Positions 1 to 64,000 of a DNA stretch of 64,000 bases are shown here, in pieces; positions within the stretch are counted from its first letter, which is position 1; each line of letters opens with the position of its first letter. Origin of the DNA: Bacillota bacterium. GTDB taxonomy: Bacteria; Bacillota; Sulfobacillia; Sulfobacillales; Sulfobacillaceae. The stretch covers positions 1 to 64,000 of the forward strand of contig JAJZZA010000003.1 in NCBI GenBank assembly GCA_021797825.1, given 5' to 3'. The notes beneath the pieces were generated by a model. It did not search any database. It saw only the letters and a list, made by a program, of their open reading frames with translations, and was not told where the DNA came from. A program made the position numbers and the translations under genes.

Positions 1-105
1 CGCGCCGAGGAGCCGCGTGGCTTTTTCGTCTAAATGGTCACCCAGGAGGGCAAACATCCGTTGATAATGATCGCGCTCGCCATCATTCCATTCAAATGCG
101 GGCAT
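1..105 (-). CDS. N-terminal fragment of a probable transposase (ISAzo13-like), cut by window edge
   Basis: Thirty-five codons run open from an ATG at 105 down to base 1. An SD-like GGAG lies 8 nt upstream of that ATG. The peptide reads MPAFEWNDGERDHYQRMF, then a stretch with LGDHLDEKATRLLGA. The pattern of a helix followed by LDEKATRLLGA resembles the start of ISAzo13-type transposases, where a similar LDERxRRLWAA segment precedes the DNA-binding region. That comparison is from memory and rests on few residues. The ISL3 element at 144-2341 sits just upstream of this gene and may have displaced its promoter. Confidence 0.35.
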   Translation of the reverse strand, partial: MPAFEWNDGERDHYQRMFALLGDHLDEKATRLLGA

Positions 106-143
106 CGTATCCGCTCCGTTCGTCAGAATTTCCCCATGGAGCG

Positions 144-167
144 GGCTCTTTCTCAAATCTGAGGATC
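144..167 (+). repeat. Left terminal inverted repeat of the ISL3 element
   Basis: It begins GGCTCTTTCTCAAA and ends GAGGATC. It pairs with the reverse complement of 2318-2341, with only a three-base mismatch block in the middle. Confidence 0.8.
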
Positions 168-171
168 TCAG

Positions 172-2264
172 CTATCCGGTCAGATCTGCCGCGTTGAGCA
201 CATTGTAAGCATTCAGCAGTTCTATCCCGGCGCGACCGCCCCCGCGTCGATGCCGCATTTTTATTCGGCTATTCCTGCCTTCGAGGGGGCCATTACTAAT
301 CTCGGGATAAAGCAGGCTGTGTTTCACGGCCGCATAATCCTTGCGGAGTCCGATGGCATATTGGGCGAGGGGGTCGCTGGCGCAAGTTTGGTATTGCTGA
401 ATGAACGCATCCAATGCCGCCGGGTCGGCGGCATCAAAGATATGATAGCAGTCGCTCAAAAACTGTACGAGAACCCCCCGCAGGGGGTAACCGGCCACGA
501 GGGCTTTAAAATCTTCGGGTGTCAGGGTTTGTGGTTTTTTGCCGAGCCGGGTTCCTTTTCCTTGTCGAATCTTGGCTCGGCGATGGCGTCGACTCCTTGG
601 TCGGATCTTCGCCGAACATCAGAGCACGGACGTGGGCGCTGAACGGCGACCGAGGTCGCGGCTTGCCGGAAGTCTCCGCCGGCTGGGCAGCCGCTTCCGG
701 TTCGGACTTCGCCTCCGTTGGGCGCGTGTCGGCCGCGCGTTTCAGCACCGCTTGGTACACCGTATCTCGGGCGATCTGCTGTCATGGCAGGTCTGCCGGC
801 GGGGTGACCGCCACTGGGTGCAAGGCCTCGGGAATTTCCTGGCGAAGCTTGAGGATATACTGATACACTGTATTGGCGCTTCCGGCGACCCCTTGCTGTT
901 GGAGAAGAGGATGGATCGTTCGGTGATTCCCCCGCGTTGCACCTCGCGAATCACGATATCGCGGTAGGGTTCCACGATGGAGTTCTGCGCCGGCCGCGCC
1001 CGCGGCCGGCGGGTCTCGGGGTGTCGGGCTTCCGCCTGGGCAGTCCGTTGACTCTGCGCGTCATTCGCTTGCTGAATGGGGGCATGGATCTTCTCTTCAA
1101 CGATGGCGACGGTGTCCACCGCGGACCGGCGCAGGGATCGCAGATCCTTGAGCGAGAGGCCTAAGGTCTGCGCAATCTCCGCGCTGCGAAGCCCCTAGGT
1201 CCCCAACTCCAAGATCTTCAACGTATGGCGATATTTTTGCGCTTGTCTGGGGGTCAGGTGGGCTAGGCGGATCCGGTCTTCGACTTGATCGTCCGGTACC
1301 CGGCACTCCGCCCGATCCGGCCGACTAGCCGGGTCGGCGGGCAGCCATCCGGCGCCAGTTCGGAGAAAGATCGTCGCCGGCATGAGGGTCATCAAGGCGT
1401 CCTGCACTGCTTGGTGCGCGTTTTCGATGAGGTGCAAGCGGTCGGCAACCTGGATCTTGCCGTATTGCTCGGCGGCCGCGGAGTAAGCACTAGCCCGATC
1501 CCGACCAAAAAACGTCGCGGCCGGAAAGGACTCCAGGACTGCCGTGACGGCAGCCTGGGTGGTCCCGCGCACGAGGATTAACACCCGATGGGTTTCTTCG
1601 TCTAAAAACACTGTGCACCCACTCGACTGGTCGCCCTTCCGCAGGTAGATGTCGTCCACCGCGATGACGCGGACGTCATTGCGGGTGAGATTGGTGTCAA
1701 GTTGCTGGGCTGCGGTGGCCTTGATATAGCGCGCGATGGTATCATTGCTCACCGACGCCCCGCGGCCTTAAGGGCGTCCTCGGCCGGTTGGCACCCGCTC
1801 GCCTAGGCCCGCGCCACGCAGTGGCGCTGGAACCGGAGGGTTTTCCGAGCTTTCTCGTCGGCAAATCCCGGCAATCGTTCGACAAAATCGTGCTGCGGAC
1901 ACTCTGGATGGCGGCAGACATCCTTTTGGCGTCGCACGTCATGCCACACCGTCCGACCAGCCTGGGGGAGGTCTTGCCACAACTGATCCACATACTCGTG
2001 GGCGGGGGCCTGGCTGATCGGCTCACACCGGGGGCACACGGCGTCTCGGGACCGAGACGCCCAATCATACTGAATCCGGGTGTCCTCGCGTTCAATGTTG
2101 TGCAACAGGAGAAAATCCGGCACGATGCCCGCCCAGTCGAAAAAGGTACGCGCCTCCATTTCCAGTGGGTAGATCGGAGCAATCTCGTTCGGGGAACAAG
2201 ATCCGCGCGCTAAAGTGGCGGACAGCACATGCGACCCGGTTTGACGCTCCATCGCCCCCCTCAC
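172..2264 (-). pseudogene. ISL3-family transposase, inactivated by frameshifts and a stop
   Basis: The reading order on the minus strand is as follows. An N-terminal zinc-finger part (2264-1803, with CPRC, CRHPEC and the ERLPGFADEKARKT block typical of ISL3) comes first. A catalytic part follows (1752-1195) with VIAVDDIYLRKG, carrying the first acidic residue, and DRASAYSAAA followed by QVADRLHLIENAHQAVQ. A middle segment is at 1119-742. The C-terminal part (498-172) has NGPLEGRNSRIKMRHRRGGG. The N-terminal part is out of frame with the next, an in-frame TAG lies at 1197-1195, and the segments below 760 change frame again. The gene cannot make a full transposase. Confidence 0.85.
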
Positions 2265-2317
2265 CGGTTAACATTTAAGAATAGCATACCGGGAAACACC
2301 GACGATGTCCAGCACTC

Positions 2318-2341
2318 GATCCTCTCTTTTGAGAAAGAGCC
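2318..2341 (-). repeat. Right terminal inverted repeat of the ISL3 element
   Basis: Its reverse complement begins GGCTCTTTCTCAAA and ends GAGGATC, matching 144-167 at 21 of 24 positions. It fixes the right boundary of the element. Confidence 0.8.
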
Positions 2342-3106
2342 ACGAAGCGTAGCACACCCTCGGACGCATGTCCAGCAAGAACCTACGTTCGTATTTTGAA
2401 ATTTTACGCCTCCTTAGGATCTGCGCGTAGGATACCCCTGTGCCGCCAGGGTATGCATGACCAAGTTCGCTGGGGTTCGGCACTCCGAACCCGAGTCGCC
2501 AGACTGGCGGTCCAGACGCCCGTAGCCCGGCTGCGCCAAGGACAGGAGCCGTCTCGTGTGGGTGGCGCCGGGCGATCGTCGGTTTTCCGCTACCGGATTA
2601 CGAGCCACGACGCGCAGGAGGGTCTGGGGCATCCCGTGGGTTATACGACGCCCAGCCAAATGCCCAGATCGGGGATGCCCAACCATCGGGAGGGCCATGG
2701 GCCCCACTGCGGACACCTGGCACGGGTACCGACCGTCATGTCACGAACTTTCGTTCCACGGGGCGGACTGTAATCAACCCATTGCGGTGCGAATGGAGAA
2801 CCGGGGGTCGAACAAGTTTTCGCGGACACCACAACATTCTGCCATCTATGGCAAGGGCGCTGGATGCTGACGTGTGTGCGGCCTGGTCGCCGTGCCCGCA
2901 TGAGGCTTGTCGCGTTGTGCGAGAGGCTGAGCGTACCTAACACTAATGTCACCGATTGCAGAACACCCGGGGCGGCGCCTGATGTTGGGCTTGTCATGGA
3001 ATGCCAAAATTGTCCATATGGCCTATGAAATTGGGTCGGATGGGCCTAGTAGAAACGCCGTGAATGGGGTTAACTAAAAGGAATGACACGAATTTTGGAG
3101 GGGTCC
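2342..3106. other. Intergenic stretch without a recognised gene
   Basis: Open frames here (for example 2396-2773 plus and 2641-2997 minus) overlap each other, have arginine/proline-rich compositions typical of chance frames in GC-rich DNA, and show no recognisable motif. No RNA gene or clear terminator was seen. The stretch separates the IS element from the aldolase gene and ends in the GGAGG site at 3097-3101. Confidence 0.5.
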
Positions 3107-3109
3107 ATG

Positions 3110-4216
3110 ATGTCCCAATACCTGTGGGTAGAAGGATTTGACCATGTTGCGCAAGGGCTGGAATTTCGGATGCGAATGCACTCTCCGTTGGCGGAGCAAG
3201 ATTTTGTTGAGACGGCCGACCCCCAAACAGCACGCATTGTCTTTCAACGGGTATCAGAACAGACTCGGCCATTTCGCAGACGGACCTATGCCGTGTACGT
3301 GGTCGGGGTTCTTTTTGTGGATGCTATCGATCCTGACGACCCGAACCTGCTGGCTAGATACTACCCGTACTTGATTCGCTCGCTGTCGAATATCTTGGTG
3401 GTCGTGGCGGGCGCTCCCGATCGTCCTGACCTGTACATTACCACCCTCGAACGAGGAATTTTCCCCGTTCTCAGCGAGACCCAACGCGCGCAGGCGCAGG
3501 GTTCAGAGTACTACCGGGAGTTGGTGTTCCGTTTAGGGCCGCTGATGCGGTCGCACTTAATTATCAATAATCAGTTTATGCCGGACCTGCCGGAGACACT
3601 ATGGCAAGGCACCGCGGAAACCACGGCCCTCAGTGAAGCGGGAGCGGTCCTGGAACAATGGGATTTGCTTCCCACCCCTTTTCCCATCGACCAGTTGTTA
3701 TCCCCCGAAGATTTTCAACACTTAAAACGACTTTTTGGCATTGGAGGGTTAAGTTACGGGAACTTAAGCGTACGACATGACGATGGCTCGTTTTGGATGA
3801 GCGCCAGTGGGGTGAACAAGGCCAGAATGCGTGACATCGGCCGAGACATTCTTTTGGTTACCGATTATGACGTAAAACGCGAAGGAATGGTCTTGAGCGT
3901 TCCCGCCCACGTCACTCCCCGCCGAGCATCGGTGGACGCGATCGAACACTGGAAAATATACCGCGCCCACTCCGAGGTCGGGGCCATTATTCATCTCCAT
4001 GCCTGGATGGAAGGCGTTCCCGCCACCGATATCAACTATCCTTGTGGCAGCATCGAATTAGCCGATGCCGTTTCGAGCCATGTTGACCAGGCCCCGGATC
4101 CCGCCCGTTGGGTGGTCGGGTTAAAAAATCATGGACTCACCATTACGGGGCGAAGCCTCGATGACATTTTGCATCGGGTCGACGGCCAGGTTCTTCGCCA
4201 GGTTCCCATGCAATGA
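3110..4216 (+). CDS. Class II aldolase/adducin-family protein with an uncharacterised N-terminal domain
   Basis: Residues from about 190 to the end form a class II aldolase/adducin domain: GNLSVR near the start, SASGVNKA, the zinc-ligand motif HLHAW with a preceding acidic loop, and the downstream histidine in LKNHGLTITG. Family members cleave or epimerise sugar phosphates such as fuculose or ribulose phosphates. The first ~185 residues (from MSQYLWVEGFDH) are an extra domain I do not recognise. Start choice: GGAGG at 3097-3101 sits 8 nt before ATG 3110. The ATG at 3107 is also possible, while the upstream ATG at 3083 has almost no spacing from its purines. The stop overlaps the next gene by ATGA, so the two are probably co-translated and act on one pathway. 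The substrate cannot be told from sequence. Confidence 0.75.
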   Translation: MSQYLWVEGFDHVAQGLEFRMRMHSPLAEQDFVETADPQTARIVFQRVSEQTRPFRRRTYAVYVVGVLFVDAIDPDDPNLLARYYPYLIRSLSNILVVVAGAPDRPDLYITTLERGIFPVLSETQRAQAQGSEYYRELVFRLGPLMRSHLIINNQFMPDLPETLWQGTAETTALSEAGAVLEQWDLLPTPFPIDQLLSPEDFQHLKRLFGIGGLSYGNLSVRHDDGSFWMSASGVNKARMRDIGRDILLVTDYDVKREGMVLSVPAHVTPRRASVDAIEHWKIYRAHSEVGAIIHLHAWMEGVPATDINYPCGSIELADAVSSHVDQAPDPARWVVGLKNHGLTITGRSLDDILHRVDGQVLRQVPMQ

Positions 4217-5433
4217 CCGGTTTCACTGGGCTGCGTTTCCATCTGGCCCTTCCCCGCGTTGGTTTGCAAAAAACCGTGCCCCGTTTGGCGCGGAGGGTTG
4301 CGGCCGGCGCGGTGCGCTTGGAGCGCCTTCCCTATCCCACCCTGCCCGACGGCGAATGGATTGAACTAGCGCCGCTCTTGGCGGGTATTTGCGGGTCGGA
4401 TTTAGGCGTGTTGTCAGGCAGCAGCTCGCCGTACCTTGCGCCACTAAGTTCATTTCCCGCTGTGCTGGGTCACGAAGTCGTCGCTCAGGTTGTCAGCAAT
4501 AGCCAGCCAAGCTGGCCTCAAGGCACCCGGGTGGTGGTTAAACCCGAAATATCATGCCACACCTGGGGCACAGAGCTTTGCACCCGGTGTGCCGCAAATG
4601 ACCACGACAACTGCCACGGACGGACCGATGCCGTCCACGGCGCGGGTTTGTTAATGGGTTATCACCGGGTGTTGCCAGGTGGTTGGGGGACGCGCATGTG
4701 GGCGCCTCCGAGGCAACTCTACGCCATTCCTCCCGACATGCCATTACAAAGGGCCGTCCTGACCGAACCGATGGCCATCGTGGTTCACGCGTTGCGGCAA
4801 GTCAGTTGGGAGGCGGTCGGCACCGTTCTGGTGATTGGGGCGGGGACGATTGGATTGTTGAGCACGCTGTTGTTAGGCAGCCGATATCCTGGACGGGATG
4901 TTTGGGTGCGCGCCAAACATCCCCACCAGGCAAAATGGGTGGCGATGTTGGGGGCGCAAACCGTGGAGGACGCGGGCCACTGGACGCGTGCTGACAGCCT
5001 GGTGCGATATACCGGTGTCCCGCTGCCAACGATTTTGGGTTCCCCGGCCTGGAGGCCGGAGGGATTTGACTTGGTGGTGGACGCGGTCGGCACCTCCCAA
5101 TCGGTGGCTGCTGCATTAACCTTGACCAAGCCCGGCGGACAAGTGCTGTTGTTGGGCGGCGCCGGAATCATGCATGGCGTCGACCTTACTCCCTTATGGA
5201 TCCGTAACCTCCGGTGGATTGGCACGTACGGCTACGGTACCGAGACCGATGCGTTTTCCGAAGCCATTCAAATTCTCCAGGCCAGCAGTCTGCCGGTGGA
5301 GTCTCTGGTGACGCACTCGTTCCGCCTGGCCAACTATCGCGAAGCGTTGCGGGCGTTATGGCATCGCCGGAGTGGCGCCATTAAAGTGGTGTTTGAACCC
5401 ACCCCACCCGGGGACCTGACCCAATCACCGTAG
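4213..5433 (+). CDS. Zinc-dependent medium-chain dehydrogenase (sugar/polyol/alcohol type)
   Basis: An MDR-superfamily protein of 406 residues. The catalytic zinc cysteine lies in AGICGSDLG and GHEVV follows. A structural-zinc-like cysteine cluster CTRCAANDHDNC comes next, then the nucleotide-binding turn VIGAGTIGLL and a second glycine-rich turn LLLGGAG. Layout and length fit NAD(P)-dependent alcohol, sorbitol, threonine or glucose dehydrogenases. Its ATG overlaps the TGA of the aldolase gene (ATGA at 4213-4216). A carbohydrate or sugar-acid pathway shared with the aldolase is the natural inference. The N-terminus is about 40 residues longer than most relatives, so translation may begin a little further in, but the overlap supports the given start. 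Confidence 0.8.
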   Translation: MTGFTGLRFHLALPRVGLQKTVPRLARRVAAGAVRLERLPYPTLPDGEWIELAPLLAGICGSDLGVLSGSSSPYLAPLSSFPAVLGHEVVAQVVSNSQPSWPQGTRVVVKPEISCHTWGTELCTRCAANDHDNCHGRTDAVHGAGLLMGYHRVLPGGWGTRMWAPPRQLYAIPPDMPLQRAVLTEPMAIVVHALRQVSWEAVGTVLVIGAGTIGLLSTLLLGSRYPGRDVWVRAKHPHQAKWVAMLGAQTVEDAGHWTRADSLVRYTGVPLPTILGSPAWRPEGFDLVVDAVGTSQSVAAALTLTKPGGQVLLLGGAGIMHGVDLTPLWIRNLRWIGTYGYGTETDAFSEAIQILQASSLPVESLVTHSFRLANYREALRALWHRRSGAIKVVFEPTPPGDLTQSP

Positions 5434-5519
5434 CCGCTCTCGGACACCGCGTGCCTTAGGGCGATCGTTCGCCGAACGTTTCGTGCTGACATCACGACCC
5501 TATGCGAAAGGAGCGAAAC

Positions 5520-6455
5520 ATGCATTCACCTCGTCCCGAAATGATCCGCCGCTTTGCCGCGATTTCGAGCCTGCTTATTTTTGGGCTCATTATTCTGGGG
5601 GGGGTTGTCACTGCCAGCGAGTCCGGTCTTGGCTGTGGCGCGCATTGGCCGTTGTGTCATGGGCAGGTGATTCCTCCCGACACTTTTCACGCCTGGGTGG
5701 AATGGACCCATCGGCTGATCGCTGGCTTGGTGTCCCTGATGATCGTTGTGCTGAATGGGTTGATTTGGCGCGGCACGGGGATGCGTGATGCGCAGGCCCG
5801 GCGGTTACGGTGGCTGGGCATCGTGGCGTTAGGGCTGTTGGTGGCCCAGGTTCTGTTGGGAGCGGCGATCGTCTTTAACAATTTGGCAGCCGTCATCGTG
5901 GCTATCCACCTGGGAACGGCCTTGCTGCTGATGGATGTGCTTGTCGCCATTGTGGTGTTGGCCCGGCCCGTGAGGCTAAGACGCAAGACGGGTGGAGTCG
6001 GTGCCGCCTTGTGGTGGTTGGCGGGCTTGTCGGAGGCGACTGCGATAATGGGGTCGTACGTGGCTCATGCGGTAATCAGCAGCGCGTGCGATGGCTTCAG
6101 CTGTTTGACGGGTGGACTTTTGGGGGGGGCCGGGGTGCCGTTGCTGGTACATGTTACACTGGCCTTGAGCCTCGCCGTTGTGCTTGGCATCCTGTTCAAG
6201 AATCGGCGCCTGGGTACTTTGTCGAAGACTAGCCGCACGTACCTGACCTTAGCCTTGTTTCTCTTCATGGTGCAAGTGCTGGTCGGACTGGTCATGCTGG
6301 GATTAAATGTTCCTGACCCCTTATTGGCGTTGCACGAGTCGATCGGGTCCGGCGTCGCGGTGAGTTTTTTTATGGCGGCCCTTTATCAGCAACTGGCGCC
6401 GGTCGACCCGGACAAGGCAGCGTCGGCAAGTCCTGGCGCGAGATTGGCTGAATAG
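5520..6455 (+). CDS. ctaA: Heme A synthase, COX15/CtaA family
   Basis: A polytopic membrane protein (about 311 residues, eight hydrophobic segments) that converts heme O to heme A for aa3-type cytochrome oxidase. Diagnostic features are GGVVTASESGLGCGAHWPLC, carrying the paired extracellular cysteines of CtaA, and EWTHRLIAG with a heme-ligand histidine. Further histidines follow in AIHLGTALLL, LVHVTLAL and ALHESIGSG. The start at ATG 5520 is chosen because AAAGGAG at 5507-5513 lies 6 nt upstream; an ATG at 5502 lacks a site. No ctaB or oxidase subunit is adjacent, so the rest of the cytochrome oxidase genes must lie elsewhere. Confidence 0.92.
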   Translation: MHSPRPEMIRRFAAISSLLIFGLIILGGVVTASESGLGCGAHWPLCHGQVIPPDTFHAWVEWTHRLIAGLVSLMIVVLNGLIWRGTGMRDAQARRLRWLGIVALGLLVAQVLLGAAIVFNNLAAVIVAIHLGTALLLMDVLVAIVVLARPVRLRRKTGGVGAALWWLAGLSEATAIMGSYVAHAVISSACDGFSCLTGGLLGGAGVPLLVHVTLALSLAVVLGILFKNRRLGTLSKTSRTYLTLALFLFMVQVLVGLVMLGLNVPDPLLALHESIGSGVAVSFFMAALYQQLAPVDPDKAASASPGARLAE

Positions 6456-6645
6456 TCTAGTCTGCCCTTCCCCGCTCTTGGTGTTGTTTTCAGGATGCGC
6501 AGGATGCGGCAAATCGTCGCAGTTTCGTTACCTCGGCCGGGTTGCCGGGGTCGCCACGCGTCTCGCACGAACGGCTGGGGCTGCCCATTTGGTTTGCGCT
6601 GTGGGGTCGATTTCAGGGGCACCACGTAAGGGAAAGGAGCATGGT

Positions 6646-7089
6646 ATGACTAACGCGGAACTGTTTGCCGTCGGCCAAAACGTCTTGGCGGCGCAATCTT
6701 TTAGTCAGCTGCTAGGGGCGCGACTCGCGGTATTTTTGCCGGGTGAGGCGGTAATTGAGATTCCCGTGCGAGCCGACTTGTTACAACAAAACGGCTTTGT
6801 GCATGGCGGGGTGCTGAGCTTTGCGGCGGACAATGCGCTCACGTTTGTCGGCGGTTCAGTACTTGGGCCCAACGTCTTAACATCCGAGTTCAAGATCAAC
6901 TACTTAAGACCCGCGCTCGGGGACACCCTGGTGGCGCGTGGTAAAGTCATCTCGGCAGGGAAACGACAGGCCGTCTGCCGATGTGACATCTCCGTTTTCA
7001 CCACGGGAGCCGGGGAGACGCTCTGTGCCATCGCCCAGGGCACCATCGTCGCCATCGCGTCCGAGGATCGTCCGCCGGGATCGTATTGA
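6646..7089 (+). CDS. PaaI-type hotdog thioesterase
   Basis: A 147-residue single-domain hotdog protein. The signature GFVHGGVLSFAADNAL is the HGG-x-hydrophobic-AD motif of PaaI/YbgC-like acyl-CoA thioesterases, followed by the strand INYLRPALGDTLVARGKVI. It probably hydrolyses an aryl- or acyl-CoA in the cytoplasm. The start is ATG 6646, with GGAAAGGAG at 6631-6639 upstream. The longer open frame back to 6478 has no site and no homology. No partner gene is close enough to name the substrate. Confidence 0.85.
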   Translation: MTNAELFAVGQNVLAAQSFSQLLGARLAVFLPGEAVIEIPVRADLLQQNGFVHGGVLSFAADNALTFVGGSVLGPNVLTSEFKINYLRPALGDTLVARGKVISAGKRQAVCRCDISVFTTGAGETLCAIAQGTIVAIASEDRPPGSY

Positions 7090-7358
7090 GGCGGACTTCA
7101 CCGGCAGCTATCTCCTCCCAACAGCCGTCCGCATTGCTCCTCCATCGCGCCCTGGGTCTTGGGTGGCGCGGTCGCGCAGGGCCATTCCGTCCGCGCGGTT
7201 GAAAACTTTTCGGGCTGGATGTTCCCCGTCAGCGCAGTAGCAAACGGCGCAACCCCACGTGAAGCAGTCTTCTAACCTCCTCCGCGACCGCGAAGCACAC
7301 TGGTTCGTCGTCACCCTGGCGCGTCGTAGCCTGTGACTCCTGGCCTCGGAAAAAGCAA

Positions 7359-7383
7359 TCCGCCCTTAATTGGAGGCGGTTTT
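7359..7383 (+). terminator. Possible intrinsic terminator
   Basis: CCGCC (7360-7364) pairs with GGCGG (7375-7379) across a 10-nt AT-rich loop and is followed directly by TTTT. The stem is short, so this is a weak candidate for ending transcription from the thioesterase gene. Confidence 0.3.
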
Positions 7384-7403
7384 ATCTGAAGGCGCCGTAA
7401 ATA

Positions 7404-7425
7404 CTCCGCCGTTTTTGGGGCGGAG
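7404..7425. repeat. Inverted repeat, 7-bp perfect stem
   Basis: CTCCGCC (7404-7410) and GGCGGAG (7419-7425) form a perfect stem around an 8-nt loop. No T tract follows on either strand, so it may be a structural element or operator rather than a terminator. Apart from this and the hairpin at 7359, no feature is seen between 7090 and 7646. Confidence 0.4.
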
Positions 7426-7646
7426 ATATAAGGCGTTGCCATCGGGCAAACCTTTTTGCTAAGAGACATATCGGTCCAAATAACCGGAGACCTTCAGGCG
7501 ACCGGATAGGGGGATTTTGGCAAACCCCTTGCGAGTAAAACTGACGTCAGTCGGTTTCTCCTAAGAATCCCCTTCCTTAGGGAGGGGAGTGTCAACGAAG
7601 CTCGTCTTTAACCTGACCGCATTGCTGGGCATCCCCGGGTGCGAAA

Positions 7647-8132
7647 TCAGGAGGGCTCTCGCACCGTCAACACTGTGCCCCCGGTCATTTCTACCAATTG
7701 GGACGGGGTCAACGAGAACACGGCCTCGGGATGACCCGCGGCGGCCCATATGGTATCCCACGACAGTAAGTCCGCGTCAATGAAAGTCGTCATCGCTGAG
7801 GCATGGCCTAGCGGCGGAATGCCTCCAATGGCGTACCCCGTGGCGTCGCGTACGTAGCGGGCGTCGGCTTTGGTCAACGGCTCTCCCAAACGTTGGGCGA
7901 TTCGGTCCTCCGCTACCCGATTGGAACCACTCGCAATGACCAGCACGGGCCGCTGGCTGTAAGCCCGGCGAAACACCAGGGATTTGGCGATCTGTCCGAC
8001 GGTGCAACCAATCGCGGCAGCCGCTTCGGCCGCACTGCGGGCACTTTCGGCCAGCTCGACCACCCGATTGGAATATCCAGCGGCGAGCAGCGCGTCCTGC
8101 ACCTTTTGGGCGCTACCTTTAAGAGTCGATAT
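7647..8132 (-). CDS. YbaK/EbsC-family aminoacyl-tRNA deacylase-like protein
   Basis: About 160 residues of the YbaK/ProX editing fold, which hydrolyses mischarged aminoacyl-tRNA in trans. Family features are the N-terminal VQDALLAAGY, the conserved lysine in GQIAKSLVFR, and GYAIGGIPPLGH near the C-terminus. The start is unusual. AGGAGG at 8146-8141 is followed, at an ideal 8 nt, by ATA (8132-8130), giving ISTLKGSAQ; relatives commonly begin MSTLKG. The only standard start codon in frame is GTG 8141, which overlaps the AGGAGG itself and has no spacing. I give the ATA position but regard the start as open. The gene stands alone, convergent with nothing. Confidence 0.75.
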   Translation of the reverse strand: MSTLKGSAQKVQDALLAAGYSNRVVELAESARSAAEAAAAIGCTVGQIAKSLVFRRAYSQRPVLVIASGSNRVAEDRIAQRLGEPLTKADARYVRDATGYAIGGIPPLGHASAMTTFIDADLLSWDTIWAAAGHPEAVFSLTPSQLVEMTGGTVLTVREPS

Positions 8133-8141
8133 GGGAGCCAC

Positions 8142-8460
8142 CTCCTGGTCTTTGGTCCATTATCGCTGTGGCCCAGATTGATTGCAATGGAGCCGTGGTG
8201 CCAAGCGGGTTTTGTTCTGAACCACAATCTTTGGCCCTGGCGGCACGAGCGCCCCAAGACCGGGACTGACGACGAAACGTCCGTCCGGTGCGTCGTGTCC
8301 GCGGGACCCCCTCCGTTACCGCGGCGCGCGGTGGAAAGGTTCGCGCCGTATAGCCTTAACTTGCGGGGCCTTCCGTTCCTCAGTAAGATGCGTCTAAAAC
8401 GACTGTGGCGGTGATGGCGGTCGGATCGCAGCACCGAGCCTTGGGGTTGGGAGAATCTCT
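8142..8460. other. Divergent intergenic region between the YbaK-like and PDO-like genes
   Basis: It holds the AGGAGG site of the minus-strand gene at one end. At the other end is GGGAG at 8449-8453, the ribosome binding site of the plus-strand gene, 7 nt before ATG 8461. No gene, RNA or clear promoter hexamers were recognised between them. Confidence 0.4.
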
Positions 8461-9036
8461 ATGTGGGACAGTTTGTTGTTGCCGGTGGTCATTTGGGAAG
8501 TGCCTGACGCACGCCCGGAGTTTGAACCACTATTGTTTCAAAACGCGCTGGTGACCCGGGTTTCGGCGCCGGTGCTACCTTTTGCCGGACCTTGGCCGTG
8601 GTACCCGAGACAACTGCCGCACTGGGGAGTCTCCTCTTGCCAGGAGACTCCCCGGACCTGGTTTGCCGGGGAGCCCAAAGGTCAGGAATGGCAATCGTTT
8701 CGCGATACCGTACTAGCGGTCGGCCGGGGTCGGCAAGTGCTGCAGCCGCTGATTCTCGACTCCGTTAGGCGGCTGACCCATGCCATAACCATCGTGGTAT
8801 TGACCACGCCCGGGTGACCGCAGTGTGCGCAGACCGTGCGTCTGGCTCATGCCATGGCCCTGACCCAGCCCAATATCCTGAGCCTGGCTGTCATGCTGGA
8901 GGAAGTCCCCACCCTTACCGGAATCTTGGGCATTAAGACCGTGCCGGTAACGTTTATTGGGTCGACTCGGGTGGACGGGCCGCTGAGTGAGTGGGTTCTT
9001 GCCCAACGCGTGACAGGATCCCCTCAGGACGGATAG
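8461..9036 (+). CDS. Protein disulfide oxidoreductase-like protein, candidate selenoprotein (TGA at codon 119)
   Basis: The frame from ATG 8461 (GGGAG 7 nt upstream) is interrupted only by TGA at 8815-8817 and continues to TAG at 9034-9036, 191 codons in all. Both halves together match a two-domain glutaredoxin-like protein disulfide oxidoreductase. Domain 1 (about 1-85) lacks a CxxC. A linker segment WFAGEPKGQEW and VLAVGRGRQ follow. Domain 2 begins IVVLTTPG, then the TGA, then PQCAQTVRLAHAMA, and later the cis-proline strand TVPVTFIG. The TGA thus stands exactly where the first cysteine of CPxC belongs, giving U-P-Q-C. A SECIS-like hairpin follows at 8830-8844. The alternative is a nonsense mutation of TGC/TGT. 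The last 83 bases overlap the convergent EamA gene. Confidence 0.6.
8622..8655 (+). repeat. Perfect 12-bp (14-bp with wobble) hairpin inside the PDO-like coding region
   Basis: GGGGAGTCTCCT (8624-8635) pairs perfectly with AGGAGACTCCCC (8642-8653) across a 6-nt loop. A G-T wobble and a C-G pair extend the stem to 14 bp. No T tract follows. It encodes part of domain 1 (around GVSSCQETP). Confidence 0.85.
8830..8844 (+). promoter_or_regulatory. SECIS-like hairpin after the in-frame TGA
   Basis: CAGAC (8830-8834) and GTCTG (8840-8844) form a 5-bp stem around the loop CGTGC. The loop begins 17 nt after the TGA at 8815-8817 and has G as its second base. Published bacterial SECIS rules, as I recall them, ask for a 16-37 nt distance, a 4-16 bp stem and a G in the first two loop bases; all three are met. 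Outer pairing is poor, so the element is minimal. Confidence 0.4.
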
Positions 9037-9901
9037 ATGAAGGCGAAGGGGTGCGTTTGCTCCCGGCAACCACCGCGCCCAGAATGGTTACTCCGCCGCC
9101 GATCAACTGATGCAGCACAAGATGCTCTCCAAGCAACAAGACGCCCATGATGACGGTCCAAACCGGCAAGAGGTTCATAAATGGCGCCGACCGGGCAGCC
9201 CCCACCATCTTAACGCCCGCGGTCCATACAAAATACGCGAGCACCGACGACAAGGTGCTGACATAGGCCAGGCTGGCCCACCCGACACTTGTAAGGTGCC
9301 ATAGCGTCGGGGACCCAGTCGTCAACGCGGCTAGCGCACTGGGAACGGCCCCGAAAATGGCGGCGCCGGTGGTCAGCGTGAGGGCATCCAAGTCCTGGCT
9401 GAAACGTTTACCGAGCACCGTGTAGAGTCCCCACGCCACAGCCGACCCTAAAATCTCGAGGTCGCCGGCTGACAGCCGAAAAGACCTGCCCGCTCCCATC
9501 AATACTAAGATCCCTCCCACGGACAAGACGACCCCCAGCCAGGCGCGCCCGGATGGGCGTTCTCCCAAGATGGCCACGCTGAGCAGCAGGATGATGACGG
9601 GCATCGTTCCGGAGATCATCCCGGCTTGGGCGGCAGGCAAGGAATCTAACCCGAGGTAGGTCAATCCCGAAAAAACAAACATCCCAATAAACCCCATGGT
9701 CAAGTAGCGAGGCCACGTCGTGCGCACCGACAGGTTGCGACCGCTGAGACGGAGGAGTGGCCAAAGGACGAACGACGACACGATCCAGCGGATTGCATTG
9801 ACTGCCAAGGCCGGCAGTTCCGGGGCCAGTATGCGGCCCGCGATGTAGTTGCCGCTCCACAGCAGTGTTGCCGTGACGAGCCACAGAAAACCCTTTTTCA
9901 T
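8954..9901 (-). CDS. EamA/DMT-family permease
   Basis: A 315-residue membrane protein with ten hydrophobic segments arranged as two EamA repeats. It starts KKGFLWLVTATLLWSGNYIA and has the repeat-typical GLYTVLGKR and a late LLGEHLVLHQLIGGGVTILG. Such drug/metabolite transporters export amino acids, nucleosides or metabolites; the substrate is unknown. The start ATG 9901 has GGGGGG upstream. The hydrophilic last ~35 residues lie beyond the conserved domain and overlap the convergent PDO-like frame by 83 bases. Confidence 0.85.
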   Translation of the reverse strand: MKKGFLWLVTATLLWSGNYIAGRILAPELPALAVNAIRWIVSSFVLWPLLRLSGRNLSVRTTWPRYLTMGFIGMFVFSGLTYLGLDSLPAAQAGMISGTMPVIILLLSVAILGERPSGRAWLGVVLSVGGILVLMGAGRSFRLSAGDLEILGSAVAWGLYTVLGKRFSQDLDALTLTTGAAIFGAVPSALAALTTGSPTLWHLTSVGWASLAYVSTLSSVLAYFVWTAGVKMVGAARSAPFMNLLPVWTVIMGVLLLGEHLVLHQLIGGGVTILGAVVAGSKRTPSPSSIRPEGILSRVGQEPTHSAARPPESTQ

Positions 9902-10105
9902 CCCGTCCCCCCTTGTCCTTATCGACGTGATTATGGCATACCCGGGTCGGCGTCATAAAGAGACCGCTCGGTTGGGAATGGCCGCCTGTCTAGCTGGTTC
10001 GTCGGCCGGAGCGCCTGGGCTAGTACACTGTGTCATAAGTTCGTCCGTGCTCGGGAAAAAACCGAAGCCGCCTGAATACGCGGCCTACAAGCGAACAGCG
10101 GCGGC

Positions 10106-10327
10106 TTAGAGCCGGTCCGCCGAGACAAAGGTATCGCGTTCCATAAGGGTCGCGAGGAGTGCGTCCCCGGTGCCGGTTTCTCCGGTGGCTGCCCCACGAC
10201 CGTTGGGTTCGGTAATCCCTAATTCCAAGGTGCGGCCAGGGAGCCAGGTCAATCGTGCGCGATGGACCTTACTGCCGTCGGGATCCCGCGAATAGCTCAT
10301 CACGGGAGTCCCGCGCTGCCGTGTCAC
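10106..10327 (-). CDS. Small ORF of unknown nature in a decayed region
   Basis: A 73-codon frame from GTG 10327. It is reported because it overlaps the stop of the preceding frame by GTGA (10327-10324), a pattern seen in coupled genes, and because its composition is balanced (RARLTWLPGRTLELGITEPN). I recognise no domain. It lies amid gene fragments, so it may itself be a remnant of a longer gene. The 9902-10105 stretch before it holds nothing I can name. Confidence 0.2.
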   Translation of the reverse strand: MTRQRGTPVMSYSRDPDGSKVHRARLTWLPGRTLELGITEPNGRGAATGETGTGDALLATLMERDTFVSADRL

Positions 10328-10425
10328 CGCTCGAGGAACGCCAGCACCCGACGGCGGAGATCGTCGGTGGAGACAAAACCGGCCTTCTTAATCCTCTGCC
10401 GTGCGGCCTGCGCGACATTCCGCAT
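10324..10425 (-). pseudogene. Possible C-terminal tail of a transposase (IS630-like)
   Basis: A 33-codon piece, MRNVAQAARQRIKK followed by GFVSTDDLRRRVLAFLER and TGA. The GFxSxxDLxxxVxxFLE pattern resembles the last helices of IS630-type transposases, but nothing upstream in frame supports the catalytic core. It could also be the tail of an unrelated gene coupled to the next ORF. Confidence 0.25.
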
Positions 10426-10677
10426 ACAGCGGCCCGGCCGTGACCTCCAATCCCGCGATCAGCGCGAGCGTGTGGTGGCGGCGAATAACGAACGGACCGC
10501 GTTGGCCCAGCTATAATTCGCAACTGTAACCAACGCGTGAAGGCCACTCGCAACCGCCCCATGCGGCGCTGTTGGTGCGTCCCCCGGAGAGAGGTCTCCC
10601 GCGTGCATCGCATCGCCTGCAAGCCTCAAGAGGAACGAACTTCTGACACGAAGTACTAGGGCAGGGGATCGATGTGC

Positions 10678-10916
10678 CCCGGGGATTTCTAAAACCTTGG
10701 CCTTCTGCCAGGCGATGTGTAATTCACCTTCATGCTGTGCCGCCCACTCCGCTACCAATCCAAGTGCCCGCGGTGGCAAAGCGCCAGCGATTACAGCCAA
10801 GGTTCCAATGACGATAGTCACGCGGTGCGCGCCGTAGTAGGCATGAAAATGAGGGGGGTATGGTCATCGTAGTACATCCGGATGATAATGACACAGAACC
10901 GGCAGAGTTCAGGTAT
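10678..10916 (-). pseudogene. DUF4160 gene remnant, frameshifted at a homopolymer
   Basis: Reading from 10916 gives IPELCRFCVIIIRMYYDDHTP, as in DUF4160 proteins, which normally continue PHFHAYYG. Here the run of six Gs at 10853-10858 (Cs on the coding strand) is one base short, so HFHAYYGAH and then IGTLAVIAGALPPRALGLVAEWA appear in another frame, which continues to a stop at 10459. The expected first codon is ATA, not ATG. DUF4160 genes usually pair with DUF2442 genes, and a DUF2442 remnant sits directly upstream. A single sequencing error in the G run would restore most of the protein, but not the start. Confidence 0.7.
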
Positions 10917-11116
10917 CAGACTGCACGGTCCGCAAAGCCGGGAACAAGTCTTCGGGGTGTTTCCCCGTCAACCGTAGGTACAGCGAGTTAGGGCACAAGT
11001 CAACCTCGCTTGGCCATTCCACCGCCCCCGCGTCGTTAAATCACTCCGCTTGTTCCTTCGTCAAACCGGACCCGAATTTTGAACTCGTCACGCGGCTCTA
11101 CCTGAACGACTCGCAT
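10909..11116 (-). pseudogene. DUF2442 gene remnant
   Basis: ATG 11116, preceded by a good GGAGGAGGGG site, gives MRVVQVEPRDEFKIRVRF and then DEGTSGVI before TAA at 11038-11036. In another frame the sequence continues with GAVEWPSEVDLCPNSLYLRL, matching the end of DUF2442 (VxWPNGxDLxPxxLY). The middle, including the usual acidic segment after the strand, is partly missing. DUF2442/DUF4160 pairs are compact two-gene modules, often discussed as toxin-antitoxin-like. Here both partners are broken. Confidence 0.7.
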
Positions 11117-11831
11117 CACGGCCCCTCCTCCTTCCCAAAGTTTATTTAAGTATACCCTCAATCCGCCACAGTCGCGACCATAAAGGGCCCGAAGAGGGGC
11201 GGAACGTCCGCCGGCTTGGGCGCATACGCCCGATAAACGCTAGAACGGAATGTTATTGGCTATGCAGAGTCTGCAGAGACGATGTGGAGAAATTCGCGCA
11301 CATCGATTTCCACGTAAGACTTAGTCGCCTCATCTGCGGCATGGTATACTTCGTCAACCACGACCTCGTCGAGATAACTCTCCCCACTGTTGGGGCAAAG
11401 CTTAGCACATGCACCGGATGAACCCGGTTTTAGCCCAGCACCAGGCGACAGGATAGGTGTGTCCTCCAAGTAACTTTCGATGGCCGTTCCGGACTGACTG
11501 AGTCCAGCGTGGCGGCTGGTCGGTTGGGGGGCGACCGGCTCTGGGACCGGCCCAGTCGCTCAGCGGACGGCCGCCTGGGCTCTTCCGATCCCCCTTTGCT
11601 CTTTCTCCAGCAGGAGGGCGCCGCCGATTGACCTCCGTCACCATGGGAAAAAGGCGTAATGTGATCGCGGTCACGGTACGCTGGCGCCTCTTACCGCAAA
11701 CTACGCGAAATGACAGTGTGACCATCGCGGACGTGTGATGACGCAAGGCGAGCTGCGGTGTCCACGAGCATCGCGACCCGGCGAGAATCCGTTAGCCTAA
11801 GACCCCGGGTCTGATCAGGAGGCAAGAAGTC
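11117..11831. other. Intergenic stretch upstream of the hemerythrin-like gene
   Basis: No gene is supported. A 69-codon minus frame at 11260-11469 has an acidic C-terminal part but no recognised motif and no ribosome binding site. The useful content is the CRP/FNR-type palindrome at 11661-11674. The hemerythrin-like gene's AGGAGG-type site is at about 11817-11823. Confidence 0.4.
11661..11674. promoter_or_regulatory. CRP/FNR-type operator (GTGATCGCGGTCAC) upstream of hemerythrin-like gene
   Basis: GTGA-N6-TCAC, the same spacing and the same GTGATC half as the sites at 22546, 23297 and 23653. A start site 41.5 nt downstream of its centre would be at about 11709, with CAAACT (11697-11702) as a poor -10. 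The assignment to the hemerythrin-like gene rests on orientation and proximity. Confidence 0.5.
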
Positions 11832-12302
11832 ATGTCCGGTACAAACTCGCGACTGGTGGCCGACAAAATCCGAGCGCATCATGCCGCCATGGTGGCTCAG
11901 CTAAGCCAAAGCGTCTCCCGTGTCTTGGACGCGGTGGCCTTGGCAAACAATTGGGAACCGGCGCGACAAGAGGTGGTGGCTTATATCGATCAGGAATTGC
12001 TGCCGCACGCCGTCGCTGAAGAGTCGACGATTTATGCCAGCGCCCGGCAATTCGCTCCATTGCGCGGGCTGGTCGCCTCCTTGATTTTCGAACATGTTTG
12101 CTTAGGCAGGTTGCGAAACGCGCTGGCCGTAGCGCAGACCGGCCTCGAAGCGGTCAGCCTGGCCTCTGCGTTTTCACACCTGTTTGATGTCCATGCCCAA
12201 AAAGAAGACCAATTTGTCGTGCAAGATCTCGAGAACCGGGTTGACGTCGACCTGGCCGGTATTTTGGGGTCGATGCGTCAACTGTTGAGTGGCGCCCCCT
12301 AA
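11832..12302 (+). CDS. Hemerythrin-like (HHE) protein
   Basis: A 156-residue all-helical protein with the histidine/glutamate pattern of hemerythrin HHE domains: IRAHHAAM near the N-terminus, LLPHAVAEES, IFEHVCLGRL and FDVHAQKEDQ. These would bind a di-iron centre for O2 or NO sensing, storage or iron repair. Relatives often accompany nitrate or nitric-oxide metabolism. Here the CRP/FNR-type site at 11661-11674 is shared with the ferredoxin and DUF2249 genes near narG, so a role in nitrosative or low-oxygen conditions is a reasonable inference. The gene is intact although it is surrounded by remnants. Confidence 0.85.
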   Translation: MSGTNSRLVADKIRAHHAAMVAQLSQSVSRVLDAVALANNWEPARQEVVAYIDQELLPHAVAEESTIYASARQFAPLRGLVASLIFEHVCLGRLRNALAVAQTGLEAVSLASAFSHLFDVHAQKEDQFVVQDLENRVDVDLAGILGSMRQLLSGAP

Positions 12303-12322
12303 CCGCAAATCCTCCGATGACG

Positions 12323-12604
12323 TCACATCGCCCGTGGGCTCCGCATGCTAAAATGCGGTGTGATCAACCGTTCTGATGGACCTATCCATTTCTGAGCATA
12401 AGCGTAGACTAGCGTATTCCGACACAGAGGGGACGCTGGGTGAAATCGTTTGGGAAACAATTGGGCTAAATCATAACGCCGATGACCTCCAGAGGTGTGG
12501 TCCGGGGTCAGTTTTCCCTCGCGTTCCCAACGGCGCACCGTCGAAATCGATACGCCTGGAGCTTGGGCTGCTTCACGAATGCTGACTAATGTGTTCGTAT
12601 TAGA
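12323..12604 (-). pseudogene. IS607-family serine recombinase remnant (N-terminal HTH)
   Basis: In frame on the minus strand: NTNTLVSIREAAQAPGVSIS, then TVRRWEREGKLTPDHTSGGH and RRYDLAQL, then NTLVYA. This is the MerR-like helix-turn-helix and the beginning of the resolvase domain of IS607 TnpA; intact proteins continue YARVSSxDQ, but here the sequence diverges after LVYA and stops at 12323. No start codon is visible at the N-terminus, and no tnpB is nearby. Confidence 0.75.
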
Positions 12605-12730
12605 AGGCTTAGCATAGTGCTAGTCAGATTGCCAGGGAACTGTTAAAACCCTCCCGTTAAGGCGGCATTAACTCGATTTACGATGTCTTTTGCCGATTTT
12701 GCGCCCCGTCTTGGACCACTGCACCGGGGA

Positions 12731-13663
12731 TCATTGCCAACGGCTCGCCGGTGGCGGAACACGTAACCACTGGATGGTGGCCGCCACCACCGGTTGGCAG
12801 TTTTTTACCCAAGAGAAATGATCGAGGGACTCCCCCGCTGCCTCTTCTCGCGTGATGTTGGCCGCTGGCAGCTTATGGCAAAGATGTTCAAGAGCGGTTG
12901 ACGGTGCCAACTGGTCATGTTGCACGGAAATGGCGAGGATGCGATGGGGAACCCGGCGCAGGCCGTCCTCATAATTAAACGTGGCGTGACGAGGCCGGTA
13001 GAAGCCGGTTCGAGCCTGGTAAGCCCAGTCCCGCATGACACCGCGCGACTCGGTTCCACCGAAGCCAAAACGGCGACCGGGCCACACACCCCACACCTGG
13101 GCAATGAGGGCCGCCATTTGCGTGACGAGTAACGTGCGCAACGGGTGCCGGTAGGCCCGGAAGTAAACCGACCCCGAGGCCACCAAAATGGCACCGTCGG
13201 CGGCGTTGGGGTGCCGGGCGAGAGTCAGCAAACTCAATTGGCCGCCCAAACTGTGTCCGAGGAGATAGACGGGCGCTTGGGGATAGCGCTGGTGCGTCCA
13301 GCTCGCGACGTGATGCAGGTCCTCCAGCAGTTGCGCATAGCCAAACCGGCTTTGTCTGCTGACTCGAGGATAGTTGCGGCCGTGTCCTCGCCAGTCGGTG
13401 GCGACAACCGTATATCCCGCCTGTTGCAACCGTTGTAGAAACGGCCGGTAATAGGCGACGGGCGCGCCCATGGCCGGAACCATCAAAAGAGTCGGCGAGC
13501 CCGGGATGGCTGCTTCCCATACAGCCACTTCAAACCGGACACCGTCCGGCATATCGAGGGGAAGAACCACATAATCGGGAGGCGCGAGGCTGGGCACGGG
13601 GCTGAATCCTCCTCTTTGGTCGTCGCTGACGCAAGGTGGTGGGCCGCCCGTCGTTTGGATCAT
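12731..13663 (-). CDS. Alpha/beta hydrolase (serine hydrolase)
   Basis: A 310-residue single-domain alpha/beta hydrolase. The nucleophile serine is in LLGHSLGGQL, preceded by the oxyanion region VPAMGAP. The acid is probably the aspartate in SVQHDQLAP and the histidine that in SLDHFSWVK. DWRGHGRN marks the usual strand-4 turn. It lies in the lysophospholipase/monoglyceride-lipase-like group, with an unknown ester substrate. The ATG at 13663 has only a modest AAGGG upstream. It is separated from the TDT permease gene by about 160 bases and may be a separate unit. Confidence 0.8.
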   Translation of the reverse strand: MIQTTGGPPPCVSDDQRGGFSPVPSLAPPDYVVLPLDMPDGVRFEVAVWEAAIPGSPTLLMVPAMGAPVAYYRPFLQRLQQAGYTVVATDWRGHGRNYPRVSRQSRFGYAQLLEDLHHVASWTHQRYPQAPVYLLGHSLGGQLSLLTLARHPNAADGAILVASGSVYFRAYRHPLRTLLVTQMAALIAQVWGVWPGRRFGFGGTESRGVMRDWAYQARTGFYRPRHATFNYEDGLRRVPHRILAISVQHDQLAPSTALEHLCHKLPAANITREEAAGESLDHFSWVKNCQPVVAATIQWLRVPPPASRWQ

Positions 13664-13826
13664 AAGGCCCTTGGGGATATCCTGTCAGGCGAGCGGGAGC
13701 GGTGTCAAGCCGAGCATGGTGCCGGTCCGCGCAAAGCGGCCCTGGGTGCGCAGAGCGGACCCCAGTGCGAGCGTTGTGTGGCGGGGGGTGTGCGGAAAGT
13801 CCGGGCCAGGATTAATCGGGTGTCCG

Positions 13827-14912
13827 CTAGAGGTTACGGGATTGTTGCAACCATCGCCAACTGTGCACGGCGTAACCAAGCGCGGTGGCGGTCCACGCCG
13901 CCAGCGCGGCAGCCAGTCCCCACGGCACCACCTGGTTCAGCATAGCCAGGCCTGGCAAGGTGGCTAAGGTGCCGGTGGCGGCGGTGTACATGCCCAACGG
14001 GAAGACCATGCTCCAAAAGGCGGGATCATACCGCACGGGGACCTTACCTCGTACATGGCGCCACCAGCCGGTAACAAAGAGGAGAGGAATCCACCAACTG
14101 CCGAATCCCCAGAGGATGACCGTAAATCCTTCGACAAAGGGGGCAACGCGGCCTAGGAACAAGGAATGCGGCGCCGACAACACGAGATGAGCCCCGGCTA
14201 GAGTGGTAATCGCCACGGCCCCCATATTAATCCAGTAAGGAGGCGTGGTCTCCGTCGGTGAAATGGCGCTAAAAAAGAGGCGGCCCATCACGGCCATAAT
14301 GACGGCCAGATAAAAGAGTATACCCACTCCCCACATGACAAACGCGAACACCAAAAGGCCCGCTGTTGCGGCCCGGTCCGGCATCGCCAGCAGGGAGGCA
14401 ATCACGGCCAGGGCCTGGGCGCCTACGGTCAGCAGCAGCCAGGTTCCGTTAACCACCTGGCTGGCGGGTAGGCGGTTTCCGTCCAACAGGCGGTAACCGG
14501 CCCAATACGAGAGGCCAAACCAGCTGATAGCGGCCGCGACTGCCAGCCCCCAGCCCACTGCAACCAATCCGCTCAGGATGAATCGGCTGCCGAGTACCCC
14601 CGAACCGGCAACAAAGGTAAAGAAACCGAACAAAACCGCTGGATTTAACAGGTCGCTGGCGAATGCCTGCGGAGCCAGCACTAATCGCAGGCTGTACGCC
14701 ACGACCAGCACCAGGTACATGGCCGTGGCGAAGGCCCAGAACGCCGCTGACAACCCGCCCCACCCTACTAAGTGCAGGGCGATTGACACAATCCCGGTGG
14801 CCATCACACTGGCGAAATATCCCGGAACCAGACCTTGCACCGACCGTCGCCAAAAATTACGGGCCAATAAGGCGTAAACCATGCTCGGCTTTCGTCGATG
14901 ACTTTCCGACAT
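13827..14912 (-). CDS. TDT-family (TehA/SLAC1-like) permease at the end of the nar cluster
   Basis: About 361 residues with roughly ten membrane helices. Typical of tellurite-resistance/dicarboxylate (TDT) transporters are VPGYFASVMATGIVSIAL at the start and DPAFWSMVFPLGMYTAAT near the end, both characteristic pore-lining segments. SLAC1 and TehA relatives conduct small anions. Its position directly after narI, with the same orientation and a 67-nt gap, suggests nitrate or nitrite movement in place of a NarK transporter. The start is ATG 14912, because GGGGGAAG precedes it; the open frame extends further upstream without homology. Confidence 0.8.
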   Translation of the reverse strand: MSESHRRKPSMVYALLARNFWRRSVQGLVPGYFASVMATGIVSIALHLVGWGGLSAAFWAFATAMYLVLVVAYSLRLVLAPQAFASDLLNPAVLFGFFTFVAGSGVLGSRFILSGLVAVGWGLAVAAAISWFGLSYWAGYRLLDGNRLPASQVVNGTWLLLTVGAQALAVIASLLAMPDRAATAGLLVFAFVMWGVGILFYLAVIMAVMGRLFFSAISPTETTPPYWINMGAVAITTLAGAHLVLSAPHSLFLGRVAPFVEGFTVILWGFGSWWIPLLFVTGWWRHVRGKVPVRYDPAFWSMVFPLGMYTAATGTLATLPGLAMLNQVVPWGLAAALAAWTATALGYAVHSWRWLQQSRNL

Positions 14913-14979
14913 GCGACTTCCCCCTGTTTTTGGCGGTGGGCGGCACTTGTCCGTCTGGAGCAAGCATTTAGCGGCCACT

Positions 14980-15660
14980 TTAGCGATACTGCTGGCGCGA
15001 CCGGTACTGGATGGGGACCCGTCGGAGATAAGCGACCGGGACACTCCAAATATGGACCAGACGGGTAAATGGCGAAATGGCAAAAAGCAAAAAAGCCAAG
15101 GTGATATGAATCTGGAAGATCAGCGGGATGTGAACCATGAGAGCCAGGTTGGGATGCAACGTCAGCAGTCCCCGGGTCCAGGGACCGATGGTGCGGCGAT
15201 ACCCGTAAGGACCCACCAGGTTGTTATATCCCAGGGTTATGATATTGCCGGTGGTTACCACCGCCAACAGCAACAGCAACACAAGCAGGTCGGAAAGAGT
15301 GGAATTAACCCGCACACGCCGGTTGCCCAAACGCCGGATGAGCAAGATGACCAACCCGGTCCAGGTCAAAAGCCCGGCGGCCGCGCCCAGGATGTCGGCA
15401 TTGAGATGATACATTTCGCGTGAGATGCCGAGCGCCTGATAGAAGGCCACCGGCACCAAAAGCCCCATCACATGGCCTGCGATGACCATGAGGATGCCCC
15501 AATGAAATAAGGGACTTCCCCATTTCAAGAGACGGCGTTCCAAGAGTTCGCTCGAGCGAGCGTTCCAGCTCATTGGCCGATAGGCGTAGCGGTAAAGGCT
15601 TCCCGCAATCATTATCGCTAGACTGAGATACGGAAAGATCACCCAGAGAAACTGTTGCAT
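14980..15660 (-). CDS. narI: Respiratory nitrate reductase gamma subunit (cytochrome b)
   Basis: A 226-residue membrane protein with five helices. It anchors NarGH and passes electrons from quinol through two b hemes. Histidines in SPLFHWGILMVIAGHVMG and in MVHIPLIFQIHITLAFLL match the heme ligands of NarI, and the C-terminal SPFTRLVHIWSVP is the usual ending. The ATG at 15660 follows a GGGGAGG site. It is the fourth nar gene, 13 nt after narJ. Confidence 0.93.
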   Translation of the reverse strand: MQQFLWVIFPYLSLAIMIAGSLYRYAYRPMSWNARSSELLERRLLKWGSPLFHWGILMVIAGHVMGLLVPVAFYQALGISREMYHLNADILGAAAGLLTWTGLVILLIRRLGNRRVRVNSTLSDLLVLLLLLAVVTTGNIITLGYNNLVGPYGYRRTIGPWTRGLLTLHPNLALMVHIPLIFQIHITLAFLLFAISPFTRLVHIWSVPVAYLRRVPIQYRSRQQYR

Positions 15661-15673
15661 GTTGCGCCTCCCC

Positions 15674-16246
15674 TCACGGATACGCTGTTGGATAGGGCAG
15701 ATTTTCCAGGTCCGGGGCCTCGCGACGGCCCTCCCCCACCGGCTGATTGGCTTCGCCCAAGGCTCGGCGGGCCAGGTCCAGCAGCGGATAATAGGGATGG
15801 TTGAGACCGAGTGCCTGCGCGACTTGACCGAGTGCCTGCGCGGTGCGCGGCGCTAAGTCGGACGTAGCGGAAACCGGGCTGACGGCCAAAAACTCGAGCA
15901 GGAGCGGAATGTAGTCCGGGAGTTCGCCGTCAGCGGCTTCATACCCGGCCTGACTTAGGGTCTGGTTAAGGGCTGCCAATGCCTCGCCCCGTTCCCGGGC
16001 ATCGCCCAGTTCGTGCGCCGTGAGGTATAGCGTTCCCCGTTCGGACCAATCGAACGCCTCGACATAAATTTCCGCCAGGCGCTGCCAGCCCAGGCCATTT
16101 AAGGCCTCCAGCGCGCGGGCGAGATCGGGGCAGGAATGGGCCGCGGATGGATAGCGACTCGCAAAACGTTCCCGAAATTGCGGGGAGCCGGGATAGTCCA
16201 GAAATCCGGCAACCAACTTGAGCACGATACGGTCCTGCTCCGTCAT
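15674..16246 (-). CDS. narJ: Nitrate reductase assembly chaperone
   Basis: A 190-residue helical TorD/NarJ-family chaperone that binds NarG during molybdenum cofactor insertion and keeps NarGH from docking early. It has the family's LVAGFLDYPGS start, YVEAFDW, LTAHELGDARERG and YIPLLLEFLA. Its ATG overlaps the narH stop by ATGA (16246-16243), so the subunits are translationally coupled. Confidence 0.92.
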   Translation of the reverse strand: MTEQDRIVLKLVAGFLDYPGSPQFRERFASRYPSAAHSCPDLARALEALNGLGWQRLAEIYVEAFDWSERGTLYLTAHELGDARERGEALAALNQTLSQAGYEAADGELPDYIPLLLEFLAVSPVSATSDLAPRTAQALGQVAQALGLNHPYYPLLDLARRALGEANQPVGEGRREAPDLENLPYPTAYP

Positions 16247-17751
16247 CGGGTCCTCCCCGTTTTTGGCACATTCACCGTTTGCGGGGCTACCAAGCCGTGT
16301 GGTGGCGCCAATTCTTCCAAACTGCCGGCGCCCTGCGCGTAATCCAGATCCGGTTCGTGATTGCGGTCTCCGGTGGGGATGACGAACCGTTCGTGATATT
16401 TCGCTATCCCCAGCAGGCGCGCCATGGCGGAAACCTCCTCCACGGTTACGCCCGCTTCTGACAGAAGACGACTGGCGCTTAAGCCGTCAGCGACCGTTTG
16501 CGAGCGCATGTAAAGGCGCACCGCGGAGAGCCGCAACAGCGCCTGGCGGACAGGCGCCACCTCACCCGCAGAGAACAGCGCGGCCAGGTATTCGAGCGGA
16601 ATTCGCATTTGGTCCACCGCGGGCAGATACGCGTCCGCGACCATATGGTCCGCGTCGGCCAGGCGGGTGGTGATGGGACTTAGCGGCGGGACGTACCAAA
16701 CCATAGGCAGAGTGCGATATTCCGGGTGAAGAGGCAACGCGATACGCCACGCAATGGCCATTTTATATACCGGGGAACGCTGGGCCGCTTCAATCCACGC
16801 GTCGGAAAGTCCGCCTTGGCGCGCCTTTGCCGCCACTTCCGGATCGTGAGGATTTAAAAACACGCCTAGCTGGGCGGAATATAATTGGTGCGGGTCTGCG
16901 ACCGCGGCGGCTTCCCGCACCCGGTCCGCATCGTAGAGGATGGGGCCCAAGTAGCGGATACGGCCTACGCAGGTTTCAGCGCAGACGGTGGGCAAGCCCG
17001 ACTCGATGCGGGGATAACAGAACGTGCACTTTTCCGCCTTGTGCGTATTCCAGTTAAAGAACACTTTCTTGTACGGACAGGCGCTGACACAAAACCTCCA
17101 GCCCCGGCAGGCGTCCTGGTCGACCAGCACGATCCCGTCTTCCTCCCGCTTGTACATGGCGCCGGAGGGACAGGCGGCAACACAGGCGGGATTGAGGCAA
17201 TGGTGGCAAATTCTCGGCAAGTACATCATAAAGGTCTCTTGGTACTCAAGGGCCACGTGTTCTTGCAACTGGGCCAAGTTGGGATCGCGGGCGGCGATAT
17301 CGGGTGCGCCCGCCAAATCATCGTCCCAGTTTGGTCCCCAGAGCGGTTTTTCCATAACCTCTCCGGTCAGCAACGAATGTGGCCGGGCGACCGGCTGGCG
17401 GGTGCGGCGCGGACCATCGACCAGGGTTCGGTAGTCATACGTCCACGGCTCGTAGTAGTCATCGATAACCGGCAAGTCTGGGTTGTAAAAAATTCGAGCC
17501 AGCTTGGCCCAGGTTCCGCCTGCCCGAAGTTTCAACTGTCCGTGCTCCGCCACCCATCCCCCGCGGTAATGCGCTTGATTTTCCCATTCTGTGGGATATC
17601 CCGGCCCCGGTCGTGTTTCCACGTTGTTGAACCACATGTATTCAGCCCCGGGACGGTTCGTCCAGGTGTTTTTGCAGGTGACACTGCAGGTGTGGCACCC
17701 GATACACTTGTCCAAATTCATCACCATGGCGATTTGGGCTTTAATCCTCAA
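16243..17751 (-). CDS. narH: Respiratory nitrate reductase beta subunit (Fe-S)
   Basis: A 502-residue iron-sulfur subunit that relays electrons from NarI to NarG. Cysteine groups are CIGCHTCSVTC near the N-terminus, then CHHCLNPACVAACP, then CRGWRFCVSACP, then CTFCYPR and CAETCVGR. The tryptophan in CRGWRFC marks the [3Fe-4S] cluster site of NarH. Translation starts at TTG 17751, inside the end of narG. AAAGGAGG stands 9 nt upstream, so narG and narH overlap by 11 nt. Confidence 0.95.
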   Translation of the reverse strand: MRIKAQIAMVMNLDKCIGCHTCSVTCKNTWTNRPGAEYMWFNNVETRPGPGYPTEWENQAHYRGGWVAEHGQLKLRAGGTWAKLARIFYNPDLPVIDDYYEPWTYDYRTLVDGPRRTRQPVARPHSLLTGEVMEKPLWGPNWDDDLAGAPDIAARDPNLAQLQEHVALEYQETFMMYLPRICHHCLNPACVAACPSGAMYKREEDGIVLVDQDACRGWRFCVSACPYKKVFFNWNTHKAEKCTFCYPRIESGLPTVCAETCVGRIRYLGPILYDADRVREAAAVADPHQLYSAQLGVFLNPHDPEVAAKARQGGLSDAWIEAAQRSPVYKMAIAWRIALPLHPEYRTLPMVWYVPPLSPITTRLADADHMVADAYLPAVDQMRIPLEYLAALFSAGEVAPVRQALLRLSAVRLYMRSQTVADGLSASRLLSEAGVTVEEVSAMARLLGIAKYHERFVIPTGDRNHEPDLDYAQGAGSLEELAPPHGLVAPQTVNVPKTGRTR

Positions 17752-20700
17752 GCCAGTCCACCTCCTTTAGCGGCCGAATCCAGGTCAAGGAATCCCGTTG
17801 ATGTCCAGTGGGGCCGTAATAGTTAAAACCGTAACTGAGCTGCGCGTAGCCGCCAATCATGTGCGTCACTTTGGGAATGATCCGGGTCACGCTGTTGTGC
17901 GTTCCCCCGCGATCCTGCGTCACCAGGCTTTTGGGCACGCCAATGGTGCGATCTTGCGCGTGGTACATCAGCGCGATGCCGGGGGGAATGCGATGCGAGA
18001 CCACGGCCCGGGCCACAATCGCCCCGTTGCGGTTAAACACCTCGATCCAGTCATTGTCGCGGATGGCGATCGCCTGGGCATCGTCCGGGTTTATCCAAAC
18101 CGTCTGCCCTCCCCGGAATAAGGTGAGCATCCGCAATGTGTCGGTGTATGTCGAATGAATCCCCCACTTTTGGTGCGGTGTCAAAAAACGCACCGAAATG
18201 GCCTGGTCCGGATTCGGCGCGGCGACCCCATCGCCGGCGCTGAAGGGCGGATAATCCAGGGGTGGCCGGTATAAGGGAAGGCCCTCGCCGTAATCGAGCA
18301 GCACCTCGTGGTCCAAATAGAATTGTTGGCGGCCGGTTAGGGTGCGCCAAGGGATCTTGTAGTCCACGTTGGCGGTAAACGGCGAATAGCGGCGGCTCTC
18401 GCTTTCTAAACCGGACCATACCGGGGATGCCAGCGCCAGACGGGGCTGCACGGTCAGGTCGTCGAACCGGTAGACAACCTCCTCGCGGCCGCGGATAGCT
18501 CGTTGTAAAGAGAGCCCAGTGGTTTTTTCCAAGGCCGTCCATTCTTGCACGGCGCGCTGACCATTGGTCGGCCCGGAGAGGGTTAAAATCGCCTCGGCGG
18601 CGTGTTTGGCCGACCATAGCGAAGGACGCCCCTGTCCCGGGCCTGGCCGTGTTGACAGGCCCACCCGCTGGGCGAGTTCGCCCACCGCCTGACTGCCAGC
18701 AATGCGAATGCCTTTGGCCGCGATGGCCTCATCCGCTAGCGGACCTAGGCTGGTCATCTGATCCAGGATGTGGGCGTAGTCGCGATGCACCATCACCAGA
18801 TGGGGCAGGGTTTGGCCGGGAACGGCGGCACATTCTCCCTGCCGCCAATCCCGTACTTTGCCGTGGGGTTGGGCCAATTCAGCTGGCGTGTCGTGCTGCA
18901 AGGGAGCCATGACCAGATCGTCAACTTCGGGAAGATAATCGGCGGCCAGGCGGGAAAAGGTTTCGGCTAACAACCGGAAGGCATCCCAATCGGTTTTCGA
19001 CTCCCACATTGGATCGACGGCCGGGTTCAAGGGATGCACGAAAGGATGCATGTCCGTGCTGCTGATGTCGTGTTTTTCGTACCAGGTGGCGGCCGGCAGC
19101 ACGATGTCGGCGTAGATGCCGCTCGAGGTCATGCGAAAGTCGATGTCCACCAGCAGGTCGACTTTGCCCTCGGGGATGGCGGGTGGCAGACGGATTGTTT
19201 TGGGCGCCCAGGCATTCTCCGGATTGGCCAGCACATGTCCCTCTGCCCCCAGCAGGTGCTTGAGGAAATATTCATGACCTTTGCCACTGGCGCCGAGAAG
19301 GTTCGACCGCCAAATGAAAAAGACGCGGGGAAAATTACGCGGGTCGTCCGGGTTTTCGACGGCCCAGGCCAGATCGCCGTGAACCAGTTGGTCTGCGGCA
19401 TACCGCACTACCGCCTCCGGGTCTTTGGCTCCCGCTGCCTGGGCTTCTTTTACCACCGTCAGCGAATTTTGGGTCCATTGCGGATAGGACGGCAACCAGC
19501 CCAGACGAACGGCCAGGGCGTTCATGTCGGCGGGATGTTGGCGGGCGAAACGTCCGCCATAGGGGGCACCCAAATCAGCGGGGGGCCTTTCTTCATAGCG
19601 AAACTGGTCGGTGGCAAAGTAGAAAAACGAGGTGCCATTATGTTGGCGCGGGGGGCGGAGCCAGTCCAAGGCAAACGCCAGAGTGCTCCAACCTTCCAAG
19701 GGGCGCACTTTTTCCTGCCCCACGTAATGGGCCCAGCCGCCGCCATTAACGCCTTGGCTGCCGGTCAGCAGCACCAAATTGATGATGGTCCGGTAGATTT
19801 GGTCGCTATGGTACCAGTGATTGGTGCCTGCCCCCAGAGCAATCATCGAGCGTCCGCGGGTGTCCGCGGCATTTTGGGCGAACTCGCGTGCCACCCTAAT
19901 CGCTGCCTGCCGTTTTACTCCGGTAATGGGTTCTTGCCAGGCGGGCGTGTAAGGCGCCGGGTCGTCATAACTGCGCGGGTAATCACCGGGCAAGCCCCGG
20001 TCGATGCCGACATGCGCCATCATCAGGTCGTAGACGGTCGCGACCCACGTCTGCCGTCCGTCTGCCGTGTCCAGATGTTTGGCCGGCACCCCGCGCTTTA
20101 TGGCCTGGCTGCTGTTTGCGCCAAAGTACGGAAAGGAAACCAGCAGCGTGGCATCATCGGATCCGCGCAAGCTTAACGCCGGATCAATCGTGCCGCCCGC
20201 TTCCGTCTTAAGACTCAGGTTCCACTGGCCGCTTTGATCCCAGCGGTAACCCAGACTGCCGAGGGGTACTCGTGGTGCTTTCGCTGCGGCATCCCACACC
20301 ACGGTTTTCCATGCGCCCTGGGGTTGGTCAGCGCCCAAGTCCTCGGCGCGCAAGAAGCGGTCGGCCGTCCACATCTCGTCTTTTTGGGCCAAGGTCACCA
20401 AGAAGGGCAAATCGGTATAGGTTTTAGCATATTCCAGGAAATACGGCGTCGGTTGATCGACGTAAAACTCCTTTAAAATGACGTGCGCCATGGCCATGGC
20501 CAAAGCCGCATCGGTTCCGGCCTTGGCGGGGAGCCACTGGTCGGCAAATTTGATGTACTCGGCATAGTCCGGGCTGACCCCGACGACCTTGGTCCCGTGA
20601 TAGCGCGCTTCGGTCATAAAATGCGCATCGGGCGTGCGCGTCATCGGCAAGTTGCTTCCCCAAATGATGAAATATCCCGCGTTGTACCAGTCTGCACTCT

Positions 20701-21427
20701 CGGGCACATCCGTCTGCTCGCCCCAAATCTGCGGTGACGCCGGGGGCAAATCGGCATACCAGTCATAAAAGCTGACGACCGTGCCTCCCACCAGTGACAA
20801 AAAACGTGAGCCCGCCGCGTAACTGACTTGGGACATGGCGGGTATGGGACTAAATCCGGCGATGCGGTCCGGACCATAACGTTCGATGGTGTCAAGCATG
20901 GCAGCGGAAATCATTTCGCTAACCGTCTCCCAAGCGGCCCGCACAAATCCTCCGCGGCCGCGGACTTTTTGATAGGCGAGGCGCTTTTGGGGATCCTCCA
21001 CGATCTGTCGCCAGGCCTCAACCGGAGGTGTTCCGGCGTCGCGCAATGCTTGCCAAAAATTTAGCAGTTCGGAACGCACGTATGGGTATTTGACCCGCCC
21101 CGGGCTATAGAGATACCATGAATAGCTCGCCCCGCGGGGGCATCCCCGGGGTTCGTACTCGGGCACGTTCTCGCCCAGCGGCGGATAGTCGGTTTGCTGC
21201 GTTTCCCAGGTGACCATGCCATCTTTGACATGAACCTGCCAACTGCATGATCCGGTGCAATTGACCCCGTGCGTCGACCGGACGACGCGATCGTGTTGCC
21301 ACCGTCTGCGGTAGACGCTTTCCCAGCCCCGGCTGCGCACAGATTCTTCCGTCCATCCCTGATTGATGCGATTACCTGGCTTGAGATAATCGAGCGTACG
21401 CCCGAGCGCATTGGTTTTGTCCGCCAT
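17741..21427 (-). CDS. narG: Respiratory nitrate reductase alpha subunit (molybdopterin)
   Basis: About 1228 residues, the usual NarG length. It reduces nitrate to nitrite at a bis-MGD molybdenum centre on the inner face of the membrane. The N-terminus has the [4Fe-4S] motif STHGVNCTGSC with a later CPRG. The Mo-ligand aspartate lies in WYADLPPASPQIWGEQTDVP, and TWYEKHDISSTDMHPFVH is typical of the family. A remnant twin-arginine segment precedes the cluster. The start is ATG 21427, because GGGAGG is positioned correctly there; the frame runs 31 codons further upstream without support. One nucleotide separates its start from the stop of the small upstream gene. Confidence 0.96.
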   Translation of the reverse strand: MADKTNALGRTLDYLKPGNRINQGWTEESVRSRGWESVYRRRWQHDRVVRSTHGVNCTGSCSWQVHVKDGMVTWETQQTDYPPLGENVPEYEPRGCPRGASYSWYLYSPGRVKYPYVRSELLNFWQALRDAGTPPVEAWRQIVEDPQKRLAYQKVRGRGGFVRAAWETVSEMISAAMLDTIERYGPDRIAGFSPIPAMSQVSYAAGSRFLSLVGGTVVSFYDWYADLPPASPQIWGEQTDVPESADWYNAGYFIIWGSNLPMTRTPDAHFMTEARYHGTKVVGVSPDYAEYIKFADQWLPAKAGTDAALAMAMAHVILKEFYVDQPTPYFLEYAKTYTDLPFLVTLAQKDEMWTADRFLRAEDLGADQPQGAWKTVVWDAAAKAPRVPLGSLGYRWDQSGQWNLSLKTEAGGTIDPALSLRGSDDATLLVSFPYFGANSSQAIKRGVPAKHLDTADGRQTWVATVYDLMMAHVGIDRGLPGDYPRSYDDPAPYTPAWQEPITGVKRQAAIRVAREFAQNAADTRGRSMIALGAGTNHWYHSDQIYRTIINLVLLTGSQGVNGGGWAHYVGQEKVRPLEGWSTLAFALDWLRPPRQHNGTSFFYFATDQFRYEERPPADLGAPYGGRFARQHPADMNALAVRLGWLPSYPQWTQNSLTVVKEAQAAGAKDPEAVVRYAADQLVHGDLAWAVENPDDPRNFPRVFFIWRSNLLGASGKGHEYFLKHLLGAEGHVLANPENAWAPKTIRLPPAIPEGKVDLLVDIDFRMTSSGIYADIVLPAATWYEKHDISSTDMHPFVHPLNPAVDPMWESKTDWDAFRLLAETFSRLAADYLPEVDDLVMAPLQHDTPAELAQPHGKVRDWRQGECAAVPGQTLPHLVMVHRDYAHILDQMTSLGPLADEAIAAKGIRIAGSQAVGELAQRVGLSTRPGPGQGRPSLWSAKHAAEAILTLSGPTNGQRAVQEWTALEKTTGLSLQRAIRGREEVVYRFDDLTVQPRLALASPVWSGLESESRRYSPFTANVDYKIPWRTLTGRQQFYLDHEVLLDYGEGLPLYRPPLDYPPFSAGDGVAAPNPDQAISVRFLTPHQKWGIHSTYTDTLRMLTLFRGGQTVWINPDDAQAIAIRDNDWIEVFNRNGAIVARAVVSHRIPPGIALMYHAQDRTIGVPKSLVTQDRGGTHNSVTRIIPKVTHMIGGYAQLSYGFNYYGPTGHQRDSLTWIRPLKEVDWLED

Positions 21428-21428
21428 C

Positions 21429-21716
21429 TCATAGTTCCTCCCGGGCGCTGCGCTCAACAGGCGGCAGACCTGAATTCCCTCGCGGCGATGATAATCCCGG
21501 CGCGCGCAATTGCCGTTCAAACTCCGCCCAGCCGGTTGCGTTTGCGGCGGCCAGCATCAAATCGCCGACGCGACTGGCCTCTTGAGTGGCGAACACGGCG
21601 GTTAGCACTTCATCCGAGACATTGCCAAAACGCAGGGTAACAATTGTCAACAAATCGGCCTGTTCGGATCTGGTTGCCAAACGCGTGTTGGCAGTGTGAG
21701 GCGTTTCGTCGGCCAT
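21429..21716 (-). CDS. Small uncharacterised protein coupled to narG
   Basis: A 95-residue soluble protein with the sequence LLTIVTLRFGNVSDEVLTAV and a helical stretch through GWAEFERQL. The RFGxxxxEV...EFE layout loosely recalls DUF4351-type tails, but I do not assign a function. GGGGAGGG stands before ATG 21716. Its TGA (21431-21429) is one base from the narG ATG, so ribosomes reading it would reinitiate on narG. It is the first gene of the nar operon. Confidence 0.6.
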   Translation of the reverse strand: MADETPHTANTRLATRSEQADLLTIVTLRFGNVSDEVLTAVFATQEASRVGDLMLAAANATGWAEFERQLRAPGLSSPRGNSGLPPVERSAREEL

Positions 21717-22825
21717 GTTATCCCTCCCCGAATAACGGAATGTCAACTTGCAAGTTCTCCTCGCCGGTGCGTCAGCTTGCCGCCGGGTGAGAGCTGAGAC
21801 ACGTTGCCATCGGTAACAACCGGAGCATCGGAGCGGCCCTTCTGCTGGCAGCACGTGCCGTGGGTTTGCGGTGGCGGTGCGAAAACGCGAAGGTTAACGG
21901 CACCTCTTAGCGGGAATCCCCTCCCCTGCCGACCATTAACCCGATGCCCGCTTTTCACCGTCAAGAGTATGCACGGGTGAGCGCCAGCCACCCGTAACCC
22001 GCGTCCGACGCGGCGGGTTTTCGCCCATGCGGACCCACGGTTCGCTGCGTTGTCCACCTGCACTAGAACGCCGGCTCGGGCATGACCGCCCCCCGAACGT
22101 GAAGCGACGGCCATCTTTGCGCCGCCCCGGCGAGTTGGCGGAAAACCGTGCGGAATTTAGCAACTTGGGTCCGCTTGGTGGCCGAAGGTGCGGTGGCCCT
22201 CCGGCTTGGTGCCATCAATGGCCGATTCCCCTTTCGTGGGGTCTCGTTAACAACGGTTGGCGCAACTGCCGCGAATAGAGTGAAGAGGCGCTAAAGGGAC
22301 AGCCCAGTCAACCGCAACTGAGCCGGACGCTTGCGGTCAGCGCCGTTCACCAGGCCCAGGGAGGCGCCCAAACCTCGCCGGGGCCCGATATGTGCGGGAG
22401 GTGGTGCCTGCGCCTCCGGCTCAACATATGTTCAATCTAGGGGATTGGGCAATGGTCCGCACCCTCCAATGGAAGCAAATGGGAAGGGCCACAAGACTCA
22501 ATCTGGCGGGCCGAACGGCGCTATTTGAGCGCGCTGGCCAGGATTGTGATCGTTGTCACGGAAAGGGCTAAGCTGTCGGCCGTCTAATCCGCACGGGTTG
22601 GAGCAGGCCATGCGCTGTCACCCGCGTTTTGGGCCGCGCGGGGGGGCAACGACGGCTCAAGCCAGCAACCCCTGGGCGCGTCCCCAAGAGAGCCAACATT
22701 TTGGCCCCCCGGACTTGACTGCGGGCTGGCTATGGCCTAAGTCAGGCAGGCGCGGCCCAAAGCGGGGATCTGGGCGATCTGGACGTTTATTGCACCTTGA
22801 CCCCGTCTGACCGCTGTCATATCCG
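21717..22825. other. Long intergenic region between the nar operon and ferredoxin gene
   Basis: About 1.1 kb with no supported gene; open frames are arginine/proline-rich and overlap. It contains the CRP/FNR-type site at 22546-22559. A small GC-rich hairpin at about 21998-22016 (CCGCGT/ACGCGG, followed by CGGGTTTT) could be a plus-strand terminator. The nar operon promoter should lie in its left part, but I could not identify clear hexamers. Confidence 0.4.
22546..22559. promoter_or_regulatory. CRP/FNR-type operator (GTGATCGTTGTCAC)
   Basis: TGTGA-N6-TCAC, the second of four related sites. The plus-strand hexamer TCTAAT (22583-22588) lies within one base of where an activator-dependent -10 would be expected. 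The minus side, toward narG, has no convincing hexamer at that distance. Which transcript it controls is unclear. Confidence 0.5.
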
Positions 22826-23107
22826 TCAGCGGGCTGCGGATCGGCCGAAAAACGCGGCATTAATCGCAATGGATGGCGCATCCTCGGCAGGCAAATCATC
22901 AATGTAATAGATAGCGTTGACGGGACACTCGGGAACGCAGGCCCCGCAATCAATACAGACATCGGGATCGATGTAGAGTTGCGGGGAAGCGGAAAACGCC
23001 TCTTGTCCATCCAGAGCCTGGGCCGGATGGATGCAATCGACGGGACACACTTCCACGCAGCTTTGATCTTTGACGTCAATACAACGTCCGGTGATGATGT
23101 GCGCCAT
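22826..23107 (-). CDS. 7Fe-type ferredoxin
   Basis: A 93-residue ferredoxin starting MAHIITGRCIDVKDQSCVEV with CPVDC. This gives an N-terminal cysteine spaced seven residues from CVEVCP, as in [3Fe-4S]/[4Fe-4S] ferredoxins of the FdxA type. The second cluster motif CIDCGACVPECPV follows. It would carry electrons in the cytoplasm. The start ATG 23107 has GGAGG upstream. Its promoter appears activator-dependent: -10 TATACT at 23274-23269 and the palindrome centred 41.5 nt before the inferred start site. That regulation ties it to the nitrate or low-oxygen response. Confidence 0.9.
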   Translation of the reverse strand: MAHIITGRCIDVKDQSCVEVCPVDCIHPAQALDGQEAFSASPQLYIDPDVCIDCGACVPECPVNAIYYIDDLPAEDAPSIAINAAFFGRSAAR

Positions 23108-23268
23108 CTGGTTCCTCCTTTGGCTCTTCGCTATCCTGCCTCTACGCCCGCCGCCCGGGTTACCAGGAACCGACCCGGCGACCCGGTCGGCAGGCAAGCA
23201 GCGATCCTTCCGGGTGCCCGCTGGCAGGAACCTGGGAGCGGACCTTGGCCAAGGGCTGGGTTAAGAGC

Positions 23269-23274
23269 AGTATA
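23269..23274 (-). promoter_or_regulatory. -10 element of the ferredoxin promoter (TATACT)
   Basis: TATACT on the minus strand at 23274-23269. A start site 7 nt further (about 23262) would be 41.5 nt from the centre of the palindrome at 23297-23310, the classic position of a class II CRP/FNR activator. Confidence 0.55.
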
Positions 23275-23296
23275 GCCCAAACCGCAGTTGCCTATG

Positions 23297-23310
23297 GTGA
23301 TCCCGATCAC
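23297..23310. promoter_or_regulatory. CRP/FNR-type operator (GTGATCCCGATCAC), ferredoxin gene
   Basis: Six-base arms GTGATC/GATCAC around CC, perfectly palindromic, read as GTGA-N6-TCAC. Its centre (23303.5) fits activation of the minus-strand promoter whose -10 is at 23274-23269. Confidence 0.65.
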
Positions 23311-23652
23311 GGGACGCGGTGACGACCAAGCATGACCAGGCCGCAAGATGGCGCAGGTCTGCCGCAAACGGACGGCACGCGGGTGGCTATATTGACAACC
23401 CAGACACGCCCGGCGGTCGGCAAACCGCAGGCCCAAGGGCCGGGCAATGGCGGTCCCTGCGAGGATGAGCGGCGGGGGGTCATGACGCCTGGTGGCAAGG
23501 GTCCGGTTAACGCCGCGGTCCGCTCGCCGAATACCGCCGCGAGCTGGCGGTGTGCCTTGCGAGCACCCTCCGGTTCCCATGGAACATATCGACGGACCAA
23601 TCACCAATGCGTTGGTCTCAGCGCAATCAGATAGCCGAAGGACCAGCGCTTG

Positions 23653-23666
23653 GTGATCCCGATCAC
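23653..23666. promoter_or_regulatory. CRP/FNR-type operator (GTGATCCCGATCAC), DUF2249 gene
   Basis: Identical to the 14-mer at 23297-23310. A start site 41.5 nt downstream of its centre would be at 23701, and the hexamer GATAGT at 23689-23694 stands exactly where the -10 should be (four of six consensus bases). Confidence 0.6.
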
Positions 23667-23735
23667 AACCCGCGCATCGCTCTTAGCTGATAGTGCTCTT
23701 AGTCGCAGTCATTATATCAAGGAGGCATGGTGGCC

Positions 23736-23978
23736 ATGAGCCAGGATCGTGAACCCGCCATCATCATCAACGCGCCGGTATTGCCACCGGCGGTCAGGCA
23801 TCAAACCATCTTCGCCGCATTTAAGGCGTTGCCCACCGGGTTTTCGGCTCTGTTAGTTAACGACCACGACCCCAAACCGCTCCTCTACCAAATGGCGGCA
23901 GAAAACCCCGGGGAATTTTCCGTGGCGTACCAGGAGACGGGCTCGGAGCGCTTCGTGATTCGCGTGACCCGGGACTGA
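23736..23978 (+). CDS. DUF2249-domain protein
   Basis: An 80-residue protein that is essentially one DUF2249 domain: IIINAPVLPPAVRHQTIFAA, then FSALLVNDHDPKPLLYQM and the closing strands. DUF2249 is a small ferredoxin-like fold often joined to, or found near, hemerythrin-like and denitrification genes. Its biochemical role is not established. The start is ATG 23736, 10 nt after GGAGG (23721-23725); GTG 23730 is an alternative and ATG 23727 is too close. The gene has its own CRP/FNR-type site and probably belongs to one response with the ferredoxin and hemerythrin-like genes. Confidence 0.82.
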   Translation: MSQDREPAIIINAPVLPPAVRHQTIFAAFKALPTGFSALLVNDHDPKPLLYQMAAENPGEFSVAYQETGSERFVIRVTRD

Positions 23979-24522
23979 AGGGAGTGTTTCCGGTCGCCGT
24001 GACGGCTCTCCGGGGCGAAGGTGGCGGCGGCCGATTTTTGTTGCCGGTTTGCCCGTGAGGAGACGTCGCTGGCGCATGCGGGCCCCAGACCCGGCCAATA
24101 ATGGGCGACAGAAGGGACCGCGGACTGCCGCATCAGGAACGGGTGCCGACATCAGTTGCGGCGGCAAGCCTTCGACAATGCCCCGCCTCTGATTTCACGA
24201 CCGCCGTACGTCGCCACCCTTCCTGAAACCTGGCCGGGCGTCCGCCTACCCGGCTAAAATCCGCAGGCGATACCGCTTGTGTTTCGCGCTCATCTGCCGA
24301 ATCGCGTGATTACGACCTAACTCGGGCCTTTAACCACCCAGGCGTAACCGCATAGTCCCTGGTTAGAAAACAATGCGTTTCAAGCAATTATGTAAGCAGT
24401 TACAACCTCCTCCCCTCTTCCCGCCATTTCCCGGCCAGCGATGGCTACGCGCTAAGTCCGGTGGTAAATGTGGTAGGGTTATACCTGTTTATTCGCTGTC
24501 GAGAAAAGGGGGGAGTCCGGAT
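23979..24522. other. Intergenic stretch before the MFS gene
   Basis: No gene, RNA or clear terminator was recognised. An open frame runs into the MFS gene from 24373, but its sequence before 24523 is proline- and arginine-rich and lacks a start site. GGGGGGAG at 24508-24515 is the ribosome binding site of the MFS gene. Confidence 0.4.
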
Positions 24523-25701
24523 TTGATCCCACGCGTGATATGGACAACCCGGGCGGTGTATTATCTTGCGGGCTTTTCCGGTTCCTTTCTGATTCCCTAT
24601 TTATCTTTGTGGTGGGTGCATGATGGATATGGCATTACCCAAATTGGGGTGATTTTGGGGGTGTCTGCGGCCTTTGGCATCATGATCCAGCCATTATGGG
24701 GGGTCGCCTCCGACCGGAAGCCGACCAGCCGACTCCCGCTGTTGCTGGTCATGGCCGCTCCCGGTCTGATGGCAATCGGGTTCAATGTCCGCTCGTTTCC
24801 CGCTTTGCTGGCGCTGGCCGTGGGGTTCAACGTGTTCGCGGTCTCGCGTGGATCGCTGACCGATGCGTATGCGGTCATGCTGAGCAGGCCCGCCTCGCGG
24901 GCCAGCTACGGCTCGCTTAGGCTATTCGGGTCGATCGGATCGGCAATGGGCGCATACCTGGGTGGCGTATACATTGCTCGCGTGTCGGTGCACACTCTCT
25001 GGCTCCCATTTCTGCTGTTGAGTCTGTTGGCGGGGGTGTTAGTGCGTCTGCTCCCCTTGCGCAGCAGCCACGCGGTGCCTCCGGAGTTTTGGGCTAATTT
25101 GAAGCATACCGCGTTGAATCGCCGGTTTTTGCTGTTCTTACTGGGGGGGTTTTTGGTGCAACAAACCCTTACCGCGTACGACCAGTTTTTTTCGCTGGCC
25201 TTTCAACAAATTGGCGGGGCTTTTGCCGACACCGGGTTGGCCTTCGCCTTGGGATCGTTGTCAAACGTGCCTTTCATGCTCTTGGGCGCGCGCTTTCTGT
25301 CTCGGCGCGAGCCGGTTCTGGTCATGCTGGTTGCGGCGTTAACGTATACCGTGCGTTGGGCCCTCATGGCCCTCTTTCCCCTGCCCTGGGTATTCATCGC
25401 GGTCCAGGCGTTGCACGGCATGTCCTTCGGACTGTTCTGGATTGCTGGCGTGCAGTATGTGGCGCGGATCTTTCCCGGGCATCTGCGAACGTCGGGACAG
25501 AGTGTTTTCGGGATGGTGGTCGTCGGGTTGGCTTCGATTGCGGGGAATTTAGCGGATGGCCTAGCTCTTAAGATCGGCGGCCCGGTGCTGCTCTATTCAT
25601 CGGCCGCAGGCAGCAGCGCACTGGGGGCCGCCTGCCTGGCTGCACTCTTTTGTATGGGACGGGCGGGGGACCGCACCGCCGTGGCGCAGCCCCTAAGCTA
25701 A
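24523..25701 (+). CDS. MFS transporter (LacY/nucleoside-symporter-like)
   Basis: About 392 residues and twelve membrane segments. The N-terminal half has YYLAGFSGSFLIPYLSLWW, and GVASDRKPTSR is the MFS loop 2-3 signature. PRVIWTTRAVYY at the start and AVQALHGMSFGLFWIAGV in the C-half resemble the MFS_1_like group, which includes lactose and nucleoside proton symporters. The substrate is unknown. Translation is assigned to TTG 24523, because GGGGGGAG lies 7 nt upstream; the frame extends upstream without homology. Confidence 0.82.
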   Translation: MIPRVIWTTRAVYYLAGFSGSFLIPYLSLWWVHDGYGITQIGVILGVSAAFGIMIQPLWGVASDRKPTSRLPLLLVMAAPGLMAIGFNVRSFPALLALAVGFNVFAVSRGSLTDAYAVMLSRPASRASYGSLRLFGSIGSAMGAYLGGVYIARVSVHTLWLPFLLLSLLAGVLVRLLPLRSSHAVPPEFWANLKHTALNRRFLLFLLGGFLVQQTLTAYDQFFSLAFQQIGGAFADTGLAFALGSLSNVPFMLLGARFLSRREPVLVMLVAALTYTVRWALMALFPLPWVFIAVQALHGMSFGLFWIAGVQYVARIFPGHLRTSGQSVFGMVVVGLASIAGNLADGLALKIGGPVLLYSSAAGSSALGAACLAALFCMGRAGDRTAVAQPLS

Positions 25702-26127
25702 ATCCCCCGGTTAAGGCGGCAGACGGCGCGAGTTCGGCGTTGAGGCGATTGTCGCCCGCGGCTGTTCCCCATCCCCGCCGCCTCTGCAACGATCACCGAT
25801 GCCCAGACGATGGGCAAAAGCGGGGGCGCGATGATGTTGTGAACCGCGTGGTTCGACCCGTGTCCGGTGACGTTCTATCGACGGATTTCTTCCAGCGGCA
25901 CTGATGCGCCGCCTGCAGTGCCTGGCGTCAGGCACCTGCCTGGCCAAGAAAAGACTGACACAACTTATCGGCGGAGCTATGATCAGGGCTTTTGTCTTCG
26001 CTCCAAGTTTTCTACAATGAGAGGTGACGCGCCACGGTGACCATGGCGGTGAGCTCAAGAAGGGAAGAACGACGAGATATGCCCGGACTATCGAACGCGA
26101 TGATGGGCGGTCCGGCCGGAGCGGCCT
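25702..26127. other. Intergenic stretch before the APC permease
   Basis: No gene or RNA recognised. A GGAG at about 26117-26120 stands 8 nt before the permease ATG. The rest shows no obvious promoter hexamers. Confidence 0.4.
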
Positions 26128-27525
26128 ATGCGCGCACCTGAATCCGGCGCCTTGCGCCGCACCTTTCTGCTGTCTGACTTGACCACGCTGTCGATTTCCA
26201 GCGTAGGACCGCTCTTTAGCATGGCGGTCGCCGGGGCAGTGGTGCTGTCGCTCACCGGGGGCGCCAGTTGGCTGCCGCTCCTTTTGATCGGGATCCCGTT
26301 GGTGGGGAGTTCCGTCATTTTTCGCATTCTCAATCAACATTTCCCCAGCGCCGGCGCATCATATCACTGGGGCCGGCGGGTGATGGGGCCACGTTACGCG
26401 CGTTTTCAGGCGTGGATCCTCATGGCGGCGTACTTTTTGTCGCTGCCCCCGATCATATTGCCTGCCGCGCGGTTCACGGGAGCGTTGATGGGTTTGCAGG
26501 GCACCTGGAGCCTGGTCGGGTTTGCCTCCGTGTGGGCGCTGGTAGCGGCTACCCTGTTGTGGTTTGGCCCCTCGCCGACGTCATGGGTCACCAAGGGGTT
26601 TCTGATGGTCGAGGTGGTCGCGGTGGCGGTGGCGCTGACGGCCGGCATTATGGCGTTTCCCCACGTTCCGGTTGTCGTCCGCAGCCACGCATTCCCTCCC
26701 TGGTCGCACGTGGTGCTGGCGGCTGTGGTTGCCTCCACGATGATGGACGGGTGGGAAGTGGATAGCTACGCCGCTGAGGAATCGCGCGACCCGCGCTATG
26801 CGCCGGGAATCGGGGGGATCATTGGCGCCGTGATCGCGTTTGGCGTCTATCTGCTGTTATTCCCCATGCTGTGGCGGGAAGTGCCACCCGGTTTACTGAC
26901 GGGCGCCGATCCCTTGACCGCCTGGATGTCGGCGGTGCTGCATGGACCGGAGCTATGGATGGCGGTGGCAGTCTTGGCCTCCACCGCCGGCTCGCTCTGG
27001 CTGACCACCTATATTTTGAGCCGTGTGGTGTACGCATTGGCGCGCGACCGGGTCGTTCCCCCCGGCTGGGGTCGGTTAAACGTCCATGGAGTGCCGGGGC
27101 GCAGTATCGCGGCGATTGTCGCCGCCGCCTGGGCGGTGACCGTGGTCGAACTGCTGGTGCCGGGTGCCGTGTTGGGATTACAACTGGCAGTAGGTTCAGC
27201 CGGGTTCTTTCTGACTGCGGAATTTTTCTTGGACAATGTGACCGCCACCCGGTTTTTGCTGACCTTGCACCGACGCGTCTTGCCGCACTCTTGGGACCGT
27301 CATCACCATGTCGGCATGACATTGGTGTCCGCGTTAACCTCGGGCAGTTTAGCCCTGATTCTGGGGGCCTTTTTGGCGGTTGGGGGGAGGCAGCAGGATG
27401 GGATCACGGTTCTCCTGTTGCTGGCGGGAGGAATTTGGACCTGGCGCCGCCGAGCGGATACCGGGGTATTTATCTTTGACGGGCGGGAGACCCTGATATC
27501 GCCACCGCGTGAGGGAGAGCCATGA
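26128..27525 (+). CDS. APC-family amino acid permease
   Basis: A 465-residue polytopic protein of the amino acid-polyamine-organocation superfamily, with about twelve helices. The first helix has LSDLTTLSISSVGPLFSMAV. The conserved AGASYHWGRRVMGPRYARFQ is the helix 2-3 loop of this family. A glutamate-containing DGWEVDSYAAEES segment marks helix 6-7. It is presumably a proton-coupled importer or exchanger for amino acids or related compounds. Its stop is one nucleotide from the preferred start of the comA-like gene, suggesting that the two are expressed together. Confidence 0.83.
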   Translation: MRAPESGALRRTFLLSDLTTLSISSVGPLFSMAVAGAVVLSLTGGASWLPLLLIGIPLVGSSVIFRILNQHFPSAGASYHWGRRVMGPRYARFQAWILMAAYFLSLPPIILPAARFTGALMGLQGTWSLVGFASVWALVAATLLWFGPSPTSWVTKGFLMVEVVAVAVALTAGIMAFPHVPVVVRSHAFPPWSHVVLAAVVASTMMDGWEVDSYAAEESRDPRYAPGIGGIIGAVIAFGVYLLLFPMLWREVPPGLLTGADPLTAWMSAVLHGPELWMAVAVLASTAGSLWLTTYILSRVVYALARDRVVPPGWGRLNVHGVPGRSIAAIVAAAWAVTVVELLVPGAVLGLQLAVGSAGFFLTAEFFLDNVTATRFLLTLHRRVLPHSWDRHHHVGMTLVSALTSGSLALILGAFLAVGGRQQDGITVLLLLAGGIWTWRRRADTGVFIFDGRETLISPPREGEP

Positions 27526-27526
27526 T

Positions 27527-28336
27527 GTGGAAACGGAGGAGAACAGTCTGAAGCACCTAATCGCCTTGCCGCACCGGCCGGACAAGCCCCGTACCCGGGG
27601 CATGACGGTTGCCATTGACAATGGGGCGCCGACCCGCTGGTTTACCGACATCATCGACAGCCACCACCGCCATGTCGACCTGATCAAGTTCGGTTGGGGC
27701 ACCTCGTTGGTGTCAGACAACCTGTTGGACAAGATCCGCGTCCTGAAAAGCCACGGCATCGGCTACTTTTTTGGAGGGACATTGTTTGAAGTGGCGTTTC
27801 ATCAGAATCGGGTGGAGGCGTTTCGCCGTTACTGTCTAGACTATGAATGTGCCTTCGTCGAGATTTCCAACGGCACAGTACCTATGGACAGTCACCAAAA
27901 ATCCCGCTTCATCCGGGAATTTGCCCGCGATTTTCGCGTGCTCAGCGAGGTTGGCTACAAGGACAACGAGCGCTCGCTGCGATTGCATCCGGCGCGATGG
28001 ATTGAATACCTGCAAGAGGACTTGGCTGCCGGCGCCTATAAAGTGGTGACCGAAGCCCGCGAGAGCGGAACGGGCGGCATCTGCCGCGCCGATGGCGAGG
28101 TCCGCTATGGACTTATCGAGGAGATCCTGGGCGCTCCGCTGGCTGAGGACTCGCTGGTCTTTGAAGCCCCCACCAAAGATCTGCAAACCTATTTCATCAG
28201 ACGGGTGGGGCCCAATGTCAATTTGGCCAATATTGCCTTGCATGACGTCATTTCCCTCGAAACGTTGCGAATGGGGCTTAGGGCCGATACATTCGGAGCG
28301 GTGTCGGAGCCGGGCCGGGCGCAGGATTTCGAGTAG
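27527..28336 (+). CDS. comA: Phosphosulfolactate synthase (ComA family)
   Basis: About 269 residues of the ComA family, which adds sulfite to phosphoenolpyruvate to form (R)-2-phospho-3-sulfolactate. That is the first step of one coenzyme M route and of sulfolactate formation in spores. Matches include IDLIKFGWGTSLVSDNLLD-like DLIKFGWGTSL, then GGTLFEVAFHQ, FVEISNGTVPM, SEVGYKDNE and NVNLANIALHDVISLETLR. Start: GTG 27527 has GGGAG 9 nt upstream and follows the permease stop by one base. GTG 27509 and a CTG at 27548 after GGAGG are alternatives. No comB or comC is adjacent. Confidence 0.88.
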   Translation: METEENSLKHLIALPHRPDKPRTRGMTVAIDNGAPTRWFTDIIDSHHRHVDLIKFGWGTSLVSDNLLDKIRVLKSHGIGYFFGGTLFEVAFHQNRVEAFRRYCLDYECAFVEISNGTVPMDSHQKSRFIREFARDFRVLSEVGYKDNERSLRLHPARWIEYLQEDLAAGAYKVVTEARESGTGGICRADGEVRYGLIEEILGAPLAEDSLVFEAPTKDLQTYFIRRVGPNVNLANIALHDVISLETLRMGLRADTFGAVSEPGRAQDFE

Positions 28337-28355
28337 CGGCGGGAGGGCCCTAACA

Positions 28356-28754
28356 GTGCGTGACACCCAAAATGTCTTTCATCTTGCCATTCCCTGCCGT
28401 GATTTGGAGGAGGCTCAGGTTTTTTATGTTGAGCGGCTGGGATGCAAACTGGCCCGACGCTATCCGGATCGGATCACGCTGGATTTTTTCGGAGACCAGG
28501 TCGTGTGCCATCTTTCGGACCGGACGGACGTGAATCCCGGTTTCTATCCGCGTCATTTTGGGGTAACCTTCTATCACCGTGAGGAATTCGACGCCCTGCT
28601 GCGATTGGTTGCCCTGCGCGACATTCCATATTTTCACCAGCCGCGGCTGCGCTTTGAAGGGATGGCGGAGGAGCACTGGACGTTTGGACTAATCGATCCG
28701 TCGTCAAATATTCTGGAATTTAAACACTATCGCGACCCGCGCATGATGTATTGA
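28356..28754 (+). CDS. VOC-family (glyoxalase-like) protein
   Basis: A 132-residue vicinal-oxygen-chelate protein: HLAIPCRDLEEAQVFYVERL at the start and GCKLARRY, then HFGVTFY and the metal-ligand glutamate in SNILEFKHYRD. Such proteins are dioxygenases, glyoxalases, epimerases or resistance proteins; the substrate is unknown. GTG 28356 follows GGGAGG by 9 nt, and the gene begins 19 nt after comA, so the pair is probably one transcript. An action on the sulfolactate product or an oxidised derivative is possible but unproven. Confidence 0.83.
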   Translation: MRDTQNVFHLAIPCRDLEEAQVFYVERLGCKLARRYPDRITLDFFGDQVVCHLSDRTDVNPGFYPRHFGVTFYHREEFDALLRLVALRDIPYFHQPRLRFEGMAEEHWTFGLIDPSSNILEFKHYRDPRMMY

Positions 28755-29126
28755 GCCGGTGTCGGGGGCGGGCCGGGCGGTGGCTCACCACTCGCCTCGC
28801 AACCCCTCTTGAACCCGGCTTAAGCCATCAGGCGATGGGGTGGACAGGATGTTTTCCGGGCCATCCGCGATGCTGATGGCGAACGGACACCGTCTTTTCT
28901 GGCGGACGACGCCGCTTGGCCGGGGAGCGCTGCCACGAACGGCGGCGTTCAGGGGAAGCGGGTGTGCGCTGGTGATGAGGGCTCGGCGCCCGCCCGTTTG
29001 GTCCTGGCCACCAACTCCCGCCCACGCCCTGTTTGCGGTCGCTAGGGCTGACTGGTGTTAGGTGTTGCGACCGGGTGTGGCAGGATATATTCCTACTCCC
29101 ATCTTGAGCGCAAGGAGGCGCATGGC
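28755..29126. other. Intergenic stretch between VOC and E3-like genes
   Basis: About 370 bases without a recognised gene. AAGGAGG at 29112-29118 is the ribosome binding site of the flavoprotein gene. No terminator was identified after the VOC gene. Confidence 0.4.
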
Positions 29127-30485
29127 ATGGCGGAAATGAAGCACTTTGTCATCCTCGGAGCTGGTCCGGGAGGGATGGCGGCAGCCGTCCGCGCGGTTTC
29201 CCAAGGTCATCGGGTTACCGTGTTCGACCCCGAGGGCTGGGGGGGAAACGCCGTCAACCATAGCCTGGTTCCGAGCAAGGCCCTGTTGCAAGCGGCGCAG
29301 GTGGTGGACCGCGCCCGCGGTTTGGGGGCGGCCTGGGATATCTCGCGCTGGGCCGCCGTAATGCAGGACCAAACCGAGAAAATCGCCAGGCTGCGGACGG
29401 CCGCCGCGAACGCCGCGCGTGGCGCGGTTTTGCGTCGCGAGGCGGGACGGCTGGTTTCCGCAGACGGGCGTAGAGTCCGGGTCCAAGGCCAGGAGACCGG
29501 CGCCATCCTTGAGGGCGATGTGCTGATTGTCGCGGTGGGATCCCGGCAGCGGCTGCTGCCGGGTCTTCGACCGGACGGTCGCACGGTTTTGGTACCGCGG
29601 GCGTTGGCTTCGCTGAAAGCCGTGCCAGAGACGCTGGACATCGTCGGCGGAGGGGCCACCGGGCTGGAAACGGCCTCGTTGTTTTCGCGCTTGGGAACCG
29701 CAACCCGCCTCCATGCCGCGTCCCCCACCCTGTTGCCGGGCTATTCCGGCGACATCAACCGCCTGTTGCTGGAAGCATTTCGAGTGTTGGGAGTGGACTG
29801 CCGCTTAGGCCGGTTGGTCACCCACGGAACGTCCGACGGGAAAGGGGTCGATTTGGCATGGACAGAGCCCAACCAGGGCTCATCTGGCCGGGACCGCGCC
29901 ACGCGGGTTTTTCTTGCCACGGGCCGCGCGCCGATGGACGATGCCCACTCGTGGGAGGCCTTAGGCTTTGCGCTGACTCCCGAGGGCTTCCTTCAGACCT
30001 CTTCCGCCGGAGAGACCAGCGTGCCCGGTGTGTTCGCGGTGGGGGATGCGCGGGGGGACGATTCTTCGCTGCAAGCCAATCGGGCCATGATGGACGCCGA
30101 GTATGCCGTGGCTACCGCCCTGGGGGTTCCCTTCAGCGCATCGCCGGTCGTGCAGGCGATATTCACCTGGCCCGAGGTGGCCCGGGTGGGAGAGACCACC
30201 GGCCAACACGTTCTTGAAGCCCGCCTCGATCCGGTTCTCCCCCCGCTCCTTTATCAGCCGGTGCTGGGCTCGCTGGAGGCGGGGCGGCTGCGGGTATACG
30301 CGAACGCCGACGAGGATGTGGTGGGGGGCGAAGCCATCGGTCTCGAGGCGTCCGCGGTGATGAATGTGGTGGCGCTGGCCGTCGGTGCCGGCGTGAAGGT
30401 GGACCATCTTCGTCGGGTTGGGTATGTGACGCCCAGCATGAGCGAGTGGCTTAAGTATCTGGTCCCGGTGGCCCCTCAAGGATAG
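29127..30485 (+). CDS. Dihydrolipoamide-dehydrogenase-like flavoprotein lacking the redox cysteine pair
   Basis: A 452-residue pyridine-nucleotide-disulfide oxidoreductase fold. It has an FAD-binding ILGAGPGGMAAA, an NAD-binding DIVGGGATGLETASLF, and the second FAD motif TSVPGVFAVGDARG. True E3 enzymes carry GGTCLNVGCIPSK. Here the same place reads GGNAVNHSLVPSK, with both cysteines gone, and the C-terminal HPTxSE with its catalytic histidine reads VTPSMSE. Dithiol chemistry on lipoamide by the standard mechanism is therefore not expected, although FAD and NAD sites look intact. ATG 29127 has GGAGG 8 nt upstream. The 2-oxoglutarate dehydrogenase genes lie about 0.8 kb further on, convergent. 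Confidence 0.85.
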   Translation: MAEMKHFVILGAGPGGMAAAVRAVSQGHRVTVFDPEGWGGNAVNHSLVPSKALLQAAQVVDRARGLGAAWDISRWAAVMQDQTEKIARLRTAAANAARGAVLRREAGRLVSADGRRVRVQGQETGAILEGDVLIVAVGSRQRLLPGLRPDGRTVLVPRALASLKAVPETLDIVGGGATGLETASLFSRLGTATRLHAASPTLLPGYSGDINRLLLEAFRVLGVDCRLGRLVTHGTSDGKGVDLAWTEPNQGSSGRDRATRVFLATGRAPMDDAHSWEALGFALTPEGFLQTSSAGETSVPGVFAVGDARGDDSSLQANRAMMDAEYAVATALGVPFSASPVVQAIFTWPEVARVGETTGQHVLEARLDPVLPPLLYQPVLGSLEAGRLRVYANADEDVVGGEAIGLEASAVMNVVALAVGAGVKVDHLRRVGYVTPSMSEWLKYLVPVAPQG

Positions 30486-31093
30486 TGCGGGGAATAATGG
30501 GCGGGGTCGACCAGCTCGCGGTATTTGTCGATGATTCGCTTCAGATCGTCCCAGGCATCGCGTTTCCAGCCCGGGTTGCGCAAGAGGGCGGCCGGATGAT
30601 AGGTGGGCATCATCCAGCGCGCGCCCTGTTGCACCCATTGCCCCCGGACCTTGGTAATCCGGGCTGCGGGGTCCACCAGCGTCTGGACGGCGGTTGAGCC
30701 CAGCAGGACGACAATCGCCGGGGCCAGAATCCGCAGCTGCGCGTCCAAATTGGGCAGGCAGGCGCTGCGTTCGTCCTCGGCCGGGGTGCGGTTGCCGGGC
30801 GGGCGGCATTTGACGATATTGAGAATATAGGCGTTGCGCTCCCGGTCGAGACCCATGGCCGCCAGCATTTGGTCCAGCAGACGGCCAGCCCGTCCGACAA
30901 ATGGCCGCAACAGGCGGTCTTCCTCGGCTCCCGGTCCTTCACCGATAAAGACGATGCGGGCCGCCGGGTTTCCCTCCCCGAATACCACCCCGTGGGCCGT
31001 ATCGCGCAAACGGCATTGATGGCACTGTTCGACGGCCGGGCGCAATTCATCCAGGTTGGTATAGTGCCCCAGGCCGGGTGTGAGGTGGTTCAT
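30476..31093 (-). CDS. Uracil-DNA glycosylase, Fe-S type (family 4-like)
   Basis: A 205-residue [4Fe-4S] uracil-DNA glycosylase that removes uracil from deaminated DNA. The first cluster cysteines are in CHQCRLRD, the catalytic loop is GEGPGAEEDR, the third cysteine is in LNIVKCRPPGNRTP, and the last is in SACLPNLD. The C-terminal MPTYHPAALLRNP carries the conserved histidine. The start is ATG 31093, with AGGGAG 6 nt upstream. It overlaps the end of the convergent flavoprotein gene by 10 nt. Confidence 0.92.
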   Translation of the reverse strand: MNHLTPGLGHYTNLDELRPAVEQCHQCRLRDTAHGVVFGEGNPAARIVFIGEGPGAEEDRLLRPFVGRAGRLLDQMLAAMGLDRERNAYILNIVKCRPPGNRTPAEDERSACLPNLDAQLRILAPAIVVLLGSTAVQTLVDPAARITKVRGQWVQQGARWMMPTYHPAALLRNPGWKRDAWDDLKRIIDKYRELVDPAHYSPHYP

Positions 31094-31311
31094 AGTCATC
31101 TCCCTTGGTGTGATATGCGCGTGCTCGCCGCGGGAGCCGTTGGCCGCCATCATGCCTGAGATTCGTGGTAATGCCGACGCCGCCGGGTTTGGCGCGGGGG
31201 TTCGCGGTCCCTTCCATTAGGGGTCGGCGGCGCCGGATGGCACAACCCCTGAAACCGGCCCCGGGCGGCCGAGCCGTGGGAACCGCCCGGGAGAAAGCCG
31301 AAGCCGGGCGG

Positions 31312-32535
31312 TTAGCCTTCCAGCAACAGGGCTTCCGGGTCTTCCAGCAGTTCTTTGGTCCGCACCAGAAAGCGGACTGCTTCGCTACCATCGACGATCC
31401 GGTGGTCGTACGAAAGCGCCAGGTACATCATGGGTCGAATGACCACCTCGCCGTTTATCGCCACCGGCCGCTGCTCGATTTTATGCATCCCCAAAATACC
31501 CACCTGGGGCGCGTTTAAAATGGGCGTGGAGAGCAGCGAGCCAAACACGCCGCCGTTGGTAATGGTAAAGGTTCCGCCCCGCAGGTCGTCCAAGGTCAAC
31601 GTGTTGGCGCGGGCCTTTACCGCCAGTTGCGCCACCTGTTGCTCGATTTCCGCGAAACTCAGCCGATCGGCATCGCGAATGACCGGAACCACCAACCCCC
31701 CGTCGGTGGACACGGCTATCCCGATGTCGTAATACCGCTTAAGAACCATCTGGGTGTCTTGAATTTCCGCATTGAGGCGGGGAATCGCCTTAAGGGCGGC
31801 AATCACCGCCTTGGTAAAAAACGACATGAAACCGAGGCCGACGCCATGCCGCTCTTTAAAAGAATCCCGGCGGCGCGAGCGGAGATCGAGGACGGCCGAC
31901 ATGTCCACCTCGTTGAATGTGGTAAGCATAGCCGCGGTCTGTTGTGCTTGAACCAGCCGGCGGGCGATGGTCAGACGGCGGGCGGACATCGGAACCCGTT
32001 CTTCATTGCGAGCGGACGGAACCGGGGGTGTCACCGGTTTGGCGGCGGGGGTTTCCCCGGCGGCGGGAGGAGCCGGCGCCGGTTGGGGCGGTGCCGGGGT
32101 GCCCGGGACACGGGAGAGGACATCCTGGCGGGTGACCCGCCCATGCGGCCCGCTGCCGGACACGGAATCAAGGGGCACGCCTTGTTCCCGGGCCAAACGC
32201 CTCACGTCCGGGGTGGCGCGGGCGGCGTCCGGTTCCGGTGCCTGGGGTTCGGCGGCGGACGTCTCCGTTGCTGATGCCAAAGAGGTCGCGGATTGCTCGG
32301 CGGAGGGGGCGATGGTAGCCAGGATGCTGCCCACGGCAACGGTTTCCCCTTCGGCGACCATGATCGCGCCGATTAGCCCGGGTTGCTCTGCCGACACTTC
32401 CAGATTGACCTTGTCGGTTTCCAGCTCGACAATGGGTTCTCCAACGGATACGCTGTCGCCCGCCTTTTTCAGCCAGCGGCCCACGGTGGCTTCGATGACC
32501 GACTCCCCGAGCTCGGGAACTCTGAGTTCAAACAC
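31312..32535 (-). CDS. sucB: 2-oxoglutarate dehydrogenase E2, dihydrolipoyl succinyltransferase
   Basis: A 407-residue E2 subunit. The N-terminal lipoyl domain carries its lysine in [11 protein letters not shown] (about residue 43). An alanine/proline-rich linker and a peripheral-subunit-binding domain ([20 protein letters not shown]) follow. The catalytic domain ends with [17 protein letters not shown], containing the active-site histidine. It transfers succinyl groups to CoA. It starts at GTG 32535, immediately after the sucA stop, with GGGAGG inside the end of sucA, so the two are coupled. Confidence 0.93.
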
Positions 32536-35385
32536 TTAACGGGTCCCTCCCTGCGTTGACATGGTTGGTTGCAGCACAGCCTCCCGGATCAGGCGCGCCT
32601 GTTCTTCGGCGTGCATGTCCGCTTTGCCCTCTGCAGTCGCCGCGCGATCGGGCCGTCCGGAATACCGCAATGGCACCGCCCCTGGCAACTCGGCTTGGAG
32701 CCGGGGTTGGACAAACCGCCAGGCTCCCATGTTTTTGGGTTCCTCCTGCAGCCAGACTACTTCCTGGGTGTGCTGGTAGCGCGTACGAATCAGCTGGCCT
32801 ACCCGGCGGTCAGGGAACGGATACAACTGTTCGATCCGGACCACGGCGACCTGTTCTTCGTTGGACCCGCCGGCCGCTAAGGCCTCCAGCCCCACCTTGC
32901 CGCTGCAAAAGACAATGCGGCGCACGGTGGCAGGGTCGACAATGGAGGGGTCATCCAAGACGGCATGAAATTCGCCCTGCACCAGATCGTCGAGGCTGGA
33001 GCCGGCCCACGGACTGCGCAGCAGGCTCTTCGGCGTCATGATGATGAGCGGTCGCGGGTCGTGGCGCAAGACGGCCGCCTGTTGACGCAGCACATGAAAA
33101 TACTGGCTGGCCGTGGTGCAATTGGCGATGCGCAGGTTGTCTTCCGCGGCCAATTGCAAATAGCGCTCGAGACGCGCGCTGGAATGTTCCGGTCCCTGGC
33201 CTTCATAGCCATGGGGAACCAGCACCACCAGACCGGAGTGTTCCTTCCACTTGGCCCGGCTGGCGGCCAAGAATTGGTCGATTAGCACTTGGCCGGCATT
33301 GGCAAAGTCTCCGAACTGGGCCTCCCAAATCACAATGGCATGGGGGGCTTCAACGCTGTAGCCGTATTCGAAGCCGAGCACGCCGGCTTCCGACAAAGGA
33401 CTGTTGTAGACCGCGAATCCGGCCTTGGCCTCCGGCAGGTGGTCCAGGGGCGTGTGCCGACGGCCGGTTTTGACATCGTGCAAGACCAGATGCCGTTGGC
33501 TAAAGGTGCCGCGTTCTGAGTCCTGGCCGGACAGCCGGATGGGAGTGCCGTCGGCCAAGATGGAGGCAAACGCCAAGGACTCGGCATGGGCCCAATCAAT
33601 GCCGCCGGGCCGGTCAAGGTTGGCGCGGCGTTTGTCGAGTTGGCGCTCAAGTTTGGAGTGGCCGTGAAAACCGTCGGGACGCGCCAGCAGCGACTCGTTA
33701 AGCGCTCTCAGCGTGGCTTCCGGCACGGCCGTGGGCTCCTCCAGCGCGCTCCATCCATCCTCCCACAAAGGGTCGGCGTCGTCTTCCGGCTGGTGGTCCT
33801 TAAACGCTTCCTTGGCCTGGTTGAGACGGGTCTGGACCTCGGCTTGCATGTGGGAAATTTGTTCGTGGGTGAGCAGGTTGCGGCGGGCCAGCGACTCGCC
33901 GTAAAGCGCCCGTACCGTCGGGTGGGTGCCGATGGCGTCATAGAGGAGAGGTTGCGTAAACGAGGGTTCGTCGCCCTCATTGTGGCCCCATCGCCGGTAT
34001 CCCACCAAGTCCACCAAAACGTCTTTGTGGAATTGCTGGCGATAGGCATAAGCCAGACGAATGACCGCCAGACAGGCCTCGGGATCGTCGGCGCTCACAT
34101 GCACAACCGGGATTTCAAATCCCTTGGCCAAGTCGCTCGCGTAAAGGGTGGAGCGGCTGGCCTGCGGTTCGGTGGTAAATCCCAGTCCGTTGTTCATAAT
34201 GATGTGCACCGTGCCGCCGGTATGGTATCCCGCCAGCCGTGACAGATTGAGCGTTTCGGCGACCACCCCTTCACCCGGGAACGACGCGTCGCCATGAATC
34301 AGCACGGCCAGCGCCCAGTCCGGGTTTTGGGTGGGATGGCCGGGTCGCAGCAGGTCTTCTTGGGCCGCTCGCGCCATCCCCTCGACAACCGGATCGACAA
34401 ACTCCAAATGGCTGGGATTGTTGGCCAAGGTCAGCCGCACTTGCACCATCTCGACTTCGTGCAGGGTCTTGTGCGCGCCCAAATGATACTTGACGTCGCC
34501 CGTCCACCCCACGTTGATGCCATGGGATCCCTCGGAAGGTACCAGGTCTTTGTTGACCGCGGTATGGAATTCGGAAAAAATCTTACCGTAGGGTTTGCCC
34601 AGCACGTGCGCCAAGACGTTCAACCGACCGCGGTGCGCCATGCCCATCACCACTTCCCGGGTTCCGGTGTGAACTGCCAGGCTGATCAGCTCATCTAGCA
34701 TGGGAACCAAGGTGTCGGTGCCTTCAATCGAGAAACGTTTTTGCCCGGGAAAAGCCGTATGCAAAAACCGTTCAAAACCCTCCACTTCGGTCAACCGGAA
34801 CAGCAAGGCGCGCCGTTTGAGGTCGGTCAACGGCGGAAACAATTTGCCTGACTCCACCTGGTCGCGCAGCCATTCGCGCTCGTCAAAGTTGTGCACGTGA
34901 CTGAAATCATATCCGATCGAGCCGGAATAAATGGCCCGCAGGCGGTTAATCGCCTCCAAGCAGTTGCCCGTCGAGGACGCTTGTTTGGGCCAAACGATGG
35001 TATCCGGTAAGGCGGCCAAATCCGCGTCTTGCAAGCCCAGCACTTCGGGATCGTCTACAACCCGGCGCGGCGAGACATTAAGCGGGTCCGACTGCGACTG
35101 CAAATGACCAAATTCCCGGATGTTGCGCGCGAGTTGCCGGGCCTTCACCACGTGGGCGATCAATCCCGAGTGAGAGGTGTCGGCAGTGGTCCGCACGGTC
35201 TCGGAGGTTGCGCCGGTTAATAGTTGCAATGTCTGCGGGCCCCATTGCCGAAAGAACTCGCGGGTGTTTTCATCCACCGCTAGCGGGTCGGTTTGATAGC
35301 GTTCATACAGTTCAAGCGCGTAACCCGCGTTAGGTCCATACAAGCTTTGGACCAGCGCTCGTGGGTCCTGCAGTAGGTCTGCCAA
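32536..35385 (-). CDS. sucA: 2-oxoglutarate dehydrogenase E1 component
   Basis: A 949-residue thiamine-diphosphate enzyme that decarboxylates 2-oxoglutarate and passes the succinyl group to SucB lipoamide. Features include GMAHRGRLNVLAHVLGKPYG, HGDASFPGEGVVAETLNLS, the ThDP motif region ending NNGLGFTTEP, GYRRWGHNEGDEPSFTQP, and the transketolase-like C-terminus with VWEAQFGDFANAGQVLIDQF. Translation starts at TTG 35385, with GGGAGG 9 nt upstream. It heads a two-gene operon with sucB; a cognate E3 is not in the operon. Confidence 0.95.
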   Translation of the reverse strand: MADLLQDPRALVQSLYGPNAGYALELYERYQTDPLAVDENTREFFRQWGPQTLQLLTGATSETVRTTADTSHSGLIAHVVKARQLARNIREFGHLQSQSDPLNVSPRRVVDDPEVLGLQDADLAALPDTIVWPKQASSTGNCLEAINRLRAIYSGSIGYDFSHVHNFDEREWLRDQVESGKLFPPLTDLKRRALLFRLTEVEGFERFLHTAFPGQKRFSIEGTDTLVPMLDELISLAVHTGTREVVMGMAHRGRLNVLAHVLGKPYGKIFSEFHTAVNKDLVPSEGSHGINVGWTGDVKYHLGAHKTLHEVEMVQVRLTLANNPSHLEFVDPVVEGMARAAQEDLLRPGHPTQNPDWALAVLIHGDASFPGEGVVAETLNLSRLAGYHTGGTVHIIMNNGLGFTTEPQASRSTLYASDLAKGFEIPVVHVSADDPEACLAVIRLAYAYRQQFHKDVLVDLVGYRRWGHNEGDEPSFTQPLLYDAIGTHPTVRALYGESLARRNLLTHEQISHMQAEVQTRLNQAKEAFKDHQPEDDADPLWEDGWSALEEPTAVPEATLRALNESLLARPDGFHGHSKLERQLDKRRANLDRPGGIDWAHAESLAFASILADGTPIRLSGQDSERGTFSQRHLVLHDVKTGRRHTPLDHLPEAKAGFAVYNSPLSEAGVLGFEYGYSVEAPHAIVIWEAQFGDFANAGQVLIDQFLAASRAKWKEHSGLVVLVPHGYEGQGPEHSSARLERYLQLAAEDNLRIANCTTASQYFHVLRQQAAVLRHDPRPLIIMTPKSLLRSPWAGSSLDDLVQGEFHAVLDDPSIVDPATVRRIVFCSGKVGLEALAAGGSNEEQVAVVRIEQLYPFPDRRVGQLIRTRYQHTQEVVWLQEEPKNMGAWRFVQPRLQAELPGAVPLRYSGRPDRAATAEGKADMHAEEQARLIREAVLQPTMSTQGGTR

Positions 35386-35934
35386 GTTTGTTCGCCTCCC
35401 GTGTGACCCGACTGGCCGGCCGTGCGGAAGACGGGTAACTGGTCAGCTGTGCGGCCAAGCTGCCTGCCTCCCCGGGGCGGTCGTGCGGGTACCGCATGCT
35501 CGGCCGATGCCGAGCGTCAATGGATGCCATGGCTATCATAGCAAAAAAACCGGAAGCGATCCCACAATTCATGGCTGCTATCAATTTTGGCCGGATGCCC
35601 CGGATTTGATGCCCGGCTGGCTCCATAATGTGTCAGTGTTGGCGCAATGCGGTGAAAATGGCGGCTGGTGGGACCACGGCGCGAGTTGGGGAATAACCGG
35701 CGCAATCGTTTTCCGGCGGAAGGAACCCGGTGTCAACGGCAATCAAGACGGTTGTGGCAATGTGACAGCCTGGCCGTCCCCGTGGTACAACTAGCCAGCG
35801 CCTGAAACGGCGCCATATTTTGGCCCGACGCATGTTTTCATCACCAAACACGGGTTAACGCAGCGCATGGCGAGCCGGGCCGGACCCGGCACCGGGATTA
35901 AGTCTGCGGGCGCTGGCGTAAACGAGGAGGGATC
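35386..35934. other. Intergenic stretch upstream of sucA and the 3D-domain gene
   Basis: A divergent promoter region of about 550 bases. No gene or RNA was recognised and no clear promoter hexamers could be assigned. GAGGAGG-type bases just before 35935 serve the plus-strand gene. Confidence 0.4.
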
Positions 35935-36681
35935 ATGGCAGTGAAAGCGATACTGACCGGATTGGGCATGGCCGCTCTCGTGGCCGCCGGTCACCCAGCC
36001 TATGCGGCGTCGGTCCCGACCGCTTCGGCCGCGACCACGACTCAGCAACTCGAAACGCTGCATCCGGCGATGCAACAAGCCTTGGCGTTTGGAGATGGCG
36101 GGCATTGGGTGATGACCTTGCAGGCCGATTTGAATTTGCTGGGATTCAGCGCGGGACCGGTGGACGGTGTGTTCGGACCGAAGACCGAAAACGGGGTGGC
36201 GGCTTTTCAGAGGGCGAACCGCTTGCCAGCCACCGGGACGACCAATGCGTTGACCTGGCAGGATATCCTAGCCGGATTTCAGATGGTCCCGCCGGCCGCG
36301 GCTTTGGCCGGCGGGACGGCGGTGCCCTCCCCCGTCAAGACCCTGGACGGGCACCCAGTGCTGGCCGCGTATCAGGTGCTGGCGACGGCGTATGGTCCGA
36401 GTCTAAAAGACAACTATCCATACGGACCCACCGACGTCTTTGGACAACCCTTGCATGCCGGAATGATCGCGGTGGATCCGGCTCTTATTCCCTTGAAATC
36501 CACCGTCTACGTGACGGGCTACCAGGACCCATACTTGCCGGCGGGAGGTTTTTGGGGACAAGCGATGGATACCGGCGGGGCGATTGTGGGCCATCGGATC
36601 GACATTTTCATGAACCAGGCACCCCAAATCGTTTCCAATTTTGGTGTGCAACCAACCACCGTTTACGTTTTGGGCCAATAA
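35935..36681 (+). CDS. Secreted protein with peptidoglycan-binding and 3D domains
   Basis: A 248-residue exported protein. A signal peptide ends near AYAAS (residues 1-26). A PG_binding_1 repeat (about 50-105) has LQADLNLLGFSAGPVDGVFG and GVAAFQRANRLPATG. A C-terminal 3D domain (about 145-248), named for its three aspartates, has MIAVDPALIPL, GQAMDTGGAI and HRIDIF. 3D domains occur in resuscitation/stationary-phase hydrolases and spore proteins and probably cleave peptidoglycan glycan strands. A strong terminator follows immediately. Confidence 0.88.
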   Translation: MAVKAILTGLGMAALVAAGHPAYAASVPTASAATTTQQLETLHPAMQQALAFGDGGHWVMTLQADLNLLGFSAGPVDGVFGPKTENGVAAFQRANRLPATGTTNALTWQDILAGFQMVPPAAALAGGTAVPSPVKTLDGHPVLAAYQVLATAYGPSLKDNYPYGPTDVFGQPLHAGMIAVDPALIPLKSTVYVTGYQDPYLPAGGFWGQAMDTGGAIVGHRIDIFMNQAPQIVSNFGVQPTTVYVLGQ

Positions 36682-36687
36682 TGCCCG

Positions 36688-36716
36688 GCCCGACGGGTTT
36701 TCCCCGTCGGGCTTTT
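36688..36716 (+). terminator. Intrinsic terminator after the 3D-domain gene
   Basis: GCCCGACGGG (36688-36697) pairs perfectly with CCCGTCGGGC (36703-36712) over a TTTTC loop, followed by TTTT. It is the clearest rho-independent terminator in the window. Confidence 0.9.
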
Positions 36717-36773
36717 GCAGTACGCTGGGAGCGGTACCAGCAGTGTTTCTGACGATCGCGGCGGAATAAAGGA

Positions 36774-37352
36774 ATGACGACGGTGTGGGCCCAGATGGGA
36801 ATCATGTTCTCGAGTCTGTTTTTGGTGGAGTTGCCCGATAAGACCTCGCTGGCCGCCATTACCTTGGCCGCTCGGGGACGGGCGCTGGAGGTCTGGCTGG
36901 GGGCGAGTGCCGCTTTGATTGTGCAAACCGCCGTTGCCGTGGCGTTTGGCCGTGTGCTGGCGTATTTGCCGGTGCTCTGGGTGCATGTCGGGGAGGCCCT
37001 GCTGTTTATCGGATTTGCGGTCTGGGTGTGGCGAGCGAGTGCGGAAAATGAGACGCTCGGCGCGCGCTCCCAGCAACCAGGCCGGACTGCGGGGAGGGCC
37101 TTTCTGGTGGTGTTGGCCGCGGAATTCGGGGATTTGACGCAATTCGCCACTGCGGGTTGGGCGGCCCGCTTCCCGACGCATGTGCTGTTAGTGGGGGTGG
37201 TGGCGGCTATTGCCTTGGTAACCGCCAGTGCGCTCTCGGTGACTGCGGGGCAATGGCTTTTGCGCGTCATTTCTGCCCGATGGCTGCAACGGGCGGCCGC
37301 GCTGATTTTTTTGGGGGTCGGCGTGGCAAGCGTCATGCAAGCAGGGTTTTAG
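36774..37352 (+). CDS. GDT1/UPF0016-family cation transporter
   Basis: A 192-residue membrane protein of six helices in two repeats, each with the family's acidic motif: VELPDKTSLAA in the first helix and AAEFGDLTQFAT in the fourth. Bacterial members such as the Mn exporters, and eukaryotic TMEM165/Gdt1, move Mn2+ or Ca2+ against protons. The most likely role is manganese homeostasis. Its end overlaps the convergent secreted-protein gene by four bases. Confidence 0.88.
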   Translation: MTTVWAQMGIMFSSLFLVELPDKTSLAAITLAARGRALEVWLGASAALIVQTAVAVAFGRVLAYLPVLWVHVGEALLFIGFAVWVWRASAENETLGARSQQPGRTAGRAFLVVLAAEFGDLTQFATAGWAARFPTHVLLVGVVAAIALVTASALSVTAGQWLLRVISARWLQRAAALIFLGVGVASVMQAGF

Positions 37353-38503
37353 GGCACCCCGGAAGAGGTTGCGGTACTGTTGCGGGAGGCCTGGCGCACG
37401 ATGTCTTGAGCGATGCCGGTGGCGTTGGCCGCGAGCGGAGCGGTGACGGTGACCACTTCGCCTTGGCCGGAGGCGGTGACATTGATGAACCCCGATTGCA
37501 CACTGTCGCGGTGCGAAAGGGTGTACAGCAGGGAATGATCGTTTAACCAGCGTGCCGATGCCCCTGACGGCAACAGCGCGCCGGGAGTAAAGGGCCCCGC
37601 TATCTTGCCGCCCGGCACGGCCGTCAGCGCGGCGGCCGGCCAGACCTGATAACGGGCGCTCTCTTGGGGGTTTTGCGGATTGACCGCCAGCGCTGCTTGG
37701 GAACTGAATTGGCGGATGTTCCAGCTGCCGGGCACGGCCATCACCGGTTGGTTGTTCAAAAAGACCCACTGCCATCCCGGTGGCGGGGTGGTGAGCTTAG
37801 CCGTGGAACCGCCCCAGTCGGCGGCTAAAATGGGCAGGGCTGCCGCCGAAGGAATGCCGGCGAAGGTCGCAGAATGCCCGGAAGCCAAGTTGACGGTCTC
37901 CGCTCGGCCCGTGCCTGCAATCCACCAGGCGACGCGGCTCTGTCCGTAAATGAAAGGCGCGTTGCCCAGCGACGGGTTCCAGTGCCAAAGACGATGCGTC
38001 CTGCCGGAATAGAGATCGACGGCATACAATTGGTCCGGCTGGCTGGCTCCGGGCACGGGATTGGCCACGATCAAGGCAAAATTTCCGGTAACCCCGGCGA
38101 TGGTCATTCCCCCCAACTGCCGCCCCGACCACGCGGCTAAGCGACCGTTGTCGCCCACAATCCGGGTGGCGCCGGGTACCGGTGCCAGGTCCAGATGCCA
38201 TTTGGTGCTGCCCGGCGTCCAGCCTGGCGGCACTAGATACAAAATGCCCCAGGGTGTATCGGTCACACTGGCAGGGCTGCTGACGCGCGCTCCCGGGGCG
38301 GCTTGCAGCCAAAACACCCGTCCGTCCCGCACCGGCAGGGCCGGCTTGGACAAAAGCGCCGGCTGGGCCACCACCGCGGGCTTGAGCGGGGCCGCGCGGC
38401 GGCTCGTCGGCGTGGGCGAGGAAAACGGAGCGGGGCGGGCATGGCCGACGGTGAGCGACAGCGCAATCAATCCGAGGGTCATGCCGCCCGCCACCCGTTG
38501 CAT
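37349..38503 (-). CDS. Secreted protein of unknown function, Trp/Gly-rich beta-propeller-like
   Basis: A 384-residue protein with an N-terminal signal segment (TLGLIALSLTVGHARP) and a proline-rich linker. The rest is a series of short beta-strand-like repeats (WGILYLVPPGWTPG, LYAVDLYSGRTHRLWHW, ARYQVWPAAAL) suggestive of a propeller. No catalytic motif or named family was recognised. It faces away from the sigma/anti-sigma pair across 240 bases, and the anti-sigma-like protein has a similar extracellular part, so the three may belong to one surface-signalling system. That link is inference. Confidence 0.65.
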   Translation of the reverse strand: MQRVAGGMTLGLIALSLTVGHARPAPFSSPTPTSRRAAPLKPAVVAQPALLSKPALPVRDGRVFWLQAAPGARVSSPASVTDTPWGILYLVPPGWTPGSTKWHLDLAPVPGATRIVGDNGRLAAWSGRQLGGMTIAGVTGNFALIVANPVPGASQPDQLYAVDLYSGRTHRLWHWNPSLGNAPFIYGQSRVAWWIAGTGRAETVNLASGHSATFAGIPSAAALPILAADWGGSTAKLTTPPPGWQWVFLNNQPVMAVPGSWNIRQFSSQAALAVNPQNPQESARYQVWPAAALTAVPGGKIAGPFTPGALLPSGASARWLNDHSLLYTLSHRDSVQSGFINVTASGQGEVVTVTAPLAANATGIAQDIVRQASRNSTATSSGVP

Positions 38504-38740
38504 CGCCGCGCCTCCCCTTCCGCTGAGCTGGTCGCTGTTCGTCGTTATTTAAAGATGCAACGCCGCGCCAGGGCTAGGGGTTACGCGCCGGAACATGATA
38601 TTCTTAACATATTGCAGGAAGTTCGGCTGGCTAAGGGATGAGGGGATGTAACCTTTTTCGCTGCACGGCGTTTTGCGGATGAATGGAAAAAGGGGTTGTG
38701 ACCAACGGACGCGCGCGACGAGGAGCGTTTTGGCCAGTTT

Positions 38741-39214
38741 ATGCAGATGTATGGCGACAGGGCATTGCGCTATGCCTATGTCAGCTTGCGGTCTCGCGCG
38801 GACGCCGAGGATGCCGCGCAAGAAGCGTTCGTCCGCTTGTGGCGACATTGCGGACGCCGCGGGGTGCAGACGCTCACGCCTGCGCTGTTGTTTCATACGG
38901 TGACGAATCTGTGTCGGGATCGCCTGCGCTACCTAAAACGGCATCCGGAAGACCCCACCGATTGGCTGGAAATGACGGCGGGCCATTTGGATGAACCGGA
39001 CTTGCCCCACGATATGGCCGTCTGGGACGCGGTGCAGGGGTTGGCCGTTGCCGAGCGGCAGTGCGTTATGCTGTTTTACTATATGGACCGTTCGCTCAAA
39101 GAGACCGCCGCCGCGCTGGGGGTCAATGAACAAGTGGTCAAGACGCGCCTCTATCGCGCCCGCCAGCATTTGAAACCGATTCTTGAACCCGCCTGGAAGG
39201 AGAACCTGGTATGA
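38741..39214 (+). CDS. ECF-type RNA polymerase sigma factor
   Basis: Region 2 is RYAYVSLRSRADAEDAAQEA, continuing FVRLWRH. Region 4 has MDRSLKETAAALGVNEQVVK followed by TRLYRARQHLK, the helix-turn-helix that reads the -35. The start is problematic. ATG 38741 has no ribosome binding site at proper distance and cuts off EERFGQF, which belongs to the conserved first helix. The frame is open upstream to a TGA at 38699, with only near-cognate ACG 38705 as a candidate, 9 nt after AAAAGGGG. Either a rare start or a small frameshift is present. The stop overlaps the next gene by ATGA. Confidence 0.85.
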   Translation: MQMYGDRALRYAYVSLRSRADAEDAAQEAFVRLWRHCGRRGVQTLTPALLFHTVTNLCRDRLRYLKRHPEDPTDWLEMTAGHLDEPDLPHDMAVWDAVQGLAVAERQCVMLFYYMDRSLKETAAALGVNEQVVKTRLYRARQHLKPILEPAWKENLV

Positions 39215-40704
39215 GCGACGATGTGGACCAACGGATCGGGGAAGGCATAGACCGTGTGCTCGGGGATCACATGGGCCTTCATTGGGATCGTGATTGGCAT
39301 CCCGGCCGGGTGGTCCGCCATCGACGGCGTCAGCGCTGGGGGATCGCTGCTGCGGGCCTGGCAGCCGCGCTGGGGGTGCTGGCGGCACCCGTCACGGCTC
39401 CTGTGCATCATGCGCATGACGCCCTGCTCCCTTCCTCGCTGGCCGCTCCGCGCATTCCCGCTGGGGTTAGGCGGGTGCTGGCCGCCTTGGGCGATGCCCA
39501 TCCGCTGGTGGACGGCATGGCGCCGGTGTACGCGTCGTATCCGGTGGCGGTTCCCACCGGCCGCAACTATGCGTTTAGCGGCCCGTTTCGTTGGCACGGG
39601 TTGTCGGCCAATTCCGTCTCGATTCAGGTCAACAACCGTCAAACGGTGTTGGGCGGGTTGCTTTTTGCCCAGGGACAACCCGTTTACAGTTTTTCTGGCG
39701 CGTCTCCGACCGGGGGGACGCCCATTGCGCCGCCTGCTTTGGGCACGTCCGTGTATGGGCAGTGGATCCAAGGGGGGCAAACCCCCATTTCCGGCTTTTC
39801 CGCCGCCGGATCGCATGTCTATTTGACCCGAGGCAACACCTGGGCGGACATTGTGGGCGGCGCCAAGACCTATTGGGCGGTGTCCCCGGGGCAACCCGCC
39901 GCCACCGTCACCGACCAAATCGCCGGTTTGCCGGCCCAGCCCAACCAGGCGGTGCTGATGGAAGAAGGCGCTTCCGGGTTGAGCCGGGGGTTTGTCACCC
40001 AAAATGGTGGGCGGACCTGGAGCCCCTGGGCGATGGGGGCGAACACGGTGTCCGACTTGATCGCGATTCATTCGCGGTATTGGGCGATTGTCAATGGCAC
40101 CTTGGCGGAAAGCTCATCGGGTTCGCGGTTTGTGCCGGTGCTTTCCCTAAACACCAACCGTTGGCAAGTGGACACGTTTGCGGTTAACCCCGCCAATCCC
40201 CAAATGGCGGCGGTGGCGCTGATTCCGATTTCCGGGGATGGGATCGGACCGGTGCTAGAGACCTTCACGGGCGGAAAGACTTGGCAGGTGCTCCCCCACT
40301 TTCCTCCGTTCGGAGCCGCTCCGTCCAGCATGGCCATGACGGCCAGCGGCGACATTGCCGCCCTGGTCAATCTGTCGAGTCCGGTTTTGGTGACCTATCG
40401 GCCCAGCGCACAGCAGTGGCAGGTATTGCCGGTGCCTGTTGCGCGCAGTGTGCTGGGGGTGGGGCAACTGGCCGAGGACCCGCAGGCAAACCTCCTCTAC
40501 GGCGCCCCCGGCGGCACGATCTACCGGTGGGTGGCGGCACAACAGCAATGGCAGGTGATCAAGCCGCCAAGCGGAGCCCAACTGTCGACCGCGCCTGCCA
40601 CCCCATTACAGGCGATTGGCACGCAACAGATCTTGGCCGGATACGCGACCGGATGGTACATCTTTTACATGCCGCCCGCGGCGACCGCGAATGCGGGCCG
40701 ATAA
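39211..40704 (+). CDS. Anti-sigma-factor-like membrane protein with a beta-propeller-type outer domain
   Basis: A 497-residue protein. A short cytoplasmic N-terminus (MSDDVDQRIGEGIDRVLGD) is followed by a basic HRRRQRWG stretch and one membrane helix (about residues 42-65). A large extracellular part follows with sialidase/photosynthesis-assembly-type repeats such as TQNGGRTWSPWAMG and ETFTGGKTWQVLPH. Overlap by ATGA with the ECF sigma gene and this topology suggest a regulator that holds the sigma factor at the membrane and senses an outside signal. No ZAS zinc motif is present, so the anti-sigma call is by context. Confidence 0.7.
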   Translation: MSDDVDQRIGEGIDRVLGDHMGLHWDRDWHPGRVVRHRRRQRWGIAAAGLAAALGVLAAPVTAPVHHAHDALLPSSLAAPRIPAGVRRVLAALGDAHPLVDGMAPVYASYPVAVPTGRNYAFSGPFRWHGLSANSVSIQVNNRQTVLGGLLFAQGQPVYSFSGASPTGGTPIAPPALGTSVYGQWIQGGQTPISGFSAAGSHVYLTRGNTWADIVGGAKTYWAVSPGQPAATVTDQIAGLPAQPNQAVLMEEGASGLSRGFVTQNGGRTWSPWAMGANTVSDLIAIHSRYWAIVNGTLAESSSGSRFVPVLSLNTNRWQVDTFAVNPANPQMAAVALIPISGDGIGPVLETFTGGKTWQVLPHFPPFGAAPSSMAMTASGDIAALVNLSSPVLVTYRPSAQQWQVLPVPVARSVLGVGQLAEDPQANLLYGAPGGTIYRWVAAQQQWQVIKPPSGAQLSTAPATPLQAIGTQQILAGYATGWYIFYMPPAATANAGR

Positions 40705-40706
40705 GC

Positions 40707-40744
40707 GCGGATACCCTGAGCGGTCAGACCCGGCGGGTATCCGC
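40707..40744. terminator. Inverted repeat, possible bidirectional terminator
   Basis: GCGGATACCC (40707-40716) pairs with GGGTATCCGC (40735-40744) across an 18-nt loop between two convergent genes. A T-rich segment follows only after 11 bases, so termination is plausible but not clear. Confidence 0.45.
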
Positions 40745-40757
40745 TGTCAGCGGTGTT

Positions 40758-41900
40758 TTACACCCGCTCTAAAATCGTGGCGACCGCCATCCCCCATCCG
40801 ATACACATCGTAACCAGCGCATAGCGCCCCCGCAGTCTTTCCAGTTGGTTGATTGCGGTGAGCACGAGCCGAGCTCCCGAAGCGCCTAACGGATGTCCCA
40901 AGGCGATGGCTCCCCCGTTGGGGTTGACCCGGCTCCAGTCGGGATGATATTCCGCTTCCCAGGCCAGTACCACCGATGCGAACGCCTCGTTAATCTCAAT
41001 CACATCCATATCGTCCAGACGAAGATCGGCCTTGGCTAGCACCCGGGCCGTTGCCGGAATGGGCCCAGTCAACATAATCACCGGGTCGACACCTACTACC
41101 GACATGGCCACCACCCGAGCGCGGGGTTTTAAGCCGTAGCGGCGCAACCCGCTTTCCGATGCGACCAACATGGCGGCCGCACCGTCGCTGATTTGACTCG
41201 AGTTCGCGGCGGTAATCTTGCCGTCGGGTTTGAAGGCGGGTCGAAGCGACGCCATTTTTTCGATGGTGGTGTCGGCCCGCGGCCCTTCATCCTGGGCCAA
41301 AGTCACCTCATCGCCGGTGGGCCCTGTAATGGCGACTGGAAAAATCTCCCGCTCAAAGAACCCGGCGGCCTGCGCCGCCAGCGCTCGCTGATGGCTTTGC
41401 AGTGAATACCGGTCCAGTTCATCGCGCGACAGTTTCCACCGTTCGGCTATGAGTTCGGCGGATAAACCCTGCGGGATCATGTTGTACTGGGCCAGCAACT
41501 GCTCACTAAAAGATGAACCGTCGGACCCCATTGGCACCCGCGACATCGATTCCACGCCCGCAGCAATGACCAAGTCGTGAACGTCGGCGCGAATCGCCTG
41601 CGCCGCTTGATTCACCGTTTCGAGGCTCGACGCGCACATCCGGTTGACCGACACCCCGGGCACCTCAACCGGAAAGCCCGCAATGAGCGGGGCTAAGCGT
41701 CCAATGTTGAAACCTTGTTCCCCGACCTGAGTGACACAGCCCAGCCGCACATCTTCTACCGCGGCCGCCTCGATCTGGGTCTGCTCGAGCAGGGCGCGGA
41801 GCGTCAGCGCCGCCAAATCGTCCGGACGGATCCCGGATAATCCGCCCTGACGTCGGCCAAAGGGTGTTCGCAGGCCGTCTACGATAAATGCCTCACGCAT
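40758..41900 (-). CDS. Acetyl-CoA C-acyltransferase (thiolase)
   Basis: A 380-residue thiolase that cleaves 3-ketoacyl-CoA (or condenses acetyl-CoA). The acyl-accepting cysteine is in VNRMCASSLETVN, the histidine in LGHPLGASGARL, and the second catalytic cysteine in VTMCIGWGMA, the CxG motif. NEAFASV is also present. With the SCP2 protein and acyl-CoA dehydrogenase upstream it forms a beta-oxidation group, all on the minus strand. Confidence 0.93.
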   Translation of the reverse strand: MREAFIVDGLRTPFGRRQGGLSGIRPDDLAALTLRALLEQTQIEAAAVEDVRLGCVTQVGEQGFNIGRLAPLIAGFPVEVPGVSVNRMCASSLETVNQAAQAIRADVHDLVIAAGVESMSRVPMGSDGSSFSEQLLAQYNMIPQGLSAELIAERWKLSRDELDRYSLQSHQRALAAQAAGFFEREIFPVAITGPTGDEVTLAQDEGPRADTTIEKMASLRPAFKPDGKITAANSSQISDGAAAMLVASESGLRRYGLKPRARVVAMSVVGVDPVIMLTGPIPATARVLAKADLRLDDMDVIEINEAFASVVLAWEAEYHPDWSRVNPNGGAIALGHPLGASGARLVLTAINQLERLRGRYALVTMCIGWGMAVATILERV

Positions 41901-41958
41901 AAGTTTTCCCCGTTTCCGTGGAGATGTCCGCCTGGCGGCGTTTTGCTGTCGCGGCTGG

Positions 41959-42279
41959 CTATCCGATCAAGGATTGCAGCCGCAGCGCCATTGACATGTC
42001 ACCCGCCACCGACAACTTTCCACTCATAAAGGCCGTCATCGGATTCAGCCGGCCTTGTGCCAACTCCTTAAAATCCTGAGCGTCCATGGTGACGGTCACA
42101 CCCGCCGAAAGTATGGTGCCTTCGGATATCCGCGCGCCGTTCTCATCGACCGTAACCCAGTACTGGGCGGCATCATCACCGGTCAGATTGAACTGGTAGG
42201 TTCCTTGCGAATTGGTGAGCTGACCGGTTTTTTCAGCCAGACGCCCCTGCAATTCGGCAAATACTTCGCGAGTGGTCAT
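41959..42279 (-). CDS. SCP2 sterol-binding-domain protein
   Basis: A 106-residue protein consisting of one SCP2 fold: LQGRLAEKTGQLTNSQGTYQ, VTVDENGARISEG, and PMTAFMSGKLSVAGDMSMAL. The last is the family hallmark. SCP2 proteins bind fatty acyl-CoA or other lipids in a hydrophobic tunnel. Between thiolase and acyl-CoA dehydrogenase genes, a lipid-carrier role in fatty acid breakdown is likely. GGAGGGG precedes the ATG. Confidence 0.88.
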   Translation of the reverse strand: MTTREVFAELQGRLAEKTGQLTNSQGTYQFNLTGDDAAQYWVTVDENGARISEGTILSAGVTVTMDAQDFKELAQGRLNPMTAFMSGKLSVAGDMSMALRLQSLIG

Positions 42280-42362
42280 CGATTCCCCTCCTTGTGCTGT
42301 GTCAGCGCACCGTGTTTCCCGACCCCGGCGTGCCGCGCGGACCGGCGCTGGGCGACGGCCGG

Positions 42363-43502
42363 TTACATCATGCGGGTCATGACCCGCTTTTGAATTTGGC
42401 TGGTGCCCTCATAGATGGACATGATCTTGGCGTCGCGGAACCACTTTTCCACGGGATAATCGCGCATGTACCCGTTGCCTCCCAGAGTTTGCACCGCTTG
42501 CGTCGTGACTTCCATCGCCATGTCCCCGCAAAAAGCTTTGGCCATGGACCCTTCCAAATTACACGACAGATGTTGATCCCCTAACCACGCCGCACGATAA
42601 GCCAGCAGCCGGCCCGACTCGATTTTGATCAGCATGTCGGCCAACGGAAAGGCCACGCCTTGATTGTAATAGACCGGATGGCCGAATTGGACCCGCTCCT
42701 TGGCATACTTTAGGGCATATTCGTAGGCCGCGCGGGCAACCCCGACGGCCGCGATGGCTACCGTTGGCCGTGAATGCTCGAGCATTTTCATCGCGCCGAC
42801 AAATGCCAGATTTTCCGGCCCCAACCGGTTTTCTTCGGGAACGCGGACGTCCTCGAAGCGCACCTCGGCGGTGTGACTGGCGCGCAAGCCAAGTTTTTTA
42901 AACTTTTTGCCGGACGAAATGCCCGCCGTCTGCTTATCCATCACAAAGGCGGAGACGCCGGCATAGCCCGCCGTCGGATCAGTCTTGGCGAAGACCACAT
43001 AGACATCGGCGATTCCGCCGTTGGTAATAAAGGTTTTGGCGCCGTTAATGACATAGTGGTCGCCGTGTTTGACAGCGCGGGTCGTCATCGCCACCACGTC
43101 CGAGCCGGCATTGGGCTCGGTCAAGCACATCGCGCCCAAACGCACCTGGTTGGGATCGGTAAATAGGGGAAGCCAGCGTCTTTTCTGTTCGTCCGACCCC
43201 ATTTCCAATATCGGCAGGGCTGCCAGACCAATGCCTCCCATGGCGGTGGCGATGCCCGCGCATCCCCAAAACAATTCTTCGCCTACCACCAATTGGTTGA
43301 CCAAGCCGGACAAACCGGCTCCGCCGTACTCTTCCGGAATGGCGTAGGACAACAATCCCGCCGCGGCGGCCTTCTCGAGAACGGGCCACGGCGTTTCTTC
43401 GAGTTCATCATAATGGGCGGCCACCGGGCGCATCTCGCGCTCGGCGAAGCCGTGGGCCCATTCGCGCAACTCAAGTTGGTCGGTGGTCAATGCGAAATCC
43501 AC
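42363..43502 (-). CDS. Acyl-CoA dehydrogenase
   Basis: A 379-residue FAD enzyme that introduces the first double bond in beta-oxidation. Signatures are AMCLTEPNAGSD, the GLRASHTAEVRFEDVRVP block, FGDMAMEVTTQAVQTLGGNGYM and the C-terminal EGTSQIQKRVMTR, where the glutamate is the usual catalytic base. It starts at GTG 43502 after a GGGGGAGG site. An extended -10 TGGTAAACT lies at 43546-43538. Confidence 0.94.
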   Translation of the reverse strand: MDFALTTDQLELREWAHGFAEREMRPVAAHYDELEETPWPVLEKAAAAGLLSYAIPEEYGGAGLSGLVNQLVVGEELFWGCAGIATAMGGIGLAALPILEMGSDEQKRRWLPLFTDPNQVRLGAMCLTEPNAGSDVVAMTTRAVKHGDHYVINGAKTFITNGGIADVYVVFAKTDPTAGYAGVSAFVMDKQTAGISSGKKFKKLGLRASHTAEVRFEDVRVPEENRLGPENLAFVGAMKMLEHSRPTVAIAAVGVARAAYEYALKYAKERVQFGHPVYYNQGVAFPLADMLIKIESGRLLAYRAAWLGDQHLSCNLEGSMAKAFCGDMAMEVTTQAVQTLGGNGYMRDYPVEKWFRDAKIMSIYEGTSQIQKRVMTRMM

Positions 43503-43537
43503 CTGACCTCCCCCTCTCTAATGTTGCATCCGTCATT

Positions 43538-43546
43538 AGTTTACCA
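43538..43546 (-). promoter_or_regulatory. Extended -10 (TGGTAAACT) for the acyl-CoA dehydrogenase gene
   Basis: TG-G-TAAACT reading on the minus strand, about 36 nt before GTG 43502. It matches the TGnTAnAAT pattern found before lexA, the ynbB-like gene, ppx and dacF. Confidence 0.45.
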
Positions 43547-43588
43547 TGGCAATCTTTTAGTTGAAAGCGCCCGCCATAATTTTCTCGG

Positions 43589-45235
43589 CTAAAAGAGCAG
43601 CTTCTCCAATACCGGCAGCGGGGGTGCGCCATGGCTCAGCACCGAGTCGTGAAACCGGCCCAGTCGGAAGGCGGGCTCCCTGCGGGCGCGCTCGCGAAGT
43701 CGCAGGAACTCCAGCTTGCCTAACGTGTAAATGAGGTAGAAGGGGTCCATCGTGCCGCGCAGGGCCTCGCGGCGGGCGTTGACCGGCGCCATCAGGCACT
43801 CGGTTTCGAAGAACGCTTGCGCCGCGTCGAGCGTCATGTCTCCGGCATGCAGCCGGATCGCCACAATAAAGCGTCCGACCCGTTCCAACGCCTCCATCGT
43901 CTGCATCAGACGCATTTGCGGTTGGCCGTCGCCATAACCCTCCTCGACCAGCATTTCTTCTACGTAATGCGCCCACCCTTCGATGAAGGCGTTGGAGGGG
44001 AGAACCTTGCGGATGGTACTGCGACCGCGGGGAAAATGCAAAAACTGCACGAAGTGTCCGGGATAGACCTCGTGCGCGGAAATGATGCGCGTGGCCCAGT
44101 GATTGTAACCCCGCAGATGGCCTTCGATATCGGACGCCGGCCAATGCGGGTCGGGCAAGGTCACCTGGTAGTAGGCTTGGGTGGTCAGCGGTTCGAACGG
44201 GCCCGGCGGGTCAATTGAGGCAAATGTGGTCATTCGCAGAAACGGGGGAGTTTGCACCACCTCGGGATGGGCGACGGGTGGAATCGTCATCAGATCGCGC
44301 GTCCGGCAAAACGACTCGAGTTCACCCAATACCTTGGCCACATAGCCCAGTAGATGCTCGGCGGACGGATGCCGCGCACCGACTTCGTGCAGCACCTGCT
44401 GCGGCGTCTGGCCCGGCGCGATGGCACCGGCCGCTGCCGAGAAGGCATCCTTTAGGCGATCCAATTCCGCATAGCCCTGCCGCAAGAGTTCCGGCAAGGG
44501 GATGCTAACCGCCTCTTGCAGGGCCAATCTCTCGCTGTAACGGGCTTCGCCGAGACGGAAATCGCCTTGAGCGCGGGGCCGCAGCTCATCGCGCAAGTAC
44601 TGCGCGAAGGCGCCATAAGCTTTTCCAGCCACCTGACCGGCCTCCGCGACCGCCGCGGCTTCGCGAGGCGCGGCGGCGAAGGCCGCCGGGATGAGGTCGG
44701 TTAAGAGGGGGATGGTGGCTTGGAATTGCGCGATGGCGACATCGACAAAGAGCGCTGGCGGATTGTCCAGTGCGGCGCGGGCGGCCGCCAGCAGGCGGGG
44801 CACTTCGCGCAGGCGATTGGCCGCCTGCCGGGCGCGCTCGGCGAGCGGAGCATACTGTCGCCTGGCCACCGGCAACAGGCTTCCGCTAATTACGCTGTTC
44901 CACAGATTCGGATCGTGCGACTCGGGATGGTCGCGGCTTTCGTCAAGCCAGAGGCTTTGTAACTGTCCCCCCAAGACCGTCCAGTCGGCGCTGTCGGCGG
45001 GGCTCAGGGCCGCCGGGTTGAGGCCTTTTAGCCGTTCGAGCGCGCCGGCCAGGGCATGGGCGAAACGGGTGCGGGCCAGAGAATCGGTGGGCGGCATCAG
45101 GTCGTCCCATTGGTGCAAGCCGAGCGACGTCGCCCAAAAGGGGTAATATTCCAGAACTTTCGGCAAAATGTCGCGCGCGACGGCGCGTAGACCCGGGTGG
45201 GTGGGCAGTCCCTCGTCAAACCCTTGCGATGTCAT
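43589..45235 (-). CDS. DUF885-family protein, metallopeptidase-like
   Basis: A 548-residue DUF885 protein. The motif ISAHEVYPGHFVQF resembles the HExxxGH zinc-binding site proposed for this family, and NAFIEGWAHYVEEMLVEEGY gives the downstream glutamate. These proteins are regarded as distant zinc carboxypeptidase-like enzymes, but a substrate is not established. The start is ATG 45235, just after AAGGAGG; the frame continues far upstream without homology. No signal peptide is apparent, so it is probably cytoplasmic. Confidence 0.85.
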   Translation of the reverse strand: MTSQGFDEGLPTHPGLRAVARDILPKVLEYYPFWATSLGLHQWDDLMPPTDSLARTRFAHALAGALERLKGLNPAALSPADSADWTVLGGQLQSLWLDESRDHPESHDPNLWNSVISGSLLPVARRQYAPLAERARQAANRLREVPRLLAAARAALDNPPALFVDVAIAQFQATIPLLTDLIPAAFAAAPREAAAVAEAGQVAGKAYGAFAQYLRDELRPRAQGDFRLGEARYSERLALQEAVSIPLPELLRQGYAELDRLKDAFSAAAGAIAPGQTPQQVLHEVGARHPSAEHLLGYVAKVLGELESFCRTRDLMTIPPVAHPEVVQTPPFLRMTTFASIDPPGPFEPLTTQAYYQVTLPDPHWPASDIEGHLRGYNHWATRIISAHEVYPGHFVQFLHFPRGRSTIRKVLPSNAFIEGWAHYVEEMLVEEGYGDGQPQMRLMQTMEALERVGRFIVAIRLHAGDMTLDAAQAFFETECLMAPVNARREALRGTMDPFYLIYTLGKLEFLRLRERARREPAFRLGRFHDSVLSHGAPPLPVLEKLLF

Positions 45236-45282
45236 ATGAGCCTCCTTGTGGTAGGGTTGGCCAACCCGCCAGCGGCTGTCGG

Positions 45283-45678
45283 CTAATGCTTGGCGCAATC
45301 CGGATGGACGCGATCGGGCGGCCGACGCCAACCCCGACGCAATCCGGCAACCGGTGCGGCCCGGCAGATGGCGACGAAAACGGCCCCCAGCGCCTTTGCC
45401 CGCCAGCAGACCCAGCGCAAGACTACCACCTCCACAAGGAGGATGGGCCGATAGGCGGCGGCAGGCAGCGGCCGCGGCCAGGCACCCCTGCGGGGCGCGG
45501 CGCTGGCACCGGTTTTGGCGGCCGCGAGCCAAGCCATGATTCCGGTCACTCCGACGTCGGTCGCGATGATGGCCGGCGTCCGGAAAGAAACCGCTGCACC
45601 CCCGCGCTCCGGGGCGACCGTCGCGCAGCGCGAGGCGAATACCAGGATATCGGCTAGGACGGCGGTGACCTGACGCAT
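45283..45678 (-). CDS. Possible small membrane protein divergent from lexA
   Basis: A 131-codon frame from ATG 45678, 9 nt after GGGGG, with hydrophobic stretches (VTAVLADILVFAS, ILLVEVVVLRWVCW, ALGAVFVAICRA) and an arginine-rich tail. I recognise no family. In many Gram-positives a LexA-controlled division inhibitor is divergent from lexA, but this protein lacks the LysM expected of YneA. It could be a chance frame. Confidence 0.25.
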   Translation of the reverse strand: MRQVTAVLADILVFASRCATVAPERGGAAVSFRTPAIIATDVGVTGIMAWLAAAKTGASAAPRRGAWPRPLPAAAYRPILLVEVVVLRWVCWRAKALGAVFVAICRAAPVAGLRRGWRRPPDRVHPDCAKH

Positions 45679-45706
45679 TGCGGTTTCCCCCATGTCCGTG
45701 TTGCTA

Positions 45707-45715
45707 TGGTACAAT
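45707..45715 (+). promoter_or_regulatory. Extended -10 promoter element of lexA (TGGTACAAT)
   Basis: TG-G-TACAAT ends 27 nt before the lexA ATG. No TTGACA-like hexamer stands 17 nt upstream. No GAAC-N4-GTTC LexA box is seen nearby. Confidence 0.55.
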
Positions 45716-45742
45716 ATCCCACAGAAGATTGGGAGGTGGGCC

Positions 45743-46339
45743 ATGCCACGGCAGACCAACCAGCAATGGCGAATCGTCGACTTTATTCGCGGCTATGTCG
45801 CAGACCATGGGTATCCGCCGTCGGTGCGGGAAATTGCAGCCGGCGTCGGACTGCGGTCAACGGCGAGCGTGGCGCGCCATCTCAAGGCGTTGGAGGCCGC
45901 TGGCCACATCTCGCATCCGCCGCTTAAACGGCGGGCGTGGACCGTGGAACCCGCGCTGGCATCCCCCACCCTGCGTGTTCCTTTGGTTGGCAAAATCACG
46001 GCGGGCCTTCCCATCTTGGCCATCGAGCAACAGGAGGATATGCTGACCTTGCCCGCTATGTTGTTTCGCCGCCGGCCCGACTACGTGTTGCGGGTTGTCG
46101 GCGATTCCATGGTCGAGGCCGGGATCGAGGATGGCGACATGGTTGCGGTTCAGTCAACCACGATGGCTGACAATGGCGCTATCGTCATTGCCCTGTTGGG
46201 CGATGAGGCGACCGTCAAGTATTTAGAGCGGTTGCCCGACACCATTCGCTTGCTGCCGGCCAATCCCCGGTACGCCCCCATTGAGGATCCCGGCATTCAA
46301 GTGCTGGGGGTGGTGGTGGGCTTGGTGCGCAGCTATTAG
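45743..46339 (+). CDS. lexA: LexA repressor
   Basis: A 198-residue SOS repressor. An N-terminal winged helix reads VADHGYPPSVREIAAGVGL with RSTASVARHLKALEAAG. The self-cleavage site is Ala-Gly in ITAGLPILA. The catalytic serine is in RVVGDSMVEAGI and the lysine in EATVKYLER. RecA-stimulated autocleavage would relieve repression of DNA-repair genes. GGGAGG precedes ATG 45743. The gene ends four bases inside the convergent PLP-enzyme gene. Confidence 0.95.
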   Translation: MPRQTNQQWRIVDFIRGYVADHGYPPSVREIAAGVGLRSTASVARHLKALEAAGHISHPPLKRRAWTVEPALASPTLRVPLVGKITAGLPILAIEQQEDMLTLPAMLFRRRPDYVLRVVGDSMVEAGIEDGDMVAVQSTTMADNGAIVIALLGDEATVKYLERLPDTIRLLPANPRYAPIEDPGIQVLGVVVGLVRSY

Positions 46340-47517
46340 AGCGCCGCCAAGGCGGCGTCTGCCGCCAAAACCGCGTGCCAGCGTGACAACCCGCCTTGAA
46401 GGTATACGCGATAGGGCGGGCGCAGCGGGGCATCGGCAGATAACTCCAGCGATCCTCCGGGGACAAACCCCCCAGCGGCCATAATAACTTCATGATCGTA
46501 ACCCGGCATGCGCCACGGCTCGGGATGGGCCATGGCATCAACCGGGGAAACGGCTTGCACGGCTCGGCAGAACCGCATCACCCGTTCGGCGGAACCCACG
46601 TCAATGGCGGTGACAATATCGTGCTGCGGGTTGCCGGGCGCGGGACTCACCCGATATCCTGCCCGGTCGAACAGATAGCGGGCGTAGATGGCCCCCATCA
46701 AGGCTTCTCCGACCAGAGTCGGGGCCATAAACCAGCCTTGTGCCATAAGACGTTGATAAGAGCCGGTGGGGCCGATCTCCAGTCCCAGCGACGGAGCGAA
46801 CAGGGCGTCCGCGACCTGTTCCACCAGATGCCGGCGCCCCGCGACATACCCGCCGGTGGGCGCGATCCCCCCGCCCGGATTCTTCAGCAGGCTGCCCGCC
46901 GCCAGGTCGGCTCCCCAGTGGGTCGGTTCTTCAGTTTCGGTGAATTCTCCATAACAGTTGTCGACCACCACCGTCGCCCCCAGCCGGTGGGCTTGATCGG
47001 CGATGGCGGCCAGTTGCGCCGGGCCCCAGGCCGGCCGCTCCTGGTATCCGCGGGACCGCTGCGCATAGACCACCGTGGGGCCAGGTTGGTGGGCCGCGCT
47101 CGACCAATCCGGAGCCCCTTCGGCGGAAAGTCCCAGCGTGGCGACGGTAACCCCCAAATCCGGCAGGCATCCGCGCCCGGGTCCGTAAAGGAAACGATTG
47201 AGCGTGTCGTATACCGGTCCTCCGGCAATCCAAAGGGTGTCGCCCGGGCGCAGCAAACCCCGCAGCACGGTCGTCAGGACATGCGTCCCCGAGGCCCATT
47301 GCGAGCGCACCAGGGCCGCCTCCGCTCCAAATAGGCGGGCCACTAGGCGGTCAAGACGTTCACGCCCGCGGTCATCGTAACCGTAGCCGGCCGTTCCCGC
47401 CAGGTCGGGAGCGGTCAGTCCGCTTTCCGAAAAAGCGTGGATGACCCGGGCGGCGTTGTCGGCCACGATAGCCGTGATCGGCTCCCAAGCGCGTTGAATG
47501 GCTGGATCAATGGTCAT
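46336..47517 (-). CDS. ynbB: YnbB-like PLP enzyme (methionine gamma-lyase/aluminium-resistance family)
   Basis: A 393-residue fold-type I PLP enzyme. The PLP lysine is in AAGSLLKNPGGGIAPTGGYV, and VVVDNCYGEF carries the cofactor-binding aspartate. RSQWASGTHVL is also typical of this family, annotated as aluminium resistance or methionine gamma-lyase-like. Its true substrate is not established. In Bacillus and relatives ynbB follows hflX and spoVK; here a SpoVK-like gene and a small GTPase gene lie directly upstream. GAGGAG stands before ATG 47517, and an extended -10 at 47576-47568 gives it its own promoter. Confidence 0.9.
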   Translation of the reverse strand: MTIDPAIQRAWEPITAIVADNAARVIHAFSESGLTAPDLAGTAGYGYDDRGRERLDRLVARLFGAEAALVRSQWASGTHVLTTVLRGLLRPGDTLWIAGGPVYDTLNRFLYGPGRGCLPDLGVTVATLGLSAEGAPDWSSAAHQPGPTVVYAQRSRGYQERPAWGPAQLAAIADQAHRLGATVVVDNCYGEFTETEEPTHWGADLAAGSLLKNPGGGIAPTGGYVAGRRHLVEQVADALFAPSLGLEIGPTGSYQRLMAQGWFMAPTLVGEALMGAIYARYLFDRAGYRVSPAPGNPQHDIVTAIDVGSAERVMRFCRAVQAVSPVDAMAHPEPWRMPGYDHEVIMAAGGFVPGGSLELSADAPLRPPYRVYLQGGLSRWHAVLAADAALAAL

Positions 47518-47567
47518 GGCGGTCTCCTCTTCCCCAGGCGATGGGGTGCAAAACCATCACCGGAGGG

Positions 47568-47576
47568 ATTGTATCA
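47568..47576 (-). promoter_or_regulatory. Extended -10 (TGATACAAT) of the ynbB-like gene
   Basis: TG-A-TACAAT on the minus strand, about 50 nt before ATG 47517, in the 130-nt gap between the GTPase and ynbB-like genes. Confidence 0.5.
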
Positions 47577-47650
47577 TGGGACGTTGGGAAACGGGAACTC
47601 CGCGGTGCGAAAGGCCTGGCCACGGGCGCGGGTTTCACGCCAACGCCGGG

Positions 47651-48256
47651 TTAGGCCAGATGCCGGAAAACAAAACTCTTCACTTCGCGAAATCCGCGCC
47701 GGGTTAGGGCCGATATCCCCAGCACGGGCAACCCGCGATAACGGTCGCGAACCAGGCGCAACCCGTCGGCGGAGCCCGGAGCATCCATTTTATTGGCAAG
47801 GATGGCGTAGGGACGGTTTGGCGATGCGTAGCGGACAATTTCATCATCTACCGCCCCCAGAGCCTCCACCCGGTCGGTATGAACGGCGCAGGCGTCCACC
47901 AGATGCAGCACCAAATGCGAATGACTCAACCGGTCGAGGGTGTCCGCCATGGCCCGGCGGACCATCAGTTGATCGTGGATCCCCTCGCTAATGCCAACCG
48001 TATCCACCAGGGTCAGTGTGCGTCGGCTCTTGCCGTCAGCCAGCTCGATGGCTATCAGATGGGCCACCCCGGTGCGATGGGGCGCTCGCGAGACCAGTTG
48101 ATGGCGGGCGCGCTCCAGGGGCAAGCGTTGATGATGAGCCCCGCCTTCCCCATCCGTCACCTCCAGGCGTATTTCCTTAAGTCCCAGATAGGCAGCGAAA
48201 TTTAAGACAAAGAGGGATTTGCCGGCGTTGGGTTTGCCGATCACCAAGGCGTTCAC
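47651..48256 (-). CDS. Small GTPase in the spoVK-ynbB locus
   Basis: A 201-residue single-G-domain protein. The P-loop is VIGKPNAGKSLF, G3 is TLVDTVGISEG, and G4 is ILANKMDAPGSA. GISALTRRGF is near G5. It has neither the N-terminal ribosome-binding domain of HflX nor the KH domain of Era/Der, so it is not a standard translational GTPase. It starts at GTG 48256 directly after the stop of the SpoVK-like gene, with GGGAG in that gene's last codons, so the two proteins are made together. A sporulation role follows only from that coupling. Confidence 0.82.
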   Translation of the reverse strand: MNALVIGKPNAGKSLFVLNFAAYLGLKEIRLEVTDGEGGAHHQRLPLERARHQLVSRAPHRTGVAHLIAIELADGKSRRTLTLVDTVGISEGIHDQLMVRRAMADTLDRLSHSHLVLHLVDACAVHTDRVEALGAVDDEIVRYASPNRPYAILANKMDAPGSADGLRLVRDRYRGLPVLGISALTRRGFREVKSFVFRHLA

Positions 48257-49237
48257 CTATAAGCTCCCTTCAAAATCCGCCCAGGTCAAGAGCATCAGAT
48301 CGCTACGGCTTAGGTTGGGCAAGGGACTTAAGCGAACGGCTTGCTGCCGGATTGCGCGTTCCAGAAGATTGCGCACCAAGCGCGCGTTGCCCGCGTTGGC
48401 ATGCCAAAATCCCGCCCGGCTCGCCAGGTACTGGGTCAAACGGGCTTGGGCCTCAGCATCCAGGTGATATTGCCGGTCCTCCAACATAAGACGGCAAATG
48501 GCTACCAGTTCCGCCGGCCGGTAGTCCGGAAACGTGAGGTGAATGGGAAAGCGCGAGAGCAGACCCGGATTGGAGGCCATGAGCCAGGCCATCTCATCCG
48601 GGTATCCGGCCAGGATGAGAATGAACTCGTCGCGATGGTTCTCCAATGCCGCCACCAACGTGTCGATGGCTTCTTTTCCGAAGTCCTTGTCCCCACCCCG
48701 CGCCAAGGCATACGCTTCGTCCACAAACAGGATCCCGCCTAACGCCCGCTTGATGGCGTCACGGGTTTTCTGAGCGGTGTGGCCAATATACTCCCCGACC
48801 AGATCCGCTCGCTCCACCTCCACCAAGTGTCCCTTGGGGAGGACATCGAGCGCTTGCAAGAGACGTCCCAGGACCCGCGCCACGGTGGTTTTGCCGGTGC
48901 CTGGTGCCCCTTTGAAGACCATGTGGAGCATTTGCGACTCGGTCCGCAGGCCAACGGCGGCCCTCCGGCTCTGGATATCGATGAAGGCGCGCAATTCGGC
49001 AACGAGCTGCTTGACCTCCGCCAAACCGACTAAGTTGTTGAGCTCCGCCAGGATGTGGTCAATCCGATCGGGTGACGCGCCGGGCGCATCTGGTCGCCCG
49101 GGCGCGGCATGCCGCTCGATTCGCGCCAAGTGCCGGAGGGCAGCATCGGGCGTCAGGCGGCCACTCTCCAGCCAATGCAGCACTTCGCGGGTCGAAAGCG
49201 GATCGGAATGATCGGAGGGCAACACCGACGCAGGCAT
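48257..49237 (-). CDS. spoVK: Stage V sporulation protein K-like AAA+ ATPase
   Basis: A 326-residue CbxX/CfxQ-type AAA+ ATPase. An N-terminal helical part is followed by LNNLVGLAEVKQLVAELRAF. Walker A is FKGAPGTGKTTVARVL, the pore region has ADLVGEYIGHTAQKT, and Walker B is GGILFVDEAYAL. Sensor and arginine residues follow in LILAGYPDEM and NPGLLSRFPIHLTFPDY. In Bacillus SpoVK is made late in sporulation and contributes to spore maturation. The start is ATG 49237, 8 nt after AAAGGA. Confidence 0.9.
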   Translation of the reverse strand: MPASVLPSDHSDPLSTREVLHWLESGRLTPDAALRHLARIERHAAPGRPDAPGASPDRIDHILAELNNLVGLAEVKQLVAELRAFIDIQSRRAAVGLRTESQMLHMVFKGAPGTGKTTVARVLGRLLQALDVLPKGHLVEVERADLVGEYIGHTAQKTRDAIKRALGGILFVDEAYALARGGDKDFGKEAIDTLVAALENHRDEFILILAGYPDEMAWLMASNPGLLSRFPIHLTFPDYRPAELVAICRLMLEDRQYHLDAEAQARLTQYLASRAGFWHANAGNARLVRNLLERAIRQQAVRLSPLPNLSRSDLMLLTWADFEGSL

Positions 49238-49885
49238 GGGATCATTCCTTTCCAAGGGACCCCGAAGTGAGGTCCCGGCCGTGTTGGTTGGCCCCTCTCC
49301 CGGGATGCGGGAGGCGGCGCCTGTTAGTTATATATGCGTCACGGCGGGGCAAATCTGCCTGTCCGGGGGTTAAGCCCGTACGGTCTTCTGGCGGTAAAAT
49401 GCCTTTAATCCCCGGCACATCAGCATTGGTGGAACCATCGCGCAGGCGGCTCCCTGGATTCCCCCGGAAATTGGTGCGATGGTAAGAAAACGCGCCATCG
49501 GCGTGAACGAGGCGGTGGCAGGGTTGGCGCTGTCTAGGGCACTCCCGCTGCCCCCCCCCGCCCTGGCTGAATACCCTAGAAACGCAACCGGGTTGATGGG
49601 GACTCCGCCATCCTTACGCCGCTTAGCGACACGCCGTGATATGACGCGCCATCACCACGCCCCACTCCATCCTGCCCATCGGGTTAACGGCTTGGGCCCG
49701 GTAATTCCCCACCGTGCGCATCGTGCCCTGGGGCATCCCGCTCGGCAGCCAGAGCCCGCACTTGCTCAGCGGTTCCCATTCACTAAGACGGCCGCGAGGA
49801 ACACCGAGGGCCCCGGCCGTATGGTTTTCGGCTCGGGGCCCGCCGCGTTCCTCTGTCGCCTACGCCGGGTTGGCGGGGATCGCGA
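49238..49885. other. Intergenic stretch between spoVK-like gene and thiC
   Basis: About 650 bases without a supported gene; the open frames are short and arginine/proline-rich. No RNA gene, terminator or promoter element could be assigned. Confidence 0.4.
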
Positions 49886-51667
<1,782 letters not shown>

Positions 51668-51733
51668 TCAGGAATGTGGTCAAGAGCCGGCTTTGCCACC
51701 TACGGCGGGCGTCTGCCAGGAAGGGGGGTGGGG

Positions 51734-51757
51734 CGGCGGGTTCTCGCTTGATCCCGC
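51734..51757 (-). promoter_or_regulatory. Hairpin between TPP riboswitch and thiC
   Basis: GGCGGG and CCCGCC form a 6-bp stem with a 12-nt loop just downstream of the aptamer on the thiC strand. It lacks a U tract, so it may be part of the expression platform without being a classical terminator. Confidence 0.35.
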
Positions 51758-51763
51758 CTGTTA

Positions 51764-51853
51764 GGGAACCTCTCCCTCCGCTGGCATTACCCAGATCAGG
51801 TGAACGGTCGGCGGGACCCCCCCGCCCTCTCAGCCCGAGAATTCGAGCTCCCG
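51764..51853 (-). promoter_or_regulatory. TPP riboswitch (THI element)
   Basis: On the minus strand the leader has the conserved GGGCTGAGAG segment and, about 30 nt later, ACCTGATCTGGGTAATGCC with GCGGAGGGA. These are the pyrimidine- and pyrophosphate-sensing parts of the TPP aptamer, closed by a GGGAGC/GGTTCCC-type P1. It lies about 110 nt upstream of the thiC start. Confidence 0.93.
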
Positions 51854-52031
51854 TGCGCCGGCCACGTACGCCTGCGTCTAATGCTTAACGTATCATGACG
51901 GGGGACTGCGGGCAACCGCCGGCGGCGTCGCCAGATCAAAAAATCATCCATCCTCACCCCTCTCTTCACAGGCAATATCTGCCAACGAGCGCATATGATG
52001 TCTAGGACAAACCCTTTCGTAGAGGAGATGG

Positions 52032-52985
52032 ATGATGGCTGCTTTCCCTTTGATACCTGGGCGTTGGCGCTGGCAGGGCATCCTGCGCCGAATGTTGGCG
52101 GTAACCGCCGTGGCGTGGCTGTTGGTCGTGGGTTTGGCCCAAACCGGGCGTCCGCCCCGCAACCCCGCACCCCTGGCGAGGGCACAGGCCTCGCTAAAGA
52201 TGGCCGGCCCCGCTGCGTTGGCGCCACCCGCTGCCGCAAATGCGCCCCTTCCGACAGGTAAAACGGTTGCCCCGGTGGGATGGGTCTATCAGATTCGTCC
52301 GGGCGATACCCTTTGGTGGCTGGCACGGCAATGGAAGGTTACCGTGCGTGACCTGGAACTGGCCAACAATCTGTCGGGAGACCGAATTGTCGCGGGGTAT
52401 TACCTGGTAGTGCCTGACGTCTATTCGGTCCAACCGGGCGACACGCTGGGTTCGGTGGCCAGCAAATTCGGTGTATCCCAACAGACCCTGGGGCAGGAAA
52501 ACCGTCTGGCCAGCGATCAGCTTTCGCCGGGGCAGACCCTGGTTATTCCGTATCTCGGCCCCCTGCCGGACGCGGATGACGCTCCGGCTTCGGCCAGCCC
52601 CGGTTTGGCGTCGCGGGGTCTGTCTTCTGTTTCCTCCGGGGAGGTACTCAGCCTGGCCCGCCTGGTGCAGGCCGAGGCCGGCAATCAGCCGTTTGCCGGT
52701 CAGGTGGCGGTGGCCGCCGTGGTGCTAAATCGGTTGGCGGCCCCCGGGTTTCCAAAAACTGTGCAGGCGGTGGTGTTCCAACCGGGGCAGTTTGCGTCGG
52801 TGGCCAACGGCCAATATTGGGAGACGCCAAGCCCGCTGGCCTTTGCGGCGGTCAAAGCCGCTCTGGCGGGTTGGGATCCTACGGGAGGCGCCCTCTTCTT
52901 TTACAATCCGTCGCTTCCTCATTCCCCCTGGATGGATACGCTGCCGCAATCGGCGGTTATCGGCGCTCAGGTGTTTTGCCGGTAG
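52032..52985 (+). CDS. Cell wall hydrolase with two LysM domains (SleB family)
   Basis: A 317-residue exported enzyme. A membrane/signal segment (about 20-36, MLAVTAVAWLLVVGLA) is followed by two LysM repeats (YQIRPGDTLWWLARQWKVTV and YSVQPGDTLGSVASKFGVSQ). A C-terminal Hydrolase_2/SleB domain has LARLVQAEAGNQPFAGQVAV, with the catalytic glutamate, and FQPGQFASV. SleB enzymes are lytic transglycosylases for spore cortex or cell wall. GAGGAG precedes paired ATGs at 52032 and 52035. Its end overlaps the convergent miaA by 29 bases. Confidence 0.88.
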   Translation: MMAAFPLIPGRWRWQGILRRMLAVTAVAWLLVVGLAQTGRPPRNPAPLARAQASLKMAGPAALAPPAAANAPLPTGKTVAPVGWVYQIRPGDTLWWLARQWKVTVRDLELANNLSGDRIVAGYYLVVPDVYSVQPGDTLGSVASKFGVSQQTLGQENRLASDQLSPGQTLVIPYLGPLPDADDAPASASPGLASRGLSSVSSGEVLSLARLVQAEAGNQPFAGQVAVAAVVLNRLAAPGFPKTVQAVVFQPGQFASVANGQYWETPSPLAFAAVKAALAGWDPTGGALFFYNPSLPHSPWMDTLPQSAVIGAQVFCR

Positions 52986-53922
52986 CTTCGTTTACCAGCT
53001 GTTCGGCCGAACGAACCAGTTCGGCCAGCGCTTGCTCGGGGGTCCAAACGCTCAAGTCCAGCCAGCGGGCGTCGGGTTCCGCGCGGAACCAGGTCAATTG
53101 CCGTTTGGCATATTGTCGGGTGTGGCGGACGATCAACCCGTTGCGTTCGTCGGTCGTCGCCCATCCGCGGTACCAATCCGCCATTTCGCGGTAGCCGATG
53201 GCTTGCATGCACTGGGCGCGGCGGGAAACCCCGGCCGCCAGCAACTCTCCCACTTCGGTTTCGAAACCCGTCTGGAGCATCGCCTGCACCCGGGCTTCGA
53301 TACGGCTCTTTAAGGACGCCGGGGGGCGGGTGACAACCCAATAGCGGTAGTGGTAGTCTGCGGGTCCGGGCGCATGGGCCAAGCGCCGGCCGCTGGTCCA
53401 GAAGACTTCCAACGCCCGCGCCGTGCGCCGCTGATCGGTGGGCGCGATCCGGCGGTAGCTGTCGGGGTCGACCAGCCGCAGGAGGCGGTGGACCGCGTGC
53501 CATCCGTCGCGCTGCGCCATTTGCAGGATGCGTTCACGCACCGGACCCGGCGTTGCCTCGTCGGAAAAACGGTAGCCGCGCAGGAGGGCGCGGATAAAAA
53601 GACCGGTTCCCCCCACCACCAGCGGCAAACGGCCGCGTGTCCAGATATCCCGCGCCGCGGCTTTGGCCAGACGCTGAAAATCGGCGACCGAGAAGACCCC
53701 GGTTGGCGCGACGGTGTCGATAAGATGGTGGGGGATGCCCATTCGCTGTTCGGCGGGCAATTTGGCGGACCCGATATCGCAGCCGCGAAACACCTGGGCG
53801 GAGTCGGCGGAGATGATTTCCCCGCCTATCGCCCGGGCCAGTTCGAGACTTAAAGCGGTTTTTCCGGCAGCGGTCGGCCCGGCCAAGATAAACAAGGGGA
53901 TCCGGTTATCGACGGCGGCCAA
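52957..53922 (-). CDS. miaA: tRNA dimethylallyltransferase
   Basis: A 321-residue enzyme that adds dimethylallyl to A37 of tRNAs reading UNN codons. It has FILAGPTAAGKTALSLEL (P-loop), ISADSAQVFRGCDIGSAKLP, PHHLIDTVAPTGVFSVADFQ, VVGGTGLFIRALLRG and DQRRTARALEVF. The start is probably TTG 53922, because the frame upstream lies inside mutL and lacks homology. The mutL end overlaps it by 17 nt, so it is the last gene of the ppx-mutS-mutL-miaA operon. Confidence 0.94.
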   Translation of the reverse strand: MAAVDNRIPLFILAGPTAAGKTALSLELARAIGGEIISADSAQVFRGCDIGSAKLPAEQRMGIPHHLIDTVAPTGVFSVADFQRLAKAAARDIWTRGRLPLVVGGTGLFIRALLRGYRFSDEATPGPVRERILQMAQRDGWHAVHRLLRLVDPDSYRRIAPTDQRRTARALEVFWTSGRRLAHAPGPADYHYRYWVVTRPPASLKSRIEARVQAMLQTGFETEVGELLAAGVSRRAQCMQAIGYREMADWYRGWATTDERNGLIVRHTRQYAKRQLTWFRAEPDARWLDLSVWTPEQALAELVRSAEQLVNEATGKTPERR

Positions 53923-55621
53923 AGTGGCGGTCCACCTCCTCCAAAGACAGCTGGAGCACGGTCGGCCGGCCATGCGGACAACCGCGGGGATCGTCGGCGC
54001 GCGCGAGTTGGTCGAAGAGATGCGACATTTCGAGCGTGCTGAGCGGGCGGTTGGCTTTAATCGCGGCTTTGCAAGCAGCCATGGCGTAGCGGTGGTTTTC
54101 CGCCCACGATACCGGATGCGCGCCGTCGTGTACGGCACCGTCCAGCAAGGAATCAAGCACCGCCTGCCAGAGCCCGGCATCGGGCGCGCCGTCACCGAAT
54201 CCTTGCGGAATGGCCCGTACGGCGACGGTGGTTCCACCCAAGCCCTCCACCAAAAAACCGAGAGACTCCAGCAGCGGTTGGGCCTCGCGCCATACCGCCC
54301 ACTCCGCGGGGTTTAGGGTGTGGGTCCAGGGGACCAGCAGTGGCTGACTGGTGAGAATGTCTTCCCCGCGGCGGCGGAATTCTTCGAAATAGACCCGTTC
54401 GTGCGCGGCATGCTGGTCGACCAGATATAAGCCGCCGGGACCTTGCGCGATGATGTATTTGGCGTGCCATTGCGCGAGCGGGATCAGGCTTTGGAATTCC
54501 GTGTGCAAAACCGGGGACGCTCCGTCGCGGGCGGGCGAGGGGGCATCAGGGAGATTAGCGTCGAAGGTCTCCTGCCTCACCGGCATGGGATCGCCGCCCC
54601 TTAGCGGAAAGACAATCGCCGGGGACGCGGCAGCCAACGCGTCGTGCACCGCCCGGAAGAGACGGGCGGCCACGGCCCGTTCGCGCAGAATCCGCACTTC
54701 GGCCTTGCTCGGATGGGCGTTGGGGTCGAGGTCGCCAGGATCCAGACTGACCCAAAGCCAAAACCAGGGGAATCGCCGATCCGGCAACTGGGGTTTAAAC
54801 GCCTCTTCGACCGCCTGCCGCAATATCCAATTTGTCACCCAGCGCCGGTTGACATAGAGGCTTTGTCCCTTGCGCGTGCCCTGGTGCCGATGGGCAGGGA
54901 GGACGAAGCCGGCCACGTTTAATCCGTCGGCCCCTTGGTAGTCAACGGGAATCAAGTGACGATGCACCTCCCGTCCAAAAATCGCGAGGATGGCCTCGTC
55001 GGCGGTCTTGCGCCCGGGGGTGCGAAACAGCGTACGGCCGTCACTGCTCAGTTCGACCTGGACCGCAGGCGCCCCGATGGCCAAGCGTTCCGCCACCAGT
55101 TCTACAGCCCCGAGTTCGGCGGCCGGGGACTTCAATGATTTGAGGCGGGCGGGAACTTGCAAAAATAGCTCAGCGACCGTTACCGTGGTGCCGGGACTCA
55201 TGGGCACCGGGATGACCGGTTGGGCGTCTCCGTAATTGACCACCAATTGATGCCCATAGGCGGCGTCGCGGTCGCGCGAGGCGATGGTCAATCGGCTTAC
55301 CGCACTGACCGCAGCCAGCGCTTCGCCCCGGAACCCGAACCAGCGGCTCTCATCCAGGTCCCGCAGTTGGGTAAGTTTGGAGGTGGCGTGCCGGGCCACG
55401 GAAAGGGCCAAATCCTCTGGAACCATCCCCACACCGTCGTCTTGGACCCGGATTTGGGTGCGGCCCCCCTCGGCGATCTCCACGTGGATAACCTGCGCCC
55501 CCGCATCCAGGCTGTTCTCCATGAGCTCTTTGACGACCGACGCGGGCCGCTCGACCACCTCCCCGGCGGCAATTTGATTGGCCACGACCGGATCCAGGCG
55601 GTGAATCCTAGGCAAAGTCAC
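53906..55621 (-). CDS. mutL: DNA mismatch repair protein MutL
   Basis: A 571-residue MutL. The GHKL ATPase has IAAGEVVERPASVVKELMEN, VQDDGVGM and GFRGEALAAVSAVSRL. The C-terminal domain contains DQHAAHERVYFEE, matching the DQHA(x)2E(x)4E endonuclease motif, so this MutL should nick DNA itself, as expected where MutH is absent. It starts at GTG 55621, 21 nt after mutS, with GGGGAG upstream. Confidence 0.95.
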   Translation of the reverse strand: MTLPRIHRLDPVVANQIAAGEVVERPASVVKELMENSLDAGAQVIHVEIAEGGRTQIRVQDDGVGMVPEDLALSVARHATSKLTQLRDLDESRWFGFRGEALAAVSAVSRLTIASRDRDAAYGHQLVVNYGDAQPVIPVPMSPGTTVTVAELFLQVPARLKSLKSPAAELGAVELVAERLAIGAPAVQVELSSDGRTLFRTPGRKTADEAILAIFGREVHRHLIPVDYQGADGLNVAGFVLPAHRHQGTRKGQSLYVNRRWVTNWILRQAVEEAFKPQLPDRRFPWFWLWVSLDPGDLDPNAHPSKAEVRILRERAVAARLFRAVHDALAAASPAIVFPLRGGDPMPVRQETFDANLPDAPSPARDGASPVLHTEFQSLIPLAQWHAKYIIAQGPGGLYLVDQHAAHERVYFEEFRRRGEDILTSQPLLVPWTHTLNPAEWAVWREAQPLLESLGFLVEGLGGTTVAVRAIPQGFGDGAPDAGLWQAVLDSLLDGAVHDGAHPVSWAENHRYAMAACKAAIKANRPLSTLEMSHLFDQLARADDPRGCPHGRPTVLQLSLEEVDRHFGRRR

Positions 55622-55642
55622 GGGTTCACTCCCCTCTCGCGA

Positions 55643-58156
55643 TTAGCGGGCCCGCAGGCGGTCGTGCCAGGAAGCCAGCCATTGCCAGGCGTCACGGGGC
55701 GACAAGCTGTCGGGATCCAGGCCAGCCAAGCCGTCGCGGAGTTCCTCCAGCACGGGATCAGCAGAAAACAAGGTGACTTGTTCCGCCGCCCGCCCGGGCG
55801 ACGCCGGCGGACGGGGTTCCCAGGCTTTCAGAAAATGCCGCGCTCGGGTCAAGACCGGATACGGCAATCCAGCCATTTTGGCCACGTCGAGGCCATAGGA
55901 GCGCGAGGCGGCTCCCGGCAGGACGCGGTGCGTAAACACCAAATGGCCGGGGCCGTCATCGGCCACCTCGACATGAAGATTGGTCACCCGTGGCGATTGT
56001 TCGGCCAGCTCGGTCAACTCATGATAATGGGTGGCGAACAAGGTCCAGGGCGCGCCCGGGCCCGCCAAACGCTCGGCTACGGCCCGGGCGATGGCCAGAC
56101 CGTCATAGGTGGATGTCCCCCGGCCTAGTTCATCCAGCAGCACCAGGCTTTGGGGGGTCACCTGCTTGACGATTCCGGCCACCTCTTCCATTTCCACCAT
56201 GAACGTGCTTTGCCCGCGGAACATGTCGTCATCCGCCCCGATTCGGGTGAACACCCCGTCCAGGATGGGCAACGAGAAATGCGTCGCCGCGACCATGCTC
56301 CCCATGTGCGCCATGATGACGTTTAGGGCCAGAGCGCGCATGAAGGTGGATTTGCCCCCCATGTTCGGTCCGGTCACCACCGCCAGCCGGGTTTGCGGCC
56401 CCAGTTGTAACCCGCTGGGGACATAGTCGGCGACCAGCGCGTCCAGTATCGGATGGCGCAGGTGTTCCGCGACAATGCTCGGCTGATCGCTGGTATCCCA
56501 CACCGGCGGGTGATAGCGGTGCGCTTCAGCCACCTCGGCCAGCCCGGCCACCACGTCGGCTTCTGCCAACTGCGCGGCCAGCCGACCCAGATCGGCGGCC
56601 CGCTCGCGGACTGCGGAAACCAAACGGTCAGCCCACCAAGCCTCCCGGGTGCGGATGGCCTCCTCCGCCTGGGCAATCCGCGTCTCCAGCGCGCGCAGTG
56701 CCGGAGACGTAAAGCGCTCACTGTTGGTCATCGTCTGCCGGCGTTGCCATTCGGCCGGCACATCCGCGGCCTGGCTGCGATTGACTTCCCAATAATAGCC
56801 AAACGACCGGTGGTATCCGACTTTAAGGCTTTTGAGACGAGAATGCTCGCGCTCTTGCGCCTCCAGCGCCGTAAGGTTTTCGCGTTGGTGGTCCCGCAGG
56901 GCGCAGGCTTCATCCAATTCGGGATCGAATCCGCCGCGGATTAGATTCCCGTCGTCCCAACGCGCCGGGGCGGGCTCGGCGAGCGCGGCCAACACGTCCG
57001 CTACCGGCGTGACGGCCGCGGTCGCCAGCGGTGGGCCCGACCACCAGTCGCCCTCGGCGACTATCTCCGCGACGGCGGGAACTTGGGCCAAGGCCCCGGC
57101 GACCCCGGACAAATCCCGGGGAGAGCCGACGCCCATGGTGATCCGAGCCACGCGCCGCGACAGATCACCGACGGCGCGAAGCAGGGCTCTCAGGTCGTGG
57201 CGGGGACCCGGATGCGAAATCAGCCAGCTGACCGCCCGGTTGCGCGCTTCGATCTGTGCCAGGTCGGTCAGCGGACGCTCAATCCAACTGCGCAGCAGGC
57301 GGCTTCCCATCGGCGTCGTGGTGTGGTCGAGATGGTGCCACAGGCTGGGACCGGCCGGACGGATTGCATCCAGTTGATGCAAGGTGCGCGATGACACCCG
57401 CATGCTGTGTTCTGGAGCATGCACCCGGATATGGGTGAGATGGGCAGGAAGCTGGCGCTGGCTGCTTTCCAAGTAGCGCCACAGCACCATCAGCGCTAGC
57501 TTGGCCCGGGGTTTGCCGCTGAGCCCCCAACTATCCAGAGTGACCGAGCCCAGCCGCTCGGCTACACGTTTTTCCAGCGCGGTCGGGTCGCTCACCTGAA
57601 ACCAGTTTCCGGTTTGCACCCGCACCCCGGACAAATCCAACGTCTCGGCGGCATTGGCGAGGTATTCCTGAGGAGTCCAGCGTTCCCACTCGTCCCGCAG
57701 GAGTCCCGCATCACGGCTGGCCAGGTCCACCACGTGCACCGTTCCGGTCGACAGTTCGGCGACCACCAACGCCCAGCCTTGGCGGTCTGTCACCAGCACG
57801 GCGAAACGCGGAACCTCGGCGGCATCATCCGGGATAAAGGTGCCCGGGGTCAAAATCCGGGTGATCTGCCGGTCCACCAGTCCCTTGGTGAGGCGGGGAT
57901 CTTCCATTTGCTCGGCAATGGCCACCATGTGACCACAATCCAGCAAACGCTTGGCGTAGGTGTTCAGCGCGTGATGCGGGACCCCGCACATGGGGATTTT
58001 GCCGTCTCGGGAGGTCAGTTGCACGTCGAGCAACGGCGCTGCCCGTTCGGCATCGGCTCCGAATATTTCATAAAAGTCCCCCAACCGGTAAAACAGGATG
58101 GCTTGCGGAGCCTCGGCCCGAAGCCGATGATACTGGTCCAACATCGGGGTGCTCAT
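55643..58156 (-). CDS. mutS: DNA mismatch repair protein MutS
   Basis: An 837-residue MutS. The mismatch-binding domain has AILFYRLGDFYEIFGADAER (Phe-x-Glu of the reading wedge). The ATPase has the Walker A VVTGPNMGGKSTFMRALAL, LVLLDELGRGTSTYDGLAI and FATHYHELTEL. Its ATG overlaps the stop of the Ppx-like gene by ATGA (58156-58153), which fixes the start; the frame extends 26 codons upstream. Confidence 0.96.
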   Translation of the reverse strand: MSTPMLDQYHRLRAEAPQAILFYRLGDFYEIFGADAERAAPLLDVQLTSRDGKIPMCGVPHHALNTYAKRLLDCGHMVAIAEQMEDPRLTKGLVDRQITRILTPGTFIPDDAAEVPRFAVLVTDRQGWALVVAELSTGTVHVVDLASRDAGLLRDEWERWTPQEYLANAAETLDLSGVRVQTGNWFQVSDPTALEKRVAERLGSVTLDSWGLSGKPRAKLALMVLWRYLESSQRQLPAHLTHIRVHAPEHSMRVSSRTLHQLDAIRPAGPSLWHHLDHTTTPMGSRLLRSWIERPLTDLAQIEARNRAVSWLISHPGPRHDLRALLRAVGDLSRRVARITMGVGSPRDLSGVAGALAQVPAVAEIVAEGDWWSGPPLATAAVTPVADVLAALAEPAPARWDDGNLIRGGFDPELDEACALRDHQRENLTALEAQEREHSRLKSLKVGYHRSFGYYWEVNRSQAADVPAEWQRRQTMTNSERFTSPALRALETRIAQAEEAIRTREAWWADRLVSAVRERAADLGRLAAQLAEADVVAGLAEVAEAHRYHPPVWDTSDQPSIVAEHLRHPILDALVADYVPSGLQLGPQTRLAVVTGPNMGGKSTFMRALALNVIMAHMGSMVAATHFSLPILDGVFTRIGADDDMFRGQSTFMVEMEEVAGIVKQVTPQSLVLLDELGRGTSTYDGLAIARAVAERLAGPGAPWTLFATHYHELTELAEQSPRVTNLHVEVADDGPGHLVFTHRVLPGAASRSYGLDVAKMAGLPYPVLTRARHFLKAWEPRPPASPGRAAEQVTLFSADPVLEELRDGLAGLDPDSLSPRDAWQWLASWHDRLRAR

Positions 58157-58887
58157 GGCGTGCCCCGGCCCAGACAGGCGGCAAGCCAAAGCCCTTCGCT
58201 GAGTCCCCGTTCGCAGATCGCGAGGTTCTGCCATTCATAACGGGCGGCCAGTGCGATCATAAGGCCGAGGCCGTGCGGGTAAAGCTCGCGACGCAAGGGG
58301 TCGAGGTCGGGTGGCAGGGCCGCTGGCAGGGATTGCGCCAAATGGCGTAGGGCTTGCAAAGAGACCGAGCGGGTGCCCAAGAGCCGCGCGGTCAACACCG
58401 CGGTTCCGCCTACCCAGACCGGCCGCTGGGCACCCGCGGCAGCTATGGCCGCATGCTCTGGCGATGCGGACCGCGCCGCCCCCAAGGGAAGTGACCAGAC
58501 GGCGTCGGCCGTCGCCAGTTCGGTGCTGCCCCCGCCCAGGTCCACCACCAGCCGGGTGTCTGGTTTCACCGCTTTGACGGCCGCGTAGCACAGACCACCC
58601 TCCTGTTCGGGAGTGAGCGTCCAGACCGGAAATCCTTGGCGGGCCGCCACGGCCGCAAGTTCGGGATGAAGACGGAAAGCTTCCCCGCCTGCCACCAACG
58701 GGCGCCGACCCGGAATCCCGGCCAGTTCCCGGGAGAAGTCAGCCAACACCCTAGCGAGCGTCTCGCTGCGGTCGGACCCCAGCAAGTTGGCCAGCCGCTG
58801 CCGGCGAAGACAGGCCGTGGTCAGGTCCGCACCCGCCAACATGACTGAAGTGGTGGTGCCAATTTTTATCACGGCCACGGTTCTCAC
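58153..58887 (-). CDS. Ppx/GppA-family phosphatase-like protein (short)
   Basis: A 244-residue protein of the exopolyphosphatase/GppA ASKHA fold: AVIKIGTTTSVMLA at the phosphate-1 position, LTPEQEGGLCYAAVKAV, and the phosphate-2 motif LVVDLGGGSTELA with VWVGGTAV near the end. Full Ppx proteins are 300 residues or more, so only the core is present and its activity on polyphosphate or pppGpp is uncertain. GTG 58887 follows GGGAG. It leads the mutS-mutL-miaA operon, with a TGTTATAAT promoter at 58929-58921. Confidence 0.8.
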   Translation of the reverse strand: MRTVAVIKIGTTTSVMLAGADLTTACLRRQRLANLLGSDRSETLARVLADFSRELAGIPGRRPLVAGGEAFRLHPELAAVAARQGFPVWTLTPEQEGGLCYAAVKAVKPDTRLVVDLGGGSTELATADAVWSLPLGAARSASPEHAAIAAAGAQRPVWVGGTAVLTARLLGTRSVSLQALRHLAQSLPAALPPDLDPLRRELYPHGLGLMIALAARYEWQNLAICERGLSEGLWLAACLGRGTP

Positions 58888-58920
58888 GATGCGCGTCGCT
58901 CCCTACAAAGATTCGACACG

Positions 58921-58929
58921 ATTATAACA
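58921..58929 (-). promoter_or_regulatory. Extended -10 (TGTTATAAT) of the ppx-mutS-mutL-miaA operon
   Basis: A perfect TATAAT with TGn on the minus strand, about 34 nt before GTG 58887. It is the best match to the extended -10 consensus in the window. Confidence 0.65.
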
Positions 58930-58970
58930 AAACACGCGGGAGGGTTCGCGGTCGTCCCCGGTCCGGCTCA

Positions 58971-58979
58971 TGGTAAAAT
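58971..58979 (+). promoter_or_regulatory. Extended -10 (TGGTAAAAT) of the dacF-like gene
   Basis: TG-G-TAAAAT ends 7 nt before ATG 58987, so a start site at the normal distance would fall on the ATG and the transcript would be nearly leaderless. The short gap has no clear ribosome binding site. Confidence 0.5.
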
Positions 58980-58986
58980 AGGCGCC

Positions 58987-60231
58987 ATGGGAACAAACCG
59001 AAAATGGCATATCAGATGGATCCGCATGGTGCGGGGGGCATTGCTGGCGATGGGACTCGCGGGATTCGGGTTGTCGCCCGCTGTCCAGGCCGCCCTGCCG
59101 GCTGCCCCGCCGCCACCATCTTTAGCGGCCTCCGCTGCCATCTTGATTGACGGCCGAACGGGTCAAATTCTTTATGGCCGAAATATCCGGGGCGAATATT
59201 ATCCCGCATCGATTACTAAGATCATGACCGCTTATCTGGCCATTACCCGGGCTTGGAACCGGACCGTCACGGTGTCCCCGGCGGCCTCCAGCCAGATTGG
59301 ATCCAGTTGCTACTTGCGTTCCGGGGAAACCGACCCGATGTCCGCGGTGGTAGACTGCATGATGCTGGTGTCCGGCAATGACGCCGCCTATGCGGTGGCT
59401 CAAACCGTCAGTGGCCATGTCGCCCCCTTCGTGCAGCTGATGAACGCCACCGCCCGTTCATGGCATGCTCCCGGCATTCATTTCGCCAATCCCAGCGGAC
59501 TGCCCAATCCCCACCATGTGGTTACCGCCTTGGGCATGGCGATCATCGCTCAACACGCCATGCAAAACCCCATATTCCGCACAATCGTCAAGACGCGCGT
59601 AACCACCCTGCCGCCCGATCCCGGCCCCCGCATCTACTACAACCAAAACCGTCTGTTGTACACCTATCCTGGCGCGTTAGGCATCAAAATCGGTTACACC
59701 ATCGAGGCTGATGAGACCATCGTGGCCGCCGCCGATCGCAATGGGATGTACCTGATTGAGGTCCTGTTGCACGACACGCCGAACGGGTTGTGGCCTGACG
59801 CCGCCCATTTGCTGACCTGGGGTTTCGACCACTTTCATGCGGCCACGCTGATTCGTGCGCGCCAATCCTTAGGCGTGGTGAAAGTGGGAGGGGGACGTCC
59901 GGTGCCGGTGGTGTCTGCCGCCGCCGTCTCCTATCTCGTCCCCGACGGCGTCGCGCACCCGGCCTGGACGTTGCGGCGCCACCTTTTCCTGCTCTCGGCC
60001 AATCGGGCCATCCGCGCCGGGCAACAAATCGGGACGGCCACCGTCCTGCAAGGGGACAAACCGGTTGGACGCATCATTCTGTTGGCGCAACGCGCGATAG
60101 CGCCGTTGCCCCCGCATATCCGTTGGCGCTGGCCGTGGTTGATCGTGCCGGTGGTCGTGTTCGCCGCCGTGCGGGGGCGCCGGCGGTCAGTCCGGGGCGG
60201 TCATCCGATGCGGCCGAGTCAAAGTTCGTAA
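58987..60231 (+). CDS. D-alanyl-D-alanine carboxypeptidase (DacF/PBP5-type)
   Basis: A 414-residue exported penicillin-binding protein that trims terminal D-alanine from peptidoglycan stem peptides. The signal segment is about 15-36. The active-site SxxK is in YPASITKIMTAYLA and SxN in MLVSGNDAAYAVA. The third motif, usually KTG, reads KIG in LGIKIGYTIEADET. A C-terminal membrane helix followed by arginines (about 385-405) anchors it. The unusual KIG may lower activity or beta-lactam affinity. The promoter suggests little or no leader. Confidence 0.88.
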   Translation: MGTNRKWHIRWIRMVRGALLAMGLAGFGLSPAVQAALPAAPPPPSLAASAAILIDGRTGQILYGRNIRGEYYPASITKIMTAYLAITRAWNRTVTVSPAASSQIGSSCYLRSGETDPMSAVVDCMMLVSGNDAAYAVAQTVSGHVAPFVQLMNATARSWHAPGIHFANPSGLPNPHHVVTALGMAIIAQHAMQNPIFRTIVKTRVTTLPPDPGPRIYYNQNRLLYTYPGALGIKIGYTIEADETIVAAADRNGMYLIEVLLHDTPNGLWPDAAHLLTWGFDHFHAATLIRARQSLGVVKVGGGRPVPVVSAAAVSYLVPDGVAHPAWTLRRHLFLLSANRAIRAGQQIGTATVLQGDKPVGRIILLAQRAIAPLPPHIRWRWPWLIVPVVVFAAVRGRRRSVRGGHPMRPSQSS

Positions 60232-60485
60232 GGGGGATCCCGGTCTCGGGCAGCGGCGAGTGGCTTTGATCCGACCGGGTCGAGGTGCGACAGAGGTCAC
60301 AATACCGGTCCGAAGTCATCGGGAGGCGTCCCCGGCGCGGACGTGGGCCGCGCCGGGACTTGATTATGGCGCCGGGGTCGGGCATTGTGTTACAGGGACC
60401 CGGAGATGGCGGGCGTCAGCCCCGGTCGTCCCAGGTGGGCCGGCTCGGACGGATGATATCCACGGGCGAAAAGGAGAATAGCATA

Positions 60486-61091
60486 ATGGCGTTGTTGCAC
60501 CACATTACGGCAGCGATACTGGCTCTCGGTCTGGTCGGGGTTTTTTTCGGGATGGTGTTGGAAAGCGCCTATATTCCCCTGCCCTCCGAGATTATCTTGC
60601 CCTATGCGGGCTATCTGGTGTACCTCGGCAGGGCGAGTTTGCTAGGCGCAATGGTGGCAGGTCTTGCGGGCGGGATGGTGGGCGCCATTCTGGGCTGGTT
60701 CCTAGCCCGGTATGGCGGTAGGCCGCTGGTGGAGCGGTACGGCCGTTTTGTCGGTGTCCGCCGCCACGAACTCGACCGGGCCGAGGCGTGGTTTCGGCGG
60801 CACGGCGATGGCGCGGTGTTTTTCGGAAGATTGCTCCCTGGAATCCGCACGTACATTTCTTTGCCTGCCGGGGTGGCCGAGATGCCGTTGGGTCGGTTTG
60901 TGCTCTTCTCTTTGCTCGGGGCCTTGCCGTGGACGGTGCTGTTTACGTACGTCGGCTACACGTTGGGCGTGCACTGGCAAAGCGTTGCCCAATTGAGCCA
61001 CTATTTTCTGGCGGCCGTTTTGATGGGGTTGGTGGTGTGGGTGGTGGTTCTGCGCGCCAAACGCAATAACGGGCCAAGAGTTCGGTCGTGA
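60486..61091 (+). CDS. DedA-family membrane protein
   Basis: A 201-residue DedA/VTT protein: LESAYIPLPSEIILPYAGYL in the first re-entrant segment, GGMVGAILGWFLARYGGRPL, then FFGRLLPGIRTYISLPAGVAEMPLGRF-like FFGRLLPGIRTYISLPAG, and LGALPWTVLFTYVGYTLG. DedA proteins flip or translocate lipids (undecaprenyl phosphate or phosphatidylethanolamine) using proton force. The start is ATG 60486, 9 nt after GGAG; the open frame upstream has no homology. Confidence 0.9.
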   Translation: MALLHHITAAILALGLVGVFFGMVLESAYIPLPSEIILPYAGYLVYLGRASLLGAMVAGLAGGMVGAILGWFLARYGGRPLVERYGRFVGVRRHELDRAEAWFRRHGDGAVFFGRLLPGIRTYISLPAGVAEMPLGRFVLFSLLGALPWTVLFTYVGYTLGVHWQSVAQLSHYFLAAVLMGLVVWVVVLRAKRNNGPRVRS

Positions 61092-62206
61092 GCAACGCCC
61101 TAGCGCAGGGCGTGTCACGTGACGGGTTGCGGTTGCCGGCGTGTTGTCCGGCAGTTTTATGGCGTCCCTCGCTGGCCAGGTTTCGTCTAGGAACAATGCG
61201 TTGGGCCGAATCCGGTGTTGGCCGGCGACAGATTTCCGGTGTGACGGGCAACCGGCCCCGCGTTTTCCGCCATCGGGTTTTCGCGTGAAATGCGTAGCCA
61301 CCCCCAGCCGGCCAACGCTTCTTTCGTGCGGAATATCTTGCCAGGCATTGATGATTTTGTCGGTCAGCGGCATCGCGCGAACCCATAGCCATCACACACC
61401 GTGATTTGGCGCCGCGGAGCGTGGCCTAACAGGTGTTTTCTGTCTCACGTCGTGGTCAACCGGGTCTGTGGGCGACAGCGAATAACGCCATTTTGGGCTC
61501 TCCCCACCCGGTACGCCGCAAGCGGCTTTCCGGTCGGAATGAAACCGGCGTCTACCCGGCAGTGGAGAGATGGAGGGCCCCTTTTTAGCCGGGCTTCGTC
61601 TGAACAGGCCTTACGGGGGGTTTCCGGCTTCTTCGGCCACCGCCAACTGATCCCGCTACGCAGCAATGGATGCCGACCCCGTGAGTTATCCCGGCACGGC
61701 CGTCGCGGGAGGCGCCAGCCCTTGCAGTGGAAGGGTCCGCAGCAGTTGGCCGATTTCCGAGTCCCTTGGCCGATGAGGATGAGGATCGCCTCGTCTGGCC
61801 CCCAGATAAAGGCACATTCGCTTATCCCCCCACTGGGCCCCGCTATCCCTCAGAGCCGCGCATGATTAGCCTGGTATCGCACGGCTGTGGTTCCATGTTC
61901 CGCCCTCCGGAGCATTTTCCGTGCTCCCGCCGTTGCCCCCAGTGGGTGAACCGCAATTCGGAAAACGCTAAACGGCCGCCCGTATCGGGTCGACGTTCCG
62001 GCAAGGCTGCAACGGGAAGGGTGGTCGGTGCGCCGCATTGTGCGCGCGCCCCCACCAGTCGCACGGTCGGCGGGTGACACCCGCGGCGCCATGTCCGAGC
62101 ATGACGCAATGGCCGCTGCATTGGCTGGTGTGGGTCACCGTGAACCGGCGAGTGGGCTGACTTCGGCCGGAGTATGCAACGGGCGTCGCCCCGTCTCTTT
62201 TGGGCC
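61092..62206. other. Convergent intergenic region without a recognised gene
   Basis: About 1.1 kb between the ends of the DedA and GH18 genes. Frames such as 61401-61865 plus are tryptophan/arginine/proline-rich with no motif and overlap frames on the other strand. No RNA gene, repeat or clear terminator was identified. Confidence 0.4.
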
Positions 62207-63349
62207 TTAAGGGAATCCTTGCCAGAAGGCGGGATCCTCGTCACCCAGGCGCCATAGCGCGACTCCCGCCAAGTGTTTTTGACGCGCCAAACCCAGTCTG
62301 GCTTGCGCCGAGCGATTACCCATAAAATAGACGATGTGCGGGATCCCGCCGTTTTGGTAGGTAAACATGTTTTGCGAATCTGCGGCCAGGTATTGAATGG
62401 ACGCTCCGTAGCGCTGGGCCAACGCTTTGGCCTGCACGTCCGAAACGGTTGCCGCCGGGCCGGACTGGCCGTTGTTGATCCAGTCGTATCCGTACATGCC
62501 GATGGCCAGCACCAGATGGTTGGCGGGAACCACGCGCAGCGCAGCGTCAACATTGGCCTCGACCCAGCCATAGGGCGCCACCGGCCCAGCCGGGCCGCCA
62601 CTGTAATGATGGTCATAGGCCATCATTACCAGGTAATTGGCCGATTGGGCCAAAGCCGCATAATCGTCCGCCCCGTTTACCGACCAGGGAATGTCGACGA
62701 GCGGAAATACCGAAACCGCGAGCACTTTGTTCATGGGGTGCAAAGCGTGCGCCAGATCGGCCACAAAACGGCTGAGACTATCGCGACTGCTCGGATTAAG
62801 GAGTTCGAAGTCAAGGTTGACGCCGTCCAAATGATCGTTGCGCACCGTTTGCGCAATGTTGCGGGCGGCGGCTTGTCGGGTGCTATGCAGCCACAGGACA
62901 CTGCTGCTCCCCGCCGCGTTGGTCACTAAGGGAACCACCGCGATGTGGTGCTGATGGGAAAACGCGACCACCGCGGCGTCATAACCCAGGTCGCTGACGG
63001 TACCGTCGGGGTTGACGCTAAACCACAGCGGACTGACTGTCGTGATGCGGGAAGCGTTGCGCTGAAGCGACGCCAACGACCCGGGATGGGGATCCCCGGG
63101 GGACTGGTTTTCGTAGAAGCCCACCACTTGCATCCGCGTGTCCGCAAGCTGAGGGTGGGGCGTTGACAGCCGTCGGGTGTGAACCAGGCCCACGACAAGC
63201 GCAGTGGCCAGGGCTCCTCCGGCCAGGAGGGCCCACACCCAGTGGGTGCCGACCCACGTCCTAATTCGTCGCAGATACAAATCAAACACCAGCTTGCCCC
63301 CCCAAAGAGCCTTGTCTTTGGGTAGTATGGGCGGCGGAGGGCGCGCCAT
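62207..63349 (-). CDS. Membrane-anchored glycoside hydrolase family 18-like protein
   Basis: A 380-residue protein. A short cytoplasmic N-terminus and one membrane helix (about 36-57, WVWALLAGGALATALVVGLV) are followed by a GH18 barrel. The catalytic DxxDxDxE-type motif is HLDGVNLDFELL, with the acid glutamate. VVGFYENQSPGDPHPGSL at strand 1 and VMMAYDHHYSGG are also typical, as in YaaH/SleL spore cortex glucosaminidases. LysM repeats, common in those, are absent. ATG 63349 lacks a strong ribosome binding site, and the gene begins 9 nt after the small ORF, so coupled translation is likely. Confidence 0.85.
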   Translation of the reverse strand: MARPPPPILPKDKALWGGKLVFDLYLRRIRTWVGTHWVWALLAGGALATALVVGLVHTRRLSTPHPQLADTRMQVVGFYENQSPGDPHPGSLASLQRNASRITTVSPLWFSVNPDGTVSDLGYDAAVVAFSHQHHIAVVPLVTNAAGSSSVLWLHSTRQAAARNIAQTVRNDHLDGVNLDFELLNPSSRDSLSRFVADLAHALHPMNKVLAVSVFPLVDIPWSVNGADDYAALAQSANYLVMMAYDHHYSGGPAGPVAPYGWVEANVDAALRVVPANHLVLAIGMYGYDWINNGQSGPAATVSDVQAKALAQRYGASIQYLAADSQNMFTYQNGGIPHIVYFMGNRSAQARLGLARQKHLAGVALWRLGDEDPAFWQGFP

Positions 63350-63358
63350 ACACGGGGC

Positions 63359-63628
63359 TTATCGGTGATGGGTGCGAACTGGTCCGCCGGCTCGCGGCGC
63401 GCGGACGCCGGCAACCGCCCCGGAGCGGGTGGCCAATCCAGGCCCCCCACGGGCCGCCAGTGCCGCGGGGGCCGGCCTCCGCATGCCTCCGGTTGAGGTT
63501 TTCGCCGCCCAGCGGGCCCAATTGGCTTGCGCCGCGCGGTTACGGTACTCGGCCCGCATATCGCCGACGGCTTGCCACTGTCCGCAGCGCTTGATGCAAT
63601 CCCTCGCGATCTCCGACCGAACCCGCAT
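63359..63628 (-). CDS. Small basic ORF coupled to pepA
   Basis: An 89-codon frame whose ATG overlaps the pepA stop (TAATG at 63630-63626) and which ends 9 nt before the GH18 start. The first half (RSEIARDCIKRCGQWQAVGD, AEYRNRAAQANWARWA) looks protein-like and helical; the second half is arginine/glycine/proline-rich and probably disordered. No family recognised. The double coupling is the main argument that it is real. Confidence 0.4.
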   Translation of the reverse strand: MRVRSEIARDCIKRCGQWQAVGDMRAEYRNRAAQANWARWAAKTSTGGMRRPAPAALAARGGPGLATRSGAVAGVRAPRAGGPVRTHHR

Positions 63629-64000
63629 TATTCCGCCAACATGTGCGCCAACTTCACGAAACTGCGGACCATCACCCCGGTCGGGGCGGGGACATCCAGC
63701 CCAACCCGGTTCAAGGGGCCGCGTTTGGTCCAGGCGGTGCCGGCAATGTCTAAATGGGCAAAAGGCACCTCGCCGGCGAATTCGGCGATAATCATCCCAC
63801 CCGTGATGGTTCCCGCGTCCCGTCCTGGGGCATTCTTGATGTCGGCTACTGCGGAACGATAGAGCCGCTTGTATTCCGGATAGACCGGCAAACGCCAGAC
63901 CCGTTCACCCACCGCTTCCGAGGCTTGCAGAACGAGGGTGGCCAGCGGGTCGTCAGCCGAGACCAGGGCGGAGGCTTCATGCCCCAGCACAATGATGGCC
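63628..64000 (-). CDS. pepA: Leucyl aminopeptidase (M17), C-terminal part, cut by window edge
   Basis: The last ~123 residues of an M17 aminopeptidase run off the window at base 64000 in an open frame (AIIVLGHEASALVSADDPLA). Typical of the C-terminus are RVWRLPVYPEYKRLYRSAVA, then DIKNAPGRDAGTITGG-type DIKNAPGRDAGTITG, and FAHLDIAGTAW. The metal ligands in the NTDAEGR motif lie outside. The enzyme releases N-terminal residues from peptides in the cytoplasm. The stop overlaps the ATG of the following small ORF. Confidence 0.92.
   Translation of the reverse strand, partial: AIIVLGHEASALVSADDPLATLVLQASEAVGERVWRLPVYPEYKRLYRSAVADIKNAPGRDAGTITGGMIIAEFAGEVPFAHLDIAGTAWTKRGPLNRVGLDVPAPTGVMVRSFVKLAHMLAE

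Follow-up and report, generated by a model that had tools for sequence, protein, structure and literature searches.

Forms of the two-domain PDO family that carry selenocysteine (Sec) have already been described (Zhang et al. 2006; NCBIfam TIGR02187, 'PDO_seleno_TRX'). A Sec-containing 'homolog of AhpF, amino-terminal domain' was reported in Carboxydothermus and Symbiobacterium (PMC1794560), and TIGR02187 is listed with a UxxC motif in a table of a 2026 inventory (PMC13188914). A preliminary description of the DNA studied here had been aware of no described Sec form of this two-domain glutaredoxin-like PDO, but PMC1794560 and the TIGR02187 entry show that such forms are described. The literature on Sulfobacillus reports a Sec peroxiredoxin and formate dehydrogenases, and we did not find a Sec-PDO in it. 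To our knowledge, the active sites of the solved PDO structures are Cys-only. In the N-terminal domain of AhpF, the first of the two folds has lost its CxxC motif and the second keeps it.

In the present study we analysed a window of 64,000 nucleotides (positions 1 to 64,000 of contig JAJZZA010000003.1, family Sulfobacillaceae), in which the frame 8461-9036, running from ATG to TAG, contains a single in-frame stop, the TGA at 8815-8817. Re-reading of the sequence bears out the preliminary description in that the frame is otherwise open. Read with the TGA as U, the window protein has 191 residues (...IVVLTTPG-U-PQCAQTVRLAHAMA...TVPVTFIG...), and in the active-site stretch (...VLTTPG-U-PQCAQTVRL...) the TGA replaces the first Cys, giving a UPQC motif. 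The homologue set comprises 102 copies from 33 genomes of the family Sulfobacillaceae, and in their tree the window gene lies in a clade of 26 members with an SH-aLRT support of 100, hereafter clade A. The features of the locus are the following:

8448-8454, plus strand: possible ribosome-binding site TGGGAGA before the ATG at 8461 (read by eye)
8461-9036, plus strand: predicted selenoprotein gene for a two-domain PDO/AhpF-NTD-like thiol-disulfide oxidoreductase with Sec at residue 119 (translation, profile and model)
8461-8775 (boundary approximate), plus strand: N-terminal degenerate thioredoxin-fold domain without CxxC (translation, alignment and AlphaFold model)
8776-9033, plus strand: C-terminal glutaredoxin/thioredoxin domain with UxxC and the cis-Pro region (TVP, Pro162) (PF00462 and invariant residues)
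8815-8817, plus strand: TGA predicted to be read as selenocysteine, Sec119 (codon counts in the 102 homologues)
8824-8826, plus strand: putative resolving Cys122 of the UxxC motif (invariant in clade A)
8830-8844, plus strand: SECIS-like hairpin, stem 8830-8834/8840-8844 and loop 8835-8839 (covariation and protein-preserving permutations)

The window protein belongs to the two-domain PDO/AhpF N-terminal superfamily, showing tandem thioredoxin folds of which the second carries the (U/C)xxC motif and the cis-Pro. A profile of clade A has the P. furiosus PDO 1a8l as its first match (2.4e-18), with AhpF and further PDOs behind it. The structure predicted by AlphaFold (mean pLDDT 94.5, pTM 0.91) aligns with the AhpF N-terminal domain and with PDOs over about 183-217 columns, covering both folds, with TM scores to the query of 0.74-0.81. 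Residues 111-169, in the C-terminal half, match PF00462 with 26.8 bits, over the Pfam cut-off of 22.9. In the alignment the invariant positions of clade A are U/C119, C122, P162, which we take from the family to be the cis-Pro, E177-W178, W45, G70, P72 and L152.

Each of the described systems shares part of this build. The closest is the Sec AhpF-NTD homologue of TIGR02187 (ABB15282.1 in Carboxydothermus, and Symbiobacterium), with the same two-domain PDO-like architecture, the UxxC motif and the alternation between Sec and Cys; a paralogue of the window gene in its own genome, on contig C72, scores 159 bits with that model, which matches 26/26 clade A members (best E = 3.6e-22). However, the window protein reaches only 72.2 bits, over model positions 87-195, and the curated cut-off of this equivalog is 185, so that by score it is not a member, although it is predicted to work like one. 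It differs from TIGR02187 in its short, strongly diverged N-terminal half and in the clade A motifs W-F-x-G-x-P-x-G-Q-E and E-W. The archaeal and Aquifex PDOs (1a8l, 1j08, 2ayt, 2hls), likewise tandem thioredoxin folds, lead the profile search and stand near the top of the fold search, but the translation of the window gene has no CxxC before residue 119, so that the CxxC in the N-terminal domain of the archaeal type is absent, and the predicted nucleophile of the C-terminal domain is Sec. The top fold match is the AhpF N-terminal domain (1hyu, 1zyn, 4xvg), from which the window protein differs in standing alone, its gene encoding no flavoprotein domain, and in the Sec proposed for the first Cys. 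With Sec glutaredoxins (PF00462) it has the UxxC in common, in a two-domain PDO architecture rather than a single glutaredoxin domain. New here is a divergent and order-restricted subfamily, clade A, inside an unusual radiation in which a single genome holds as many as four Sec paralogues; with the window gene, the Sec-containing PDO/AhpF-NTD group gains this subfamily. Annotation is likely to list the gene as truncated, since the UGA passes for a stop and the protein lies beyond the range of the family model.

We propose that SelB, with Sec-tRNA(Sec), would recognise the hairpin 8830-8844 and insert Sec at the UGA 8815-8817, and that the product would be a 191-residue two-domain thioredoxin-fold protein whose N-terminal domain lacks a CxxC and whose redox centre, U119-P-Q-C122 in the C-terminal domain, would face the cis-proline. 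The selenolate would then probably attack a substrate disulfide or persulfide, Cys122 would resolve the mixed bond with formation of a selenenylsulfide, and the latter may be reduced by an enzyme of the thioredoxin-reductase type. The role is likely thiol-disulfide reduction and possibly persulfide reduction.

A functional alternative is that the Sec protein acts chiefly on persulfides or polysulfides, together with rhodaneses and persulfide dioxygenases, and not as a general protein-disulfide reductase. A rhodanese gene lies within 3 kb at 9/25 loci of the family, in six genomes, against 0.41 expected by a Poisson test that ignores the common ancestry of neighbourhoods. A profile search with a 7-row alignment gave six loci, including one in S. 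acidophilus AMDSBA3 and L139 in Sulfobacillus harzensis DSM 109850, an orthologue of the window gene; five of the six, clade A loci L136-L139 and L141, are near rhodanese-family ORFs, and L136, L137 and L139 are also near a related metallo-beta-lactamase-fold ORF. On the other hand, no rhodanese was detected on the 89.9-kb contig of the window gene, which is flanked by genes for a tRNA-editing-domain protein and for an EamA transporter, the ORF of the latter being convergent and overlapping the last 83 bp of the window gene (8954-9036). Rhodanese proximity points to sulfane-sulfur chemistry at the level of the whole family and says nothing specific about the window gene, and we consider a chiefly persulfide-directed function possible, if rather unlikely. 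Still more tentatively, Sulfobacillus-like sulfur and metal oxidisers may have radiated one selenoprotein family into at least four Sec subfamilies, with as many as four Sec copies in one genome, as a dedicated selenol system reducing persulfides or polysulfides with rhodaneses, the window subfamily of which has been missed by annotation models; we are doubtful of this broader scheme.

We are highly confident, from the comparative evidence, that the window gene encodes an intact selenoprotein of the two-domain PDO/AhpF N-terminal type, with Sec inserted at 8815-8817 by means of SelB and the hairpin. At the Sec119 column the 102 homologues carry TGA in 72 copies, TGC in 21 and TGT in 9, with neither TAA nor TAG, so that an in-frame UGA (72 copies) is aligned with a conserved redox Cys (30 Cys codons), and in 72/72 TGA copies a Cys follows three residues past the U. 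The TGA falls on the catalytic Cys, as had been claimed, and the alternation between Cys and Sec for which the preliminary description had recommended a search is found at exactly this codon; in relatives, where it had looked to further disruptions as a possible counter-sign, the frame is intact. Over the whole tree at least 10 Sec/Cys switches are counted, and the Cys members of clade A belong to the sister genomes G003 and G004, in which no Sec machinery was found over cut-off, and to G016 and G019, which have kept it. Up to four Sec paralogues occur per genome in this lineage. When 398 genomes of the phylum were scanned, every match at clade-level scores (over 140 bits) belonged to the family, and within the order the clade also reaches G034 (TGA) and G041 (no TGA); at such scores clade A was found only in the order Sulfobacillales.

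The genome of the window gene holds four further homologues, three of them with TGA at the same codon:

C72:2476-2925 (L011): TGA paralogue, UPHC
C31:26081-26458 (L012): TGA paralogue, UPYC
C97:10840-11205 (L014): TGA paralogue, UTFC
C11:27936-28241 (L013): CxxS paralogue, CPHS, without TGA

The TGA paralogues on C72 and C31 are at most 350 nt from rhodanese genes and the one on C97 is about 2 kb from one, the C72 copy being also downstream of a metallo-beta-lactamase-fold ORF as read by eye. TGA occurs in none of the CxxS group (L013 and relatives, CPHS and similar motifs). The seemingly stop-broken gene of the window almost certainly encodes an intact redox enzyme whose active site carries selenocysteine, and with the three TGA paralogues it makes a set of four sister genes of this kind.

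Selection past the TGA was estimated from dN/dS, which takes the values 0.23 and 0.16 when the window gene is compared with the two nearest relatives that could be measured, and lies at 0.09-0.19 in other clade A pairs; these ratios indicate that selection downstream of the TGA is purifying.

The hairpin of the window gene is formed by CAGAC (8830-8834), the loop CGTGC (8835-8839) and GTCTG (8840-8844), starting 12 nt past the TGA with its loop 17 nt away; this geometry, a 5-bp stem with a G-containing loop, is identical to the one given in the preliminary description. A full 5-bp stem at the equivalent position is found at 11/1463 TGAs on both strands of the window, and a full stem together with GT at loop positions 2-3 at the TGA of the window gene alone among the 1463. 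Numbering the UGA as positions 1-3, the pairs are 16-30, 17-29, 18-28, 19-27 and 20-26, and the small apical loop just past the UGA reads NGUNC between stem halves 16-20 and 26-30, with G at loop position 2, a register presumably similar to the one in E. coli fdhF. When the window sequence is folded by itself (51 nt), the minimum-energy structure does not contain the hairpin, and TGA rows differ only modestly from Cys rows in folding (mean z of -0.85 and -0.30, respectively, for positions 1-48), with nothing significant over the other spans; column-pair tests were therefore used, and the support for the hairpin comes from comparison among homologues. No Rfam model matched the hairpin.

In these tests synonymous codons were swapped among rows, leaving all proteins unchanged. 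The TGA rows have 352/360 cells paired against 338.9 +/- 1.6 after permutation (0/2000 as high), whereas the 30 Cys rows, with 105/150 against 106.3, show no excess. Within clade A 104/110 cells are paired against 94.1 +/- 2.0 (0/1000), and the signal persists after thinning (0/1000 at under 75% identity, 1/1000 at 65%); in the rows that do not belong to clade A the stem varies so little that the permutation test is without power. By column counts, 94.5% of the cells in clade A are paired, with 14 two-sided changes against 3.7 expected (0/500 shuffles), and a covariation score of 0.41 against 0.14, slid controls staying at or below 0.09. The SECIS-like element that had been claimed therefore covaries across clade A, and the permutations indicate that the coding constraint does not account for all of this covariation. 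Some compensatory changes also alter the amino acids, as in CAG..CTG (Gln..Leu), GAG..CTC (Glu..Leu) and CAT..ATG (His..Met), and such changes (Gln..Leu, His..Met) make a SECIS constraint on protein sequence directly testable.

Several of these results bear on the possibility that the window gene is a pseudogene, in which a nonsense change from TGC or TGT to TGA ended the protein at residue 118. One base change would be enough for this, and transposase-like fragments are present elsewhere in the window; however, the same codon is TGA in 72/102 homologues from many genera and four times in the same genome, the frame has no further disruptions, selection past the TGA is still purifying (the window gene having an omega of 0.16-0.23) and the hairpin covaries, and we regard this explanation as very improbable.

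The source genome, a 3.59-Mb draft of 156 contigs that is 97.5% complete, encodes the complete Sec machinery for which the preliminary description had suggested looking: a tRNA-Sec (74.8 bits; anticodon tca by ARAGORN), selA (544 bits), selB (345 bits) and selD. The last of these, at C46:59066-59995, carries an in-frame TGA, and selenophosphate synthetase, the selD product, is probably itself a selenoprotein here and across the family Sulfobacillaceae. For G003 and G004 the searches gave no selA, selB, selD or tRNA-Sec over cut-off, and each of the five PDO-family copies in these two genomes is a Cys form. In this lineage a single selenoprotein family has thus multiplied and repeatedly switched between Sec and Cys, and genomes without the Sec machinery carry Cys forms only. 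TGA copies are also kept in G015 (three copies; selA and selD present and no selB over cut-off in an incomplete draft assembly) and in G032 (a 63% complete draft with no selA, selB or selD over cut-off), for which assembly gaps are the simplest reading. A tRNA-Sec was not found in G008, G015, G023 and G032, which is not counted as evidence because for most genomes the scoring covered only 150 candidates, and because selA is present in three of these four.

Decoding of the TGA as one of the standard amino acids, by a suppressor tRNA or under an altered code, would agree with the clear coding selection on the downstream frame. Nevertheless, TGA terminates 9/37 long ORFs of the window and 30/102 of the PDO homologues themselves; it is an ordinary terminator here and therefore the code is not reassigned. 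Furthermore, in the PDO family TGA replaces the catalytic Cys only, and tRNA-Sec, selA, selB and selD are present, so that we give this explanation practically no weight. A sequencing or assembly error at 8815-8817, conceivable in a draft of 156 contigs, is extremely improbable in view of the TGA at the orthologous codon in independent genomes, including the two- and three-contig assemblies G017, G018 and G020.

Elsewhere in the window, transposase-like ORFs are present on the minus strand at 1195-2264, one of them (1198-1752) with a weak, sub-cut-off match to an ISL3-type Pfam model. A block at 14980-21520, also on the minus strand, resembles a respiratory nitrate reductase operon narGHJI, as read by eye from the ORF translations.
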